A stretch of DNA of 64,000 nt from assembly GCA_030533445.1 (NCBI GenBank), contig CM060065.1:8078474-8142473 (forward strand). Direction: 5' to 3'. Made by a program: the position numbers and the translations under genes. Position 1 is the first letter of the stretch, and the number at the start of each line of letters is the position of its first letter. This stretch comes from Cyprinodon diabolis (taxonomy: Eukaryota > Chordata > Actinopteri > Cyprinodontiformes > Cyprinodontidae). This document shows positions 1 to 64,000 of the stretch, piece by piece. The notes under the pieces are model-generated. The model was not told the origin of the DNA. It did not search any database and saw only the letters and a program-made list of their open reading frames with translations.

Positions 1-96
1 GCCTACATCAGCTGTTTGCGAGATTCCTATTGACTTTTTGTCTGCTTTTCCTTTTTAAATATGTTTTCCAAAACAATTGATAAAATATTTCCTCAC

Positions 97-645
97 CTGA
101 GGGACGGAGAGCAAAGCACTCATTGCCCATGCTATCATCAGCATGATCCTGTTCCTCTTCGGAGCCATGCTTGTCAACAGAGGGTTGAGGATCGCCGACT
201 GTCTGTCCAGGCTTATCACCACCGTGACAAAAGCACACGAGTACATGGCCTGCAGCTTGAGGAACATCAGAAACCTACACGCCAGGTCTCCAGCAAGCCA
301 CTGGACAGTGATGTTCCACACAGCATCCACCGGCATCACAATAAATGTCACCAAGAGATCCGCTGCTGTCAAGTTGACGATCAGAACGCGTACGTGTGAT
401 TTGCGTCTCTGGCCGCTGGCTGCCCAGAGAACAGCCAGATTGCAGAGAGTAGATATGCCACACAGGGTGAAGGTAATGATCACTCTGACTTTCGCTGCTG
501 TGGAAAAAGTAGGCAGCTGTGGGGTCCTGTCCACTGCTGTCCAGTTGCAGTGAGAAGCCAGCAGGTCACTGCTGGAATTGAGGTCAGATCCTGAACTTTG
601 CTGATGCATTACGCCCGGAGGAGGAAAGCAGGAAGAGACGTTCAT
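97..645 (-). CDS. gnrhr: Gonadotropin-releasing hormone receptor, first coding exon (partial gene)
   Basis: This exon encodes the first 183 residues of a class A GPCR of the GnRH receptor family, a Gq-coupled plasma-membrane receptor of pituitary and brain. Seen: start ATG at 645, three N-glycosylation sequons in the extracellular N-terminus (NVS, NSS, NWT), TM1 at about residues 54-76, TM2 with NLTAADLLV followed by MPVDAVWNIT, and TM3 ending in LDRQSAILNPL. DRQ in place of the usual DRY is typical of GnRH receptors. TM4 ends at LLSVPQ, where the frame meets a good donor (CAG|GTGAGG, intron from 96) in phase 0; GnRH receptors are usually split here. The remaining exons lie beyond the left edge. 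Continued reading past the donor gives a stop after 13 unrelated residues. Teleosts keep several paralogues; I cannot assign the subtype. Confidence 0.93.
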
Positions 646-2119
646 TTTGCGACTCTCAGCATGGAGTCAGCATTTCGTTTGGAAACAAAGAGGCTTGTTT
701 TGCCGAAGGGAGAGAAAGCAAACATATACACACATCATATTCATGAAGTTAAAGCCAACAATTTATCTGCATTGATTTGCATTTCAAGACTAGAAATTAG
801 ATAAGCTGTGTGAGAAACAGAGGCTGCCAGGGATGGAGCAGTCTGCTGAGGAGGACCCACCTTTGATGCTCGGCGATGTGGAAAAACACTTGGTGCTAAC
901 AAATCGCATTAGGAGGAGATCTGAAGTATTGAACTTTCAGCACCTCCCTTAGCAACACCTACAAACTTATCAGGATAAGTGGGCAGCACAGCACTTTTAG
1001 CAAGAAATTTGTCTCGACAGCTTTAACAAAAGGTTGCTGCTTATATTTTTTATCACAAAAACTGGGAACAGCTACAAATGTACTGGCCCCTCAGCTCCAA
1101 TCCCTACCAGTCCCTGCCCTCACCTCAAAAAAGATTAAAGGCTCAGTATAAATAATGAGGAATCATTCTTGTCTTTTGTTTGTTAGGTTTATTGGAGTAT
1201 GCTTCTCTTTAAATATTGTTTAGCCAAACAATGTCCAGTTGATTTTTCTATAAACAACTGAAAAAATAACCTTAGAGCATTCTAAGTGAGAGCAAACCTT
1301 TAATATTCAGATATATCTCGCCTTGAATGGGGAAAAAAACACAATGTTTCATTGCTTTTTGTATTTGTTTGTTTTTCATTGTTTTTTAGTAGAATCTAAA
1401 TAAAATAACAGTTAAACGTACATTGGCTTCCAATTTCCACTAGGCTTGACTACATATTTAAAAATAGTGGTACTTTTTTCATGCTGGTATATGGCTCACT
1501 GCAACAATCTATCAGGAGGGACATCCACTGAGAAGGGACACTTGGTTTATATTATTGGTGTGCTGAAAATGGACTTAATGTAACCTACAACTAGCAGGTA
1601 TTAAACACTAAAAATATTAGCATCAAGGCTACATAAGGCTGAGCTGATTCAGAGTTCTTAATTTAGCCTAAATAAATAGATTTATCAGGTTTTTAAAGGA
1701 AGTTGGAATGGCTTTTAACATCCCTTAATCAAAATTTTGATCAAATCTGAGCTAAACATGGATTCATTTTAAAAGATTATATTTTTAATAAGTACAGAAT
1801 TATGTCTAATAAAATCAATAAATTCTCACCACATAGATAAATCCCTATAATTATTAGGCTTAATCAACTTTAAGCTGCACAAACCACTATCATTTGTAAC
1901 ACAGTTTTATGGATTTAGATTTGTGTCAAGTTATTCTAATTTACTTCTCGTTCTGAAACCAACGATTAATAAGCAAAACATTGACAGGAAAAAAATATGA
2001 TCCTAAATGTACACATGAAATAATGAGAAATACTAATGTCACCAAACTCACATGGGTCCTGAGGAGCTGGGAATGTTTCCAAACTGTAGATAGAAAATAA
2101 AAATGTAAATGAAATCCAC
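646..2119. other. AT-rich upstream region of gnrhr, no gene seen
   Basis: No coding or RNA gene is visible. The first few hundred bases are presumably 5' UTR and promoter of the GnRH receptor gene on the minus strand, but I see no convincing TATA element or further exon. Confidence 0.5.
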
Positions 2120-2350
2120 AGTGGATGCTGCTCCGGACGCGTCCAATCAGAATCCTCCGCACAGAGAGTCCCACGGAGATGTTTCCCCACGCAGATGCCT
2201 CCCCGTGCTCTCTGTTGTCCGCATTTGATCACCTTCCGTCGTGCGCGTGTCAGAGGCTTTCAGTGAGCGCGCGCTCGGGTTTGTCAATCATCGATCAGTT
2301 CAGCTCAGCTCGAGCTCCGCTGCGAAGTTTCTCATTATAACCACGCTTGT
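2120..2350. promoter_or_regulatory. CpG-rich patch with CCAAT motif
   Basis: The sequence changes abruptly from AT-rich to CpG-rich (GGACGCGTCC, GTGCGCGTGTC, GAGCGCGCGC) and carries a CCAATCAG motif near 2145. It resembles a vertebrate promoter or first-exon CpG cluster. Its position about 1.5 kb upstream of the gnrhr start would suit an upstream non-coding first exon or promoter, but no splice pair links them and orientation is unknown. Confidence 0.3.
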
Positions 2351-2574
2351 AATTAGACTCGCAGCTTCAATCAGTATCTCTGCCCCTCAGACTGAGCCAG
2401 AGGAGCCTCCATGCTGTTGGTTTGTAGACTGACTTCTGATTTGATGTCAATCCTGATCATTTTTAGGGGGAAAATAGACGTTAAGGTACGGAATAGGATT
2501 AGGGCCATTGAAAAAATAAAAAGTTAACTGATTGTTTTATTTTATTTCATTATAATACGAGAAAAAAAGTCAGA

Positions 2575-3150
2575 ATTATGATTTTTCTTTCCTCAGAATT
2601 CACACTTTAATCCCAGAATTCTGACTTTAATCTAAGAATTTTGACTTCAATCTTAGAATTCTTACTTTTATCTTTAAATTCTGACTTTAATCTCAGAATT
2701 CTAAATTGAATCTCAGAATTCTGATTTTTCTTTCCAGAATTCTGACTTTTATCTCAGAATTCTGACTTTAATCTCAGAATTCTGACTTTTTTCTCAGAAT
2801 TCTGTCTTTAATCTCAGAATTCTGACTTTAATCTCAGAATTCTGATTTTATTTGTTCTTAGAATTCTGACTTTAATCTCAGAATTCTGACTTTAATCTCA
2901 GAATTCGGATCCCCCCCCTGCCCCCCCCCCATAATTCTGAGTTTAATCTCAGAATTCTGAGTTTAATCCCAGAATTCTGACTTTTTTCTCAGAATTCTGA
3001 CTTTAATCTTAGAATTCTTACTTTTATCTTTGAATTCTGACTTTAATCTCAGAATTCTGACTTTAGTCTCAGAATTCGGATCCCCCCCCCCTCAGAATTC
3101 TGAGATTAAACTCAGAATTCTGAGTTTAATCTCAGAATTCGACTAAATTC
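2575..3150. repeat. 20-bp minisatellite (AGAATTCTGACTTTAATCTC)n
   Basis: About 28 imperfect copies of a 20-bp unit follow one another, each containing the palindrome AGAATTCT (an EcoRI site per unit). Two C-rich interruptions occur near 2910-2930 and 3081-3091, and after the second the unit orientation flips (GAATTCTGAGATTAAACTC). A short outlying patch of the same unit in inverted orientation lies at 3403-3450. Confidence 0.9.
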
Positions 3151-3459
3151 TGACAGCTAACAAACATGTTAGCATCAAGCTATAGGAATCTCTGTTTTCG
3201 AGATTAGCTCTCTTGTTTTAATCACTTTCTGCTCTTCCATTAATTAAACAGCATCACCAGGGACCCCACGGGCACGTAAAAAGTTGCCTGTGTAATTTTC
3301 CACCAATGTGTTTCTGGCCCTTCCAAACAACTCAATCTTTGTCAGTGAAGCTGAGTGCTCCCACAGCTCTTCCTTCATGATGCCCATCTACATTAAGATC
3401 CAAAATTCTGAGATTAAAGTCAGAATTCTGAGATTAAACTCAAAATTATGATCTTTTTT

Positions 3460-4300
3460 TCCCATTTTAAACTGAAATTAAATTTTACATTTTATTTCTG
3501 AAATAATTTTCTGTATTAGGGTTCTTTGTTAAAAAACTATTTCATTATAAAAATTGTAAGGATTTCTGAAAGGGTGTGAAGGTTGCATCAGGTCTCAAAA
3601 AGTATCAAATAATTTATTTTAACTCCATCTGAAATACCTCATCACCCAAACAAACTCATCTTATGTTTAAAAGCAATACATGGTAATAAAGCATTTCTCG
3701 CTCTATCAGGGAAACAAAGGCTGTAGTTCAGCAAATAATAATTTAGTCTTTATCTTTAGCTTTTCAGCATGAACAAAAAGTAAGGGTTTTACTTTTATTA
3801 CTCTAGTTGCAAATTCTCATTCTGAGAATTTTTAGGTGTTTTTACAACTTCCTATGTGGGTTATATTTGACTGAGTTTGGGTGTGAAAAGTCAATTAGAC
3901 GCTTTGTTTGAGCTTTACTTAGAGATGATCACTTTGATGAGTTAAAGGGTGGGAGAAAAAGATCCCTGAGCAACATTCTTATAAAAAGTAAAATGTTTCA
4001 AACAATAAATTTTGCTGCTGGTTAACAAGAATGTAGAGATTACCCATCCTCTATGATATAAAAACAAAGAACTGTCCAGTTGGAACAGCCAATCTGTCAG
4101 GCTGGGTGGAGGTTTATGAGGACCCAAATGCAGAGATGAGTTTGCAGATTTAACCCTGACACAATGTATCAACTTCTAACCATCTTATCTAAATCATTCG
4201 AACGGATAAAGAGACTTATTTTAGTTGAAAAATAGTGGAAAAACAACTGAGCTTAATATAGATATGAGTGGAACCTCTACCACAAAGCAAGAAGCACCTG
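3460..4300. other. AT-rich, no gene; possible interspersed repeat at about 4090-4165
   Basis: No gene is seen. Around 4090-4165 the sequence CAGGCTGGGTGGAGGTTT, with 'gaggacccaaatgcagag' just after it, is the reverse complement of a similar stretch near 9105-9150, so both are probably ends of the same unclassified interspersed repeat. Confidence 0.35.
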
Positions 4301-4304
4301 TTCC

Positions 4305-4440
4305 ATCCATTCATTCATCCATCCATTTTCTATCACACTTATCCCAGCTGGGGTGGTGAGGGGTGCTGGTGCCTATCTCCAGCTGTCTATGAGCAAGAGG
4401 CGGGGTTCACCCTGGACATACTTTAAGACAGGGGTGCCCA
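4305..4440 (-). repeat. SINE-type 3' tail with ATCC-rich end
   Basis: The stretch begins with CCATCCATTCATTCATCC and continues with a reverse-complement form of a fish repeat tail (…GATAGGCACCAGC…) that recurs in plus orientation at 25870-26000. It is the tail of a tRNA-derived SINE or an associated LINE, truncated on its right side. Confidence 0.5.
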
Positions 4441-4443
4441 ACC

Positions 4444-5110
4444 AGTCGATCGTGGGCGGAGTTTCAGTCGATCGCGAGAAGTTTTACAATGTAGACCTAT
4501 TTATGGCTATGACACAAAAAAATAAAGTTTTAAAAAACACTAATCAAATCATTGATCTCGATAGGCCAAAGTGTATTTTCATAATAATAAAATGAAAAAT
4601 AAAAAGTATGCAGGGAGCCTTTTTTTATGCATGCTGATTGCTGGGCATGGTTTGCCACGGTTGCTAGGTTGTTACCAGGAACTCTAAAGCGCGAAGAGGA
4701 ATCTGCAGAGATAATGACATCTATCACAACTGATGGTGCTCCATCTATGGTTTTGCGCACTGCTGGATTCGTTGCTCTGTTCAAGCTGTCTGAAACTTTT
4801 CCGGATTTTTGGAGCTACCGCTGCATCAGTCATCAAGAACAGCCCTGAGGCAATATTTTAAATATGAAGCATGTCATGGAGGTTGCGATGAAGATCGCTT
4901 GCTCTGTTCGGGAAATGTTGGGAGAAATGGTGAATTTTCAGGGCTTGTTCCAGGGTGTGTGCCGAACGTGTCCCAACAGCTGCTTGGGGGACCTGGGTTT
5001 GAATCCTGGTAGTGTCAGAAAGGGCATCCACTGTGAAAACTTCTGCAAAGTCAATGAGGAAATTATAATTCCTTGCTGTTGTCTTCAATTCCTGTTGGCC
5101 TTATGTCTAT
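4444..5110 (+). pseudogene. Relic hAT DNA transposon with transposase fragment
   Basis: The left end CAGGGGTGCCCAACC is a typical hAT terminal repeat. Inside, frame fragments at about 4725-4850 (ITTDGAPSM, AGFVALFKLSE, FPDFWSYRCISHQEQ) and 4864-4950 (MKHVMEVAMKIACSVRE) resemble the central part of vertebrate hAT transposases of the GTF2IRD2/ZBED5-like type, where TDGAPSM and the CIIHQE-like motif are recognisable. The two fragments are separated by a stop (CCCTGA at 4845-4848) and a frame change, so no functional transposase remains. The right end was not identified. Confidence 0.6.
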
Positions 5111-5116
5111 CCCTTT

Positions 5117-5347
5117 CTGGGGTGAGTGGTGGCCTAGTGGTTAGGGCTTAGAATCCTGAGTTTGTGAGTCTGATCCCCCACTCCCACAGACTACCACTCT
5201 GGGTCCCTGTGCAAGACTCTTAACCCCACACTGCTCCCCGAGGTGCCCCACAATGGCAGCCCACTGCTCCCCAAAGCGATGGGTTGCAGTGAATTAATTT
5301 TGTTGCTCTGTACTTGTGACAGTGTAATGACAATAAAATTGAATTAT
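5117..5347 (+). repeat. tRNA-derived SINE
   Basis: The head has a Pol III A box (TGGCCTAGTGGTTAG) and a degenerate B box (GAGTCTGATCCCC), followed by a tRNA-unrelated body shared with 36010-36236 (minus strand) and a tail AATAAAATTGAATTA. The two copies share the 'cccacactgctcccc' and 'gcccactgctccccaa' segments. Confidence 0.8.
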
Positions 5348-8300
5348 ATATTTTTTTAATATTATATATTATTTTCTCTTTATCATTTTCATTTCTTTCT
5401 GTGTGTCCAGTGGATCTGAAATTGTCTAACATTTTTTTTAAAGACACATGAGCATTATAATGAATATCTTCCCTCCCAGTGTCCCTATAGTCTGGGGTTC
5501 CTTTAGATGTTTAAGGCTTTGGTTGCCTTTATGTTGGAGCAGGGCGAGTCTGTGGCCATTCACACCTGCTATTGAGCCTATTCTCCTTCTAAAGAAGCCT
5601 AATAAACCATTTTATGCAAGCATACCCATGCATGTATATCACAGGTGTTTGGCTCCAACTATCCACGGGTACACACTAATCCTAAATACTAGGCTTTATA
5701 CATACTGCAGCTATATACAACTCTGAACAATATTGTGTAATCATAATAGGGTTTGCTTTATGGATTTATGTATTAGTTGAGTTTCTATAAGATGATTGCT
5801 CTTGTTCTGGGTAGTTTGTCATGTTTTATTTTGTCCTCTCTTTTCTTTCCCTCTTGTTCCATGGAGAGGTACAGATCCAGACTTCTAGGGGCTACTGTAT
5901 ATTTTCTGTGTTGTTTGTTTTTGATTGAAGTTGATTAGAAGAGCAGTCGTGTATCCAGCTGGGATTATTTTCTGTATTTGGTCCAGCATGGATTAGAGAA
6001 TATTCACCATAAATTTAAACATACATTTAAGATACTAGTAAAAATGTATCTCATCAATTAGACATGGCAAAAACATGTAAATATCTAGATATATAACTTA
6101 AATAAAAGCCAAATTATGGGACATCTGTCTCTGTGATTAGCATATGTAGACATCTGACCAAAGCTACAGCCATGCTACAAGCATGTTGCAGTTTTCACTT
6201 CTAGTATTTTTTCCTTCGGCTGTTTGTTTCACATGTTCAGTTCTATTTGCGCTATAATCTCCTGTGACTGAGGCTGTCTCTAAACAGCAAGAAGTGCTGG
6301 GAAACCGTTGCTTCATAACTCATTATACAAAACCAGGCAAAATCTGATACTAGAGCAATATTTTGTTTCGCCTTACAAAAATAGACAATACAATTGCAAG
6401 AGATTCGGAAGAAGAAAACAAGAGTTTCATGCTGGTGGTTAAGCAATGGAAACAAACAAAATATGTTATTTTCATGTGTATTTAAAGATGTTATTGGCAG
6501 GAGAAATCTAATTAGAAACGCAAGTTTTAGTTGTAACAATCTATGAATATATGAGAGAAATAAGGTAACTGTTACCCACAGTGTATATTTCTGAACAGTT
6601 TTTGAAAATATAAGCTTTTTATCTACCTATTTACAGAACCAGGAGCCAGTGAAACATAATACAAATGTATGGATGGCAAAATCAGCTTATAAGAGGAACT
6701 TGGTTTATTATTATTAAACAGAAATGAGAAGAGGAGAGAATTAGGAGAAAATCTGAGCCTTTCCTCATGAATCCATTGGGTTTTACCACAGCATTTATTG
6801 TGGCAATTAAGAGAGGGAACATAATTGCATATTAAACAGAGTGTGCAGACCATACCTAAAAAAAAAAAAAAAAACACATTTTGTTTGCTTTGCAAGAGGC
6901 ACAGATACTCCATCTGCAGCTGAGGCACAGAAATAAAGCATCATATGTTTACTAAGTCCTGGGAGATTTAACAGAGAAGAGGCAGCGTCTTTATAGGATT
7001 TCCCATTGTCCTGTAAAATAAACACATTTTATTGTCTTAAGGTAGAAAAGTAGAAAAGCCTCATGTTTTATCTTGATTACATTATGCTCCTTTAGCTTCA
7101 GTGTGATATGTGTTCTGAAAGTAGAACTGGAACAAGGTTCTCCTGTAGCAAATGTGTTTTTTTTTTTTTTTTTTTTTTTTAAACAAGCAACAAGAATGTG
7201 TTAGTTTGTAAATACCAAAAATAGGTCAGGAAATAAAACTGCTTTTGATAAATGTATATATTTATTCAAGTACAGGACAATGAATCGTACTTGGATAGAG
7301 AGCAATACCAACATCTCTTTACAACCATGAACCTTGTATACGCTGTAAAGAAGCAGCCATTACACTCAAATGAGATGAAAGCAAAAGCTTTCAATAAATA
7401 TTATTTATTGATAAATTGCATATTTAACATTGTTTCAGTAATATAATGAAATATTTGTAAAAGATGCAGCAATACTCATTACAATAAAATATAATTAAAA
7501 AGTTCATTAATTTCAGTAGCTTTATTTATTATAAAATACATTATATAGGTTAATTTCACATCTACTTTTTACAACATTGGTGAAATTTATCTGAATGATT
7601 TCCCAGTATAAGCTACTAAAACAATATATTGTTAGATTAAAATATTAGATCAGATTAATAATTCAAGAAACACTTGGAAACAAGTGGAAATCAAACGGTC
7701 AACCAAACTAACATAATTCACGAGATGGTGTCTTACTATTTTTTTAATAATTATATTACAAATGTGAAAAATATAAACCTAAAAGAAAAATTGAATCTTT
7801 GTTTTAGGTGTTTTATTGTTATGATGTATTGCATATCCAATGTATACAAATTGCTAGCTAAATCATGGACCAACCCCCTGTGATGTCTCCAAGGTACTGC
7901 AACATGTTGGCGCCCTTACCAAAAATATAAAACAAAGTGTCCTTTTTATATTTTTCACATTTGTAATATAATTACTGATAATAGTAAAACACAATGTGTG
8001 GAATTAAGTTTGTTTGGTTGAACATTTCATTTCCCCTCTAAAGGGTATAACTTTCAAAAGGTACTTTCATCTGAAAAACAAAGCTCACTGGAACAGATAT
8101 TTAAATGTATCCAATATTACTTGGTACTTATATTAATGCTTGGACTCCTCTTCTGCTCATCAGGGACCAAATCAGCATAGCATAGTTGTTAAAAAAAAAT
8201 GCCCAAAGTGTTCAAAGGCCAACAGAAAGATTAAGTTCCTTCAGCAAGTCCTAGTATCCTGGGTGTTCTCCAGGAAGGTGTCCAAGGGACCTCTATAAAG

Positions 8301-9467
8301 AACCAGCAGACAGGCGGACAGACAGACAGACAAATCCAATAATATCTACATATATATTTAGAATCTAACCTTTTGAACCTATTGAAATGTATATCCTTGA
8401 CTCAACAATCATACAAATTCCATCTTTCTCTTTTACAGACACCAGTTAGATCAAACAACATAGATCTTTTCACACAGCAAGTCTCAGATTAGTCTCCAGA
8501 GGAAGGACAGGGAGAGGTCATCTGTCGTTAGAAAGGCTGCTGCTTTGATCCATGGCGTTTCACATCAAGGTGTTCTTGAACTAAACACTCAAGTCCACTT
8601 TAACTGTGATTAGTTCACTGGCCTGTGTGTCTCTGAAGAAGAAACAGACTTTGTTATACAGGGTTACGGTATTAGTACACCGATGTCTTTGTTTTTTGTC
8701 CTGTTTTAGAAAATTCAGTTCAGTTTATCTATATAATGAATTAAAGGACATCTTGTTATGGGCCTTCCCATTTGGGACTATGAGTTTATTTTCCATTATA
8801 TTCAAGTTGTCTTTAGTTACTCTCTGTTGCCCCCTTGTGCTTCTTTCCTTTCCCCTTGGCTTCCTTCTAGTTACTTCCACTCACACCTGCTCCATATTAA
8901 GCTTATTTGCCCATACTTTGTTCTGTTACCCTTATATTCTCCACCTCTGCAGTCACTCAGGACTGGTTCCATGTTTTTGTTGTTTGCTTCTTCCCCATCT
9001 TTGGCTCCCCACATGAGTTTCCCTTGATGTTTTCTGTTCATTTGTTCCTTCTTATTTTTGGATTTAGCCTCAGTTACTCATTAAATCTACAAGATTCAGC
9101 TCAGCCTTCTGACCTCTGCATTTGGGTCCTCAAAAACCTCCACCCCACCGTGACACATCTAAACCTAACCATTAAAGTCCTACTTTATCATTTGAAGGCA
9201 ATGATAGCAAAATTAATACCCTCTGAACTAAAAACTTTCAGTGAAAGGAGCAACACTAAGTAAAGCGTAATTATGAAGAAAAATACCAGTTTTTCAACAT
9301 GGAAAAATAAAATATCTAAAAACTGTACTGTACATTTTTTTTAATTGATCTTATATTGTGAACGATACAGGTAATATTGTTAAGTGCAACCTGTAGCCAC
9401 CACTAGTCCACTAGTTAGTAGATTATATAGAGTCCATTTCTATTTTAATCACACAGTATTTTCAGGG
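5348..9467. other. Long AT-rich intergenic stretch, no gene supported
   Basis: No coding gene is supported. Homopolymers occur at 6855-6873 (A) and 7159-7182 (T), and a GACA-rich microsatellite at 8310-8332. Around 8880-9150 an interspersed repeat ends in 'ctccaccccaccgtgaca', matching in reverse the patch at 4090-4165. Open frames in the 8.6-9.2 kb block are low-complexity Leu/Ser/Phe translations of this pyrimidine-rich repeat. Confidence 0.5.
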
Positions 9468-9892
9468 CCCAAACGTCCACCCTAAACCCTAAATCTCTCT
9501 ATCACTATAAGGAGCGGAGACTATATAGGGGACTTTATACTGAACTCAGTTAACTGACCTTTCAGACATATGATCACTGGTTTTCACTCCCTGTTGGTCA
9601 CATGACATTGCCTCCACACATGGTACCTGTTCCGTCTTTGTTATTAGTTGCCGCTGTTGGGTAGTGACAGCCTAAGGCGACAGCGGGCCGCTGTGACAGC
9701 AAATCCCATGATATATCTCCAGGATATATCTGCTCATCTATTGACCATGGATGATTACTACTTTTGCAGGTGCATTGTGGGAAATTCCACTACTTTGTCA
9801 TCCACTAGACGTTTGGACGCTCATTTAAATGGGGTAACAACAATATAGTGCCCTATATAGAGCTGATTAGGGTGGATATTCAGACACAGCCA
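9468..9892. mobile_element. Non-autonomous TIR element, copy 1
   Basis: This block shares most of its length with 37211-38352: 'gttggtcacatgac', 'acaaatcccat', 'ctgctcatct', 'gtgcattgtgggaaatt' and 'acacagcc'. The ends look like diverged inverted repeats (GTCCACCCTAA at the left, TTAGGGTGGATATTCAG at the right). It contains no coding sequence. Confidence 0.55.
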
Positions 9893-10411
9893 GGGTGTTC
9901 TGTATGCCTCAGTGTTTTTTTTAAATGTTAGAGATCAAAAACTAATGGTTACATAACAATTAGAAATGCAACAAATGTCATAGTAGTAGAGGAGTTCAAG
10001 TCAGGGTTGGGTTATAAAACAATATTCAAAGCTTTGAACATAGCAAAGTTCCATCCATAATATGAACATGGGTGAAGAACAACCTGAAACTTACCAATAG
10101 CCTATGCTGACGGGCTGGATAATAATTAAATGTTGTAAATTATGTTATTTTATTAAATAACTTTGGGACTCTCATATGTTTTATGTGAACAAATGCTCCA
10201 CTGGCTCTGGGGTTGGGACAACAAATGAAAGGATGGATAATGCTGAAATCATGGTCAAAGAGAAACAAGCTGTTTGCTTAGGCTATGTCATAAAGGTGAG
10301 ACCCATGTAGGAAACGCTGCTCAGATTGACCAACAATATGGTTTATTAAACAAACATTGTTCTATGCTTATGCCTCTTTTGTGTCCCTAATGAGAGTCAA
10401 CATTTGAATCA

Positions 10412-10700
10412 TTAAAGGGGTCATAGAATGATTCTATAGGGTATTTGGTGCTGGTCCTTAAGGTCTCTGAATAAGGTGTGTAACATTGGTTGGGCTGAAA
10501 ATGTCATATTTGCTGTTCTATGAGCCCTAATGCAAGCCTGGTTAAAAGCCCTAGAATGAAACGACAGGTTTCTTTCTTTTATGGTATGCTCATGAATATT
10601 TACATGAGCTGTGCGCTGATTGGTCGGTTTACAATGAGCGAAGCTGCTGTGCAAAGACGCATCATAGCAAGAAGCACTCACTCACTGAAACATCGAAATT
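10412..10700. mobile_element. Probable TTAA-type MITE fragment
   Basis: It starts with TTAAAGGGGTCATAGAATG, a pattern typical of TTAA-flanked vertebrate MITEs. The matching right terminus is not visible; the sequence passes into another repeat-like segment at about 10715 (AGGGTGACCAGCATCC). Confidence 0.35.
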
Positions 10701-11118
10701 GTTGATATGGTAGGGTGACCAGCATCCTCTTTTTCGCGGACATGTCCTACTTTTCATACCTAAAAATCGTCCGTGATTTTGGTCAACTACAGTGCAGCAC
10801 ATAGTTGAAACACACCGGGCACACGAACTGAGCCGTCAGCTCTGGGGCTGGTCCAGGGACCGCGGCGGACGGGGACAGGGAGTCACCAAGGAGCGACCGA
10901 ACCCGACCCGGTGACGGTAGCCTGGACACAGGCAGTCCCCTGCTTCCCCCGTCCTCCGGATGAGGAGGGGTGGCTCATGGCTCTCTGCTGAGGTCCGGTC
11001 CAGTGGGCAGCCCAGCAGTCGACACTTCATAACACACACACACACAAACCCTTGTGCTAGTAAATTTTGGGGCATGACAAAAGTACAGGCCAGAACCAAT
11101 TAAGGCAACATCCCTAGA

Positions 11119-11196
11119 TAGAAAAAATAACGGGTATATTTATTATCTTAAGTCTACATGTAATCTATACCTAGCTAAAAGTTATACACTGTAGCT
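11119..11196 (-). mobile_element. Fragment of TTAA-flanked element family
   Basis: The end CACTGTAGCT followed by TTAA (11197-11200) is the same terminus as at 61839 and, in reverse, at 28623. The inner part ('taacgggtatatttattatc') matches the middle of the 28.6-29.1 kb copy. Most of the element has been deleted. Confidence 0.75.
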
Positions 11197-11398
11197 TTAA
11201 TGACATTGAGGAAATATTACATGAGAAAGAGTACTCTAGAAGAACTTGTATTGCCATTTACGGAATGCTAGAAAATGGCAGTGAAAACCCAATCAACAGT
11301 GTATGTCTGTGTAAATTCTCAGTTATTCCAGTCATGGCAGGCCTAGATTGGAAGCACAGGCATGGTGCATTACAATTTCGGAACGATACCCTCATATT

Positions 11399-11965
11399 CA
11401 GTGATGGGAGTAACGGCGTTGAAAGTAACGGCGTTACTAACGCTATTACCTTTGTTAGTAACGAGTAATCTAACTAATTACTTTAACTGTAAATATAACA
11501 CAATTACCATTGCCGACACCCCGTTACTGCGCGTTACTCAGGTCGCACAATGAACCTTTGTTCATGATAGGACTTGTGCGCACCTTTTCATGATAGAGGG
11601 GAGGATGAGATTGGCTGATGTATAGTGAGATTCCATCTGTCAGTTGGGTAGGTGGGTGTTTCCGCTGGCGGGTGTTTACATAGAGCGCACACAGAGAGAT
11701 GGAGAGTGAGGATGACTCCAGCAGCAAAACTGCGTTTTCAAGTTGGAAATACCCGTGTGACGTCAATCTGCATTTCCCCATCAGATACGGTTTCCCCTGC
11801 ATCTCCGCACAGCGTAGGCGGCACGATTCACCGCGCAAGTGACAGGAAACGCGCATGATCGCTAAAGGCGCGTAACAGCCGCCCTTTGCTCGCACCACAG
11901 GGGAACTGCGGAGAATGTGAACAATCCAATGCTAGCTTATATGGAGAAAGGGAGAAATCGGTATG
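11399..11965 (+). mobile_element. Truncated hAT element with decayed transposase start
   Basis: The left terminus CAGTGATGGGAGTAACGG and the following sequence match the complete element at 46955-48038. A reading frame from ATG 11699 ([18 protein letters not shown]) corresponds to the one at 47256 but hits a stop after 47 codons. The right half is missing; sequence homology ends shortly before the 62-bp array. Confidence 0.8.
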
Positions 11966-11999
11966 GATGGATACATGAGTATAGGTAATGCAGCCTGAT

Positions 12000-12575
12000 G
12001 ATATTTACACTGCATCAGATAATGTTCCCCCCATTTTAAGCAGGGGAAACGCTATCTGACTGGGTTCAGAAGCCCATCAGATACCGTTCTCCCCATGTTA
12101 AGCAGGGGGAACGCTATCTGGCGGGGTTTAGAAGCCCATCAGATACCGTTCCCCCCATGTTAAGCAGGGAGAACCCTATCTGACGGGGTTAAGAAGCCCA
12201 TCAGATACCGTTCTCCCCATGTTAAGCAGGGGGAACGCTATCTGACGGGGTTTAGAAGCCCATCAGATACCGTTCTCCCCATGTTAAGCAGGGGGAACGC
12301 TATCTGGCAGGGTTTAGAAGCCCATCAGATACCGTTCCCCCCATGTTAAGCAGGGAGAACCCTATCTGACGGGGTTAATAAGCCCATCAGATACCGTTCT
12401 CCCCATGTTAAGCAGGGGGAACGCTATCTGGCGGGGTTTAGAAGCCCATCAGATACCGTTCCCCCCATGTTAAGCAGGGAGAACCCTATCTGAAGGGGTT
12501 AATAAGCCCATCAGATACCGTTCTCCCCATGTTAAGCAGGGGGAACGCTATCTGACGGGGTTTATAGGCCCGTCA
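12000..12575. repeat. 62-bp tandem array of hairpin-forming units
   Basis: About nine copies of a 62-bp unit repeat with exact 62-bp spacing (for example AGCCCATCAG at 12071, 12133, 12195 and 12257). Each unit is itself an imperfect inverted repeat: CAGATACCGTTCTCCCC, an 11-nt loop, then GGGGGAACGCTATCTG. Units vary between CTCCCC/CCCCCC and GACGGGG/GGCGGGG. The array abuts the 3' end of an L2-like LINE. Confidence 0.95.
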
Positions 12576-12584
12576 GATAGATGG

Positions 12585-13805
12585 GGGGTCGCTATGTCCT
12601 CCAGAAGTCTAAACCTATAGCAGCATAACTATAGAGACAGTTCAGGATAACCTAGCCACTCTAACTACAAGCTTTATCAAAAAGGAAACTTTTAAGCCTA
12701 GCCTTAAAAGTAGACAGGGTGTCTGCCTCACGGACTAAAACTGGTAGTTGGTTCCACAGGAGAGGAACCTGATAACTAAAAGATCTGCCTCCCATTCTAT
12801 TTTTAGAAATTCTAGGAACCACTAGTAAACCTGCAGATTGAGAGCGAAGTGCTCTGTTAGGAACATAAGGAACAATCAGATCTCTGATATAAGATGGAGC
12901 TTGGCCATTTAAGGCTTTATATGTGAGAATGAGGATTTTAAATTCTATTCTGGATTTAACAGGAAGCCAATGAAGAGAAGCCAGGATAGGAGACATATGA
13001 TCTCTATTTTTAATTTTCATCAGAACTCTGGCTGCAGCATTTTGGATCAGCTGAAGGCTTTTAACTACAGTTTGTAGACTTCCTGATAGTAAAGAATTAC
13101 AATAGTCCAGCCTTGAAGTAACAAATGCATGGACTAGTTTCTCAGCATCAATCCTGGACAGAATATTTCTAATATTTGCAATGTTCCACAGATGAAAGAA
13201 GGAAATTCTAGAAACCTCTTTTATCTGGGATTTAAATGACAGGTCCTCATCAAAAACAACACCAAGATTTTTTACTTTATTATCTGAAATCAGTTTAATC
13301 CCATCCAAATGAAGTGACTGGCTAATCAGCTTCTTTTTCAAAGACTCTGGTCCAAAGATTATAACTTCTGTTTTGTCTACATTCAGAAGCAGAAAGTTAA
13401 GAGTCATCCAGGTTTTTATGTCTTCAAGAGATGCCTGTAATTTATGTAATGGGTTAGCTTCATCTGGATTTATAGACAGATATAGCTGGGTATCATCAGC
13501 ATAACAGTGAAAATTAATCCCATGCTGTCTAATAACTCTACCGATTGGGAGCATGTATAAAGTAAAGAGAATTGGTCCTAGCACCGATCCCTGTGGTACT
13601 CCAGGGGTAACCTTTGAGCATGAGGAAGATCTGTCATTAACATGAACAAACTGAAATCGATAGATAAGATTTAAACCAGTCTAGAGCTGTTCCTTTAATT
13701 CCTACAAAATATTCAAGTCTTTCTAAAAGAATATTATGGTCAACTGTATCAAATGCAGCACTGAGATCCAACAGGACGAGCACAGATACAAGTCCACTAT
13801 CAGAG
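12585..13805 (-). pseudogene. L2-like LINE reverse transcriptase, 5'-truncated
   Basis: A long open frame (13584 down to 12661, 307 residues) covers the reverse transcriptase palm and thumb and the C-terminal region of a fish non-LTR retrotransposon. Motifs: [10 protein letters not shown] just upstream of the first Met, YADDTQLY catalytic box, [35 protein letters not shown] and VPLLWNQLP. Upstream, to about 13805, a further in-frame motif ([15 protein letters not shown]) can be read after a frame disruption near 13680. The endonuclease half is absent. The 3' part is shared with 40745-41020. The element is a dead 5'-truncated insertion. Confidence 0.85.
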
Positions 13806-13811
13806 GCTGTG

Positions 13812-14049
13812 AGCGCTGAGTCTCCCGAGCCCGTAACATCATCAATGACCCCTCACCCCCCCTCCATGGACTGTTCTCCCTGCTGCCCTCTGGGAAGAGT
13901 CTTCAAAGCATCAGATGCAGGTCCAGCAGATTCCATAACAGTTTCTTCCCCACTGCCAATAGACTTCTGAATGTTGTGTAAAATGGGTTATTTTATTTAT
14001 TAAATAATAATAATAATGCTAGAACTGTAAATATAATCATATGTTTATA

Positions 14050-14116
<67 letters not shown>

Positions 14117-14245
14117 TTGTTTTTTTTTATGTATTTATTACTGTTTTCAAGGTTGCACTTCAAAAAAATAAAATTGTCTTAAGCTGTTTTAAATAAAATT
14201 TGCTTTTGTATACACTTGTGTATACAAAATGAGAAAATAAATCTG
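13812..14245 (+). repeat. LINE 3' tail in opposite orientation, with (TA)n
   Basis: From 'gagcccgtaacatcatcaat' onward the sequence matches 21590-21960, the 3' end of the Rex-like LINE, including the [22 protein letters not shown] coding end and the 'ctgtctaagtctaa' tail. A pure (TA)n run of about 62 bp lies at 14051-14112 within the UTR. Confidence 0.75.
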
Positions 14246-15668
14246 TCTAAGTCTAAATAAGATGTTTTTCAATGGAATTAGTATTGTAACTCTTCGAATA
14301 ATGTAATTAGATAATATGCAATTTAAATAACAATGCAATTATTGTTTTTCTCATTTTAAATTTGTAAATTATCTTGTTTCAATGGCAAAGTGTCTCACCT
14401 GCCTCCTAAATTCAAGAACAAATGCATTTATTTTAAGAAAAAATGAATTATTTAGAGATCAATTTTTTTCTAGTGTTCACATTTGAGGCCACAATGTAAA
14501 AAAAACTCATTCTTTCTTATTTTTGTTTGTGTGTTGAAACAAAGTAAAAGAAAGATGCAAGAAATAAATCCAGATCCAGAAATGTAGAAATATGAAGGGA
14601 GTGCAAGAGAAGAGGATTATGCGAGTGACACTGAGAAAGGCTGTTAACAGGAATAAAACCTAATGGACACTGAGCCTTTATTAAAGGTCTTTTTTCTCTT
14701 TATGATAATCACTTTAATGATATATTGAAGGATATCATGTTAAGTCCCCCGCAGAATGCTGCGTAGAGAGATTTTTGATCAAATAGTAGCGATGTATGCT
14801 GCCCCTAATTTGGTTTGACTCTACAGAGACCTCCGGCAGCTCCAGTTTATCCGTCACTGTTTGCTCTGACAAATGAGAGGAAGACGAAAAGCATGAAGGA
14901 AATTTCCTTTTTTACATTTTGTGAATTTGACTCTCATATGATGAGGGCTTTAATTAAAACCTGCAGATGATCATGTGAAATAGTCTCTAGATTAAATCAG
15001 TGTATGGTGGGTTATATCCAAAAATAACAACAAAAATAGAACTGATGTGAATTTTATGTGTCATTGACCTCTCTTTCACATGCTGGGAGCAGCCAAATGT
15101 CTCTGGCTGTTGGTTTATGCAGATGTTAGACGTCCTTTCCAAGGACGATGCAAACTCGAATACTTCATAGACAAATCTTTTTGAATTTAATTTACAGAAA
15201 CATACAGTTTGTGTAAAAATGTATTCCCAGTAGAATTTCATCCTCTTCTTCAGTTGTCAAACGTTCCTGCTCACATGGATCAGCTCCTCCTCCGTAGAGT
15301 ACACAGAACGTGAAATGCTGGATTCTGTCAAGCAGGATATGATTTGCTGCAGAGTTACTCCTCAGTTGCAAAGTCAATATACACTCACAAACAGAAGAGA
15401 ATGATGTGTGTCACACAGAGGTCAGATGAAATCACTGTGGAGTGTCCTGGGGAAATGGGATGACCATGAGCTGAGGTGATGACCTTTAATGTTCTGCACA
15501 AAAGATCTAAACACAAAAAATGCTGCAACAACCTGGTTGCAGAAGGGTGCACCCTGGGTTGTTCTGATTCACTTTTAAGAATGTTATGTCTTGGGTTCTT
15601 GTTATTTAAGTCTCCTGGACATAGGCATGGGTAATAAACCATGGTTATGTCAGGTTCCCCAGAACCAA
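14246..15668. other. AT-rich intergenic sequence, nothing recognised
   Basis: No gene, RNA or repeat family was recognised. Open frames on the minus strand at 14987-15717 lack any known motif and good splice contexts. Confidence 0.45.
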
Positions 15669-15672
15669 TTAA

Positions 15673-16449
15673 AGTCGTAGGGAAGTCATACTGAAATGTC
15701 AAATCATTCTGGCGCAAACATGTATATAAATGTACTCTTTATCAGACAATATTGTCCCAAAATTTTGAAAATTTCTATTAAAAAAAAAAATCCTGTCTTA
15801 AAATCTATGGTTTTTTTTAGGTATTTTATGCAGGCCAGTTAGTTATACATCAACTTGTACATCTAACTTCGGCTAATCATATATTTTAACGGTCATCTGT
15901 CAATCAAATTTTTTCGGTCATAGCATCTTGATTCATATGTTGCAGCTAATATATGCAACGGTTGAAATCAGAATAATTTCCTTTCCCAGTGAGTTCCGTC
16001 CCAGTGTTCACGGGGATGGACGTCTGTGTCTTCAGCAGGCGTAGAGCTAACAGAACTGGCAGCGTTGCGAGGCAAGGGCTCAAACAGGTACGGCTGTAAG
16101 CCTTCTACACCAAACCAAGCTTCTGCCGCCCTGGCGTCCTCTTCCACAACATCTTCATCCCCGCTTTCCTCCTTTAAATAAAAAATGTATGACGGAGGAG
16201 ACTCATCCACGATCTCCGACACTAAACTCTAATCCTCTTGCATGTTTCCACTGTCTATAGCGCTCCTTAACAGTGTCGTTGTTGAGTCACCAATTTTGTA
16301 GCAAAACTTGCTTACGAACCTTCCGCCACAACAATCTCGCCCTCTTGATAAACGACCAATCACATTCATTTTATTAACTCGTATAAAGTCGGGTACCACT
16401 CGGGAGAATTCAGGACTGGAACCGTTGGAACAGCTGCTTCCCTACAACT
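15673..16449 (-). mobile_element. TTAA-flanked DNA element with acidic ORF, copy A (broken)
   Basis: It is flanked by TTAA at 15669-15672 and 16450-16453 and has terminal inverted repeats AGTYGTAGGGAAG. On the minus strand it encodes an acidic peptide (16222-15968) with [10 protein letters not shown], the motif [15 protein letters not shown] and a C-terminal WERKLF followed by a stop. The frame upstream of MSEIV is interrupted by a TAG where copy B (44311-45059) has an open codon. The QPYxFEP pattern reminds me of the leader of fish proteins that carry a P2X7-type cysteine-rich domain, but no cysteine-rich part is present. Family assignment (Harbinger, Kolobok or piggyBac-like) is open. Confidence 0.7.
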
Positions 16450-16474
16450 TTAAGAGTCAAGTTTTGGAGCAGCC

Positions 16475-17101
16475 GAGTTGAATCTATTCTGGACAGGGAT
16501 TTTTAAATCACTGTCTGAAGCATATGGTTGTCTGGTTATCCCTAATCCAATGTCTGCAATCTTTGGCATCCCCTCTACTTCTAACTTGCCTAAAGGAATG
16601 AAGCGGGCTATAGCATTTACCACGCTTCTAGCTCGTAGGTTGATCTTACTTAACTGGAAAGATTCTCAACCCCCCTGGATTCGAGAGGTGCTTTACAACC
16701 TCAAAGTAGAGAAATTGAGATTCTCTCTTAGAGGCTCCATCAAGTTATTTCAGGCTACATGGGACCCTTTTCTTAGATATTTTGACTCTTTGAATCTTCT
16801 TGACCCTGAGGATATTTGAATGTCTAACATGATCTCTACTTATCTATCTATATTTACATTCATGTCTACCCTTATTGATTTGATTTTTTTTTTATTAATT
16901 AATTTATTATTTTGTTTTTTATTCATTTGTTTATTTGTTTATTTATTTATGTTTTGGCCTGTGGGTGGGGTGGGCGGTCAGGGTGGATTGGGGGTTGACA
17001 GAACTGTGACATTGAGATTGTATTGACACTTTGAATTTGTCCCAACAATGTCTGTCTTATGTTCAAAATGTTCAATAAACAAAGTAAAAAAATAAAATAA
17101 A
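16475..17101 (+). pseudogene. 5'-truncated L1 LINE, ORF2 C-terminus, with target duplication
   Basis: The frame from 16478 to the stop at 16819 carries an L1-like ORF2 C-terminus (LFWTGIFKSLSEA, PNPMSAIFGIP, TTLLARRLILLNWK, LEKLRFSLRGS-like). A 3' UTR follows and ends in an A-rich tail 'aaaaaaataaaataaa'. A perfect 16-bp target site duplication AAGTTTTGGAGCAGCC flanks it (16459-16474 and 17102-17117). It landed 5 bp outside the right TTAA of copy A, so it is an independent insertion. Confidence 0.9.
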
Positions 17102-17117
17102 AAGTTTTGGAGCAGCC

Positions 17118-19770
17118 ATAAAATCCCGTTAAAATAAACCAGAGTTTATTGTTGTAAGATGCCATAATGTGGGAAAGTTCAAAGGGTTTGAATATTTCTG
17201 TAAGGTACAATAATATGTCTTTCAACACCACTGAAATGTTTAAAATGTAAGAATGGTATGTTCAGAGTTTTACAAAACTAGGACTGCTCCATCTATTGCT
17301 GTGAGCTAAAAATATGTGAAGTTATCTTCTTTAACTGTGTGTCATTTATGTAAAGCCTCTAGGCAGAGCCAGCACATTAAGCTCTTTGGACCTCTGCCAC
17401 CGACTGATTTAGAACAAATGTGTTTAATAACTTTTGTGTTTTTTTTTCTTTTGTGTTATTTGTAATCCTTAGCAGTAGAACTACAATGTGTTTGGATTAT
17501 TTCATAGAGGCTGTGTGAGTCTGTTGAACGTTAATAATACCTGCCTGTTACGTGTCTAAACTAATGTCTTCACAAGTAGTAAGATAAAGCACTTTCAGGA
17601 TAAAAAGTCATCTTCATCATGTATGTGGCAAAGATTTGGGAACGGAATGAGAGCGGTGTCAAAGATTTATAAAAACGCTGTAATATTTTGAAAAGGCTGG
17701 AGCCATGGATGTCTGCTGATTTTCAAATGTGTATGATGTAATGATGTGAGGATGTGACAGAGTGGAGTTGCATAGAATGGGATTCAGGGTCGACTTCATG
17801 GAGAAGCGAGCCCGGTTGGTAAACAGCTACCATCTGTAACCATAAGCAAATTCTCTAAGTAATATTACAATTTATTTCAAAATCTGTTGTAATTTCTCCT
17901 GGTCATTTAATACATATATCATTAAGAAGTGTTATTTAAACAGTTTGCGTTCAAGTGATCTCTTCTCAGGAAAAAATCGGGGAGAGAAACTTTCAAAGTG
18001 TAAACACAGAACTCTCCTTTACAGATGGCAGTGGAAATAAGTAACTTTGTCACTGTCAGTAAAAATAGCCTTTGGGGAAGAAGACTGTTTTTTCATACCT
18101 GCTGAACAGCAGTCAGGAGTTCCACATGTGGGGGAAGGTTAACCCTTAGCTTGCAAGATTGGGAAATTCAAATCAGTTCATTGAAAAACTCCCAAATTTT
18201 AGTAGAGAGTCATTGTTAAGGTTTTACTGGCCTGACCAGCATTTTTGTCTGGGATTTTTAGAAAGTCTCTCGTTGGATTTCTACTTGGGGAATGTGGACT
18301 TCTTGGTGGTCTGGACCAAACTGGAAAAAAAAAAATGTAAACCCTACACCATGAGGGTAACATTTCCACAATCCTGACAAAAATTCCTACATTTTGATGT
18401 ATAATTGATTTAAATTGTATAAGCCCATAGACTTGCATTATAAAATTGAAAACCTGAAAAAAAATTGTGTAAAGTTTGAATCCCAATTTTATAAAAACCA
18501 CAAAAAATATCAAAAAGCTGAGGTAAATCTGAATAGCTGGATCTTGGATGAACATTTTAAAAGTTGAATGGTGTCTCTAGCTGAAAGTAAGCTCAGGTAG
18601 TTAAAGTTCAAATACGGTGAAGTTTTAGCTGAATTTTGCTGAAATCGGAGAATTCTGCATACATTTAAAATGGGACAAAAAAACGCAGAAAAAGCTGAAT
18701 ATCGCAAAAACTACAAAAAATATCTTTAAAATAAAGACATAGTAAAACCCTTCAGAAGAAGATGAACGTTTTGATTCCAAAGTTGCTTAAATTGGTTGAA
18801 AACTGCAGGACTAGTTAAAGGCCAAAAGAGAAAAAGAGAAAAACAATAAGTCAGTAGAAGACACTCATGTTGCTTAGTGGAGCATTTTTCTACAGCTCTG
18901 ATTGAAAATGTCAGTGGAGAGAAACTCATACAAATTAAATTGCAAATTATCATAAAAAATGCAATACATGACAACTGCAAAGCCATCCATTGCAACATCC
19001 TGCAAATGACAGTTTGCCACTTAATTTTGCTTTGCACTGTGGGGGCAGTTAAGGCCAGGGGGAAAAGATGCAGATTGCATTTTAAGCAACACGAAGGACC
19101 CATAATGTTTGTGAAGCAAAACCTCAACGCTGAGATAAAATTAATTAATTGCTCTAGAGTCCGAAACCTTACTAAAGGGAAAGTCTGGGGAGAGGATGAA
19201 AAAAAATGTCCTTATCTACTGTTTATATGAGCTTCTCATTGCAAGACTTTGCAAACCAATTCATTTCAAATTCCAGTCAGGTTGAACAATTCAAAAACTG
19301 AGTTTGATGAAGCATATAGAGAGTATTTTGGTCTCTAACATCTTGATGCTCATATTCTGTCAGTGCTGTTAGTTAGGGGGTAGTTCTGCCTGACTGAGCT
19401 CCTCTACTTTCTTTCAGACAGTAAGTCTGGCCGAATTGGGTTGGTAATGTCACAGATGAATCATCATGTTTGGACCGTTTTCCACCTCCTCATTTAGTCA
19501 TCCAGGCTTAAGGTCACAAGTAACTCAGCCTTTGCATAAGTGAGGAATGTCTTTGATCGTTGGGCTGGCAGTGGTTCAGTCATCAGCCAGAGGAGGAGAG
19601 AAAAGGATACAGTGTTGATGTTTGTTCTTTGGCTCTACTTTTATAAGCCTCTGTATTGTCAGTTCAATTACATTACAGTCCAGTCATTCCAACATCATGG
19701 CTTTGGTTGCCAATCTGCCTTTCTAAGCAATACATGTCCTTTTTTCAGCTGTCAGATATCATAATCTAAA
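17118..19770. other. AT-rich intergenic sequence, no gene supported
   Basis: No exon with motif support was found on either strand. Composition is uniformly AT-rich with no strong repeat structure. Confidence 0.45.
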
Positions 19771-19774
19771 TAGC

Positions 19775-21960
19775 GGCGCTCCAAGGCAGCGACCAAGAAC
19801 AATTCTCGACAATTTCACGAAATATGCCGCTTAAAGCGATACAAACTAGACATCAAACCCGCATCTATGATCAATAACGCCTGCTGGAGTGACAGTCACA
19901 AAATGTTTTAAAGATATTTTTGTCTGTTTAAAAAGCTCCAGAGTGCTACGGATGGATGTACACAAAACAACAGCGGAACATAACAGTTGGAGGAAGAGAT
20001 GCGCGAGACGGAGAAAGCGAGGCTGCAGAGGTGAGCTAACTGCGAAGCTAAGGGGAAATCCCCACAGACCGCCGCTTCCATCAATCCTCCTCTCCAACGT
20101 CCGCTCGCTGGAAAACAAAATGGATAATCTCTGACTGGAACATCTTCAAGGCTGCAGCAACATATGACAACTTATTAAATATTGATGAGTATGCCATGAC
20201 TGTGTCAGCCTACATCAACAAATGCATTGAGGACGTCAGCATCAAAATGAAACATCACCACCCGGGCCAACCAATGACCCTGGATGAATGGGAACTTTCC
20301 CAAATTGCTAAAAGCACAGAACATAGCTTTCAAGTCTGGTGATAAAGAGGCACTGAGAACAGCATGTGCAAACTTATACCGTGCCATCAGATCAGCGAAG
20401 TAAAACCACAGCCAGAAGATCCAGGACCTTTTCTATGATACCAGCAAGCAACACCAGGGGGATGTTAAATGGCATTTGGATGACCGCGGACTACAACTTC
20501 TTTGGAAGGTTTGAGGCACTAAACAGCACTCCAGCAGTGAAAGCCGTTCCACACCAGGGGGAGGAGACACTGAAGTGAAAACCCTAACCCTAACTCTGAG
20601 GAGAGTCAACCAAAGGAAGGCCCCAGGACCTGATAACATACCTGGGCGGGTGTATAAGGAGTGTGCAGATCAGCTGGCTGATGTCCTCACAGACATCTTT
20701 AACTACTCGCTGGACGGATCCGTGGTGCCAGCATGCAAAACCGCTCCACTGAGGAAACCATCTCTGCTGCTCTCCACCTGATCCTGGCACACCTGGAGGA
20801 GAAGAACTCCCACATGCGGATGCTGTTCCTGGACTTCAGTTCAGCTTTCAACACCATCATCCCACAGCATCTGATGGGGAAACTGAAACAGCTGGGCTGC
20901 AATACACCCCTCTGCTATTGGCTGCTAGACTTCCTCACTAACAGACCTCAGTCAGTTGGACAGAACACCTCTGATGTCATCACTCTAAGCACAGGCTCCC
21001 CTCAGGGCTGCATCCTGAGCCCTCTGCTGTTCACCCTGATGACACATGACTGCGTCCCCAGGTTCACCACCAATCACATCGTGAAGTTTGCAGACGACAC
21101 CACAGTGGTGGACCTCATCAGAGACGACAATGACCTGGACTACAGAGAGGAGGTGGAGCAGCTGGTGGACTGGTGCATAGATAACAGCCTGATCCTGAAC
21201 AATGAGAAGACGAAGAAGATAATCTTGGACTTCAGGAAGAACCATCCTAACCACGCTCCACTGCTCATCAACAGCTCAGCTGTAGAGGTGGTCAGCAGCA
21301 CCAAATTCCTGGGGGTGCACATCACAAACACCACCTCACTGGTCAAAAGGGCACAGAAGCGCATGTACTTCTTGCAGAGGATGAGGAGAGCCCACCTGCC
21401 CCCACCCATCCTCACCACCTTCTCCAGAAGCACCATAGAGAGCGTTCTGACCAGCTGTCTCACTGTGTGGTGTGGAGGCTGCAGCGCCTCAGACTGGAAG
21501 AAGGTGAGAAGAGTGGAAAGAACAGAAGAGAGGATCATTGGATCTCCTCTTCCCTGCATTAAAGACACTTAATTCCTCCGCTGCGTGTCCCGAGCCCGTA
21601 ACATCATCAATGACCCCTCACCCCCCCACCATGGACTGTTCTCCCTTCTGCCCGCTGGGGGGAGGCTTCACAGCATCAGATGCAGGTCCAGCAAATTCGA
21701 GAACAGTTTTTTCCCCACTGCCATTAGACTGCTGAATGTTATGTAAAATGGGTTATTAAAAATAATAACTGAAATGTGGAAACTGTAACTATACAGTCAT
21801 ATATTTACACTTTTTTCACCTAAAAGGTTTTTTATCACTGCTGCTTACCTGCACTTTAAAAAATGAAATAGTCTAGAGACAAAATTTCTTTGTGTTTAAC
21901 CTTTTGTTTACAAAATGACAAAACAAAATCTGTCCCTGTCTAATGTCTAATCTGGAGGCA
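19775..21960 (+). pseudogene. Rex-like LINE retrotransposon, internally deleted
   Basis: The 5' part (19889-20134) has an arginine-rich leader and the start of an endonuclease domain (PSILLSNVRSLENKMDNL). Most of the endonuclease is missing. A linker region follows (SAYINKCIEDVSIKMK), then [25 protein letters not shown] sequence near 20610-20690, then a reverse transcriptase frame (20733-21572) with [30 protein letters not shown], the catalytic box KFADDTTVV and LGVHI. The frame ends before the usual C-terminus, whose coding remnant and 3' UTR continue to about 21960. Internal deletion and frameshifts make it non-functional. Its 3' end is shared with 13812-14245. Confidence 0.85.
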
Positions 21961-23790
21961 GAACCAGGTTGCTGCAGTTCAAGTAAGGTGATGGAAGTAT
22001 GTGCATAAATAAAAAAAAGCATGATGCAATGTTCAGCATTTGAAAGAAAATTAGTAGGTAAAATGGTGTGTGAGTAAACAAGTGAACAAGTTTTTAAGTA
22101 AAATATATTTCTGATATTTCCACTCACATTAAACTTTGGGGAGATCTATAACAACATAAATAATACCACATTAGACCGTTAACCACCAGGATATAAAAGG
22201 GGATAACTGAAAGGATTAACAAAAAGATGTTCAAGTTCCTTTGAGATGCAGAAGAAAAAGCACTGCACAGAAAAATAACCTTTAGATATTTATACAGAGT
22301 AAAGTATATGTAAAATACAGAAGATGTCATGATAGGTTTTAGTTGCTTAGCCCACATGCAGAACACAACGGAGGCTGGGTAAAAGGTTTAACAGAGTTTA
22401 TTGAATGTGCAATAATACAAGTTAAATACAGGATCTTGAACTGGTCCGGGCTGGTTCACTGAAGTCTGCAGAGATGATAGTTTGATTAGAAAGGCAGGCA
22501 GATGAGCATTAGTCCTTAGATAATTCAGAATTCTACCTTGACCGAATCCGGGCTTCTCTTTGAGAGAGGAGGAACCGTTGGGTCCAAAGACTGTTTGTTC
22601 AGCAGAGTACACGAGCAGCTGCAGCGTCTAGCTTCTCACTTTGAATGGCAGACCTTGATTAGAGTTTCAACTCTTCCCTAAGAGCAGCAGGAGAATCCAC
22701 ATAGGAATCTTCAGGTTCGGCTCACCAGAGCAGATTGGCAGGTTAAGCTCATCCAGAGCTTCAGGCTAGAGACAGGTTTCCAAACTAAGGTCAACACTGC
22801 AGCGTCGAAGCAAGGTCTGGCAGCTGGTTATAAAGGGCAGGTCTCCTGATGAGTAGATACGTCTCAGGTGTGCTGGAAGACTCCAGCTCCAGGAGACCCA
22901 CGGCGCACTCTGCTGGAGGAAGGTGGTACAGCTCCAGATCCCAACAGAAGAAATATGGGAGAGGTTGGTGATGGTTTTCACGTTGATCGTATCTGAGTCA
23001 GCCAAAGGCACTGTAAAAGAGTTTTGGACTGAAAGGTTAAAAAATTGGATCAAAGGTCACTGAATAAAATATTTGATGGAAACGACATGCCAGGAATTGC
23101 ACATTTTTTTATTATAAAAAGTAATTTTACAGATGAAAACAAAGATTGTCTTCAGTAATTGAAAAGAATATTTGAAACCTTAAAGAATATGTTAATATAG
23201 CGATAAAAGCTATACATTTATTTTTTTCTCTAGATAAAAAATGTTGGAATTAGCTCAGCCATTTGCAAACAGGAAAACACCTTTTTTATTTTACCATTAA
23301 TTTCCAAATACCCATTCATAGAAACTAAGCATAGAACAAGATATTAGAGTCCAGTTCGTTTGGTGAATTCATGAATACAAATAATATAGGAACCATAAAG
23401 CTACAAGTGTAGCATGGTCCAGTGCATTTAATAAAAAACATCAAATTATTCTTATTTCTAAGAAGTTTTTTTGTTTTAATTTAAATAAAGTTGATGCTTT
23501 TTATTAAGTCTTTCTTTTTTCTTGCAATATAAATTATCTTAATTTCATAAATATGATGCATCAAAAATTTTTAATTATATTAAGCTTTTAAAACAATTTA
23601 ACTAAAGATTGACAAGTTCTCTCTTTCTCCCCATTAAGACAAGCTGGGACCACCAACCCTACCAACCCATCCCAGTGTTTGCTTTCACAGGTTAACCTTT
23701 TCACCATCGTGATAATGGTTTATCGATAAAATATAGTCATTATATTTTCAACTGATTTTCAAGCTTTGTCCTGATATGACTTTTTTTTTG
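21961..23790. other. Intergenic; probable interspersed repeat at about 22340-22960
   Basis: No gene is supported. The block from about 22340 ('ggtaaaaggtttaacagag', then 'tttattgaatgtgcaataa') to 22960 is GC-richer and has the look of a fish interspersed repeat resembling 25220-25857, but I cannot place its ends. The rest is AT-rich. Confidence 0.35.
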
Positions 23791-23799
23791 AGGAATTTG

Positions 23800-24080
23800 G
23801 AGTCGTAACATTATGAGAATAAAGTCGCAACATTAAGAGAATAAAGTTGCAACATTAACAGAATAAAGTCGTAAAATTACGAGAATAAAGTCGTAACATT
23901 ATGAGAATAAAGTCGTTACAGTACGAGAATAAAGTCTTAAAGTTACAAGAATAAAGTTGTAACATTAAGAGAATAAAATCGTAAAATTATGAGAATAAAG
24001 TCATAAAATTACAAGAATAAAGTCGCAACAAGTATAGTCATAAAATTACAAAAATAAAGTCGTAATATTATGACTTTATT
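23800..24080 (+). repeat. About 20-22-bp minisatellite (GAGAATAAAGTCGTAAMATTA)n
   Basis: About 12 imperfect copies of a unit with AGAATAAAGTCGTAA. Together with the inverted patch at 24335-24425 it brackets about 250 bp of unrelated sequence. Confidence 0.9.
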
Positions 24081-24334
24081 CTAAAATTACAAGAAACCAG
24101 TTATATTTTATGACAACTCCTACAAGAAGCCTTTCTTCCCTAAAATGAGGAATGTTGAACATCATGTGAAGTTATACTTTGGCTCAGGTTTGACAAATAA
24201 GGAAATCTTTTAGCACCAGCTTCAAATTGGGCAGGATGTTAAAGTGGACTGATTGTTGGAGCTGGTCGGCCGCCATCTGCTGGGCGGAGCTTGAAGCTTT
24301 CTTTCTGAAACGGGCTGTTGAATGATGACTTCTT

Positions 24335-24425
24335 TCTCGTCATATTACAACTTTATTCTTGTAATTTTACTACTTTATTCTCGTAATTTTATGACTTTAT
24401 TCTTGTAATTTTACAACTTTATTCT
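24335..24425 (-). repeat. Same minisatellite, inverted orientation
   Basis: Four copies of the reverse-complement unit (TTACGACTTTATTCTCGTAA type). The two patches form opposed arms around 24081-24334. Confidence 0.85.
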
Positions 24426-24485
24426 CAAAATAGAAGAAAAAAAAATCTCTAGCCTGGCCGTAATACTCCGTTGTACTCCGGTTTC

Positions 24486-25115
24486 AAGAGATGGCAAAAG
24501 TACTCACTTTCCGTACTTGAGTAAAAGTACAGATACTTGTGTTAAAAAATACTCTGGTAAAAGTGGAAGTACTGATTAAACTTCTTTACTCAAGTAAAAG
24601 TACCAAAGTAAAGGCTTGTAAATTTACTTAAAGTATAAAAGTAAAAGTAGAAACCACTTTTTTCATGCTGTTGCCTACATTTTAAATGGATGTCTGCCAA
24701 TAGGACTAGATCTCCGTTGTGTTCATTTTCAATCATCTCGTCGTCCATGCTACTATGCTAACGCCACCGCCACCAAGCTGCAATGATTTGAAGAGAATGA
24801 ATACCGCAGAACCTGTCAATTCATCTTGTAGTCGTGCGTCAAATGCAACGTAGATTCCCATCCAATTAGATTGAATTTGGTATTGATGACGTGAAAAATA
24901 ATAACGTTAACTCCATTGAAATGATTCAAAACTAAAGTAACGAGCCAATTTTTTTAAAATGTAAGGAGTAAAAAGTACAGATATTTGTGTAAAAATGTAA
25001 GGAGTAGAAGTAAAAAGTCGCCATAAAAATAAGTAGTAAAGTAAAGTAAAAATATCAGAAAAATCTACTTGAGTACAGTAACGAAGTATTTGTACTTCGT
25101 TACTTCCCATCTCTG
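24486..25115. mobile_element. hAT MITE with 8-bp target duplication
   Basis: The ends AAGAGATGGCAAAAGTAC and CAGAGATGGGAAGTAACG (right end, reversed) are inverted repeats. A perfect 8-bp duplication CCGGTTTC flanks the element (24478-24485 and 25116-25123), the hAT signature. The interior is rich in 'agtaaaagtac' motifs and encodes nothing. Confidence 0.92.
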
Positions 25116-25219
25116 CCGGTTTCCCCCCACATTCCAAAAAAATGACTGTTTGGTCAGTCGCCTAATTGGCTTCTTTAAATTGTCCTTAGGTGTGTCATAT
25201 TTTGAACGTGTGACTCTGA

Positions 25220-25857
25220 ATGGGCGCAATAACTGAGACAGTCGTTATAAGCGAAAAAGTTTATTGAAATAATGGAGATGAACAAGATTGAATTTCAGCT
25301 GGTCGCGAGTCTTGTGAGCTCTGCTGGGAAAGATAGGGAGGATGATGAAAAACTTGAACTTTGGGATTTGTGAAAATATGTTTTGGATGGTGAACTCACT
25401 GAGGTGGCGGCTTGGGCTTGATCTGGGGGAAGAAGTGCTGTTCAGTGGTCCAGGTTGTTGGTGCAGATCCAGATTCTCTCTCTCTCTCTGTGTTGGTTTG
25501 TTGGAGGGTGGACAGGCAGGCAAGCGCAGGCAGGAGCGCTGGTATGAGAACTTTCCAGGAGTCTCTCTGATTTGATCCCAGGCTTGGGTTTCCAGACCTT
25601 CCACTGGATGGTTTTCTAGAGGGAAATGACAAGGACGAGGTTAGGATTTGGTCTCACAGAAAACAGGGTTTTCAACGAGTAGGTCTGTACCACGCTGAAG
25701 AGTAAACAAACTGACGCCCTCCTCCTGGTTTCAGCTCCTTATGAAGGCTGGTAATTAGCTCTGATGGAACTCACCTGCCCGTCCAGCCCTGCAGAGGAGG
25801 GATAGAGAGAAAACACTGCCAAAGAAAACACCTGCACCTAGGCCACAGAGTATGACA
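25220..25857. mobile_element. Unclassified insertion within SINE
   Basis: This 640-bp block interrupts a SINE whose two sides are otherwise collinear. It contains 'aaaaagtttattgaaataa' near the left end and a CT microsatellite at 25475-25490. No terminal repeats or clean duplication were identified, so class is unknown. Confidence 0.4.
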
Positions 25858-26000
25858 AGGCGTGAGTGTGAATGATTGTATGTCTGTGTGTTGCCCTGCG
25901 ATGGACTGGCGACCTGTCCGAAGTAGACCCAGCCTCTGGTCCATAGACTTCTGGAGATACAGGCACTGGCCCACCGTGACCCTGATTGCATAAGTGGAAG

Positions 26001-27002
26001 AAGATGCATGAATGGATCTTACCATTTGAAAAAAATTAACTTTGTACCAATGTCCTTGTTTCCCTGAGCTTTAAAGATAACCTCTATCAGAGGGAGCAAG
26101 AGGTTTGTTTTTTTGGACAGCGAAAGTCTTTATCTTTTTTTCCAAAGAGGGGTACAGGAGGATATTCTGACTCCCTGAGCTGTGTTCTCCTCCTTGAAGA
26201 AGCTGAAAACCACGTTACCTCTCCAGTAGAGCCGGTTCACGGACTTCTGTCATCACTCATTTAGAATAGAACTTGCCAGGGACTGGATCATTGAGTGACA
26301 GCTCCCTCCAAACAAAGATACTAATCCATAATTGCTTATTTTAGGCTCCTGTTTCAGGTTCCATAGCTGTCAGGGAGTGACTATTGCAAAATGTTGTGCA
26401 ACTATCTGTTTCACAATGAAAACTTACAGAATCTTTCACACTCAGGTGTGATTGGGGCATTAGGATAGACTTGGAGGAGGGCCTCTTTACAAAAGCTGGC
26501 ATGTCCCAATCAAGGCAGATGGCTGGCCCTCCTGCTGCCGTTACGTTTTAAATCATCCATCAGACACAGAACCTGCTAGTCTTCTTTTTGAATGCCTGAG
26601 TTTTAAAACGGACAAATCTCTTCAAAATGGTTAGTAATGCTTTTTCTATCACATGTTGACGTGACAAGACACAGCTGCTTAAGTCTTTATCAATGGCGTA
26701 ACGACACAACAATAAGTAAGCAACATTATCTGGGTGGCCCCCATATGAAGCACACACGAGATGCAATTCTCAGTAGTATATGATCACAAATCACACACGG
26801 AAAAATAGTGACTGCGCACCTTTAATGGAACCATTGGTGACAGCGCACCACCACATGTTACAGGCATCCCAAGTTCAAAAGACTCATTTCAGGGAGATGC
26901 TTATGGAACCACCCCCACACCCCGTAGATAACCAACCCGAAACGTGCCCCATACATACTCACTTCATCATTTTTCACCTTCACTATACATGGATATACTT
27001 CA
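26001..27002. other. Intergenic sequence, nothing recognised
   Basis: The 26.1-26.5 kb part is less AT-rich than its surroundings and non-repetitive, but no open frame with splice support or motif was found. Confidence 0.4.
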
Positions 27003-27239
27003 GAATATTAGCACAACAAGCCATCGGGCTACCTTGATCTTCACAGCCCCCCTCCTCCCCCTCTCTCTGTTCATCTCCTGGTCGCCATCTTTACTCGCTG
27101 TAGCAGCAACGTCCACCTCTACCTCTTCGGTTCTTTGAAAGAACGTGTTTATTTTGGAAAGTTTGTTCCGTTCTTGCAGCAGCTCTTCTTTCCTTTTTCT
27201 TTTCTGGAATCCACTCAAGTATCTCTTTTTGGTATCCAT
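27003..27239 (-). pseudogene. N-terminal fragment of a ZMYM/TTF-type hAT transposase
   Basis: From the ATG at 27239 the frame reads MDTKKRYLSGFQKRKRKEELL…NKLSKINTFFQ, a basic, lysine-rich start that I recognise from hAT transposases with a TTF-type zinc finger and the related vertebrate ZMYM-like genes. The frame runs out of the family at about residue 75, and neither the zinc finger nor the catalytic domain follows. It is a remnant or an isolated first exon. Confidence 0.5.
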
Positions 27240-28022
27240 CGTCGTTAACACATTGTACGTAACAGTTATGATTTTAATCTACGCTCTGGATTACCCATAA
27301 TTTCAAGTCGTAGTGTAAAAAATAAAACAGTCAAACACATTGTTCTTTTAAGATCTTTATTGCGGTTTGAAACATGTTATATGAGTGTATTTTTTAACCA
27401 ACCGTCTAATGAACTATACACAGTTATTAACATAGTAATTAAAAGTACAACTGTCTTCTTTGCTATTGGTGTTGTGATTAAACGGCTCACCATCATGTTG
27501 AAATCTGGCATGTGTTGCGCTATAAATACCCCACCACATCTGCAAAGTGACTTCCTAGTCTCCAATAGCGTAAGGGGCCCACCAGGTCTCAGTGACAGGG
27601 ACCCTAAGAGGTCGTGGGCCCTTAAGCAACTGCTGTCTCTGCTTACCGACAAACCAACATGATGAAATTTGAGGTTGTTTGATTTCAGAAACTTTTTTTT
27701 ATTTGTTAAATATTTCAAGAAAAGATTTACAGGTTAAAAGTATTTCTGTGGGTGAATTTACTTTCAACAACTTCATGAAAGAGCTTCAATGACAAAAATG
27801 TTACAGATTTTATTTTTTTCATCATCATTTATACATTTTTTTTTCAAAACATGTTAACAAATTACTGAAACATTTAGGTCTTAATTTAAACGTATCTGTT
27901 TAACTGTGGCTCTTCGCAGGAAGATGATGATACAGTAAATCTCTTGATTTTTCTAAATAAAGAAATCTTTGAAAATCAAACCATATTGCATGCTAATGAG
28001 ATTTTATTTTATGTTGTTACAG
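27240..28022. other. AT-rich stretch, no gene supported
   Basis: Around 27570-27640 a 'gggccc'-rich segment could belong to a transposon end, but no partner was found. The remainder is AT-rich. Confidence 0.4.
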
Positions 28023-28145
28023 AGAGATGATAAAGGGAGCAGAATCCCTGCCCCCATCATTCCAACCAGGACTGAAGAACGGGTGGATTATTTAGAAGGA
28101 CGAGAACTTGAACAGCAGCATTACCATCATTATCAAATGACATAA
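28023..28145 (+). CDS. Possible orphan 3'-terminal coding exon
   Basis: Directly after a plausible acceptor (TTGTTACAG at 28014-28022) the frame stays open for 40 codons to a TAA at 28143. The predicted peptide includes SRIPAPIIPTRTEERVDYLE and ends in a His/Tyr-rich HYHHYQMT tail. Codon use looks gene-like and the segment is GC-richer than its flanks. I do not recognise the protein. No other exon of a plus-strand gene was found nearby, so this may be the last exon of a gene whose other exons I missed, or chance. Confidence 0.25.
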   Translation, partial: RDDKGSRIPAPIIPTRTEERVDYLEGRELEQQHYHHYQMT

Positions 28146-28275
28146 TTCACAAACACTCACACTGTATCTCTGTTAAATCACACAAAAAGAAGAAGCTGAT
28201 TGTTAGAGAGTGCAGCTACTGTAACTCTCTTTGGTTCTGGAGACAATCGTCTAACAGCCATTTTCTGGGGTGAAG

Positions 28276-29412
28276 CTAGGGTTGCCAACCGTCCCTTGTA
28301 AAAAAGAGGCATTCGGTATTTAGAAATAGAAATACCCGTCTCGTATTTAGTGGGAAAAATAATCAGTAAAAAGCTCATGGAAAATGAAGAACGAGTGCAC
28401 GTTACATACAAAACTTATGGTAAACTTAAACCCAGGCCCTGTCCTGCGTTGAGCTGACAACATATATGTAACGATCCACAATACCCTCATCCCATTGGTT
28501 GAGCCAAGCGATGCTCAGGTTTACTCTGCAGCACTCAAAAACAAACAACTCCTCACTGCTGCAAGAGCTCAGAGGAAATACAAGTGGAAAAAGTAGGCTA
28601 TCGCCACATAATGTGGCATTAAAGCTACAGTGTGTAATAATTACATGGATATACAGTCAGAAATGTAATATATTATACATAACTATGTTATTTATCATCA
28701 TCTACGAGCTCAGCCTCCTAACCTTAATATTTGCGTTGCCTTAGAATTCGTTATTTATAATTACATAGGAGCGGGTCTCGCAGCCATGGAGGCAGACATC
28801 TTTGCGCCACGGCAGCGCAGAGCCAACAAACTAGCGATTGCGAGATCGCCAAAACGTCACAACGATGTAGAAAAAATAACGGGTATATTTATTATCTTAA
28901 GTCTACATGAAATCTATACCCTACACAGACTAATGAAATACTATCTGTAAAATTATCTATGTAAACAAACCTCATCACTTGAGAAGGTAGGTGATGCGGA
29001 CGTCGTGGAAGACATTTTGTCCCGTAACGCTCGCCGTACTGTTTGGGGGGGAGAAGCGGTGGGGGGGAGATGTTCATGTTGCTGCACTATTTATTTACTG
29101 TTTTCTATTCATTTTTAAAGTTTAAAGTAAAGCAAAACAGGCTTATGTTTAAGATACTTATTTTATTCAGCAAAGTTTGTTATTTTGTATTAAAATGAAT
29201 TTTGGGATAATTTGTTTTCCATGTGTTCATGTCACTGAGAAATATGCATCTAACTCAATGCAATTTTGAGTCAAATAGTAAAAAAAAAAAATCATTTCAC
29301 ACACAAGGGGGGGGCATAAGAAAAAAATCACCACGCCAGGAGGGGTAAAGGCAAATGGGTCAGCTGGCACGCACATGAGGTGTCCCTTTTTTCAGGGAGT
29401 TGGCAACCCTAG
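28276..29412. mobile_element. DNA element bounded by CTAGGGTTGCCAAC inverted repeats
   Basis: Both ends carry the 14-bp inverted repeat CTAGGGTTGCCAAC, followed inside by related 'ccgtccctt' and 'tccctgaaaaaaggga' sequence. No clear target duplication was found. It has been invaded by a TTAA-flanked element at 28623. Confidence 0.55.
28623..29085 (+). mobile_element. TTAA-flanked element, copy without the 9.8-kb insertion
   Basis: It begins after TTAA (28619-28622) with AGCTACAGTGTGTAATAA, identical in type to the terminus at 61839. The right end is truncated after 'gatgttcatgttgctgc'. Two uninterrupted junctions make it a pre-insertion reference: a single CAAACTAGC at about 28829-28837, where the 51.3-61.8 kb copy carries a 9.8-kb insertion, and a single CCCTACAC near 28919, where that copy carries a 214-bp hAT MITE. 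Confidence 0.88.
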
Positions 29413-30579
29413 TTGAGTGTCACTTCTACCTTTTTTATTAACAGAATCTTGGATTCTCTCAGAATCCAAGGCAGACTGGTGGGACTTATTCGCCTCAGTT
29501 TCCTGCAGCTTCTTCATCCCATTGTCTGATGACCTCCGACAGCTGGTCCATGGCTCGCTCCATGGAGTCTCCATGGCTCGCTCCATGGCCTTCCTGATCA
29601 GTCCTTCATATACGATCGGAAAGATCTTCTCCTGGGTCCAGTCCAGTGGCGGCTGGTGAAAAATATTTTTGGTGGGGCAACTAATCCGGAATAAGGATTC
29701 AAATAAACAATTGGACAATACATACAATTTAACAGTAATGATTTAATTTACTATAAAATAAGAGTGACAGTGACGATTTGGGTCACTGTGACGGGGTTCT
29801 TTGGCCTCCAAGAATCCAGGCTCAGTCGGGTTACCGGTGTTGGTGATTTATTGTGCTCAAAAACTCAAAACAGGGTGCAGGGTGCAAAAGAAACTAAACA
29901 TATACAAGATACTCTGGGCCTCAGCCTCCCTCCAGTTACCAGCAATGTAACAAAGAAACAGAAAACAGAAATGGCCGCTCTTCTTCCCACAGCCCTCATT
30001 AAATAGTTTAAGCCCCTCACCTCAGGCTCTCTTATTTCTGATTTCTTCTCATAAATCAGTTTTGTCCATATATTACCTCCACAAACAATTGATGTACAAA
30101 AACAAATAATTTTTGCAACTTAATTCTTTTACACAGATTCATTGACTTATTCAATTACACCAAACTGGGTTCGAACCCAGCAAAGACGCCGCCAGACTGA
30201 AGATGACAAGTCCCCGTAGCATACACACGTACACACACACACACACGGATAACCCCACTGAAATATTAAATGTGCACCCTCAATACGCCAGCAGGTAACC
30301 AGGAACAGCTTGTGTGTTTTAATTTAATGGAGCTACTGGGCTCAGCACGTGCGTATTGGTCCTCACAAACACAGTATAACAGGAATGTGTGTGTGGCACG
30401 CAAGTTTTAAGCGACGAGACGGATTCGTCACAGTCACAATAACCATGACATGAAATTTTCCTACCCTACAACAGGGATGTTCTTCTGGCAAACACGAGGG
30501 ACCTTGCAGTCAGATGTCAACATTCAATTAATTTATGACCATTGCCCAGACATTGTAAACACATTATTTCTCAAACTAA
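29413..30579. other. Intergenic with unclassified repeat sequence
   Basis: At 29648 CAGTGGCGGCTGGTGAAAA looks like a hAT terminus without an identified partner. A 29.79-30.2 kb block has the composition of an interspersed repeat. A (CA)n run lies at 30232-30246. No gene is supported. Confidence 0.4.
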
Positions 30580-31167
30580 AGGGCAGATTATACTTCTGTA
30601 ACTGCACACATCAAATGTCGCTTGGATCTGGTCGGGAACCAGTTTTGCTGGTATGCTTCTGCAACGTCGGTCTGGAATTTCTAGGGACGCACAGCAGTTT
30701 CCCGCCAAAGCACAAGGGGGGGCCTATTACAGAACTCAGGAGAACCTCGACGGATGGTCACGAGAACTTCTTCGGGGACGCCAGCGGGAGTGTTTATTTT
30801 CCAAAACAACATGTCTGATGCATTGTACAAGTGGTTGTACTTCCGAACCTCCTCGATAAACCTTTCGTCGTGGCTATCCATTGTTGTTATTACTCTTTGG
30901 TTTTTATAAATGGCATGCCCCAGCACTGAATCAAGAAGGACAGCCACACAGACAGCCGGAAAGGCATACCAAGGACCAATCACAGCTGCTCTTTGTCTGC
31001 GCACTTCTGCTTCAGGTCTGTGCGGGTTTGCGACCGTCTGATGCAAAGTCAGAATTTTTTTGAAGTGTGCGACAACGGTTGCAGAAACTCTGCGCGGGGG
31101 GCGTGGTCACACACAGAGACAGATTTGACGGTTGTAGAGGCTATGCGTCAGAAGTATAAATTGGCCT
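30580..31167 (-). pseudogene. PIF/Harbinger-like element with MADF fragment
   Basis: Terminal inverted repeats pair 'gcagattatacttctg' at the left with 'cagaagtataaattggcc' at the right. A TAA target duplication flanks it (30577-30579 and 31168-31170), as expected for PIF/Harbinger. On the minus strand, from the ATG at 30881, the frame reads MDSHDERFIEEVRKYNHLYN, the start of a MADF DNA-binding domain of the kind encoded as the second protein of Harbinger elements. The WREIA part of the domain is lost, and the nuclease gene is absent. Confidence 0.75.
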
Positions 31168-31170
31168 TAA

Positions 31171-31884
31171 GCAGGGGAGGGAGATCTCTGCAACTTAGCA
31201 CCTGGAACCTGCGGAAGGTTCCCTCCCCTCTTCATTTTCACATTCCCTCAAATCGCATTGTCTTCGCCACTTGGCCATGATGCTGTTCAGAACACCGTCA
31301 CTTGCTCCACTAGTTGCGCCACTGAGGTCGAAAAATGAAAGCGCATGTGTCCTCTGGGTCATCCTAATTTGGTCAGGCTACCCGTAAGCGCACAGCCTGC
31401 CACATGTTGAAAGGGCAATATTTTGCCATTTATGTTAATATATCATAGAAAGTGTACGCATTCAGTGATAAAATGTTGCAGGGATGGTATGGCGGGGATG
31501 GACATTTAAGAAGAGAGAAGCCATCCCTCCTCATCACCCCTCGAGTACTGGATATGACCCCCACCCAGTGTTAAAATTAGAGGGATCCTAGAGGCCTCTG
31601 AAATCCTTGAAAGTTTGTGAATTTGAACAAAGATTAAGGCCTGCTCATTGTTTTTGATAGTAGCCATGAAAAGACATTTTCTTTGAAAGTCATCTTATTT
31701 TTTTTTTGACTAAAATAGTGCAGTTCAGTTTTCAATGTTTTCAGATCTCTAGATATTTTAATAGTTTAATAAAATTAATCAATAACAAAACACCTTATAT
31801 TTCATAATTAAACCTCTAGTTGTATTTCAAATTCCAATAACAAAAAGGTATTCCAAATTATTCAACATTTTAAAACATAAAAGT
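31171..31884. other. Intergenic sequence, nothing recognised
   Basis: No gene or repeat family was recognised; the right half is strongly AT-rich. Confidence 0.4.
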
Positions 31885-32018
31885 AAATGCATAGTTACTT
31901 TGGGTAGTAACGAGTTACTTTCACTGAGTAGTAACTGAGTTACTAATTTACAAACTCAGTTATTTTTCTGGAGAAGTAACTAGTAACTATACCTAGTTAG
32001 TAATGTCCCCAACACTTT
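31885..32018. mobile_element. Right end of the CAGTGATGGG hAT family
   Basis: The string of 'gtaactagtaactat' and 'agtaactgagttact' motifs ending in 'cccaacact' matches the right end of the complete copy at 46955-48038. The rest of the element is missing. Confidence 0.7.
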
Positions 32019-32089
32019 TCAGGTAGCAGTAGGTAAAAGCTGATGCTGGTGCTCTTAAGGGAATTGGTTCTGAAAAGTCCTTGAACTTA

Positions 32090-34010
32090 CCATACCATAC
32101 CAACTTTATTTATGAAGCACTTTATACACCGGACAGGACAAAAGTGCTGTACACAATCATAAAATACAATGCAATTATAAAATAGAAAGGATAGAGTATA
32201 AAATACATATTAGTATACAAACAGAATAAAACAAAGTGAAACCTCTCAAATTGTGCCAAATGCCAAGGAAAAAGGATGAGTCTTAAGAAGGGACTTAAAA
32301 ATAGCAAGAGGAGAAGCCTGTCTTATGCTCACAGGCAGATCATTCCACAGCTTAGGAGCTGCCACAGTAAAAGCACGGTCTCCTCTGAGCTTGCATTTTG
32401 TCTTTGGGACCCTCAGAAGCAACTAATCAGCTGACCTGAGGGAACGGGAGGGTGTGTAAGATTGTAGCAGCTTAGACAGATAAGGAGGGGCAAGGCCATT
32501 AAGAGTTTTAAAAAGAAATAAAAGAATTTTAAAATCAATCCTAAAATGTACTGGCATCCAGTGTAAGGAAGCTAAAACAGGGGTCGAATTTTCGTGTACC
32601 TGTTAAAAGACGTGCAGCAGCATTTTGAACCCTCTGAAGTTGGGAAATATACAAAACACTGACCCCTGTATAAAGTGAGTTACAGTAATCCAGCCTATGC
32701 ATGGATCACTGTTTCAAAATGTTGTTTTGAAAGAATGGGTTTTATTTTGGCTAGCTGCCTTAAGTGGAAAAAACTGGACTTTATAGCGGCTCTGATGTGC
32801 GCTTCCATCTTAAGACCAGCATCCATCTTAACCTCTAAGTTAGTAATAACCGGCTTAATGTACTGAGCCAATGAACCAAGACTGGTCAAGGAATCAGCAG
32901 TGGATCTGACAAAGATTATTACCTCTGTCTTGTCTTTGTTGAGTTTCAAAAAATTTAGGGCCACCCAAGCCTTCACATCTTCAAGACATAAAAACAGAGA
33001 CCAAAGAGATGTGGAGTCTACATTCTTTAGCGGATAATATATCTGTGTGTCATCTGCATAGTCTGCAGTGAAAGGCAATCCCATGTTTTCTAAAAATAGA
33101 GCAGAGAGGAAGAAGATAAAGTAAGAAAAGAAGCGGGCCTACAACTGAGCCCTGTGGGACACCACACGACAGTGGAGCAGAGGGGGACCTATGGCCATCA
33201 AGACAGACACAAAAAGTAAGTTCAGCCAAATATGATTTAAACCAATCTAGAGCTATGTGACCGATGCCCACCCACTGTTCCAGACGTGAAAGTAAAATGA
33301 CATGATCAACTGTATCAAAAGCAGATAATAAATCCAACAGCAACAACGTCACCTGAATCAGTTGCTAAAAGTATATCATTAAAAACATTTAAAAGAGCTG
33401 ACTCTGTGCTATGAAATGGTTTAAAACCGGACTGAAAAACCTCTAATATATTACCGTATGTTCATTAGGATAAGCCATTAGCTGATTACAAACTACCTTC
33501 TCAAGAATTTTTGAAATAAAAGGCAATTTAGAGATAGGTCGATAATGTGCCAGAACAATAGGATCCAAAACTGGTTTCTTAAGTAGAGGCTGCAGAACTG
33601 CATGTTTCAGAGTTTTAGGAACAACGCCTGAGGACAAGCTACTATTTACAAGAGCAAGGACAGAAGCACCTATAGTAGAGAAAACGTCTTTAAATAATTG
33701 GGGCGAAATAACATCATCTGGATGTTCAGTCGGCCTGAAGTGACTAACCACCTCCTGCAATGATTGCAAGTTGACACATTCAAAGCTGTGGAAAACACCA
33801 GAACAAGTCACCACAACCGAAGGATCATAAGAAGAGGTGATAATCTGCGCCCTAATAGAAGCAACTTTCTCATAAAAAAAGTGTAATAAGTTTTCATATG
33901 CAGCAGGTGAGGTCTGCATAAAGCCACTATATGAATACTTTAGAAATACCCGACAGGTATTTTCTTTGGCTGCCTTTTGCAATTCTTTGATAACGGCGCC
34001 AACATTCCTT
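32090..34010 (-). pseudogene. L2-like LINE, reverse transcriptase part
   Basis: Reading right to left, frame fragments give the region upstream of the reverse transcriptase (33982-33443, with SSGVVPKTLKHAVLQPLLKK, DPIVLAHYRPISKLPFISK and ILEKVV), the fingers/palm (33352-33050: [36 protein letters not shown]) and the catalytic box and thumb (33084-32695: [36 protein letters not shown]). Frameshifts separate the pieces. The 3' UTR ends at about 32090 with an A/T-rich 'aaataaagttgg' type tail on the minus strand. It is related to, but a different subfamily from, 12585-13805. Dead, 5'-truncated. Confidence 0.85.
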
Positions 34011-34430
34011 TAATATTTGGAGAGACACCTGTAACTAGATAATAACCCAGGTGTGAAGAATGATAATAGAAACCTCATCAGCAAACACACAGATATTTGA
34101 AGTATCCAACAGTTAATGTAAATAAAAGAAAAAAGACTTTAAATTCAATTATTATTTAATTGGTTACAATTATCTTGGTTTTAAAGGAATCAGGTTTTGA
34201 TTTTGGCAACATTTTTTAGCAAGATAAAGGAATCGTTGAGTCGGCCATTTGTGCCACTAGAACCAGCGAGACCCAGTTATGCATCAGCTTCACAGATCTG
34301 CGTACAGATTTATACATTTATAAAAGCAATTCACAGATAACACTTAGCAATATAAGCGCAGTTAGAGATCTGAGTCCATTTGGAAATCAGCTCTTCTATT
34401 CAAATATGGATTTAATGTGTATGCCATTAA

Positions 34431-35214
34431 AGGAAAAGTCCGGTCATATTTAGAATTAAAACTTCTGAAAGAACTTTAAATATAAAATCATTAAATACTT
34501 TTCAATAAAGTGCTTTTAATTAAGACCAATTTTCATTTGAATGGGCTTTACTGGAGATGGATTAAAGCCCATTCAAATGGACTTGTGACGTCACGGTGCG
34601 GTATCAGCTGTTGATCAAGTCCCAGTGCTGTATCTGGTGTTTGTCACAACGCGCTATTATCCAAGTCATCTTGAAAACATTCTTCTTCCAAATGTTGGCT
34701 ACATATTACAGGTTTTTTCTCTGGCCAGAAGTTCGATGGAAAATCCTCCCTCTTTAAGTTGGCAATCCAACAACGAACCCGTCCGTGGAGGATCGGGAAT
34801 CAGAAAGGTGGAATAACTTTTTTTTTTCACTTTTACTCGATGTATTACATCGTCCAACTGCCATGCACGTGGGCATTGTCAGTTTCACTATAGCTCTGGT
34901 GAATTTCAATCTGGAAATCTTCAATAATTGTTGTTGATTGGAGATGTGTCTAGTAGTTCCCATTGATTTTGCTTGTAAATCGGGGAGAATGGCGCTAGGC
35001 TTACCGTACCGTGACGTCACTGCTGGAAGATGGTAGGAGTTTGGTGTTACCCTATTTGGGCAAAAATGGCCGCTCCCAGACTTAGTGATCACGAGGAAAA
35101 TATTATTTTATATTTTTACTGATTAACGCTAAATTCATTAAATCCCAGTGAATGTATTAGTTTTAGGTGTAAATAGTGATCCATTGATTATTCCTTGCTG
35201 ACCTGACTTTTCCT
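34431..35214 (-). pseudogene. DNA element with decayed THAP-like domain
   Basis: The ends are inverted repeats: AGGAAAAGTCCGGTCA following TTAA at 34427-34430, and AGGAAAAGTCAGGTCA (reversed) at the right. On the minus strand from 34876 the frame reads MPTCMAVGRCNTSSKSEKKK, then LFHLSD, which resembles the start of a THAP zinc finger (MP-x-C-x-A-V-G-C-x-N). The second cysteine is displaced by one residue and the rest of the finger is lost after 40 codons. TTAA flank plus THAP suggests a Kolobok-like element; a P-element relative is the alternative. Confidence 0.5.
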
Positions 35215-36009
35215 ATAAGCACATTCTAAGGTAATTTTATGTATTTGAGCACAAAGCTGAAATTGGCTTCATATTTCATATTCTGAGTTAGAAAACTGCT
35301 AAAAGGCCGTTAAACCTCTTTTCTCGCTACCTTAACCATATTTATTCTGCTCTAGATTAAAAACTACAGCACTCAGAAACTTCAAACCTAGATTATATTA
35401 TTCCACCCTAATCACCGAAAAGGGCAAGAAATTGCATAGTGTAAGCCCAGATTTAGGGAGTTTTAAGAAGAAAAAGAAAAATGTAGGGTTGGGGTATTAT
35501 GCTGGAGAGCTTCTACCGTTTTTTTCCTTTCTTGTAGTTCTTTTCCTGTAGATGTGTCACTTCTTTTCCACTGAAATCAAAGGATGAATTACCTTCTCAG
35601 TATACAGTCAAATTCTCAAGTTATGAGTCCTAATGACCTGAGTAATTTACTCTGGTGTGTCAAAGCAGAAACACATCCAAAAAGGGTCAGAACAGCTGAT
35701 CTCCAGAACTAGAATTCCGAACCTTGCTGTAGAACCAATTTAACAAACATCATCTATGTGTGTGTCTGTCGCCTAATGAAGGCCATAAGGCTGTCCAGAT
35801 TCAGCACAGCAGTCTGGTGTTCTTTTCTAACCTGGATGGTGTTCTTACTGTTGACCCAACGACAAACGAAAGAGTAGGAGAGAGGAGAGGTTTTGGTAAC
35901 TTAATTTGGTAACTCAGCTTCTAATTAACTCTGAGTTAAGCACCAGCACATGTATACAAAAAAAACCCTAATCAAAGGAATGCCTGCAGATAATGCGATT
36001 CACCATTTA
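35215..36009. other. Intergenic sequence, nothing recognised
   Basis: No gene, RNA or repeat family recognised. Confidence 0.45.
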
Positions 36010-36236
36010 GAAATAGAACTTTATTGATCCCATATTCGAGAAATTCACTCTCTGCATTTAACCCATCCTCTTGGGGAGCAGTGGGCTGCGACTGTGCGAC
36101 GCTAAGGGAGCAGTGTGGGGTTACAGGCCTTGCTCAGGAACCCAGAGTAGAGGCTGTGGGGATCGAACCGGGTATTTACAACCTTCTCAGAGAACAAGCA
36201 CACTGCTCTAACCACTAGGCCAACACTCCCCCTGAA
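36010..36236 (-). repeat. tRNA-derived SINE
   Basis: On the minus strand the head GGGGGAGTGTTGGCCTAGTG carries the A box and CGGTTCGATCCCC is a near-perfect B box. The body matches 5117-5347 and the tail is 'atcaataaagttctatttc'. Confidence 0.85.
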
Positions 36237-37210
36237 TATTGCTTATATTGGAGTTTTAAATCTTGATGCACATTTCTTATTTTCTGCTGTTGGGTAAGCA
36301 ATGTAAGTAACTGGTGATAAGATTAAGACTGGATGATCTACTGGATGGCGATAAGGCCTTGGGTTTGATCTAGCTCCTATCTGAGATTGGCTCTGAGTCA
36401 AAATGTGTTTCTCAAAAAATTGATGTTACACTGATCATTTTACAACTGCCAATATTTTATACCATTCACCTATTAGTACCAAGAAAATGCTCTCACAAGT
36501 ATCTAATTTGCTGAATATATTAAAGTTTGATGTATTTTTTAAAGAAAATTTATGATGAGACATTTCTCCAGAAGTTATAAAACATCTGTTACCCTCTCCA
36601 GACAAAGACGTCTTTGGGGTATTTGAACTCTGACCACAACAGCTTCTTAGCTTATGGAAAATTCAGGATATGCTAGAATTAACCCCAGATTACACTGGAT
36701 TGAAAACCCTGCTTTGTAAAATGGGGTTGTATTCGAAGTTTTGCTTCCAGGCAAGCCCCGAGTTTGTTCCCCATGGCCTTCGCACTCATCATAACAAAAA
36801 AAACCATCAGTCACCAGAGTATTCTCATACTTTTTTTGAAAGACTATAGATATTTGTTTCATTTTTTGTGTTGTGTTAAAGTCCATGTAAAGTAGCAATA
36901 CATATTTGTTCTGAGTTTGTCGAACCGAATAAATGTATGTTATTAAGCAGCCAGCCAAATTATGATAAAAAAACACAGCTAAGCATGTAAAATTAGATCT
37001 CAAAGTAATGAAAAAACATGTTGTTCTGCTCTGAAATGCTGCAGGTGTGTCCTCTGGAATTCACTGCAAAACAACCTTCCCATTAACCATGGCAACAGCT
37101 TGCCATAATAAATAGAGAAAAAAAAAAAGAAAATCCAAAATGAACCCAATACTGTGCTGCGTGACATCACAGACCGCCCCTTTAGCAGCACCCAAAAAAA
37201 CCTGAAACAC
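36237..37210. other. Intergenic sequence, nothing recognised
   Basis: No gene or repeat family recognised. An A-rich run lies at 37117-37130. Confidence 0.45.
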
Positions 37211-37439
37211 AGGCTTTATCTGTGCGTCCGCCCTAACCCCTCCATCGCTATATAGACTGGGGACTAGTAAGGAGAGTTTATAGTGACCTCAGTTTACTCA
37301 CCATTCAAACAAATGATCACTAATTTTAAGTCCCTGTTGGTCACATGACTCCGACTCCCCACGTGATCTTTGTTCTCTGGTCCCAAAAACAAATCCCATA
37401 ATGCTTTGCGAGGAGAGCTCTTGCAAAGCGTCCTGAGAT

Positions 37440-38056
37440 CAGAGGCGTAGAAAATTTTTATAAGGGTGGCCAGGCACCAACCAATGTATACTGAGGGGGG
37501 GCCAAAAGTTGACCTCAGGGTCAATCTACACTGTTCCAACAGGAAAAAGCACATCCATATTTCTAAATAAAGACTAACTATAGTTTCCTACGGCCTTTGC
37601 TAACAAATAGATGCATATATTTAAACATCCGTCTAGATAAAAGGTATATTGGATAAAATTCTTTCAGGTTTCAGTTCTGTAGCGAACATCTTTTCCATCG
37701 TCATTACTTGCCTAATTTTATCCATATCATTCTGCATTAAATTGATATTTACAAGTACTAATATCTACATAAATTGATAATTTAATAGGTTTTTATTTAA
37801 ATAGTTATTTACAGTATCTATTATTTCACTGAAGACTCTTAGATGACTTGCAGAGACACATTATTTTCTCTTTGCAGCAAATAACACAAAATCTGCATGA
37901 ATTCTGTACTAATCATCTCTAATGTTGATGTGCATAATTAACCACATTGTTTTTGTTGTCAAGTAATTGTTAATATATATAAAATTGGCCAAAGGGGTGA
38001 CCAATGATTGGCTAAGGGTGGCCATGGCCACCCCTGGCCCCCCCATCTAGCCTCTG
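37440..38056. mobile_element. hAT MITE nested in TIR element
   Basis: The ends CAGAGGCGTAG and CAGAGGCTAGA (right, reversed) are inverted repeats with GGGTGGCCA-type subterminal motifs on both sides. The flanks are CCTGAGAT and TCTGAGAT, an 8-bp duplication with one mismatch. No coding sequence. Confidence 0.85.
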
Positions 38057-38154
38057 TCTGAGATATACCTGCTCATCTAGTGGCCATGGATACACGCTAC
38101 TTTTCAAGGTGCATTGTGGGAAATTTTGAGTCCACTACTTTTTCCTTCAGTAGA

Positions 38155-38335
<181 letters not shown>

Positions 38336-38352
38336 TGGACACAGCCAGAGAT

Positions 38353-39514
38353 ACCCAAAGCATTTTAGATAATATTCTTAATGGTTAGGAAACGTTTTAC
38401 ACGTTTAGAACAATATATTTAAGGTATTTATAATGTGTATGAAAAAAAACTAGAAAAATCCCTTTACATGTTTTTAAAGATATTTTTTAGTCTAGACTCA
38501 AATATCCGTCCGCTGACAGCCACAAAGTTCTGTTGAATTGATGCAAAAAAGTTTGGTCATTAAAGCTGGATCTGAACCGAAGGCCCAGTTCTGTCCCCCT
38601 GGAATAAAAAAGATATTCTACTGGAGCAGAAAAATATCTTTTTTAATAACATGGTTCTTTAAAAAAAAAAAAAAAACTTTAATTTGAGGTCGGACCATTG
38701 GATTTCTAACAGAACATTGCTTATTTTCTAAATCAACGATGCCATCAGGAGAGTGGACTGATCCTACGATTTCATAGTGAACAGCCTGCAGCTGTTAGCA
38801 GTGAGTTCACCTCAACAGCACAGCCATGACACATGAACATTTTTACATTTACCTAGCAAAAAATATTACTAGAGGTCTCCAGATTGTGAAGGAAGGCCTA
38901 ATATACATATGTTCCAATTAATTGAGAAGTTCCTCCTCCACATTTTATGTCAAAATTCCAATTTATTTTAGAGTTCTCAATCCATTCAGGAGCTATACAT
39001 ACACAGAATCACTGTACATATATTGCAGGTATTTAAGGATTTAAATAGAAAACCTGCAGGGAATGTAGAGATGGATGAACTGGCAGCAATGAATGGTTAA
39101 AATTTTGGCCTAAAACTTAAACTTGGTTAAGAGCCCCCTCTAGTGGCAAAAAGCGGATCCGATAACAAGCTAAAGAAAATCCAGATCAATGTGAATCGAT
39201 GCATGAGTGATATGCAGCGCGTTACATCCACCAGGCTTGTTTGGTGGGATTTTCTGATTAAAAGACATTTTTATTTATTAAATGATCTTTAATAAATAAT
39301 AATAGAAAAAAACTAGAAAGAGAATACCTGAAATAAGAAATCAAAATAGATTATGAAAAGACTACTAAACAGAATTAAACAAAACAGACTAAACAAAACC
39401 CAACCAAACCAATAAAAACCAAACCAAATGGGGTTCTGATGAGGGAGAGAAAAAAACCCTCCTTCTGCTGCATGCATGGCAGCTTTAAAGCAACAGAGCA
39501 ATCAGGGCAATTTA
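38353..39514. other. Intergenic sequence, nothing recognised
   Basis: No gene or repeat family recognised. An A run lies at 38660-38675. Confidence 0.45.
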
Positions 39515-40122
39515 AATCAATTCAGTTTATTTCTATAGCACCAATTCCCAACACCTTATCTCAATGACTTTACAGATCACCAGATCATACATTCAAATTG
39601 ACTCAAACTTTTCTATCTTAGGAAAACCAGTTGATTGCATCGACTCATTGACTCGAATGCAATCCCTCACACTAAACATGCTTGTAGCGAAAGTGGAGAG
39701 GAAAAACTCCCTTTTAACAGGAAGAAACCTCCAGCGGAACCAGGCTCAGTGTGAGTGGCCATCTGCCGATGGTTCATCTGAACTGGGGTTCAAGGAGACA
39801 GAAGCAGACAGAAAGAAGCAGCTGTAAAAGGCGGCTCCATCCAGGAAACACACAGCCAGGCAGACAAGCTCTGAGCCAACTCCCATGTCAGAGGATGAAA
39901 TAGAGCACATCCAGCCAATCACAGTCAGAGAAATAGGACTACACTGAAAAACAGGCCGATCTCAAACATCTATAAACAAAGGTGTTGATGGCAGCAGCAC
40001 AGCTGATATTTCTCTCCAGGATGGAGTCACAGCCAAACAGGAACAGACCAGATGAAGCTACTATGAGAGAAAGCAGAGAGAGCAGAACATTTGAGATTGA
40101 ACTAATAGATTCTGCAGAGTTG

Positions 40123-40712
40123 CTGATGAAGGTTCTCAGTCATCCAGGTCATAGTCATTCCGTAAAAATTCTGAGAAAATCTCAGACAATCTGAGTCCAC
40201 CACCTCTGTTTAAAGTTGGTTTTTCTCTGAGAGAAAAACCAACTTTAAACAGAGGTGGTGGACTCAGATTCCAGCTTCCAAAAACATACAATTCAATCAT
40301 AGACATGATCCCTTCCAGATATCACCAAACCCCCCACCCCATCACAGAGGAACGAGGGACCTACCCGCTCCAGCCGGTGAACAATACCTCCTTAACGACC
40401 GACCCTTAACAATCATAGACAGGTTTCAGGTATTACAGGAGACAATCCCCCCCTTAATGGCAATCCCCCCTTTAACGACCGACCCCTAGAATCATAGACA
40501 GGTTCAGATATTACAGGCTAACGATGGAACTAAACGACCCATTCATCGGTTACCATTTGCATGTTTCCAAGCAATACAAGGCCTTGTCCATATAAGACTC
40601 AAACTCACTGCGGATCCAGACATTTGAACTGAGAAAGCTTCCTGGAGAGGTGGCGAAACGTCTTTAAATCTTGAAAACCAAGTCCAGTGGATATTTTTTG
40701 AATTTTTACGGA
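40123..40712 (+). mobile_element. Penelope-like retroelement fragment with 14-bp target duplication
   Basis: The perfect duplication ATTCTGCAGAGTTG flanks it (40109-40122 and 40713-40726). The left end is an inverted copy of terminal sequence: 'ccgtaaaaattc' at 40160-40171 is the reverse complement of 'gaatttttacgg' at 40700-40711. Near the right, GAGAAAGCTTCCTGGAGAGG and CGAAACGTC resemble the terminal repeat of fish Penelope-like elements, whose terminal repeats can contain a hammerhead-ribozyme core; here that core is degenerate. No reverse transcriptase frame remains. An alternative is a 5'-inverted LINE of another family. Confidence 0.5.
40188..40270. repeat. Perfect 83-nt palindrome
   Basis: Two 41-nt arms around a single central G at 40229 are exactly inverted: CTGAGTCCACCACCTCTG at 40191 is mirrored by CAGAGGTGGTGGACTCAG at 40250-40267. 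Symmetry breaks at 40187/40271. It lies inside the Penelope-like insertion. Confidence 0.97.
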
Positions 40713-41463
40713 ATTCTGCAGAGTTGGAGAATAGAGATAGAATGAAGCAGAATAATGAAATAGGGGTCCCTATGTCCTCCAGCAGTCTAAGCCTATAGCA
40801 GCATAACTATAGAGATAGCTCAGGATAACCTGAGCCAATCTATAAGCTTTATCAAAAAGGAAAGTTTTAAGCCTACCCTTAAAAATAGACAGGGTGTCTG
40901 CCTCACGGACCAAAACTGGTAGTTGGTTCCACAGGAGAGGAACCTGATAACTAAAAGATCTGGCTCCCATTCTACTTTTAGAAATTCCAGGAACCATTAG
41001 TAAACATAAAGGGCAAAACATAACACCTGCAGAGGGCCTGTCTCCAGAACCCTACAAGGTAAAATGGCAAAGACCGTAAAAAGAGAGAATGAGTTAAACA
41101 CATTTATAGTTTCCAGTAAATGTCGAAAACAATCTATTCCATGTGTGATCTGCTCTAGCTTTGAGATAACTATCAGATACAAGCCTTCACCTACACACTT
41201 TTGAGCTTACAAAGTATTTTGGTCATGCAAATAATTAATAGCCCATTTGTACAAAGAGAAATACGTTACTGAGAAGCCTGTTGAATGGTTAAAACGAAAG
41301 AAGGGTCATCAGATAACCTTTAGGGATGCTAAAATAACCAAAGAAAGATGGGATGAAACAACAAAGATCCTACAATATGGCACCTAAATGGTGAGTCATA
41401 TTGAATCAAAGACCAACATAGAAAAAGAACGTCACAGAGAGATCAGCCAGGATCCCTTTATAG

Positions 41464-41860
41464 CAGGGGTCCTCAAAATTTTCCAGGCCAAGGACCCCAA
41501 ACTGATGGTGAGATGGAGTGGGGACCCCCTAATTTTATACATATACACACATATATATATATATAGTATAGTGCTATATCAAGCTGGTCCTATAGTCTTA
41601 AATTATTTAAATTATTTCCGATTCCTGGTTGATGGGACAGGTGTTGTGAATGAAACGGTGCCCAGCTTATTTATTTATCTGTTTACTTCAGTATGTTAAT
41701 GTGTATTTAAAGACATTTCAATTAGTGGAAAAAATTGCAGAGGGGAATATAAAAAAAAAAAAAAAAAAAAAAAAGTCTAATCAACCAAAACTTTTGCGAC
41801 CCCCATGATCTTACCCAGTGGACCCCCTAGGGGTCGCGGACCTCCTGTTGAAGACCATCG
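41464..41860. mobile_element. hAT MITE with perfect 8-bp duplication
   Basis: CTTTATAG flanks the element on both sides (41456-41463 and 41861-41868). The termini CAGGGGTCCTCAA and CGATGGTCTTCAA (right, reversed) are imperfect inverted repeats. The interior has 'ggaccccctaggggtcgcgg' near the right end and a poly-A run at 41751-41774. Confidence 0.9.
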
Positions 41861-42066
41861 CTTTATAGCCATATTCACTGTTGGGAACCTTTAAGAAAGT
41901 TTTTTTATTGATTAAAAAGTCACATACCTCAAATAGTAGCCCAATTAGTAGGGCAAGCAGGTGTGGGCTTACTTTTCACAACTTTAAAAATTCTAATGTT
42001 AGACATAATTAAGTTTAATTCTCAGATATAAACTGATGAATGAAACTTATTCCATATCTGCAAACA

Positions 42067-42400
42067 TGGGCAGCACGGTGGCACTAGTTGTAGCACTGTT
42101 GTCCAGCATCAATAAGGTCCAGGTTTTCCGGCACCTTTAGGCAACCTGTGCGCCGTCTCCCTCCTGATGGCTGCTAGGTGGGGCCTGGACCCCCTTGCTC
42201 TAGTCAGGGGGTGATAGGCCATGGTCTCAGGCTGGATCCATCCTAGCAGCCAGCAGAGACTCCAGCTCTACAGGGCTTATGACTGCCAGAGTGTTGGTCC
42301 TCCTTGGGCTGTGGGGGTCCATTCAGATGTCCCCCATATCTGCCTCAGACGCAGGTGTTTGCTCTGCTCCCAACCACCATTGAGCATTTTTGCTTTTCAA
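42067..42400 (+). repeat. tRNA-derived SINE, decayed
   Basis: The head 'gggcagcacggtggcactag' with 'aaggtccaggttttccggc' corresponds to a common fish SINE head (A box degraded, B box degenerate). The later part is diverged. Confidence 0.6.
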
Positions 42401-43642
42401 TAGAGAAACCTTACACATGCAGGCATTGTCACATACACTACATATTTATAGAATAAAACCCTTCGGTTCACCTTGATTGCCCCCGAAAACATCTTTTAGA
42501 TAATGCAATTTTTTTTCAGTGATGTTGCGTCGAATAATACGTTTTAGCTACATGTAACTGAAATGTTTTCTGTTTTGTTCTCCCTCTCTGCAGGTGTAGA
42601 AGCAGATTTTTTTTGCCCCTCTTATGTTTATTAATCCTTTTCATTTTAGCATTTTATCTTCTCTCTTTCCTCGTTTAAAGACAAAAATGTTCTTTTATAA
42701 GGAAGGTGGTGCAGGATGACGACTTCAACCATGCTTTTCCTGGAGAGCTGCAGCACAAATAAAATATAATTGTGGGACTTTACTTTATTCTAAACTGTTT
42801 TAAAAGCCTGCTTTACGATTTATCACACTGTGGATCAAAACAGTAATAATGATAGCTCAGAGCTAAACTAAAGGAACCACTTACCAAGGATGGGGAAACT
42901 CAATCCATTCTCTTGAAAGTTTTTAAAAGTTACTTGGGGTGAAGAAGCAGTGTAGAACTAGCAGTGAGAACTAGCAAATTTGAGTAACCTTTTATTCTAT
43001 TTTAGGAGGATTCTCTTTGAAAGTTGGACCTCTGGGATATGATTTGGCTCCTCATCGGTAGAACATGCTTTCCTAAAAAAAAACGAATTGATCGAGGGAA
43101 AGTCATCTTTTCTGATTTATAACACTGAACAAGGGCAGGTTACCGGTTTTCATCACTTGCATACTCCTTACAAATGGTGTCCCCCATTGGTGTCTAGCCT
43201 TTACTTGCCAGTAAATCTTTCACTAAAATGAAGTCTGCTGATTAAAGCTATAAGGTATTTTTTAACACAAAGCCTTTTCAGTGTCCCATCATCTTAGCTG
43301 ACAGAATGTTTTCTCATGTCTAAATCCCTAAAATGAAACAGAAAAAGTCAGAGTTTAAGCTGTGGATTTTATTTTTATTTTACTGTAATTTCAACTATTT
43401 GAGCTTCGGACAAGATGACAGAAAAAGCAACAACTTTCTAAAGTAGAGAAATGTATAATTGCATTAAGTCGTGTCTAATCAGTCCATTATTCGTCCGAGC
43501 CATGCTGGGGTATCCTTACTGCCTCTCATATCGTTCTCAATCCACTGACTCACAGCTCTTTCACACATGTTTCCTAATGTTGCTGCGCTCTCCTAGTGAA
43601 GCCACAGCAGGCCTCATGTAAATCTGCAGGAAGGATGCTGTT
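42401..43642. other. 3' flank of glo1, no further gene seen
   Basis: The right part is the glo1 3' UTR and downstream region on the minus strand. A possible polyadenylation signal (TTTATT on the plus strand) lies near 43374. No other exon or repeat was recognised. Confidence 0.45.
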
Positions 43643-43734
43643 TTAGGACGTGATTGACACCATGTTGTTAGGACTCAGGATCTCAATCCAATATCCATCA
43701 GGGTCCTGGATGAAGGCCAGGCCTTTCATTTTAC
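43643..43734 (-). CDS. glo1: glo1 exon 6
   Basis: Encodes the C-terminus [19 protein letters not shown] (Zn ligand Glu167) and [10 protein letters not shown], stop TAA at 43645-43643; acceptor CCTCAG. Confidence 0.97.
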
Positions 43735-46700
43735 CTGAGGAGGAGGAGTGGAACATTTCTTTTATCAACCTCAATCTGATAAATACATTAAGACTTTAAA
43801 TATTTACTGTAGGTCTGTGGGGACTGGACAGATATTTTCAACTCCATCTTACCATCATCTGGCTTCTTGACAAATGTTACTCCTTGCTCCTCGAACAACT
43901 TACAAGCTGCATAAACGTCTGGAACTGCGATCCCGATGTGTCCTATGAAAAACACACGCAGAAAGGGTTCATCCCTATCACGCTAAAATGATACATTTAT
44001 ACAAATCTTAACCAAGAGGCTTTAGTTTGACATCTTTAAGAAAATAAACCAGTAGGAAGCTGGTTGCCCACTGAGGTTCTAATCTATGCTTTTTGTAGAA
44101 GTAGGACAATTTACCAAATCCCCGTGGATCAGAGTTCCCGTTGTGATAAGACTGGCTGTCATCAGACTCAGAACCCCAGTTACTGAAAGAAAAACAGAAA
44201 AAGTTGATATTAAATATCTTCCTGTTTAGTTTAATTTCACCTGGAGCTTTCATCAAGACAATTAGATCACAAACTACAGCTTTAAGTACAGAAACTTATT
44301 TAAACTTTAAAGTCCTAGGGAAGCAGCTGTTCCAACCGTTGCATTTCCAAATTCTCCCGAGTGGTGCCCGACTTCACACGAGTGAATGTGATTGGTCGAT
44401 TATCAAGGGGGCGGTTCCCAATGAGAAATTCCATTGGGACCAAGTAGCACTAAATTGGTGACTTAGAAACGACACTGTCAAGGAACGCTATGGACAGAGG
44501 AAACATGCAAGAGGAGGAGAGTTTAGTGTCGGAGGTCATGGATGAGTCTCCTCCATCATCCATTTTTTATTTAGAGGAGGAAAGTGGGGACGAAGATGTT
44601 GTGGAAGAGGACACCAGGGAGGCAGAAGCTTGGTTTGGTGTAGAAGGCTTCCAGCCGTACATGTTTGAGCCCTTGCCTCGCAACGCTGCCAGTTCTGTTA
44701 GCTCTACGCCTGCTGAAGACACAGACGTCCATCCCTGTGAACACTGGGACGGAACTCAATGGGAAAGGAAATTATTCTGATTTCCTATTTCAACCGTTGC
44801 GTATATGAGCTGCGACATATGAATCAAGATGCTATGACCGAAAATTTGATTGACAGATGACCGTTGACATATGATTGGCTGAATTTAAGTGTTCAGGCTG
44901 ACGTATAACTAACTGGCCTGCAAAAGATAATGAAAAAAACAAAAAAAAATTTTAAGACAGGATTTTGTTAAAAATTTAAATGTTCTATTTTTTGGGACAT
45001 AATCGTCTGATAAAGAGTACATTTATGATTTGACATTTAAATATGACTTCCCTACAACTTTAAGGTGCAATTCCTCCCTGTCCCTCAGCATCACTACTGT
45101 CTCCTGAATTTAAACTGGCTGATGTTTCAACCACAGATTAGATGTTTTGGAACAATAATCAGTGTTTCCTTCCACCTCCATTAAAGAATGCTAAGCTAGC
45201 TCCTAAAGGGTTCTCCCTCTGATGTCAGCACACACACACACACGGGTTTTTACTAGCTATAAGCCAGAGTGCTGTTGTGGAGCTACTGAATGTAGGATAA
45301 TGACGTTAAAAATAAGCCTGTTTGATTCATAACTCAGAACCATCTGGTATGTCCTGCTGCAGGATTTCAATGTAATATTACATGAGATTAATATAAATTA
45401 TCAACACCTTAAGCACTCATAACATTTATAGACTTCATTTATAACTACTGGAAACATACATTAAAACTCCTGCATCGACTATGGCATTCACTCTACATTA
45501 AATCATTTAGTTTTATTAAATCTGGCCAAAGTACTACAAAACTCAAAGCCTTTTTTGAAAAATTATGGTCAGAAGCGTTACTGCCAGTGTGTCACCCCCC
45601 CCCCCCCCCCCTATCATCATCCTTACTGTGTCAGCTCAATGGTGGCTCTCCTTGAAAAGGTCCAGGCGGTCCTTTCCTTCACATCTGCAGGGATCTCCTT
45701 CTTGTCCTCGTAGCCCAAAAAAAAGAGCGTAAAGCGCATGGAGGGAAAGTCAAACTTTTGCAGTAACCTGCAACATATAACACAGCAGAGGGAAACCTTC
45801 ATAAGGCCGGATTGATTCATGTATGGAAACCAGTCATTTGGCACAAACATGAGCTGAAGAAAAAAACTAAAATATACATATACAAATGTTAAACACTTTT
45901 TGCCACATTTAATGAAAATAGCAGGGCTTTTTATTTTAATTACCCAGCTTGCAAACCCAAACTCACGTCATGCCAAGGATCCTGGTGTAGAAATCCAAGG
46001 ACTTAACTGGATCTTTCACCCTCAGCATAGTTTGCTGCATCATAAAATCCTGAAACAACCATAAAATTAGTAGTTCATTACAAAGACAAAAATATATCCC
46101 TTCCAACCACAACTACAACCAGCTCAGCCAGCCATGGTGAGAAGCAAACTCGTGGTGAAGCAGTCTGAGAATCTGAATCATTCTAGCAGACCTTTTCACG
46201 ATTTTCTACATAAACAAAAATGATAAAGTACAGCAAACATTTATACTCGGAGCCCAACCAGGTCAGGGCTCCATAAAACCACAGGTTTACATCCTTGTTC
46301 CGCTGAAAGGTAAACCTCTGCCATGGTCTTCTGCAGGCTCTATAACATTCATTTAAATCCAGGGTGCAGAAGTTGAAGAATCCACACATCATGATTCTGC
46401 CACCACTATGGCTCACAGGGGGAATTAGGGGTGTAAATAATAATTGTTTTGTATGGATGCCTCGACACATCCGCAAGAGTATTGATTCATTTTTTTTCCC
46501 CCTGCGGTCTGTTTTTATCCATTTGTTTGACGTTTTGCCCTCCTACCTCGCTTCCTTAAGCCACTAACCTCTTTCTGCATGCACACACACACACACACAC
46601 TCGCATAAACAGTAGGCAAGACACATAGTGAATGAAGTACAGGCCTATTTTTTGTAACCATTTACTGCTAGTGCACTTTTGCACTCATTGCACCGATTTT

Positions 46701-49700
46701 GTTGAGCATTGTTATTCTATAGTGAATTTAGTATAGGCCTATTTTTGTTACTTAATCTGCTAGTGCACTTATGCACTCACAGCAGTATTTTCTGATACAA
46801 GGCTTTTCAGAATCTATAACACAGAGGCATTATTTTTTTCAGTGAATGAGGTTTTTATAGGCCTAGGTGGATTATAACTTTGCTACTTGAGTTATTTGCT
46901 GTTGTTTCACAAATAAAATGCATAACAATATTACGGCTTTCACTGATTTATTTCCAGTGATGGGACTAACGGCGTTGAAAGTAACGGCGTTACTAACGCC
47001 GTTACCTTGTTTTAGTAACGAGTAATCTAACTAATTACTTTGACTGTAACTATAACGCAGTTACCATTGCAGACACCCCGTTACTGCGCGTTACTCAGGT
47101 CACACAATTAACCTTTTTTCATGATGGGACTCGTGCGCGCCTTGTCATGAGAGAGGGGAGGATGAGAATGGCTGATGTATAGTGAGATTCCGTCTGTCAG
47201 TTGGGTAGGTGGGTGTTTCTGCTGGCGGGTGTTAACGTACAACACACACAGAGAGATGGAGAGTGAGGAGGACTCCAGCAGCAAAACAGCGTTTTCCAGA
47301 TGGAAATACCGGTGTTACGTCGAGCTGCGTTTCCCCATCACATACGGTTTCCCCTGCATCTCCGCACAGCACAGGCGGCACGATTCACCGCGCAAGCGAC
47401 AGGAAACGCACATGCTCGCTAAAGGCGCGCAACAGTCGCCCTTTGCTAGCGCCACAGGGGAACTACGGACTATGACAGTCTATATGGAGAAAGGGAGAAA
47501 TCTGGATGGATGGATGGATACTCTGCGTTTTCAACCTACTGTATTTTTTATTTTAAACATTATTTAATGGCCTTTGTGGCAGGGATGGAGATCCATATTT
47601 TGTCACACAAAGTATACATCTAGATCAATAGATAGATAGTATCTATAACAACCCAAACACACAGGATTTCAGAATTAGACATCCCCAGTTATTAATTTCA
47701 TTCACTCACCAGATCTGAATGCCCTGTTAAAAAACTTCACATCGCGTTCCCCCCTGATGTCATTTACGTTGAGTTGCAATAAATGCTAAACTCTCTGCAG
47801 GTTCTTGTCTTTGTCGTCCGCTCTATTCATCTGGCTTTGGAAACACACGGCGAGAAGGTGGGGGCTGGGTGGTGAGGGTTACGGGGGCGAGAAACGCAAA
47901 AGTAACGCAATAGTTACTTTTACTAGTAACTAGTTACTTTTATTGTGGAGTAACTCAGTTAGTAACTCAGTTATTTTTTGGGAGAAGTAACTAGTAACTA
48001 TAACTAATTACTTTTTCAAAGTAACGTGCCCAACACTGTTTATTTCAAATTTGAAACATTGTCTAGCCTGTAAGGTTAAAAAAAAACAAAACAAAAAAAA
48101 AATCAATTAATCGAATGGAATCATATCGTGGAGGATTCTAGAGTATCGAAAATAATCGAATTGTTGCCTCAGGAAATTGATACTGAATTGAATTGCCATG
48201 ATGGGTGTGATTTACACGCCTAGTGGGAATGTTGTGGATGCTTCACTGTAGCATGAAATATGACAAAATCTAACAGAAGCAGGTACCAACACTTTAAAGG
48301 GACTCTAAACTAAACCTTAACTACATGGAAAAACTGAGCATTTGTCATTTTCAACAGCATCATGTTACATGCACGTACAAAGCAATGCCTCCGTTTATTA
48401 AAAAAAAAAAATAAATACATTTTTGTTAAACCGTGAAATTTAATAAATTAGATTTGCACGCAGCAAATTTCCAACAGAGCAGGTTAAAGGAAAATAAACC
48501 AAACATTGTTTAATCATTTCCCCTTTTGAAGCCAGCTAAAATCCCCAAGAAACGTCCCACTATTGTAGAGTTTCCTTACTGGATTCTGTCTTTAGTGCAA
48601 GTGAGTAATGCACCCCTCTAAAGTCGGATGTTATCAGTGCAGTTAAAGGCAGCGGTTATATTCTGACTAAACATGTTACATTTAAATAGGAACCAACCAG
48701 AATGCATTAAACAAACATCTATTCTGTCCTTGCATTTAAATGCATTATCTTAGAAGTGGGTCAGAGTTGCAAGATGTTGAAGCCTGTCCAATTTAGATAA
48801 ATCCATAACACCAAAACTCACCATCACAGCTCACACTAGTAATCCAATATGGGTCTCTTTATGCTTGTTTACGGTAACTTCCATGCAGAGTAAGAAGTAC
48901 ATGAATGCTGCTTGTGTTGTGCAAATCTCAGTTCTGGGGCTTCAGACATGCAAAAGTCATAAACCTCAATGAGATGCGATACCAGATGTACCAAAGCTAA
49001 TGCAAGAAGATCTAATCTAGTGATACAAATCCCGTTAAGACTGTGTCAAACAAAAAGCTGCCTCCATTTTGCCCTAAAAACGTCTCTTTGAAAGCACAAA
49101 ACCCTTCTGCTGTCAGAGTCTGCTACAGACGAGCATTATCTCTGCTGATTATGGCTTTCTCCTCTTTCCTGCTCCCTTCCTTTGGAACAACTGTTACTGG
49201 GGGGAAAAACCATGTAGTATTGCTTTGCTAAAGTATTTACACAGCTTGAGCTTTTCTACACGTTAAGTTAAAAAAATTGGAATTTTATGAATGGTAGCAA
49301 AAATGAAAGATAAATGGTTTTCAGGGTTCTTTTTTATTTTTAAAGTGTCCTTTTTAAATTATATTTCAGCCACTCAGTTGCCAAGTTTAAAGCAGGGCTA
49401 TGTTATGAAAAAATTATTCCCAGCTTTGAAAATCTCACAGCGCTGTGAAATGATTGACTGAACTTCCATCCATCATCGGAGAATGAACACTGTGGGCAGG
49501 GGCGCCGTATGGGGGAAAAGTTGATTCTAGGATGATTATAAGGGCCTTGACTGAGGGGGTGGGGGCCCAAAAGAAGAAGAAAAGACTTGTCCCGCTATAT
49601 TATTTGAAATATAAAAAGAAAATCCAGCAGTAAGATAACTTATCTTCATGTTCTCCCTTATTTTTAAAGCAGTAAACACTGAAAAAAAAGGATGAATATA

Positions 49701-51123
49701 TTGACACTCCCCCCACTCCCTTTAATAAAGTCATAATGAAACCTAAAAGGAATATATATTCTCAATCCTAAACCTATTTTCTATTGTGTGTGTACATAGA
49801 TACAGCTTTTTGTTTTAAATAAGCAGTTATTGTCTTGATAGGATGTAAAGTTTAAAGTTATTGTATATTTTAATTTTTCATGTCCTTATAATTTTCCTTT
49901 GTAAAAATTTTATAATAAAGATTACAGTGACAATGTAAATGATACTCTTCAGGGCATCTTTAGAGAAGTTTTGAAGCTCATGTATTTTTAGTTGAGGGCC
50001 CAACATCAATGTTTTTCATGGGGCCCCAAATTCTTGGCAGCCCCGCTGGCTGTGGAAGTAACTGGGAACCTCCAAAAATTTGGAGAAAATGAAAATCTAA
50101 CGGGACTACAAATGCAACCAAATCTAAAAATATTGTTTGAATGGTCCAATCAAAGTAAAGACCTAAGCTTAATCAGCAAACTGGTGGAAAGCCTGGAGGA
50201 ATATTCACAAATGAGTGTGAAGAATGTTTAACAGTTCAGCGGCCAAAGAAATACCAAAATACATACCCACCACATTTTTTTTAGTGTCTACTGCATTATT
50301 TTCCCACCATAATTATCTGACATTTTGTGTATCGGTCTTACACAACCCCAGTAAATAAATGCAACAAAATTAATCACATTTGCATGTATCAAGTCAAATT
50401 TAATGCTAGAATTAATTAACCTGCGAGGATAGTTCCTAAAAAGTCTGTTTATTTCAAAGATATTGAGCTTATGGATACATTTGGGAATTGCTGGTATGTT
50501 TATCCGTGAGTTTGACTGCTTCACTGTTTTAAAGGAATTTTCTGTGAAATAGAGAAGAAAATTTAGCCTCCATGTCGGAGTTTCAGCAAGTTCTGGCTTG
50601 TTCTTGCAGACAGAGCTCCACTCCCGTCCATTTCATTACCGCAGTCAGCAGCAGGACACAATCTGCGACGGTAGAACCAGTTAACATACAGTCGTTGCAA
50701 TTAATAATGAACTCTTGATTGCTGCGCGCGCTCGGCGGACACGCGCTCGTTCATGACGCGAGACAAGACTTCAGACAAGTTTAGCAGATAAATTATCGCC
50801 GCGCGAGAAAAGGGCACACCAACGTTGAGCTAAGTTAGGCTAAATAAGCTAAATGGCTGATAACACGTTTGCAGCTATTCCCCATCCCAACCATGACCTA
50901 ATAAACAAAATTCAATATCCATCGAAAAATTAACCACCTTTAGGAACAGGGATATGTCCGATAATGGACGCAGCGCAAACGGGTTAACCTGTCAAAGTGT
51001 TTGGCCTGTTGAGTTAGTTTATTACTGGTTAGTTTACCCCAACAACTGTCTGCTTACCTTTGTTAAAGGGCCTCCGTCTTTACAAGCTGCTACTGCTGCC
51101 TCTGACAAGCCGGTGTCGCTCAT
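43643..51123 (-). CDS. glo1: Lactoylglutathione lyase (glyoxalase I), complete six-exon gene
   Basis: GLO1 isomerises the hemithioacetal of methylglyoxal and glutathione to S-lactoylglutathione, the first step of cytosolic methylglyoxal detoxification; it works as a Zn-dependent homodimer. Six exons joined by consensus splice sites give an exact 540-nt frame (179 residues): 51123-51058, 46049-45967, 45767-45627, 44182-44115, 43942-43853 and 43734-43643. The protein has two glyoxalase/VOC-fold halves. All four metal ligands known in human GLO1 have counterparts: Gln28 (MMQQTML), Glu94 (TIELTH), His121 (GFGHIGIA) and Glu167 (YWIEIL). The [20 protein letters not shown] core is intact. Length matches vertebrate GLO1 (about 184). 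Intron 1 (5 kb) and intron 3 hold transposons; none disrupts a splice site. The start is chosen as the first Met of the conserved first exon. Confidence 0.97.
43853..43942 (-). CDS. glo1: glo1 exon 5
   Basis: Encodes [20 protein letters not shown] and [10 protein letters not shown], with Zn ligand His121; acceptor TCATAG, donor G|GTAAGA. Confidence 0.97.
44115..44182 (-). CDS. glo1: glo1 exon 4
   Basis: Encodes [20 protein letters not shown] and RGF; acceptor TTTCAG, donor G|GTAAAT. Confidence 0.97.
44311..45059 (+). mobile_element. TTAA-flanked DNA element with acidic ORF, copy B, in glo1 intron 3
   Basis: TTAA lies at 44307-44310 and 45060-45063, with terminal inverted repeats AGTCCTAGGGAAG and AGTTGTAGGGAAG. 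The plus-strand frame 44490-44780 is intact (96 residues): [20 protein letters not shown], an acidic block [25 protein letters not shown] and a WERKLF end. It is antisense to glo1. Close similarity to copy A (15673-16449) over the whole length, including the stop after WERKLF, shows that the peptide belongs to the element and not to the host. Function and superfamily are unknown. Confidence 0.75.
45598..45611. repeat. Poly-C tract in glo1 intron 3
   Basis: A 14-16-base C run lies only about 15 bp beyond the exon 3 donor, within intron 3 (poly-G on the transcript). It may be length-variable. Confidence 0.9.
45627..45767 (-). CDS. glo1: glo1 exon 3
   Basis: Encodes residues 51-96, including [18 protein letters not shown] and ATIELT with Zn ligand Glu94; acceptor TTGCAG, donor CA|GTAAGG. 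Confidence 0.97.
45967..46049 (-). CDS. glo1: glo1 exon 2
   Basis: Encodes [20 protein letters not shown] and YTRILGM, with the first Zn ligand Gln28; acceptor TTTCAG, donor AC|GTGAGT, phase 2. Confidence 0.97.
46426..48222. mobile_element. hAT element in glo1 intron 1, host of a second hAT
   Basis: Termini TAGGGGTGTAAAT and TAGGCGTGTAAATC (right, reversed) are inverted repeats, and the flanks GGGGGAAT and GTGGGAAT form an 8-bp duplication with one mismatch. The interior is degenerate and carries a complete, younger hAT element at 46955-48038. A (CA)n run lies at 46580-46601. Confidence 0.8.
46955..48038 (+). mobile_element. hAT element with perfect 8-bp duplication
   Basis: TTTATTTC flanks it exactly (46947-46954 and 48039-48046). 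Termini: CAGTGATGGGACTAACGG and CAGTGTTGGGCACGTTAC (right, reversed). From the ATG at 47256 a frame reads [18 protein letters not shown], an acidic-Ser leader followed by WKY as seen at the start of ZBED-type hAT transposases, but no BED finger or catalytic part follows before the stop near 47565. Non-autonomous derivative of the same family as 11399-11965 and 31885-32018. Confidence 0.92.
48231..49496. other. glo1 intron 1, no further feature
   Basis: No exon, RNA gene or recognised repeat in this part of the intron. Confidence 0.45.
49497..50048. mobile_element. Probable hAT element in glo1 intron 1
   Basis: The left end CAGGGGCGCCGTATGGGG and right end CAGCGGGGCTGCCA (reversed) resemble hAT termini. 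Flanks ACTGTGGG and GCTGTGGA agree in six of eight positions. AT-rich interior without coding sequence. Confidence 0.5.
50700..50830. promoter_or_regulatory. CpG-rich patch near the start of glo1 intron 1
   Basis: A cluster of CG dinucleotides (GCTGCGCGCGCTCGGCGG, ATGACGCGAG, ATCGCCGCGCG) lies about 230-360 bp inside intron 1. Such a cluster just downstream of exon 1 fits a CpG-island promoter extending into the intron. No experimental support is possible from sequence. Confidence 0.35.
51058..51123 (-). CDS. glo1: glo1 exon 1
   Basis: Encodes the 22-residue N-terminus [20 protein letters not shown] and TK; donor AAG|GTAAGC, phase 0. Confidence 0.93.
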
Positions 51124-51189
51124 TTTCACAGAAAATAAGTTTCTACACACCTGAGCCTTGTACGGACTGACAGCGAAAGGAAAGCTATT

Positions 51190-51222
51190 TTAACCGGAAG
51201 TGACAGCAACTTCCGCTACGGG
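51190..51222 (-). promoter_or_regulatory. glo1: glo1 core promoter with paired ETS sites
   Basis: About 70-95 bp upstream of the glo1 ATG, ACCGGAAGTGAC and ACTTCCGCTACG are two ETS-type motifs (GGAAGT) in opposite orientation, 11 bp apart. No TATA box is visible, in keeping with a housekeeping promoter. ETS binding is inferred from motif alone. Confidence 0.5.
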
Positions 51223-51500
51223 CTTTCAAAATAAGGGCTGATGTACACAATACAGAATTCAGCTTTACCCCGAAATAACCTTTAAAGCTAAGGTGTGTAA
51301 TTTTCAGCGACATCTAACGTCCAGACTGCAGACCGCGGCAACATGAACATCTCCCCCCCACCGCTTCTCCCCCCCAACAGTACGGCGAGCGTTAAGGGAC
51401 AAAATGTCTTCCACGACGTCCGCATCACCTACCTTCTCAAGTGATGAGGTTTGTTTACATAGATAATTTTACAGATAGTATTTCATTAGTCTGTGTAGGG

Positions 51501-51714
51501 TAGGGGTGCTCAAGTCCAATCCTCAAGAGCTACTATCCTGCAACTTTTTAATGCACCCCATTTTTAACACACCTGAATCAAATGAATGGCTCGTTACCAT
51601 GCCCCTGCTGGGCTAAATGAGGGGATTGAGCCTTTCTATTCAGGTGTGTTAGAGAAGAGATGCATCTAAAGTTACAGGATAGTAGCTCTTGGGGACTGGA
51701 CTTGAGCCCCCCTG
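51501..51714. mobile_element. 214-bp hAT MITE with perfect 8-bp duplication
   Basis: GTGTAGGG flanks it (51493-51500 and 51715-51722). Inverted termini pair TAGGGGTGCTCAAGTCCA with CAGGGGGGCTCAAGTCCA (right, reversed), and inner 'gagctactatcctg' with 'caggatagtagctc'. The unoccupied site is present near 28915-28925. Confidence 0.95.
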
Positions 51715-51811
51715 GTGTAGGGTATAGATTTCAGTACCGTCTCAGTTCATCTCTCTCAACTTGCCGTAGTTACTTTCGAGCGTAATGGGCGATCTCGCAA
51801 TCGCTAGTTTG

Positions 51812-52250
51812 ACCGCGGTGAAGTTAGTTTTACGTTGGATATTCGACAGACATTCAAACCGCTTCTTCCTCCGGTTAATTCTCTTCTCCCCCACGGGAAA
51901 ACCTCTCCTTTTCTCCGGGTACACTGCGATCGGAGGAAGCCGCTCCAACACTTCCAGTGCACCCTTATTAGAGACTTTGCAGTAAATTTCATGGAGAGTG
52001 AAAACGGCTACATTGTGTACCTACTTCCTGTTTTCAAAATAAAACTATAGGCTTAGATTTTGAAGCCCAGAAGCTGTCAAACTAGAATATTTATATTTGT
52101 TGTATTTACAAAAACATTATACATATTTAGAGATTTCATATTGAAACTAAATGCTGTATCTCTCACCAGTCTAGTACCATGATTTCTCATAAATTTTGTG
52201 TCAATCCATCACAGAAACTGGAACGTATTCAGCAAAACTGCCAATATCTA
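51812..52250 (+). repeat. Left terminal inverted repeat arm
   Basis: GC-richer outer half (tip palindrome ACCGCGGT, then 'ttacgttggatattcgacag') and AT-rich inner half. The inner part from about 52095 looks like a diverged satellite monomer: TTTTGTGTCAATCCATCAC corresponds to TTTTGAGTCAATTGATCAC of the array. Confidence 0.9.
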
Positions 52251-53575
52251 CACATAGATACCTGGAAGCAATTGAGCAAAAATGCTAATATTTCATTATA
52301 AAAATTAATTAAAAAAATATTAGAAATTTAAAATGTAAAAATAAAGGGAGTAACTTTTGTAGATGATGGAGTGCTATGATTCAATATTGATTTTGAGTCA
52401 ATTGATCACATTACCTGGAAGCTATTGAGCAAAAATGCTAATATTTCCACATAAAAATTAATAAAAAAAATATTAGAAATTTAAAATGCAAAAATAAAGG
52501 GCGTAACTTTTGTAGACGATGCAGTGCTATGATTAAATATTGATTTTGAGTCAATTGATCACATTACCTTGAAGCTATTGAGCAAAAATGCTAATATTTC
52601 CACATAAAAATGTATTAAAAAATATTAGAAATTTAAAATGCAAAAAAAAAGGGCGTAACTTTTGAAGATGACGGAGTGCTATGATCCAATATTGATTTTG
52701 AGTCAATTGATCACATTACCTGGAAGCTATTGAGCAAAAATGCTAATATTTCCATATAAAAATGAATTAAAAAATATTAAAAGTTTAAAATGTAAAACTA
52801 AAACGCGTAACTTTTGAAGACGATGGAGTAGTATGATCCAACACTGATTTTGAGTCAATTGATCACATTACCTGGAAGCTATTGAGCAAAAATGCTAATA
52901 TTTCATTATAAAAATTAATAAAAAAATATTAAAAACCTAAAATGTAAAAATAAAGGGAGTAACTTTTGTATACGATGGAGTGCTATGATTCAATATTGAT
53001 TTTGAGTCAATTGATCACATTACCTGGAAGCTATTGAGCAAAAATGCTAATATTTCCACATAAAAATTAATAAAAAAAATATTAGAAATTTAAAATGCAA
53101 AAATAAAGGGCGTAACTTTTGTAGACGATGCAGTGCTATGATTCAATATTGATTTTGAGTCAATTGATCACATTACCTTGAAGCTATTGAGCAAAAATGC
53201 TAATATTTCCACATAAAAATTAATAAAAAAAATATTAGAAATTTAAAATGCAAAAATAAAGGGCGTAACTTTTGTAGACGATGCAGTGCTATGATTCAAT
53301 ATTGATTTTGAGTCAATTGATCACATTACCTTGAAGCTATTGAGCAAAAATGCTAATATTTCCATATAAAAATGAATTAAAAAATATTAAAAGTTTGAAA
53401 TGTAAAACTAAAAGGCGTAAGTTTTGAAGACGATGGAGTAGTATGATCCAACACTGATTTTGAGTCAATTGATCACATTACCTGGAAGCTATTGAGCAAA
53501 AATGCTAATATTTCCATATAAAAATGAATTAAAAAGTATTAAAAACGTAAAATGTAAAAGTAAAAGGCATCTTGA
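52251..53575 (+). repeat. 152-bp satellite, left array (8 copies)
   Basis: GAGTCAATTGATCACATTAC recurs eight times at about 152-bp spacing between 52395 and 53470. Monomers fall into types (…GGGCGTAACTTTTGTAGACG… and …CGTAACTTTTGAAGACG…), and a four-monomer higher-order repeat of 610 bp is visible ('tttcattata' at 52291 and 52901). Confidence 0.95.
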
Positions 53576-54085
53576 TCACTATGAAACAAATTTTCATTTC
53601 TATTCTCTTTGTAAATAAAATATTTAGTATCAACTCAGCTTAAAAAAAAAATAAAAAAAATTAAAAAAAAACTCCACACATAATAACATCAAATTGCATC
53701 AGCTTAACTTCACAACCAGAACTCCAAAGCTGCTTCCATCTTGTTGGAATCAATGGGACATAACCCCATTTTATATCCGCCCAATCCGACTTCCTATTAC
53801 AAGTCCTCCTAATCGTGAGGTACTCCTTACGACTGAGAAAAAGTTTATTTTTGTTATGCACTTAACATCTAGGTCCCTTGTTTCCATGGGTTATCAAACC
53901 CATTTGCAAAAACCCGCCACAAATATGGATTTATGAAGGAAAAATAGTTATTCATAATCACCTTCTAAATATCCACCTGCAAGATGAGGATTAGCTTTTA
54001 CAATGATTGCATGCTGTATGCATTAAAGGTAGTAAGACCAATACAGAAGACACAGTTATGTCAACAGAGTTGGATAATGTAATAG
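53576..54085. other. Inner left flank of the 9.8-kb element
   Basis: Non-satellite sequence with A-rich tracts at 53641-53671. No coding motif; presumably part of the original element core. Confidence 0.5.
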
Positions 54086-57000
54086 CTTATGTCCATCCAT
54101 CCATCCATCCATCTTCTTCCGCTTATCCGGGGTCGGGTCGGGGGGTAGCACCTTCAGTAGGGAGGCCCAGACATCCCTCTCCCCAGCCACTTCGGCCAGC
54201 TCCTCCGGGAAAATCCCAAGGCGCTCCCAGGCCAGCCGTGAAACATAGCCCCTCCAGTGTGTCCTGGGTCTCCCCCTGGGCCTCCTCCCGGTGGGACATG
54301 GCTGGGACACTTCACCAGGAAAAGACGTCCAGGAGGCATCCTAATCAGATGCCAGAGCCACCTCAAGTGGCTCCTCTCGATGTGGAGGAGCAGCGGCTCT
54401 ACTCTGAGTCCTCTCCGGATGACCGAGCTCCTCACCCTATCTCTAACGGAGAGCCCAGACATAGTACGGAGAAAACTCATTTCAGCCACTTGTGTCCTGG
54501 ACCTCATTCTTTCGGTCATGACCCAAAGCTCATGACCATAGATGAGGGTAGGAATGTAGATCGACCGGTAAATCGAGAGCTTTGCTGTTGGCTCAGCTCT
54601 GTCTTCACCACCACAGACCAGTATAGCGCACGCTTCACAGCAGACGGCGCACCAATCTGCCTGTCGATCTCCCGCTCCATCTTCCCCTCATTTGTGAACA
54701 AGACCCCAAGATACTTAAACTCCTCCATTAAGGGCAGTACATCCTCCCCAACCCGGAGAAGGCACTCTACCCTTTTAAGGCTCAGGATCATGGTCTCGGA
54801 TTTAGAGGCACTGCTCCTCATCCGGGCCACTTCATACTCGGCTGTGAACCGCTCAAGAGAGCTGTAGATCACGCCCTGATGAAGCCAACAGAACCACACC
54901 ATCTGCAAATAACAGAGATGCAATCCTAAGGCCACCAAGACAGATCCCCTTAACACCTTGGCTTCGCCTAGAAATTCTGTCCATAAAAGTTATGAACAGA
55001 AGCGGTGACAAAGGACAACCTTGGCGGAGTCCAACCCTCACCAGAAACGAGTCCGACTTACTGCCAGCAATGCGGACCAGGCTCTGACACCGGTCATACA
55101 GACACCTAACAGCCCCTATCAAAGGGCATGTACTCCTTACTCCCGGAGTACCCCCTACTGGACCCCCCAAGGGACACGTTTGAATGCCTTCTCCAGATCC
55201 AGAAAACACATGTAGACTGGTTGGGCAAACTCCCATGCACCCTCCAGAATCCTGCTGAGGGTGTAGAGCTGATCCAGTGTTCCACGGCCAGGGCGAAAAC
55301 CACACTGCTCCTTCTGAATCCGAGATTTGACTATCCGACAGACCTTCCTTTCCAGAACCCCGGAATAGACCTTACCAGGCAGGCTTAAGAGTGTAATTCT
55401 TCTGTAGTTGGAACACATCCTCCGGTCCCCTTTTTTATATACAGGGACCACCACCCCAATCTGCCAGTCCAAAGGAACTGCCCCTGATGTCCACCAATGT
55501 TGCAGAGCCACGTTAACAAACACAGCCCCACAACATCCAGAGCCCCAAGGTACTCAGGGCGAATTTCATCATCCACTGAAGCCTTGCCATCGAAGAGTGG
55601 CTTCCTTGAGTGACTTCGGCTACAGAGATGGGAGGACCCAAGCTGGAGCCCCCAGGCTCTGATTCTTCAATGGAAGACGTGTTGGTGGGATTAAGGAGGT
55701 CTTTGAAGTACTCCGCCCACCGACATATGACGTCCCGAGTCGAGGTCAGCAGCACACCACCCCCACTGTAAATAGTGTTGGTACTGCACTGCTTCCCCCT
55801 CCTGTTATGCCGAATTGTGGACCAGAATCTCTTCGAAGCTGTATGGAAGTCTTTCTCTCTCCATGGTCTCTCCAAACTCTCCCCACTCCTGAGTTTTTGC
55901 CTCAGCAACCAGCTGACCCACCTGCCGCTTTGACTGCCGGTACATATCAGCTGCTTCTGGAGTCCCACAGGTCAATAAAGCCCGAAAGGACTCCTTCTTC
56001 AGCTTGACAGCTTCCCTCACTTCTGGTGTCCACCAGCGTGTTCAAGGATTGCCACCGCGACATGGACTGACAACCTTGCAGCCACAGCTCTGACTAGCCA
56101 CCTCAACAATAGAGGCACGGAACATGGTCCACTCAGACTCAATGTCCACCACCTCCCTCGGAACGTGTTCAAAGCTCTGCCGGTGATGGGAGTTAAAGCT
56201 CCTTCTCACGGGGGACTCTGCCAGACATTCCCAGCAAACCCTCACAATATGTTTGGGCCTACCAGGTCTGACCAACGTCCTCCCCCACCATTTGAGCCAA
56301 CTCACTGCCAGGTAGTGGTCGGTAGAGAGCTCCGCCCCTCTCTTCACCCGACTGTCCAACACATGCGGCCGCAGGTCAGATGAAACAACATCAAAGTCGA
56401 TCATTGAAGTACGACCTAGGGTGTCCTCGTCCTAAGAGCAAGTATGGACACCCTTATACTTGAACATGGTGTTCATTAAGGACAGTCCATGTTGAGCACA
56501 GAAGTCCAACAACAGAACACCGCTCAAGTTCAGGTCAGGTGGGCCATTCCTTCCAACCACGCCTCGCCAGTACTCACTGTCATTGCCCACGTGAGCGTTG
56601 AAGTCCCCCAGAAGAACAATGGGGGTCCCCAGGAGGGGCACTCTCCAGTACCCCCTCTAAAGACTCCAAAAAGGGTGGGTAATCTGAACTGCTGTTTGGC
56701 GCATAAGCACAAACAACAGTCAGAACCCGTCCCCCCACACGAATGCGGAGGGAGGCAACCCTCTCGTTCACTGGGTTGAACCCCAATGTACAGGCACCAA
56801 GATCAGGGGCAACAAGAATGCCCACTCCTGCTCGGCGCCTCTCACCAGGGGCAACCCCAGAGTGGAAGAATGTCCACCCCCTCTCAAGGAGACTGGTTCC
56901 AGAGCCAGAGCCATGCGTCTAGGTAAGTCCAACTATCTGTAGTTGGAACCTTTCAACGTCGTGCACTAACTCAGACTCCTTCCCCACCAGAGAGGTGACA

Positions 57001-57455
57001 TTCCATGTCCCAAGAGACAGCTTCTTCAGCCGAGGGTCAGAACGCCAGGGTCCCCGGCCTTGACTGCCACCCACCACACACTGCACCCGACCCCTTTGGC
57101 CCATCCTACAGGTGGTGAGCCCATTGGAAGGGGGACCCATGTTTCCTCTTCGGGCTGTGCCCGGCCGGGCTCCATGGGTAAAAGCCCGGCCACCAGGCCC
57201 TCGCCAGCGTGCCCCACCTCCAGGCCTGGCTACAGAGTGGGGCCCCGGTGACCCGCGTCCAGGCGTAGGAACACTAGGTCCATTTATGTTACTCATCATA
57301 AGGGGTCTTTGGGCTGCTCTTTGTCTGGTCCCTCACCTAGGACCTGTCTGCCTTGGGTGACCATACTATGGGGCATAAAGCCCCCAGACAGCATAGCTCC
57401 TAAGATCATTAGGACACTTAAACCCCTCCACCATGATAAGGTGACAGCACAGGGA
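54086..57455 (-). pseudogene. Near full-length degenerate LINE (endonuclease plus reverse transcriptase)
   Basis: On the minus strand, fragments in order give a GC-rich leader (57299-), the endonuclease start (LKKLSLGTWNVTSLVGKE), its catalytic regions ([27 protein letters not shown]), a linker (AVKLKKESFRALLTCGTPEA), the reverse transcriptase (GVVVPVYKKGDRRMCSNYR; EEQCGFRPGRGTLDQLYTL-like; FLDLEKAFKRVPWG; VGLRQGCPLSPLLFITFMD; SLLFADGVVLLAS; EFKYLGVLFT) and a C-terminal region (RPRGRPRTHWRGYVSRLAW). At least eight frame breaks occur, and the second catalytic aspartate of the FADD box is glycine (FADG), so it is dead. The 3' end is a (ATGG)n tail at 54086-54110. A short repeat TAATGTA on both sides (54074-54080 and 57463-57469) may be the target duplication. 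Confidence 0.85.
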
Positions 57456-57949
57456 AGGGCTAATGTATTATATAAAATTTAAAAATGTTATATTGTTGAG
57501 AAAATTGTTGAACCTCTTAACTTTTGAAACAGTATTAAGTTTGTTACTCATGTGTGGGACAGTTTTGGGCTTTACATTGATTGGGTATACAGAATCAGGT
57601 AATAATGGTTTCCAGCTGCAGAGCTGGAATGATAACAAACTGCCTCAAAAAAAGTAATGGTAATTCTGCTTCATTATATCTCTATTCTCCCATTCTTTTG
57701 TATTTCTTATTTTAATCTCTAATGTTATGGTCATGATGCTTTTTCTCATCATAGTAGCTTAATCTTGTCTGTTCCTTTTTGGCTGTGACACCTTGGAGAG
57801 AAATATCAGCTGTGCTGCCCCCATGAACACCCTTGTTTATAGACGTCAGTTGACAGTTGCCTTTTGTATCTCTGCTTCTTTCTGTATGTAATATAAAGTA
57901 AACCTGTTTTCCTAAGACAACAAAAAATCCACTTTAATGAGACATTTAT
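57456..57949. other. Inner right flank of the 9.8-kb element
   Basis: Unique, mostly AT-rich sequence; the frame 57463-57657 has no recognisable motif. Probably the other half of the element core split by the LINE. Confidence 0.45.
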
Positions 57950-60900
57950 ATAAAAATATTACCTTATTTGCTCAATAGCTTCCAAGTATAGTGATCAATT
58001 GACTCAAAATCAGTGTTGGATCATAGTACTCCATCCTCTTCAAAAGTTACGCCTTTTATTTTCACATTTTAAACTTTTAATATTTTTTTATTCATTTTTA
58101 TATGGAAGTATTAGCATTTTTGCTCAATAGCTTCCAGGTAATGTGATCAATTGACTCAAAATCAGTGTTGGATCATAATACTCCATTGTCTTCAAAAGTT
58201 ACGCCTTTTAGTTTTACATTTTAAACTTTTAATATTTTTTTTATTGATTTTTATATGGAAATATTACCATTTTTGCTCAATAGCTTCCAGGTAATGTGAT
58301 CAATTGACTCAAAATCAGTGTTGGATCATATTACTCCATCGTCTTCAAAAGTTACGCCTTTCATTTTTACATTTTAAATTTTTAATATTTTTTAATTCAT
58401 TTTTATATGGAAATATTACCATTTTTGCTCAATAGCTTCTAGGTAATGTGATCAATTGACTCAAAATCAGTGTTGTATCATAGTACTCCATCGTCTTCAA
58501 AAGTTACGCCTTTTATTTTTACATTTTAGATTTTTAATATTTTTTTAATTCATTTGATATGGAAATATTAGCATTTCTGCTCAATAGCTTCCAGGTAATG
58601 TGATCAATTGACTCAAAATCAGTGTTGGATCATATTACTCCATCGTCTTCAAAAGTTACGCCTTTTATATTTACATTTTAAACTTTTCATATTTTTTTAA
58701 TTCATTTGATATGGAAATATTAGCATTTCTGCTCAATAGCTTCCAGGTAATGTGATCAATTGACTCAAAATCAGTGTTGGATCATATTACTCCATCGTCT
58801 TCAAAAGTTACGCCTTTTATATTTACATTTTAAACTTTTCATATTTTTTTAATTCATTTTTATATGGAAATATTAGAATTTTTGCTCAATAGCTTCCAGG
58901 TAATGTGATCAATTGACTCAAAATCAGTGTTGGATCATAATACTCCATTGTCTTCAAAAGTTACGCCTTTTAGTTTTACATTTTAAACTTTTAATTATTT
59001 TTTTATTGATTTTTATATGGAAATATTAGCATTTTTGCTCAATAGCTTCCAGGTAATGTGATCAATTGACTCAAAATCAGTGTTGGATCATAGTACTCCA
59101 TCGTCTTCAAAAGTTACGCCTTTCATTTTTACATTTTAAAATTTTAATATTTTTAAATTCATTTTTATATGGAAATATTAGCATTTTTGCTCAATAGCTT
59201 CCAGGTAATGTGATCAATTGACTCAAAATCAGTGTTGGATCATAGTACTCCATCGTCTTCAAAAGTTACGCATTTTATTTTTACATTTTAGATTTTTAAT
59301 ATTTTTTAATTCATTTTTATATGGAAATATTACCATTTTTGCTCAATAGCTTCCAGGTAATGTGATCAATTGACTCAAAATCAATGTTGGATCATAGTAC
59401 TCCATCGTCCTCAAAAGTTACGCCTTTTATATTTACATTTTAAACTTTTAATATTTTTTTTTATTGATTTTTATATGGAAATATTACCATTTTTGCTCAA
59501 TAGCTTCTAGGTAATGTGATCAATTGACTCAAAATCAGTGTTGGATCATAGTACTCCATCGTCTTCAAAAGTTACGCCTTTCATTTTTACATTTTAAAAT
59601 TTTAATATTTTTAAATTCATTTTTATATGGAAATATTAGCATTTTTGCTCAATAGCTTCCAGGTAATGTGATCAATTGACTCAAAATCAGTGTTGGATCA
59701 TAGTACTCCATCGTCTTCAAAAGTTATGCATTTTATTTTTACATTTTAGATTTTTAATATTTTTTAATTCATTTTTATATGGAAATATTAGCATTTTTGC
59801 TCAATAGCTTCCAGGTAATGTGATCAATTGACTCAAAATCAATGTTGGATCATAGTACTCCATCGTCCTCAAAAGTTACGCCTTTTATATTTACATTTTA
59901 AACTTTTAATATTTTTTTTTATTGATTTTTATATGGAAATATTACCATTTTTGCTCAATAGCTTCCAGGTAATGTGATCAATTGACTCAAAATCAGTGTT
60001 GGATCATAGTACTCCATCGTCTTCAAAAGTTACGCCTTTCATTTTTACATTTTAAATTTTTTGTATTTTTTAATTCATTTTTATATGGAAATATTACCAT
60101 TTTTGCTCAATAGCTTCTAGGTAATGTGATCAATTGACTCAAAATCAGTGTTGTATCATAGTACTCCATCATCTTCAAAAGTTACGCCTTTTAATTTTAC
60201 ATTTTAAACTTTTTATATTTTTTAATTCATTTTTATATGGAAATATTAGCATTTTTTCTCAATAGCTTCTAGGTAATGTGATCAATTGACTCAAAATCAG
60301 TGTTGGATCATATTACTCCATCGTCTTCAAAAGTTACGCCTTTCATTTTTACATTTTAAAATTTTTAATATTTTTAAATTCATTTTTATATGGAAATATT
60401 AGCATTTTTGCTCAATAGCTTCCAGGTAAAGTGATCAATTGACTCAAAATCAGTGTTGGATGATAGTACTCCATCGTCTTCAAAAGTTACGCCTTTTATA
60501 TTTACATTTTAAATTTTTAATATTTTTTAATTCATTTTTATATGGAAATATTAGCATTTTTGCTCAATAGCTTCCAGGTAATGTGATCAATTGACTCAAA
60601 ATCAGTGTTGGATCATAGTACTCCATCGTCTTCAAAAGTTACGCCTTTTATTTTTACATTTTAAATTTTTAATACTTTTTAATTCATTTTTATATGGAAA
60701 TATTACCATTTTTGCTCAATAGCTTCTAGGTAATGTGATCAATTGACTCAAAATCAGTGTTGTATCATAGTACTCCATCGTCTTCAAAAGTTACGCCTTT
60801 TATTTTTACATTTTAGATTTTTAATATTTTTTAAATTCATTTTATATGGAAATATTAGCATTTCTGCTCAATAGCTTCCAGGTAATGTGATCAATTGACT

Positions 60901-61189
60901 CAAAATCAGTGTTGGATCATACTACTCCTTCGTCTTCAAAAGTTACGCCTTTTATTTTTACATTTTAAATGTTTAACATTTTTTAATTCATTTTTATATG
61001 GAAATATTACCATTTTTGCTCAATAGCTTCCAGGTAATGTGATCAATTGACTCTAAATCAGTGCTGGATCATAGTACTCCATCATCTTCAAAAGTTACGC
61101 CTTTTATTTTTACATTTTAAATTTTTAATTAATTTTTATATAGAAATATTAGCATTTTTGCTCAATAGCTTCCAGGTATCTATGTGTAG
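57950..61189 (-). repeat. 152-bp satellite, right array (21 copies), inverted to the left array
   Basis: GTGATCAATTGACTCAAAAT recurs 21 times between 57991 and 61040 at a mean spacing of 152 bp. Local higher-order structure is visible, for example a near-identical adjacent pair with 'catttgatatggaaatatta' at about 58553 and 58705, and a three-monomer period of 458 bp ('tttcattttt' at 59121 and 59579). Confidence 0.96.
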
Positions 61190-61624
61190 ATATTGGCAGT
61201 TTTGCTGCATATGTTACAGTTCTTGTGATGGATTGACACAAAATATATAAGAAATCATGGTACTACACTGATTTAATGAGATACACTATTTAGTTTTAAT
61301 ATGAAATTTGTAAATATGTAAAAAAAATTTGTAAATATGACAAATATAAACCTTCTTGTTTGATAGCTTCTTGGCTTCAAAATCTAGGCCTAAAGTTTTA
61401 TTTTGAAAACAGGAAGCTCTTACACAATGCCGTTTTCAATCGCCGTGTTTTTACTGTAAAGTCTCTAATAAGGGTGCATTTGAAGTGTTGGAGCGGCTTG
61501 CTCCGATCGCAGTGTACCCGGAGCAAAGGAGAGGTTTTCCCGTGGGGAAGAAGAGAATTAACCACAGGAAGAAGTGGTTTGAATGTCTGTCGAATATCCA
61601 ACGTAAAACTAACTTCACCGCGGT
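61190..61624 (-). repeat. Right terminal inverted repeat arm
   Basis: Inverted counterpart of 51812-52250, with scattered substitutions and a small insertion near 61320-61340. Confidence 0.9.
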
Positions 61625-61843
61625 GCTAGTTTGTTGGCTCTGCGCTGCGGTAGCACAAAGATGTCTGCCTCCATGGCTGCGAGACCCGCTCCTATGTAAT
61701 TATAAATAACGAATTCTTAGGCAACGCAAATATTAAGGTTAAGAGGCTGAGCTCGTAGATGATGATAAATAACATAGTTATGTATAATATATTACATTTC
61801 TGACTGTGTATATCCCTGTAATTATTACACACTGTAGCTTTAA

Positions 61844-62853
61844 AATAATAAAATAAAAAAAATATTGATTTTAATAAAGCACTCATTATCACAGCGGTTT
61901 ATTTTCCCCTTGACTTAGACACTTTATCATTTTATAGTGTATACAAATGAAATTTTGTTTTGTACAGCTTCCTTTACAATTTCATTCCTCCTGTTTAACT
62001 AGACTCAAACTATATGTTTTGCTTTTCATAGTTTGTTAATTTAAAGCACTTTTATGGTTCAAATAGGACAAATTCCGTAAGTGCTAACAAGAAGACTTAG
62101 TCACTGCTCTGCCAATGGCAAGAAGCCATAAAGTATTACACACATATAAAAAAGCAAAGTTTTGGAAATATATCAAAAATTGACTTCACCTACATTAGTC
62201 TCCCAATGAGGCTTTTATTGATACCGGGACTAATGACCCCAACTTATAAGGAACACATGACATTTTGCTGTGGAAATTGTTTTTATTATACAGACTGAAA
62301 AGACATGTTGTATGACCAAAGTGGTAGGCAGCTACATAGTTGAATTTTTCACCATATCGCTATTTCATTTTGTAGGCTTCAGAAGATCCCATTGAGCCAA
62401 CATGATGGAACTGGACAAACAGCAAAGCTGACATACCAGTGGGAATTACACTCCCATTGCAAGTCTTCATGCTCAACATGTTCCTGAGACGCTTCATCTG
62501 CAAGTGAGTTAGAAGTGCAGAATTCCATTCATTGCTACGTCTTATTTTTAGCGTTTTCCAGATTTCAAAAACCCCCAAACCCCTTACAGTCAGAAGTTAT
62601 AACCAAAACTTTGACACTCACTAATGGATTCCAGCACAGGACTCATTGGATACAGTAAAACTTTTATGCCTATTGCAAATTAACATCTTCTAGGTACCCA
62701 ACTTCCCTTAAATCGTTACAACGTAGAAAACAAATAAAACAGATTTTAAGTTTAAACCATACAAGTGACCTCCCCCTGCCCCAAGGCTAAACATGTCAGA
62801 GAATGCAGGGCAGCCATTTTTGTTCAAGGACGCAATTTTTACTGGGAAGGTGT
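61844..62853. other. 3' UTR/downstream region of eprs1
   Basis: No independent gene is seen. The stretch lies immediately downstream of the eprs1 stop on the minus strand; plus-strand TTTATT motifs near 62213 and 62281 are candidate polyadenylation signals for eprs1. Confidence 0.4.
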
Positions 62854-63004
62854 TTAGTAGCTGCGTCCAAACAGAGTGTAATACTGTGCAGCCTCCTTGC
62901 CGCTGACGCACATCTGTCCCGGCTGAAGGGTCTTGATAGGGGAGAAAGGGATGCACAGGCTTTTAGCTCCCATGGATGGAGCTCCAGGCTCCAGGTCCTG
63001 GTCC
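62854..63004 (-). CDS. eprs1: eprs1 terminal coding exon
   Basis: Encodes the last 49 residues from [20 protein letters not shown] to YYTLFGRSY; acceptor CTCACAG, stop TAA. Confidence 0.97.
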
Positions 63005-64000
63005 CTGTGAGGGTGAGAAAAGGTCAACTCTGACTGATCTGACATAAATAAACTAGTTTGAATAAATAATTTAAAAAAAAGGATCAATTCTGTAGATTTT
63101 CCTAAACAAAAGAAGGAAGTGACTCAGTCCCTGATATACACTCAAAATATCTTGCACATACTTGGCAGTGGTCTTCTTGATCCAATCCTCGCATTCAATT
63201 CCTCCACAGAAAGGAATCTGAACAATCTATGAAACAAACAAATGCATCACTGACTGAGGAGGAGGAGGAGGAGACACTTTGTCTTCACATACTTCTAAAA
63301 TTAAAATCCTGTTACTTTTTTTATTATTTTTTTTAACGGTTTTCGAAAATGACAAATGTTCGCAACGAATTACAAATATTTCTACAATGGTGCAGCTTCA
63401 CATATGGAGCCTGCAAAATCTAAGACCAGGGTGGGAAAGGTAGAAAAAAAATAGAACTGAATGAACAGAAAGACAAATAAAGGGGAAAAAAAAAGGATGG
63501 CTGCTTGGTTGATAGGGCAACGAATGGAAGGTTTCATAGAAGAGTTTAGAAGCAAATGGATTAAAAAAAGATGGCAGAAAAACAAATGGACGGGTAGACA
63601 GAGGGATGGATACAAGGAAAAAGGTTTAAAAAGCACATATTTCCCTATATATTGAACCAAACCTTAAAGCTTACATATAATTAATTTGTTTCCAGACTGG
63701 ATAGGAAGTAAAGAAAAGCTTGTAACCTAATCAAGCACAACTCACTTTGCCCTGGTCCAGCTCTTTCTGGAACTCTTCCATTGTGTCTACAGCCACCATG
63801 TGAGTTTTCAGGTCGTTCGAAGCTCTGATGAACAAAAATACATTTTTATAGATGGAATGTAATCTTAAGGAAGGTGAAAAAGTCTAATTCTGAGCTGCTG
63901 ACACGCTGCATATGTATATTAGTAGTAATGTTGCAGCGGTCCAGTCATGTTCCTTACTTCTTATACAGGTTGTTCTGGATATCCTCCAACATGCTAAGCA
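62854..64000 (-). CDS. eprs1: Bifunctional glutamyl-prolyl-tRNA synthetase, C-terminal exons (gene continues beyond right edge)
   Basis: EPRS1 charges tRNA-Glu and tRNA-Pro in the cytosol within the multi-aminoacyl-tRNA synthetase complex. Four exons at 64000-63958, 63824-63746, 63226-63162 and 63004-62854, joined by GT/AG sites with consistent phase, encode the end of the prolyl-tRNA synthetase C-terminal domain: [53 protein letters not shown] and [20 protein letters not shown], ending in YYTLFGRSY and TAA (62854). The C-terminal YYTLFGRSY is characteristic of eukaryotic EPRS. Cys residues (IPFCGG..C, LC, MC) match the zinc-binding C-terminal domain. Only about 140 of roughly 1,500 residues are in the window. 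Confidence 0.95.
63162..63226 (-). CDS. eprs1: eprs1 exon
   Basis: Encodes [20 protein letters not shown] and A; acceptor CATAG, donor AA|GTATGT. Confidence 0.95.
63746..63824 (-). CDS. eprs1: eprs1 exon
   Basis: Encodes [20 protein letters not shown] and ELDQGK; acceptor CATCAG, donor AAA|GTGAGT, phase 0. Confidence 0.94.
63958..64000 (-). CDS. eprs1: eprs1 exon (partial)
   Basis: Encodes [13 protein letters not shown] plus two bases; donor AA|GTAAGG; enters from the right edge. Confidence 0.9.

Follow-up and report, generated by a model that had tools for sequence, protein, structure and literature searches.

The window considered here, which is the whole stretch of 64,000 nucleotides analysed (C4:8078474-8142473), contains a 9.8-kb structure whose inverted halves carry satellite DNA. 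It raises the question of what kind of mobile element this is, which enzyme could move it, and how satellite arrays came to form part of its ends.

Borders of the element and its empty site

The borders, ends and host repeat are as follows.

51803..51811, + strand: left copy of the 9-bp target site duplication, GCTAGTTTG, with a single copy in the empty paralogue at 28827-28835
51812..52258, + strand: left unique end (flanking domain), type A, 447 bp, the first 49 bp equal to the right end
61179..61624, - strand: right unique end (flanking domain), type B, 446 bp, the inner ~190 bp of which align to 1.25 satellite monomers
61625..61633, + strand: right copy of the 9-bp target site duplication, with the same letters as the left copy
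51335..51502, + strand: host repeat, left part, 98.2% identical to 29085-28917
61634..61843, + strand: host repeat, right part, 96.3% identical to the empty copy over 61625-61843
28619..29085, - strand: second copy of the host repeat, unoccupied, with the site CAAACTAGC at 28827-28835, from alignment with the element flanks

The element spans 51812-61624 (9,813 bp), or 51803-61633 (9,831 bp) with both duplications included. The 9-bp sequence occurs on the + strand of the window exclusively at the two borders, and its complement is found once, at 28827. The element starts with ACCGCGGTGAAGTTAG at 51812 and finishes with the same sequence, inverted, at 61624. The two unique ends are identical in 395 of 450 alignment columns, and fully so in the first 49 bp. 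When the two flanks of the element are joined, they align in one piece to 28850-28619, with 226 of 234 columns identical and the 9 bp present once. These results bear out the earlier note, made from the letters alone, which had described an inverted-repeat element of 9.8 kb with a perfect 9-bp duplication, a common opening of both ends in inverted orientation, and an empty pre-insertion site in the same window.

Ageing after insertion was considered as the origin of the 12% difference between the two ends and was ruled out. The host-repeat comparison gives 8 substitutions in 400 columns, compared to 48 in 443 between the ends, and two end types, A (like the window's left end) and B (like its right end), which are ~88% alike, occur among the genome copies. 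Because the host repeat is far less diverged and both end types are found genome-wide, the difference between the ends predates the insertion.

The left host flank also contains a self-complementary insertion of ~211 bp (51503-51713) with GTGTAGGGTA on both sides, which we take to resemble a hAT-type MITE, and a stretch of ~55 bp that is unlike the empty copy in an alignment by eye. Elsewhere in the window, a 203-aa frame at 55-666 on the - strand contains a 7tm_1 rhodopsin-type receptor domain (E 2.1e-20) and by eye presumably resembles a GnRH receptor. Further reverse transcriptase frames (RVT_1) lie at 12661-13680 (-) and 20703-21572 (+), the latter with a segment matching the Pfam model ALKBH8_N, and a self-complementary tandem array with a 62-bp unit in 9.1 copies occupies 12013-12579.

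The family across the genome

The genome searched was the window's own assembly, consisting of 1,219,523,432 bases in 936 contigs. With 148 bases from 51803 as query, 40 of 86 candidates were scored, and the copy numbers are thus lower bounds: at least 40 tip matches, which by position form 14 inverted pairs (28 matches) and 12 lone ends. Thirteen pairs, the window's and 12 others, were read whole, and the fourteenth (C22, 10,869 bp), which has a base change in its right-end tip, was read at its ends. The 9-bp duplication is perfect in 13 of the 14 pairs and matches at 8 of 9 positions in C3a; chance is excluded as its source because it is repeated in this way across the genome. The 14 targets are all different, with 40% GC, and the copies range from 3,761 to 18,817 bp in length. 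Both arms contain 152-bp arrays in every one of the 13 copies read whole, and all of their 26 ends open with ACC. Positions 1-49 of these 26 ends differ by 0.55% from the C22b end, itself included, and positions 50-440 by 4.9%. The earlier note had proposed that the whole structure moved, satellites included, and had advised a genome search for tip copies with 9-bp duplications and for an autonomous relative; the duplicated pairs at different targets confirm the movement, and a transposase gene in four of the 13 copies read whole shows that such a relative exists.

Among the 12 lone ends, each examined with ~10 kb of sequence, one (C18b) has a partner, with a damaged tip and without duplication, and no partner was found in the ~10 kb beside the other 11. 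The arrays of two lone ends on contig C24 (C24b and C24c) extend beyond the stretch examined and are longer than 9.3 kb.

The transposase gene and its homologues

The four copies with the transposase gene are those with type A at both ends, and in one of them the gene has 886 codons without a stop. The homologues of its product combine a DDE RNase-H core, an Ulp1/SENP-like protease domain and a PHD finger, and they conserve D, D, E and CxxH; E551 lies outside the 90% columns of a wider alignment that includes fragments. The predicted model of the core has its best match to a solved fold in the transposase ISCth4, and also matches P-element transposases; a Foldseek search with this model gave no match at E 0.001. 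The PHD finger was found in the homologue P0122 from Betta (E 1.3e-5) and in 9 of 43 homologues at E 0.1. It was not found in the 886-codon frame, whereas tblastn matches to the PHD part exist in all four transposase-bearing copies (for example, at 2417-2313 of C22b), so that this part would be a further exon. By analogy with the homologues, the DDE, protease and PHD parts are probably joined here in one spliced protein. Of ten homologues examined for domains, five lack the full set.

P0163: C48, weak PHD only (E 0.049)
P0161: C48, without PHD
P0154: PHD at the N-terminal side, without C48
P0152: neither C48 nor PHD
P0166: neither C48 nor PHD; the weakest of 46 homologues

P0166 is also the sole homologue with a match to the MULE domain PF10551, at an E of 0.006 that is below the cut-off. 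This domain was found in 0 of 43 homologues at E 0.1 and gave 0 matches in the window's own genome, by a search that was positive in 3 of the 14 genomes used as controls. The transposase core itself is wholly unrecognised by Pfam. The 43 homologues match 21 Pfam families, and homologues were also found in insects, such as Diaphorina citri (22% identity).

A genome search with the transposase protein, in which 51 of 125 candidates were scored, gave at least 63 matches. Contig C24 holds 33 of the 63, at about 26.7-32.2 Mb, and 28 of these 33 have at least one stop. Judged by these stops, the C24 matches appear to be an older graveyard of the family; the block as a whole is perhaps such a graveyard or a heterochromatic block, maybe a satellite in the making.

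The middle of the window copy

In the window copy, the middle of the element amounts to ~1.0 kb and is split by a LINE.

53569..54092, no strand: the part of the element's middle that remains to the left of the LINE, its DNA ~79% identical to the transposase-bearing copies
53702..53828, - strand: two scraps of 21 residues each, lying in two frames, from the transposase gene's Ulp1/SENP-like part (tblastn with P0122)
54093..57460, - strand: nested LINE with endonuclease and reverse transcriptase pieces, frames broken, borders approximate, missing from this position in the four copies that bear the transposase gene
57461..57944, no strand: the part of the element's middle that remains to the right of the LINE, shorter by ~0.9 kb near 57662 than copy C22a

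The two scraps correspond to residues 776-796 and 800-820 of P0122, and the window's middle is 77-79% identical in DNA to that of C22b over two pieces. Because of these protease scraps and this identity, the window copy is a deletion derivative with the wreck of a transposase gene, not foreign DNA with similar ends. The earlier statement that no transposase is visible is right for the window copy as such, and needs amending in that its middle holds the LINE and scraps of the gene. A 73-aa frame of the middle gave no matches when used as query in a homology search.

The LINE is bordered by a possible 7-bp duplication, TAATGTA, at 54075 and 57461. Its reverse transcriptase piece has 275 protein relatives, and the named ones among the 120 matches listed are from fishes, among them Scortum barcoo and Takifugu flavidus, so that the window comes from a teleost. 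As a separate observation, 57707-57846 within the middle aligns to 39966-40105, 17 kb away, over 143 columns at 82%, perhaps as the remnant of an old relative.

Two lineages, hybrid ends and a LINE passenger

The four A/A copies, C22b, C3a, C20a and C18a, have a common middle of 7.5 kb: C22b is 99.7% identical to both C3a and C20a, the latter with an insertion, and 98.0-98.6% identical to C18a. Seven copies (window, C15a, C22a, C3b, C3c, C21b and C1a) are of type A/B and carry the LINE, with the A end on the side of the gene's 3′ end, the B end opposite, and the same LINE at the same place; the pieces of their middles that align to the window copy are 94.9-99.7% identical. The typing of C15a as A/B involves an end that is 81% identical to A and 74% to B, with an insertion within it. 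The two other copies, C21a (A/B) and C14a (B/B), consist almost of arms alone. Further insertions with long frames, of 392 aa in C20a and 346 aa in C15a, look by eye like Tc1-type transposases.

In the four A/A copies the LINE is absent and its two flanking sequences are contiguous except for ~10 bp, as seen in detail in C22b. Since the same LINE lies at the same place in seven copies and is absent from the A/A copies, it entered once and was then multiplied by the transposon, which took it to no fewer than seven sites, each flanked by a separate duplication. A single hybrid founder is suggested by the constancy of the A/B arrangement. In a sample of 146 monomers, with at most eight per arm, the monomers of the LINE lineage lie closer to those of the A/A lineage in the A arm (0.925) than in the B arm (0.889). 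The hybrid may have formed through recombination inside the arrays or may be the ancestral arrangement. Both lineages have the same tip, as would be expected if one transposase serves both.

Structure and origin of the satellite arms

Going inwards from its tip, each half of the element has a unique end, then an array of 152-bp monomers that have the same orientation with respect to the tip, and finally the middle.

52259..53568, + strand: left satellite arm of 152-bp monomers, 8 full ones by monomer extraction and 8.6 by TRF
57945..61178, - strand: right satellite arm of 152-bp monomers, 21 full ones by monomer extraction

The alignment of the inner part of the right unique end to the monomers has a score of 61, compared to 29 for the highest of 300 shuffles, and a 64-bp part of the left unique end aligns to the monomer with a score of 58, compared to 32. 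This 64-bp block is the better conserved part of the monomer, with 49 of 64 columns invariant versus 40 of 88 (Fisher 1.3e-4), and its conservation ranks sixth among the 152 circular windows of the monomer. For 27 of the 29 monomers in the window the nearest neighbour is in their own arm, the largest value of 5,000 label shuffles being 25. Among the 13 copies, between 1 and 52 monomers were extracted per arm, counts that are rough, above all for C21a and C14a, as the arms were cut at or near the midpoint of the element. Taken together, these results show that the arms derive from the terminal repeat and grow via local duplication.

The conserved block of the monomer may act as an internal binding site. 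No significant motif common to the tip and the 152-bp monomer was found, an argument against such a site being a simple duplicate of the one in the tip. Neither the tip nor two satellite patterns turned up in scans of viral contigs, and one satellite pattern was likewise not found in genome contigs.

Comparison with known elements

The comparisons below refer to parts of the published descriptions cited. Rehavkus is described with a 9-bp duplication, terminal inverted repeats (TIRs) of 26-400 bp, a PHD finger and a minisatellite, in Arthropoda and Annelida (PMC6446971), and Rehavkus-1_TC of Tribolium is 9.5 kb long with a 164-bp satellite in its inverted termini, mostly as five and eight monomers (PMC10218199). 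The present family resembles it in the 9-bp duplication, in inverted termini that contain a satellite, with a unit of 164 bp in Rehavkus-1_TC and 152 bp in this family, in the PHD finger and in a DDE core, the Rehavkus transposase being related to MULEs (PMC6446971, PMC10218199). It differs in its teleost host, compared to insects and annelids only in the review, and in its unique end of 447 bp plus arrays, compared to a printed TIR range that is based on few elements (PMC6446971). Arms as variable as 1 to 52 extracted monomers, two end types in one element and the LINE passenger are further differences, as is the Ulp1/SENP-like domain, which is not mentioned in the portions of the Rehavkus descriptions consulted. 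Taken together, the domain set, the 9-bp duplications and the satellite arms agree with what has been published for Rehavkus.

Three other foldback-like systems were compared. Tetris of Drosophila virilis is a non-autonomous foldback element with a unique flanking domain and tandem repeats related to it, as here; these repeats are ~220 bp long with a 37-bp stretch common to the flanking domain, the duplications are 8-10 bp, and, unlike for the present family, the text consulted gives no known transposase, the comparison being by description only (PMC4079207). Tm1 of root-knot nematodes likewise duplicates mostly 9 bp of its target and has composite, FB-like TIRs containing tandem repeats, and both non-autonomous and transposase-bearing members, whereas its repeat unit is ~14 bp, its transposase Phantom-like and its named copies 1,080 and 2,593 bp long (PMC3169594). 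Galileo, of the P superfamily, is foldback-like with tandem repeats in its TIRs and chimeric copies with two kinds of ends, but it has 7-bp duplications and a P-type transposase, and its chimeric copies are described without matching duplications, which the A/B copies here possess (PMC3573991).

The annotation class MULE-NOF stands for relatives of FB-NOF and Rehavkus. A survey of four teleosts tabulates it and gives 1,159 copies in a column whose position points to zebrafish; the part consulted gives counts only, without structure, transposase or duplications (PMC4746887). The term is also contained in two fish genome papers (PMC7486454, PMC11184842), and the review cited above doubts the vertebrate MuDR records of Repbase (PMC6446971). 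Searches of the open literature brought up no account of a vertebrate Rehavkus that covers its duplications and its transposase; Repbase may hold such entries.

Proposed mechanism and alternative explanations

The element is very probably a non-autonomous cut-and-paste DNA transposon of Rehavkus type, within the MULE-related foldback class. The earlier note had suggested a Mutator-like or Merlin-like foldback element. The former was right in kind, as it fits Rehavkus, with no MULE Pfam domain in the genome; Merlin is not supported, as the tips open with ACC, not with the terminal 5′-GG of that group (PMC8101967). A foldback element driven by Merlin, hAT, P/Galileo or another superfamily with 8-9 bp duplications is improbable. 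The duplications measure 9 bp in all 14 pairs, one with a mismatch, which argues against the 7 bp of Galileo and the 8 bp that is a feature of hAT and of P. No IS1595, THAP or hAT dimerisation domain occurs among the 21 Pfam families of the 43 homologues, a weak test for a core invisible to Pfam, and the combination of PHD finger, 9 bp and minisatellite is that of the printed Rehavkus description.

Slightly less probable still is that an unrelated transposase mobilises the ends, the 886-codon protein being encoded by a gene that a few copies carry along as a passenger. The small share of whole copies with the gene would agree with this. The homologues, however, have conserved DDE residues and a predicted transposase fold, and the gene-less lineage retains remnants of the same middle, including the protease scraps, at the corresponding place, so that the gene would belong to the ancestral element. 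As inverted satellite arrays are difficult to assemble, an assembly artefact or a local inverted duplication in satellite DNA could also be imagined; the perfect duplications at 13 of 14 places and the empty paralogous site leave it a negligible probability.

For the transposon of Rehavkus type, the following course can be proposed. The transposase from the longer copies, with its DDE core, Ulp1/SENP-like and PHD parts, would recognise the common 49-bp tips and so move these ends, possibly helped in binding by the repeats inside the arms. Movement would be by cut-and-paste, with excision of the element and insertion at a 9-bp staggered cut. The arms would have formed when the inner ~150 bp of the terminal repeat duplicated in tandem, and would now lengthen and shorten from copy to copy. 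The A/B ancestor of the window copy would have lost most of the transposase gene, then gained the LINE in the remainder, and spread in that form.

Conclusions

The new features of this family are a vertebrate host with young copies, hybrid ends and a LINE passenger, the principle being already known. The wider reading, which we favour on balance with modest confidence, is that vertebrates harbour a recently mobile Rehavkus lineage, against the view that restricts this group to insects and annelids, in which one DDE/SUMO-protease-like/PHD protein would move both its own copies and a gene-less A/B lineage that took a LINE along to seven or more new sites, and in which terminal repeats would seed satellite arrays of more than 9 kb on one chromosome where dead relatives pile up. 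A 2019 review asks, in the part consulted, whether MULEs are truly absent from vertebrates and what role very long, variable TIRs play (PMC6446971). The present family makes both questions testable in one genome, which offers young copies with an open transposase frame, gene-less copies with the same tips, and arms of 1 to 52 extracted monomers. It also provides an example of a retrotransposon multiplied by a DNA transposon and of satellite DNA that originated within a terminal repeat.
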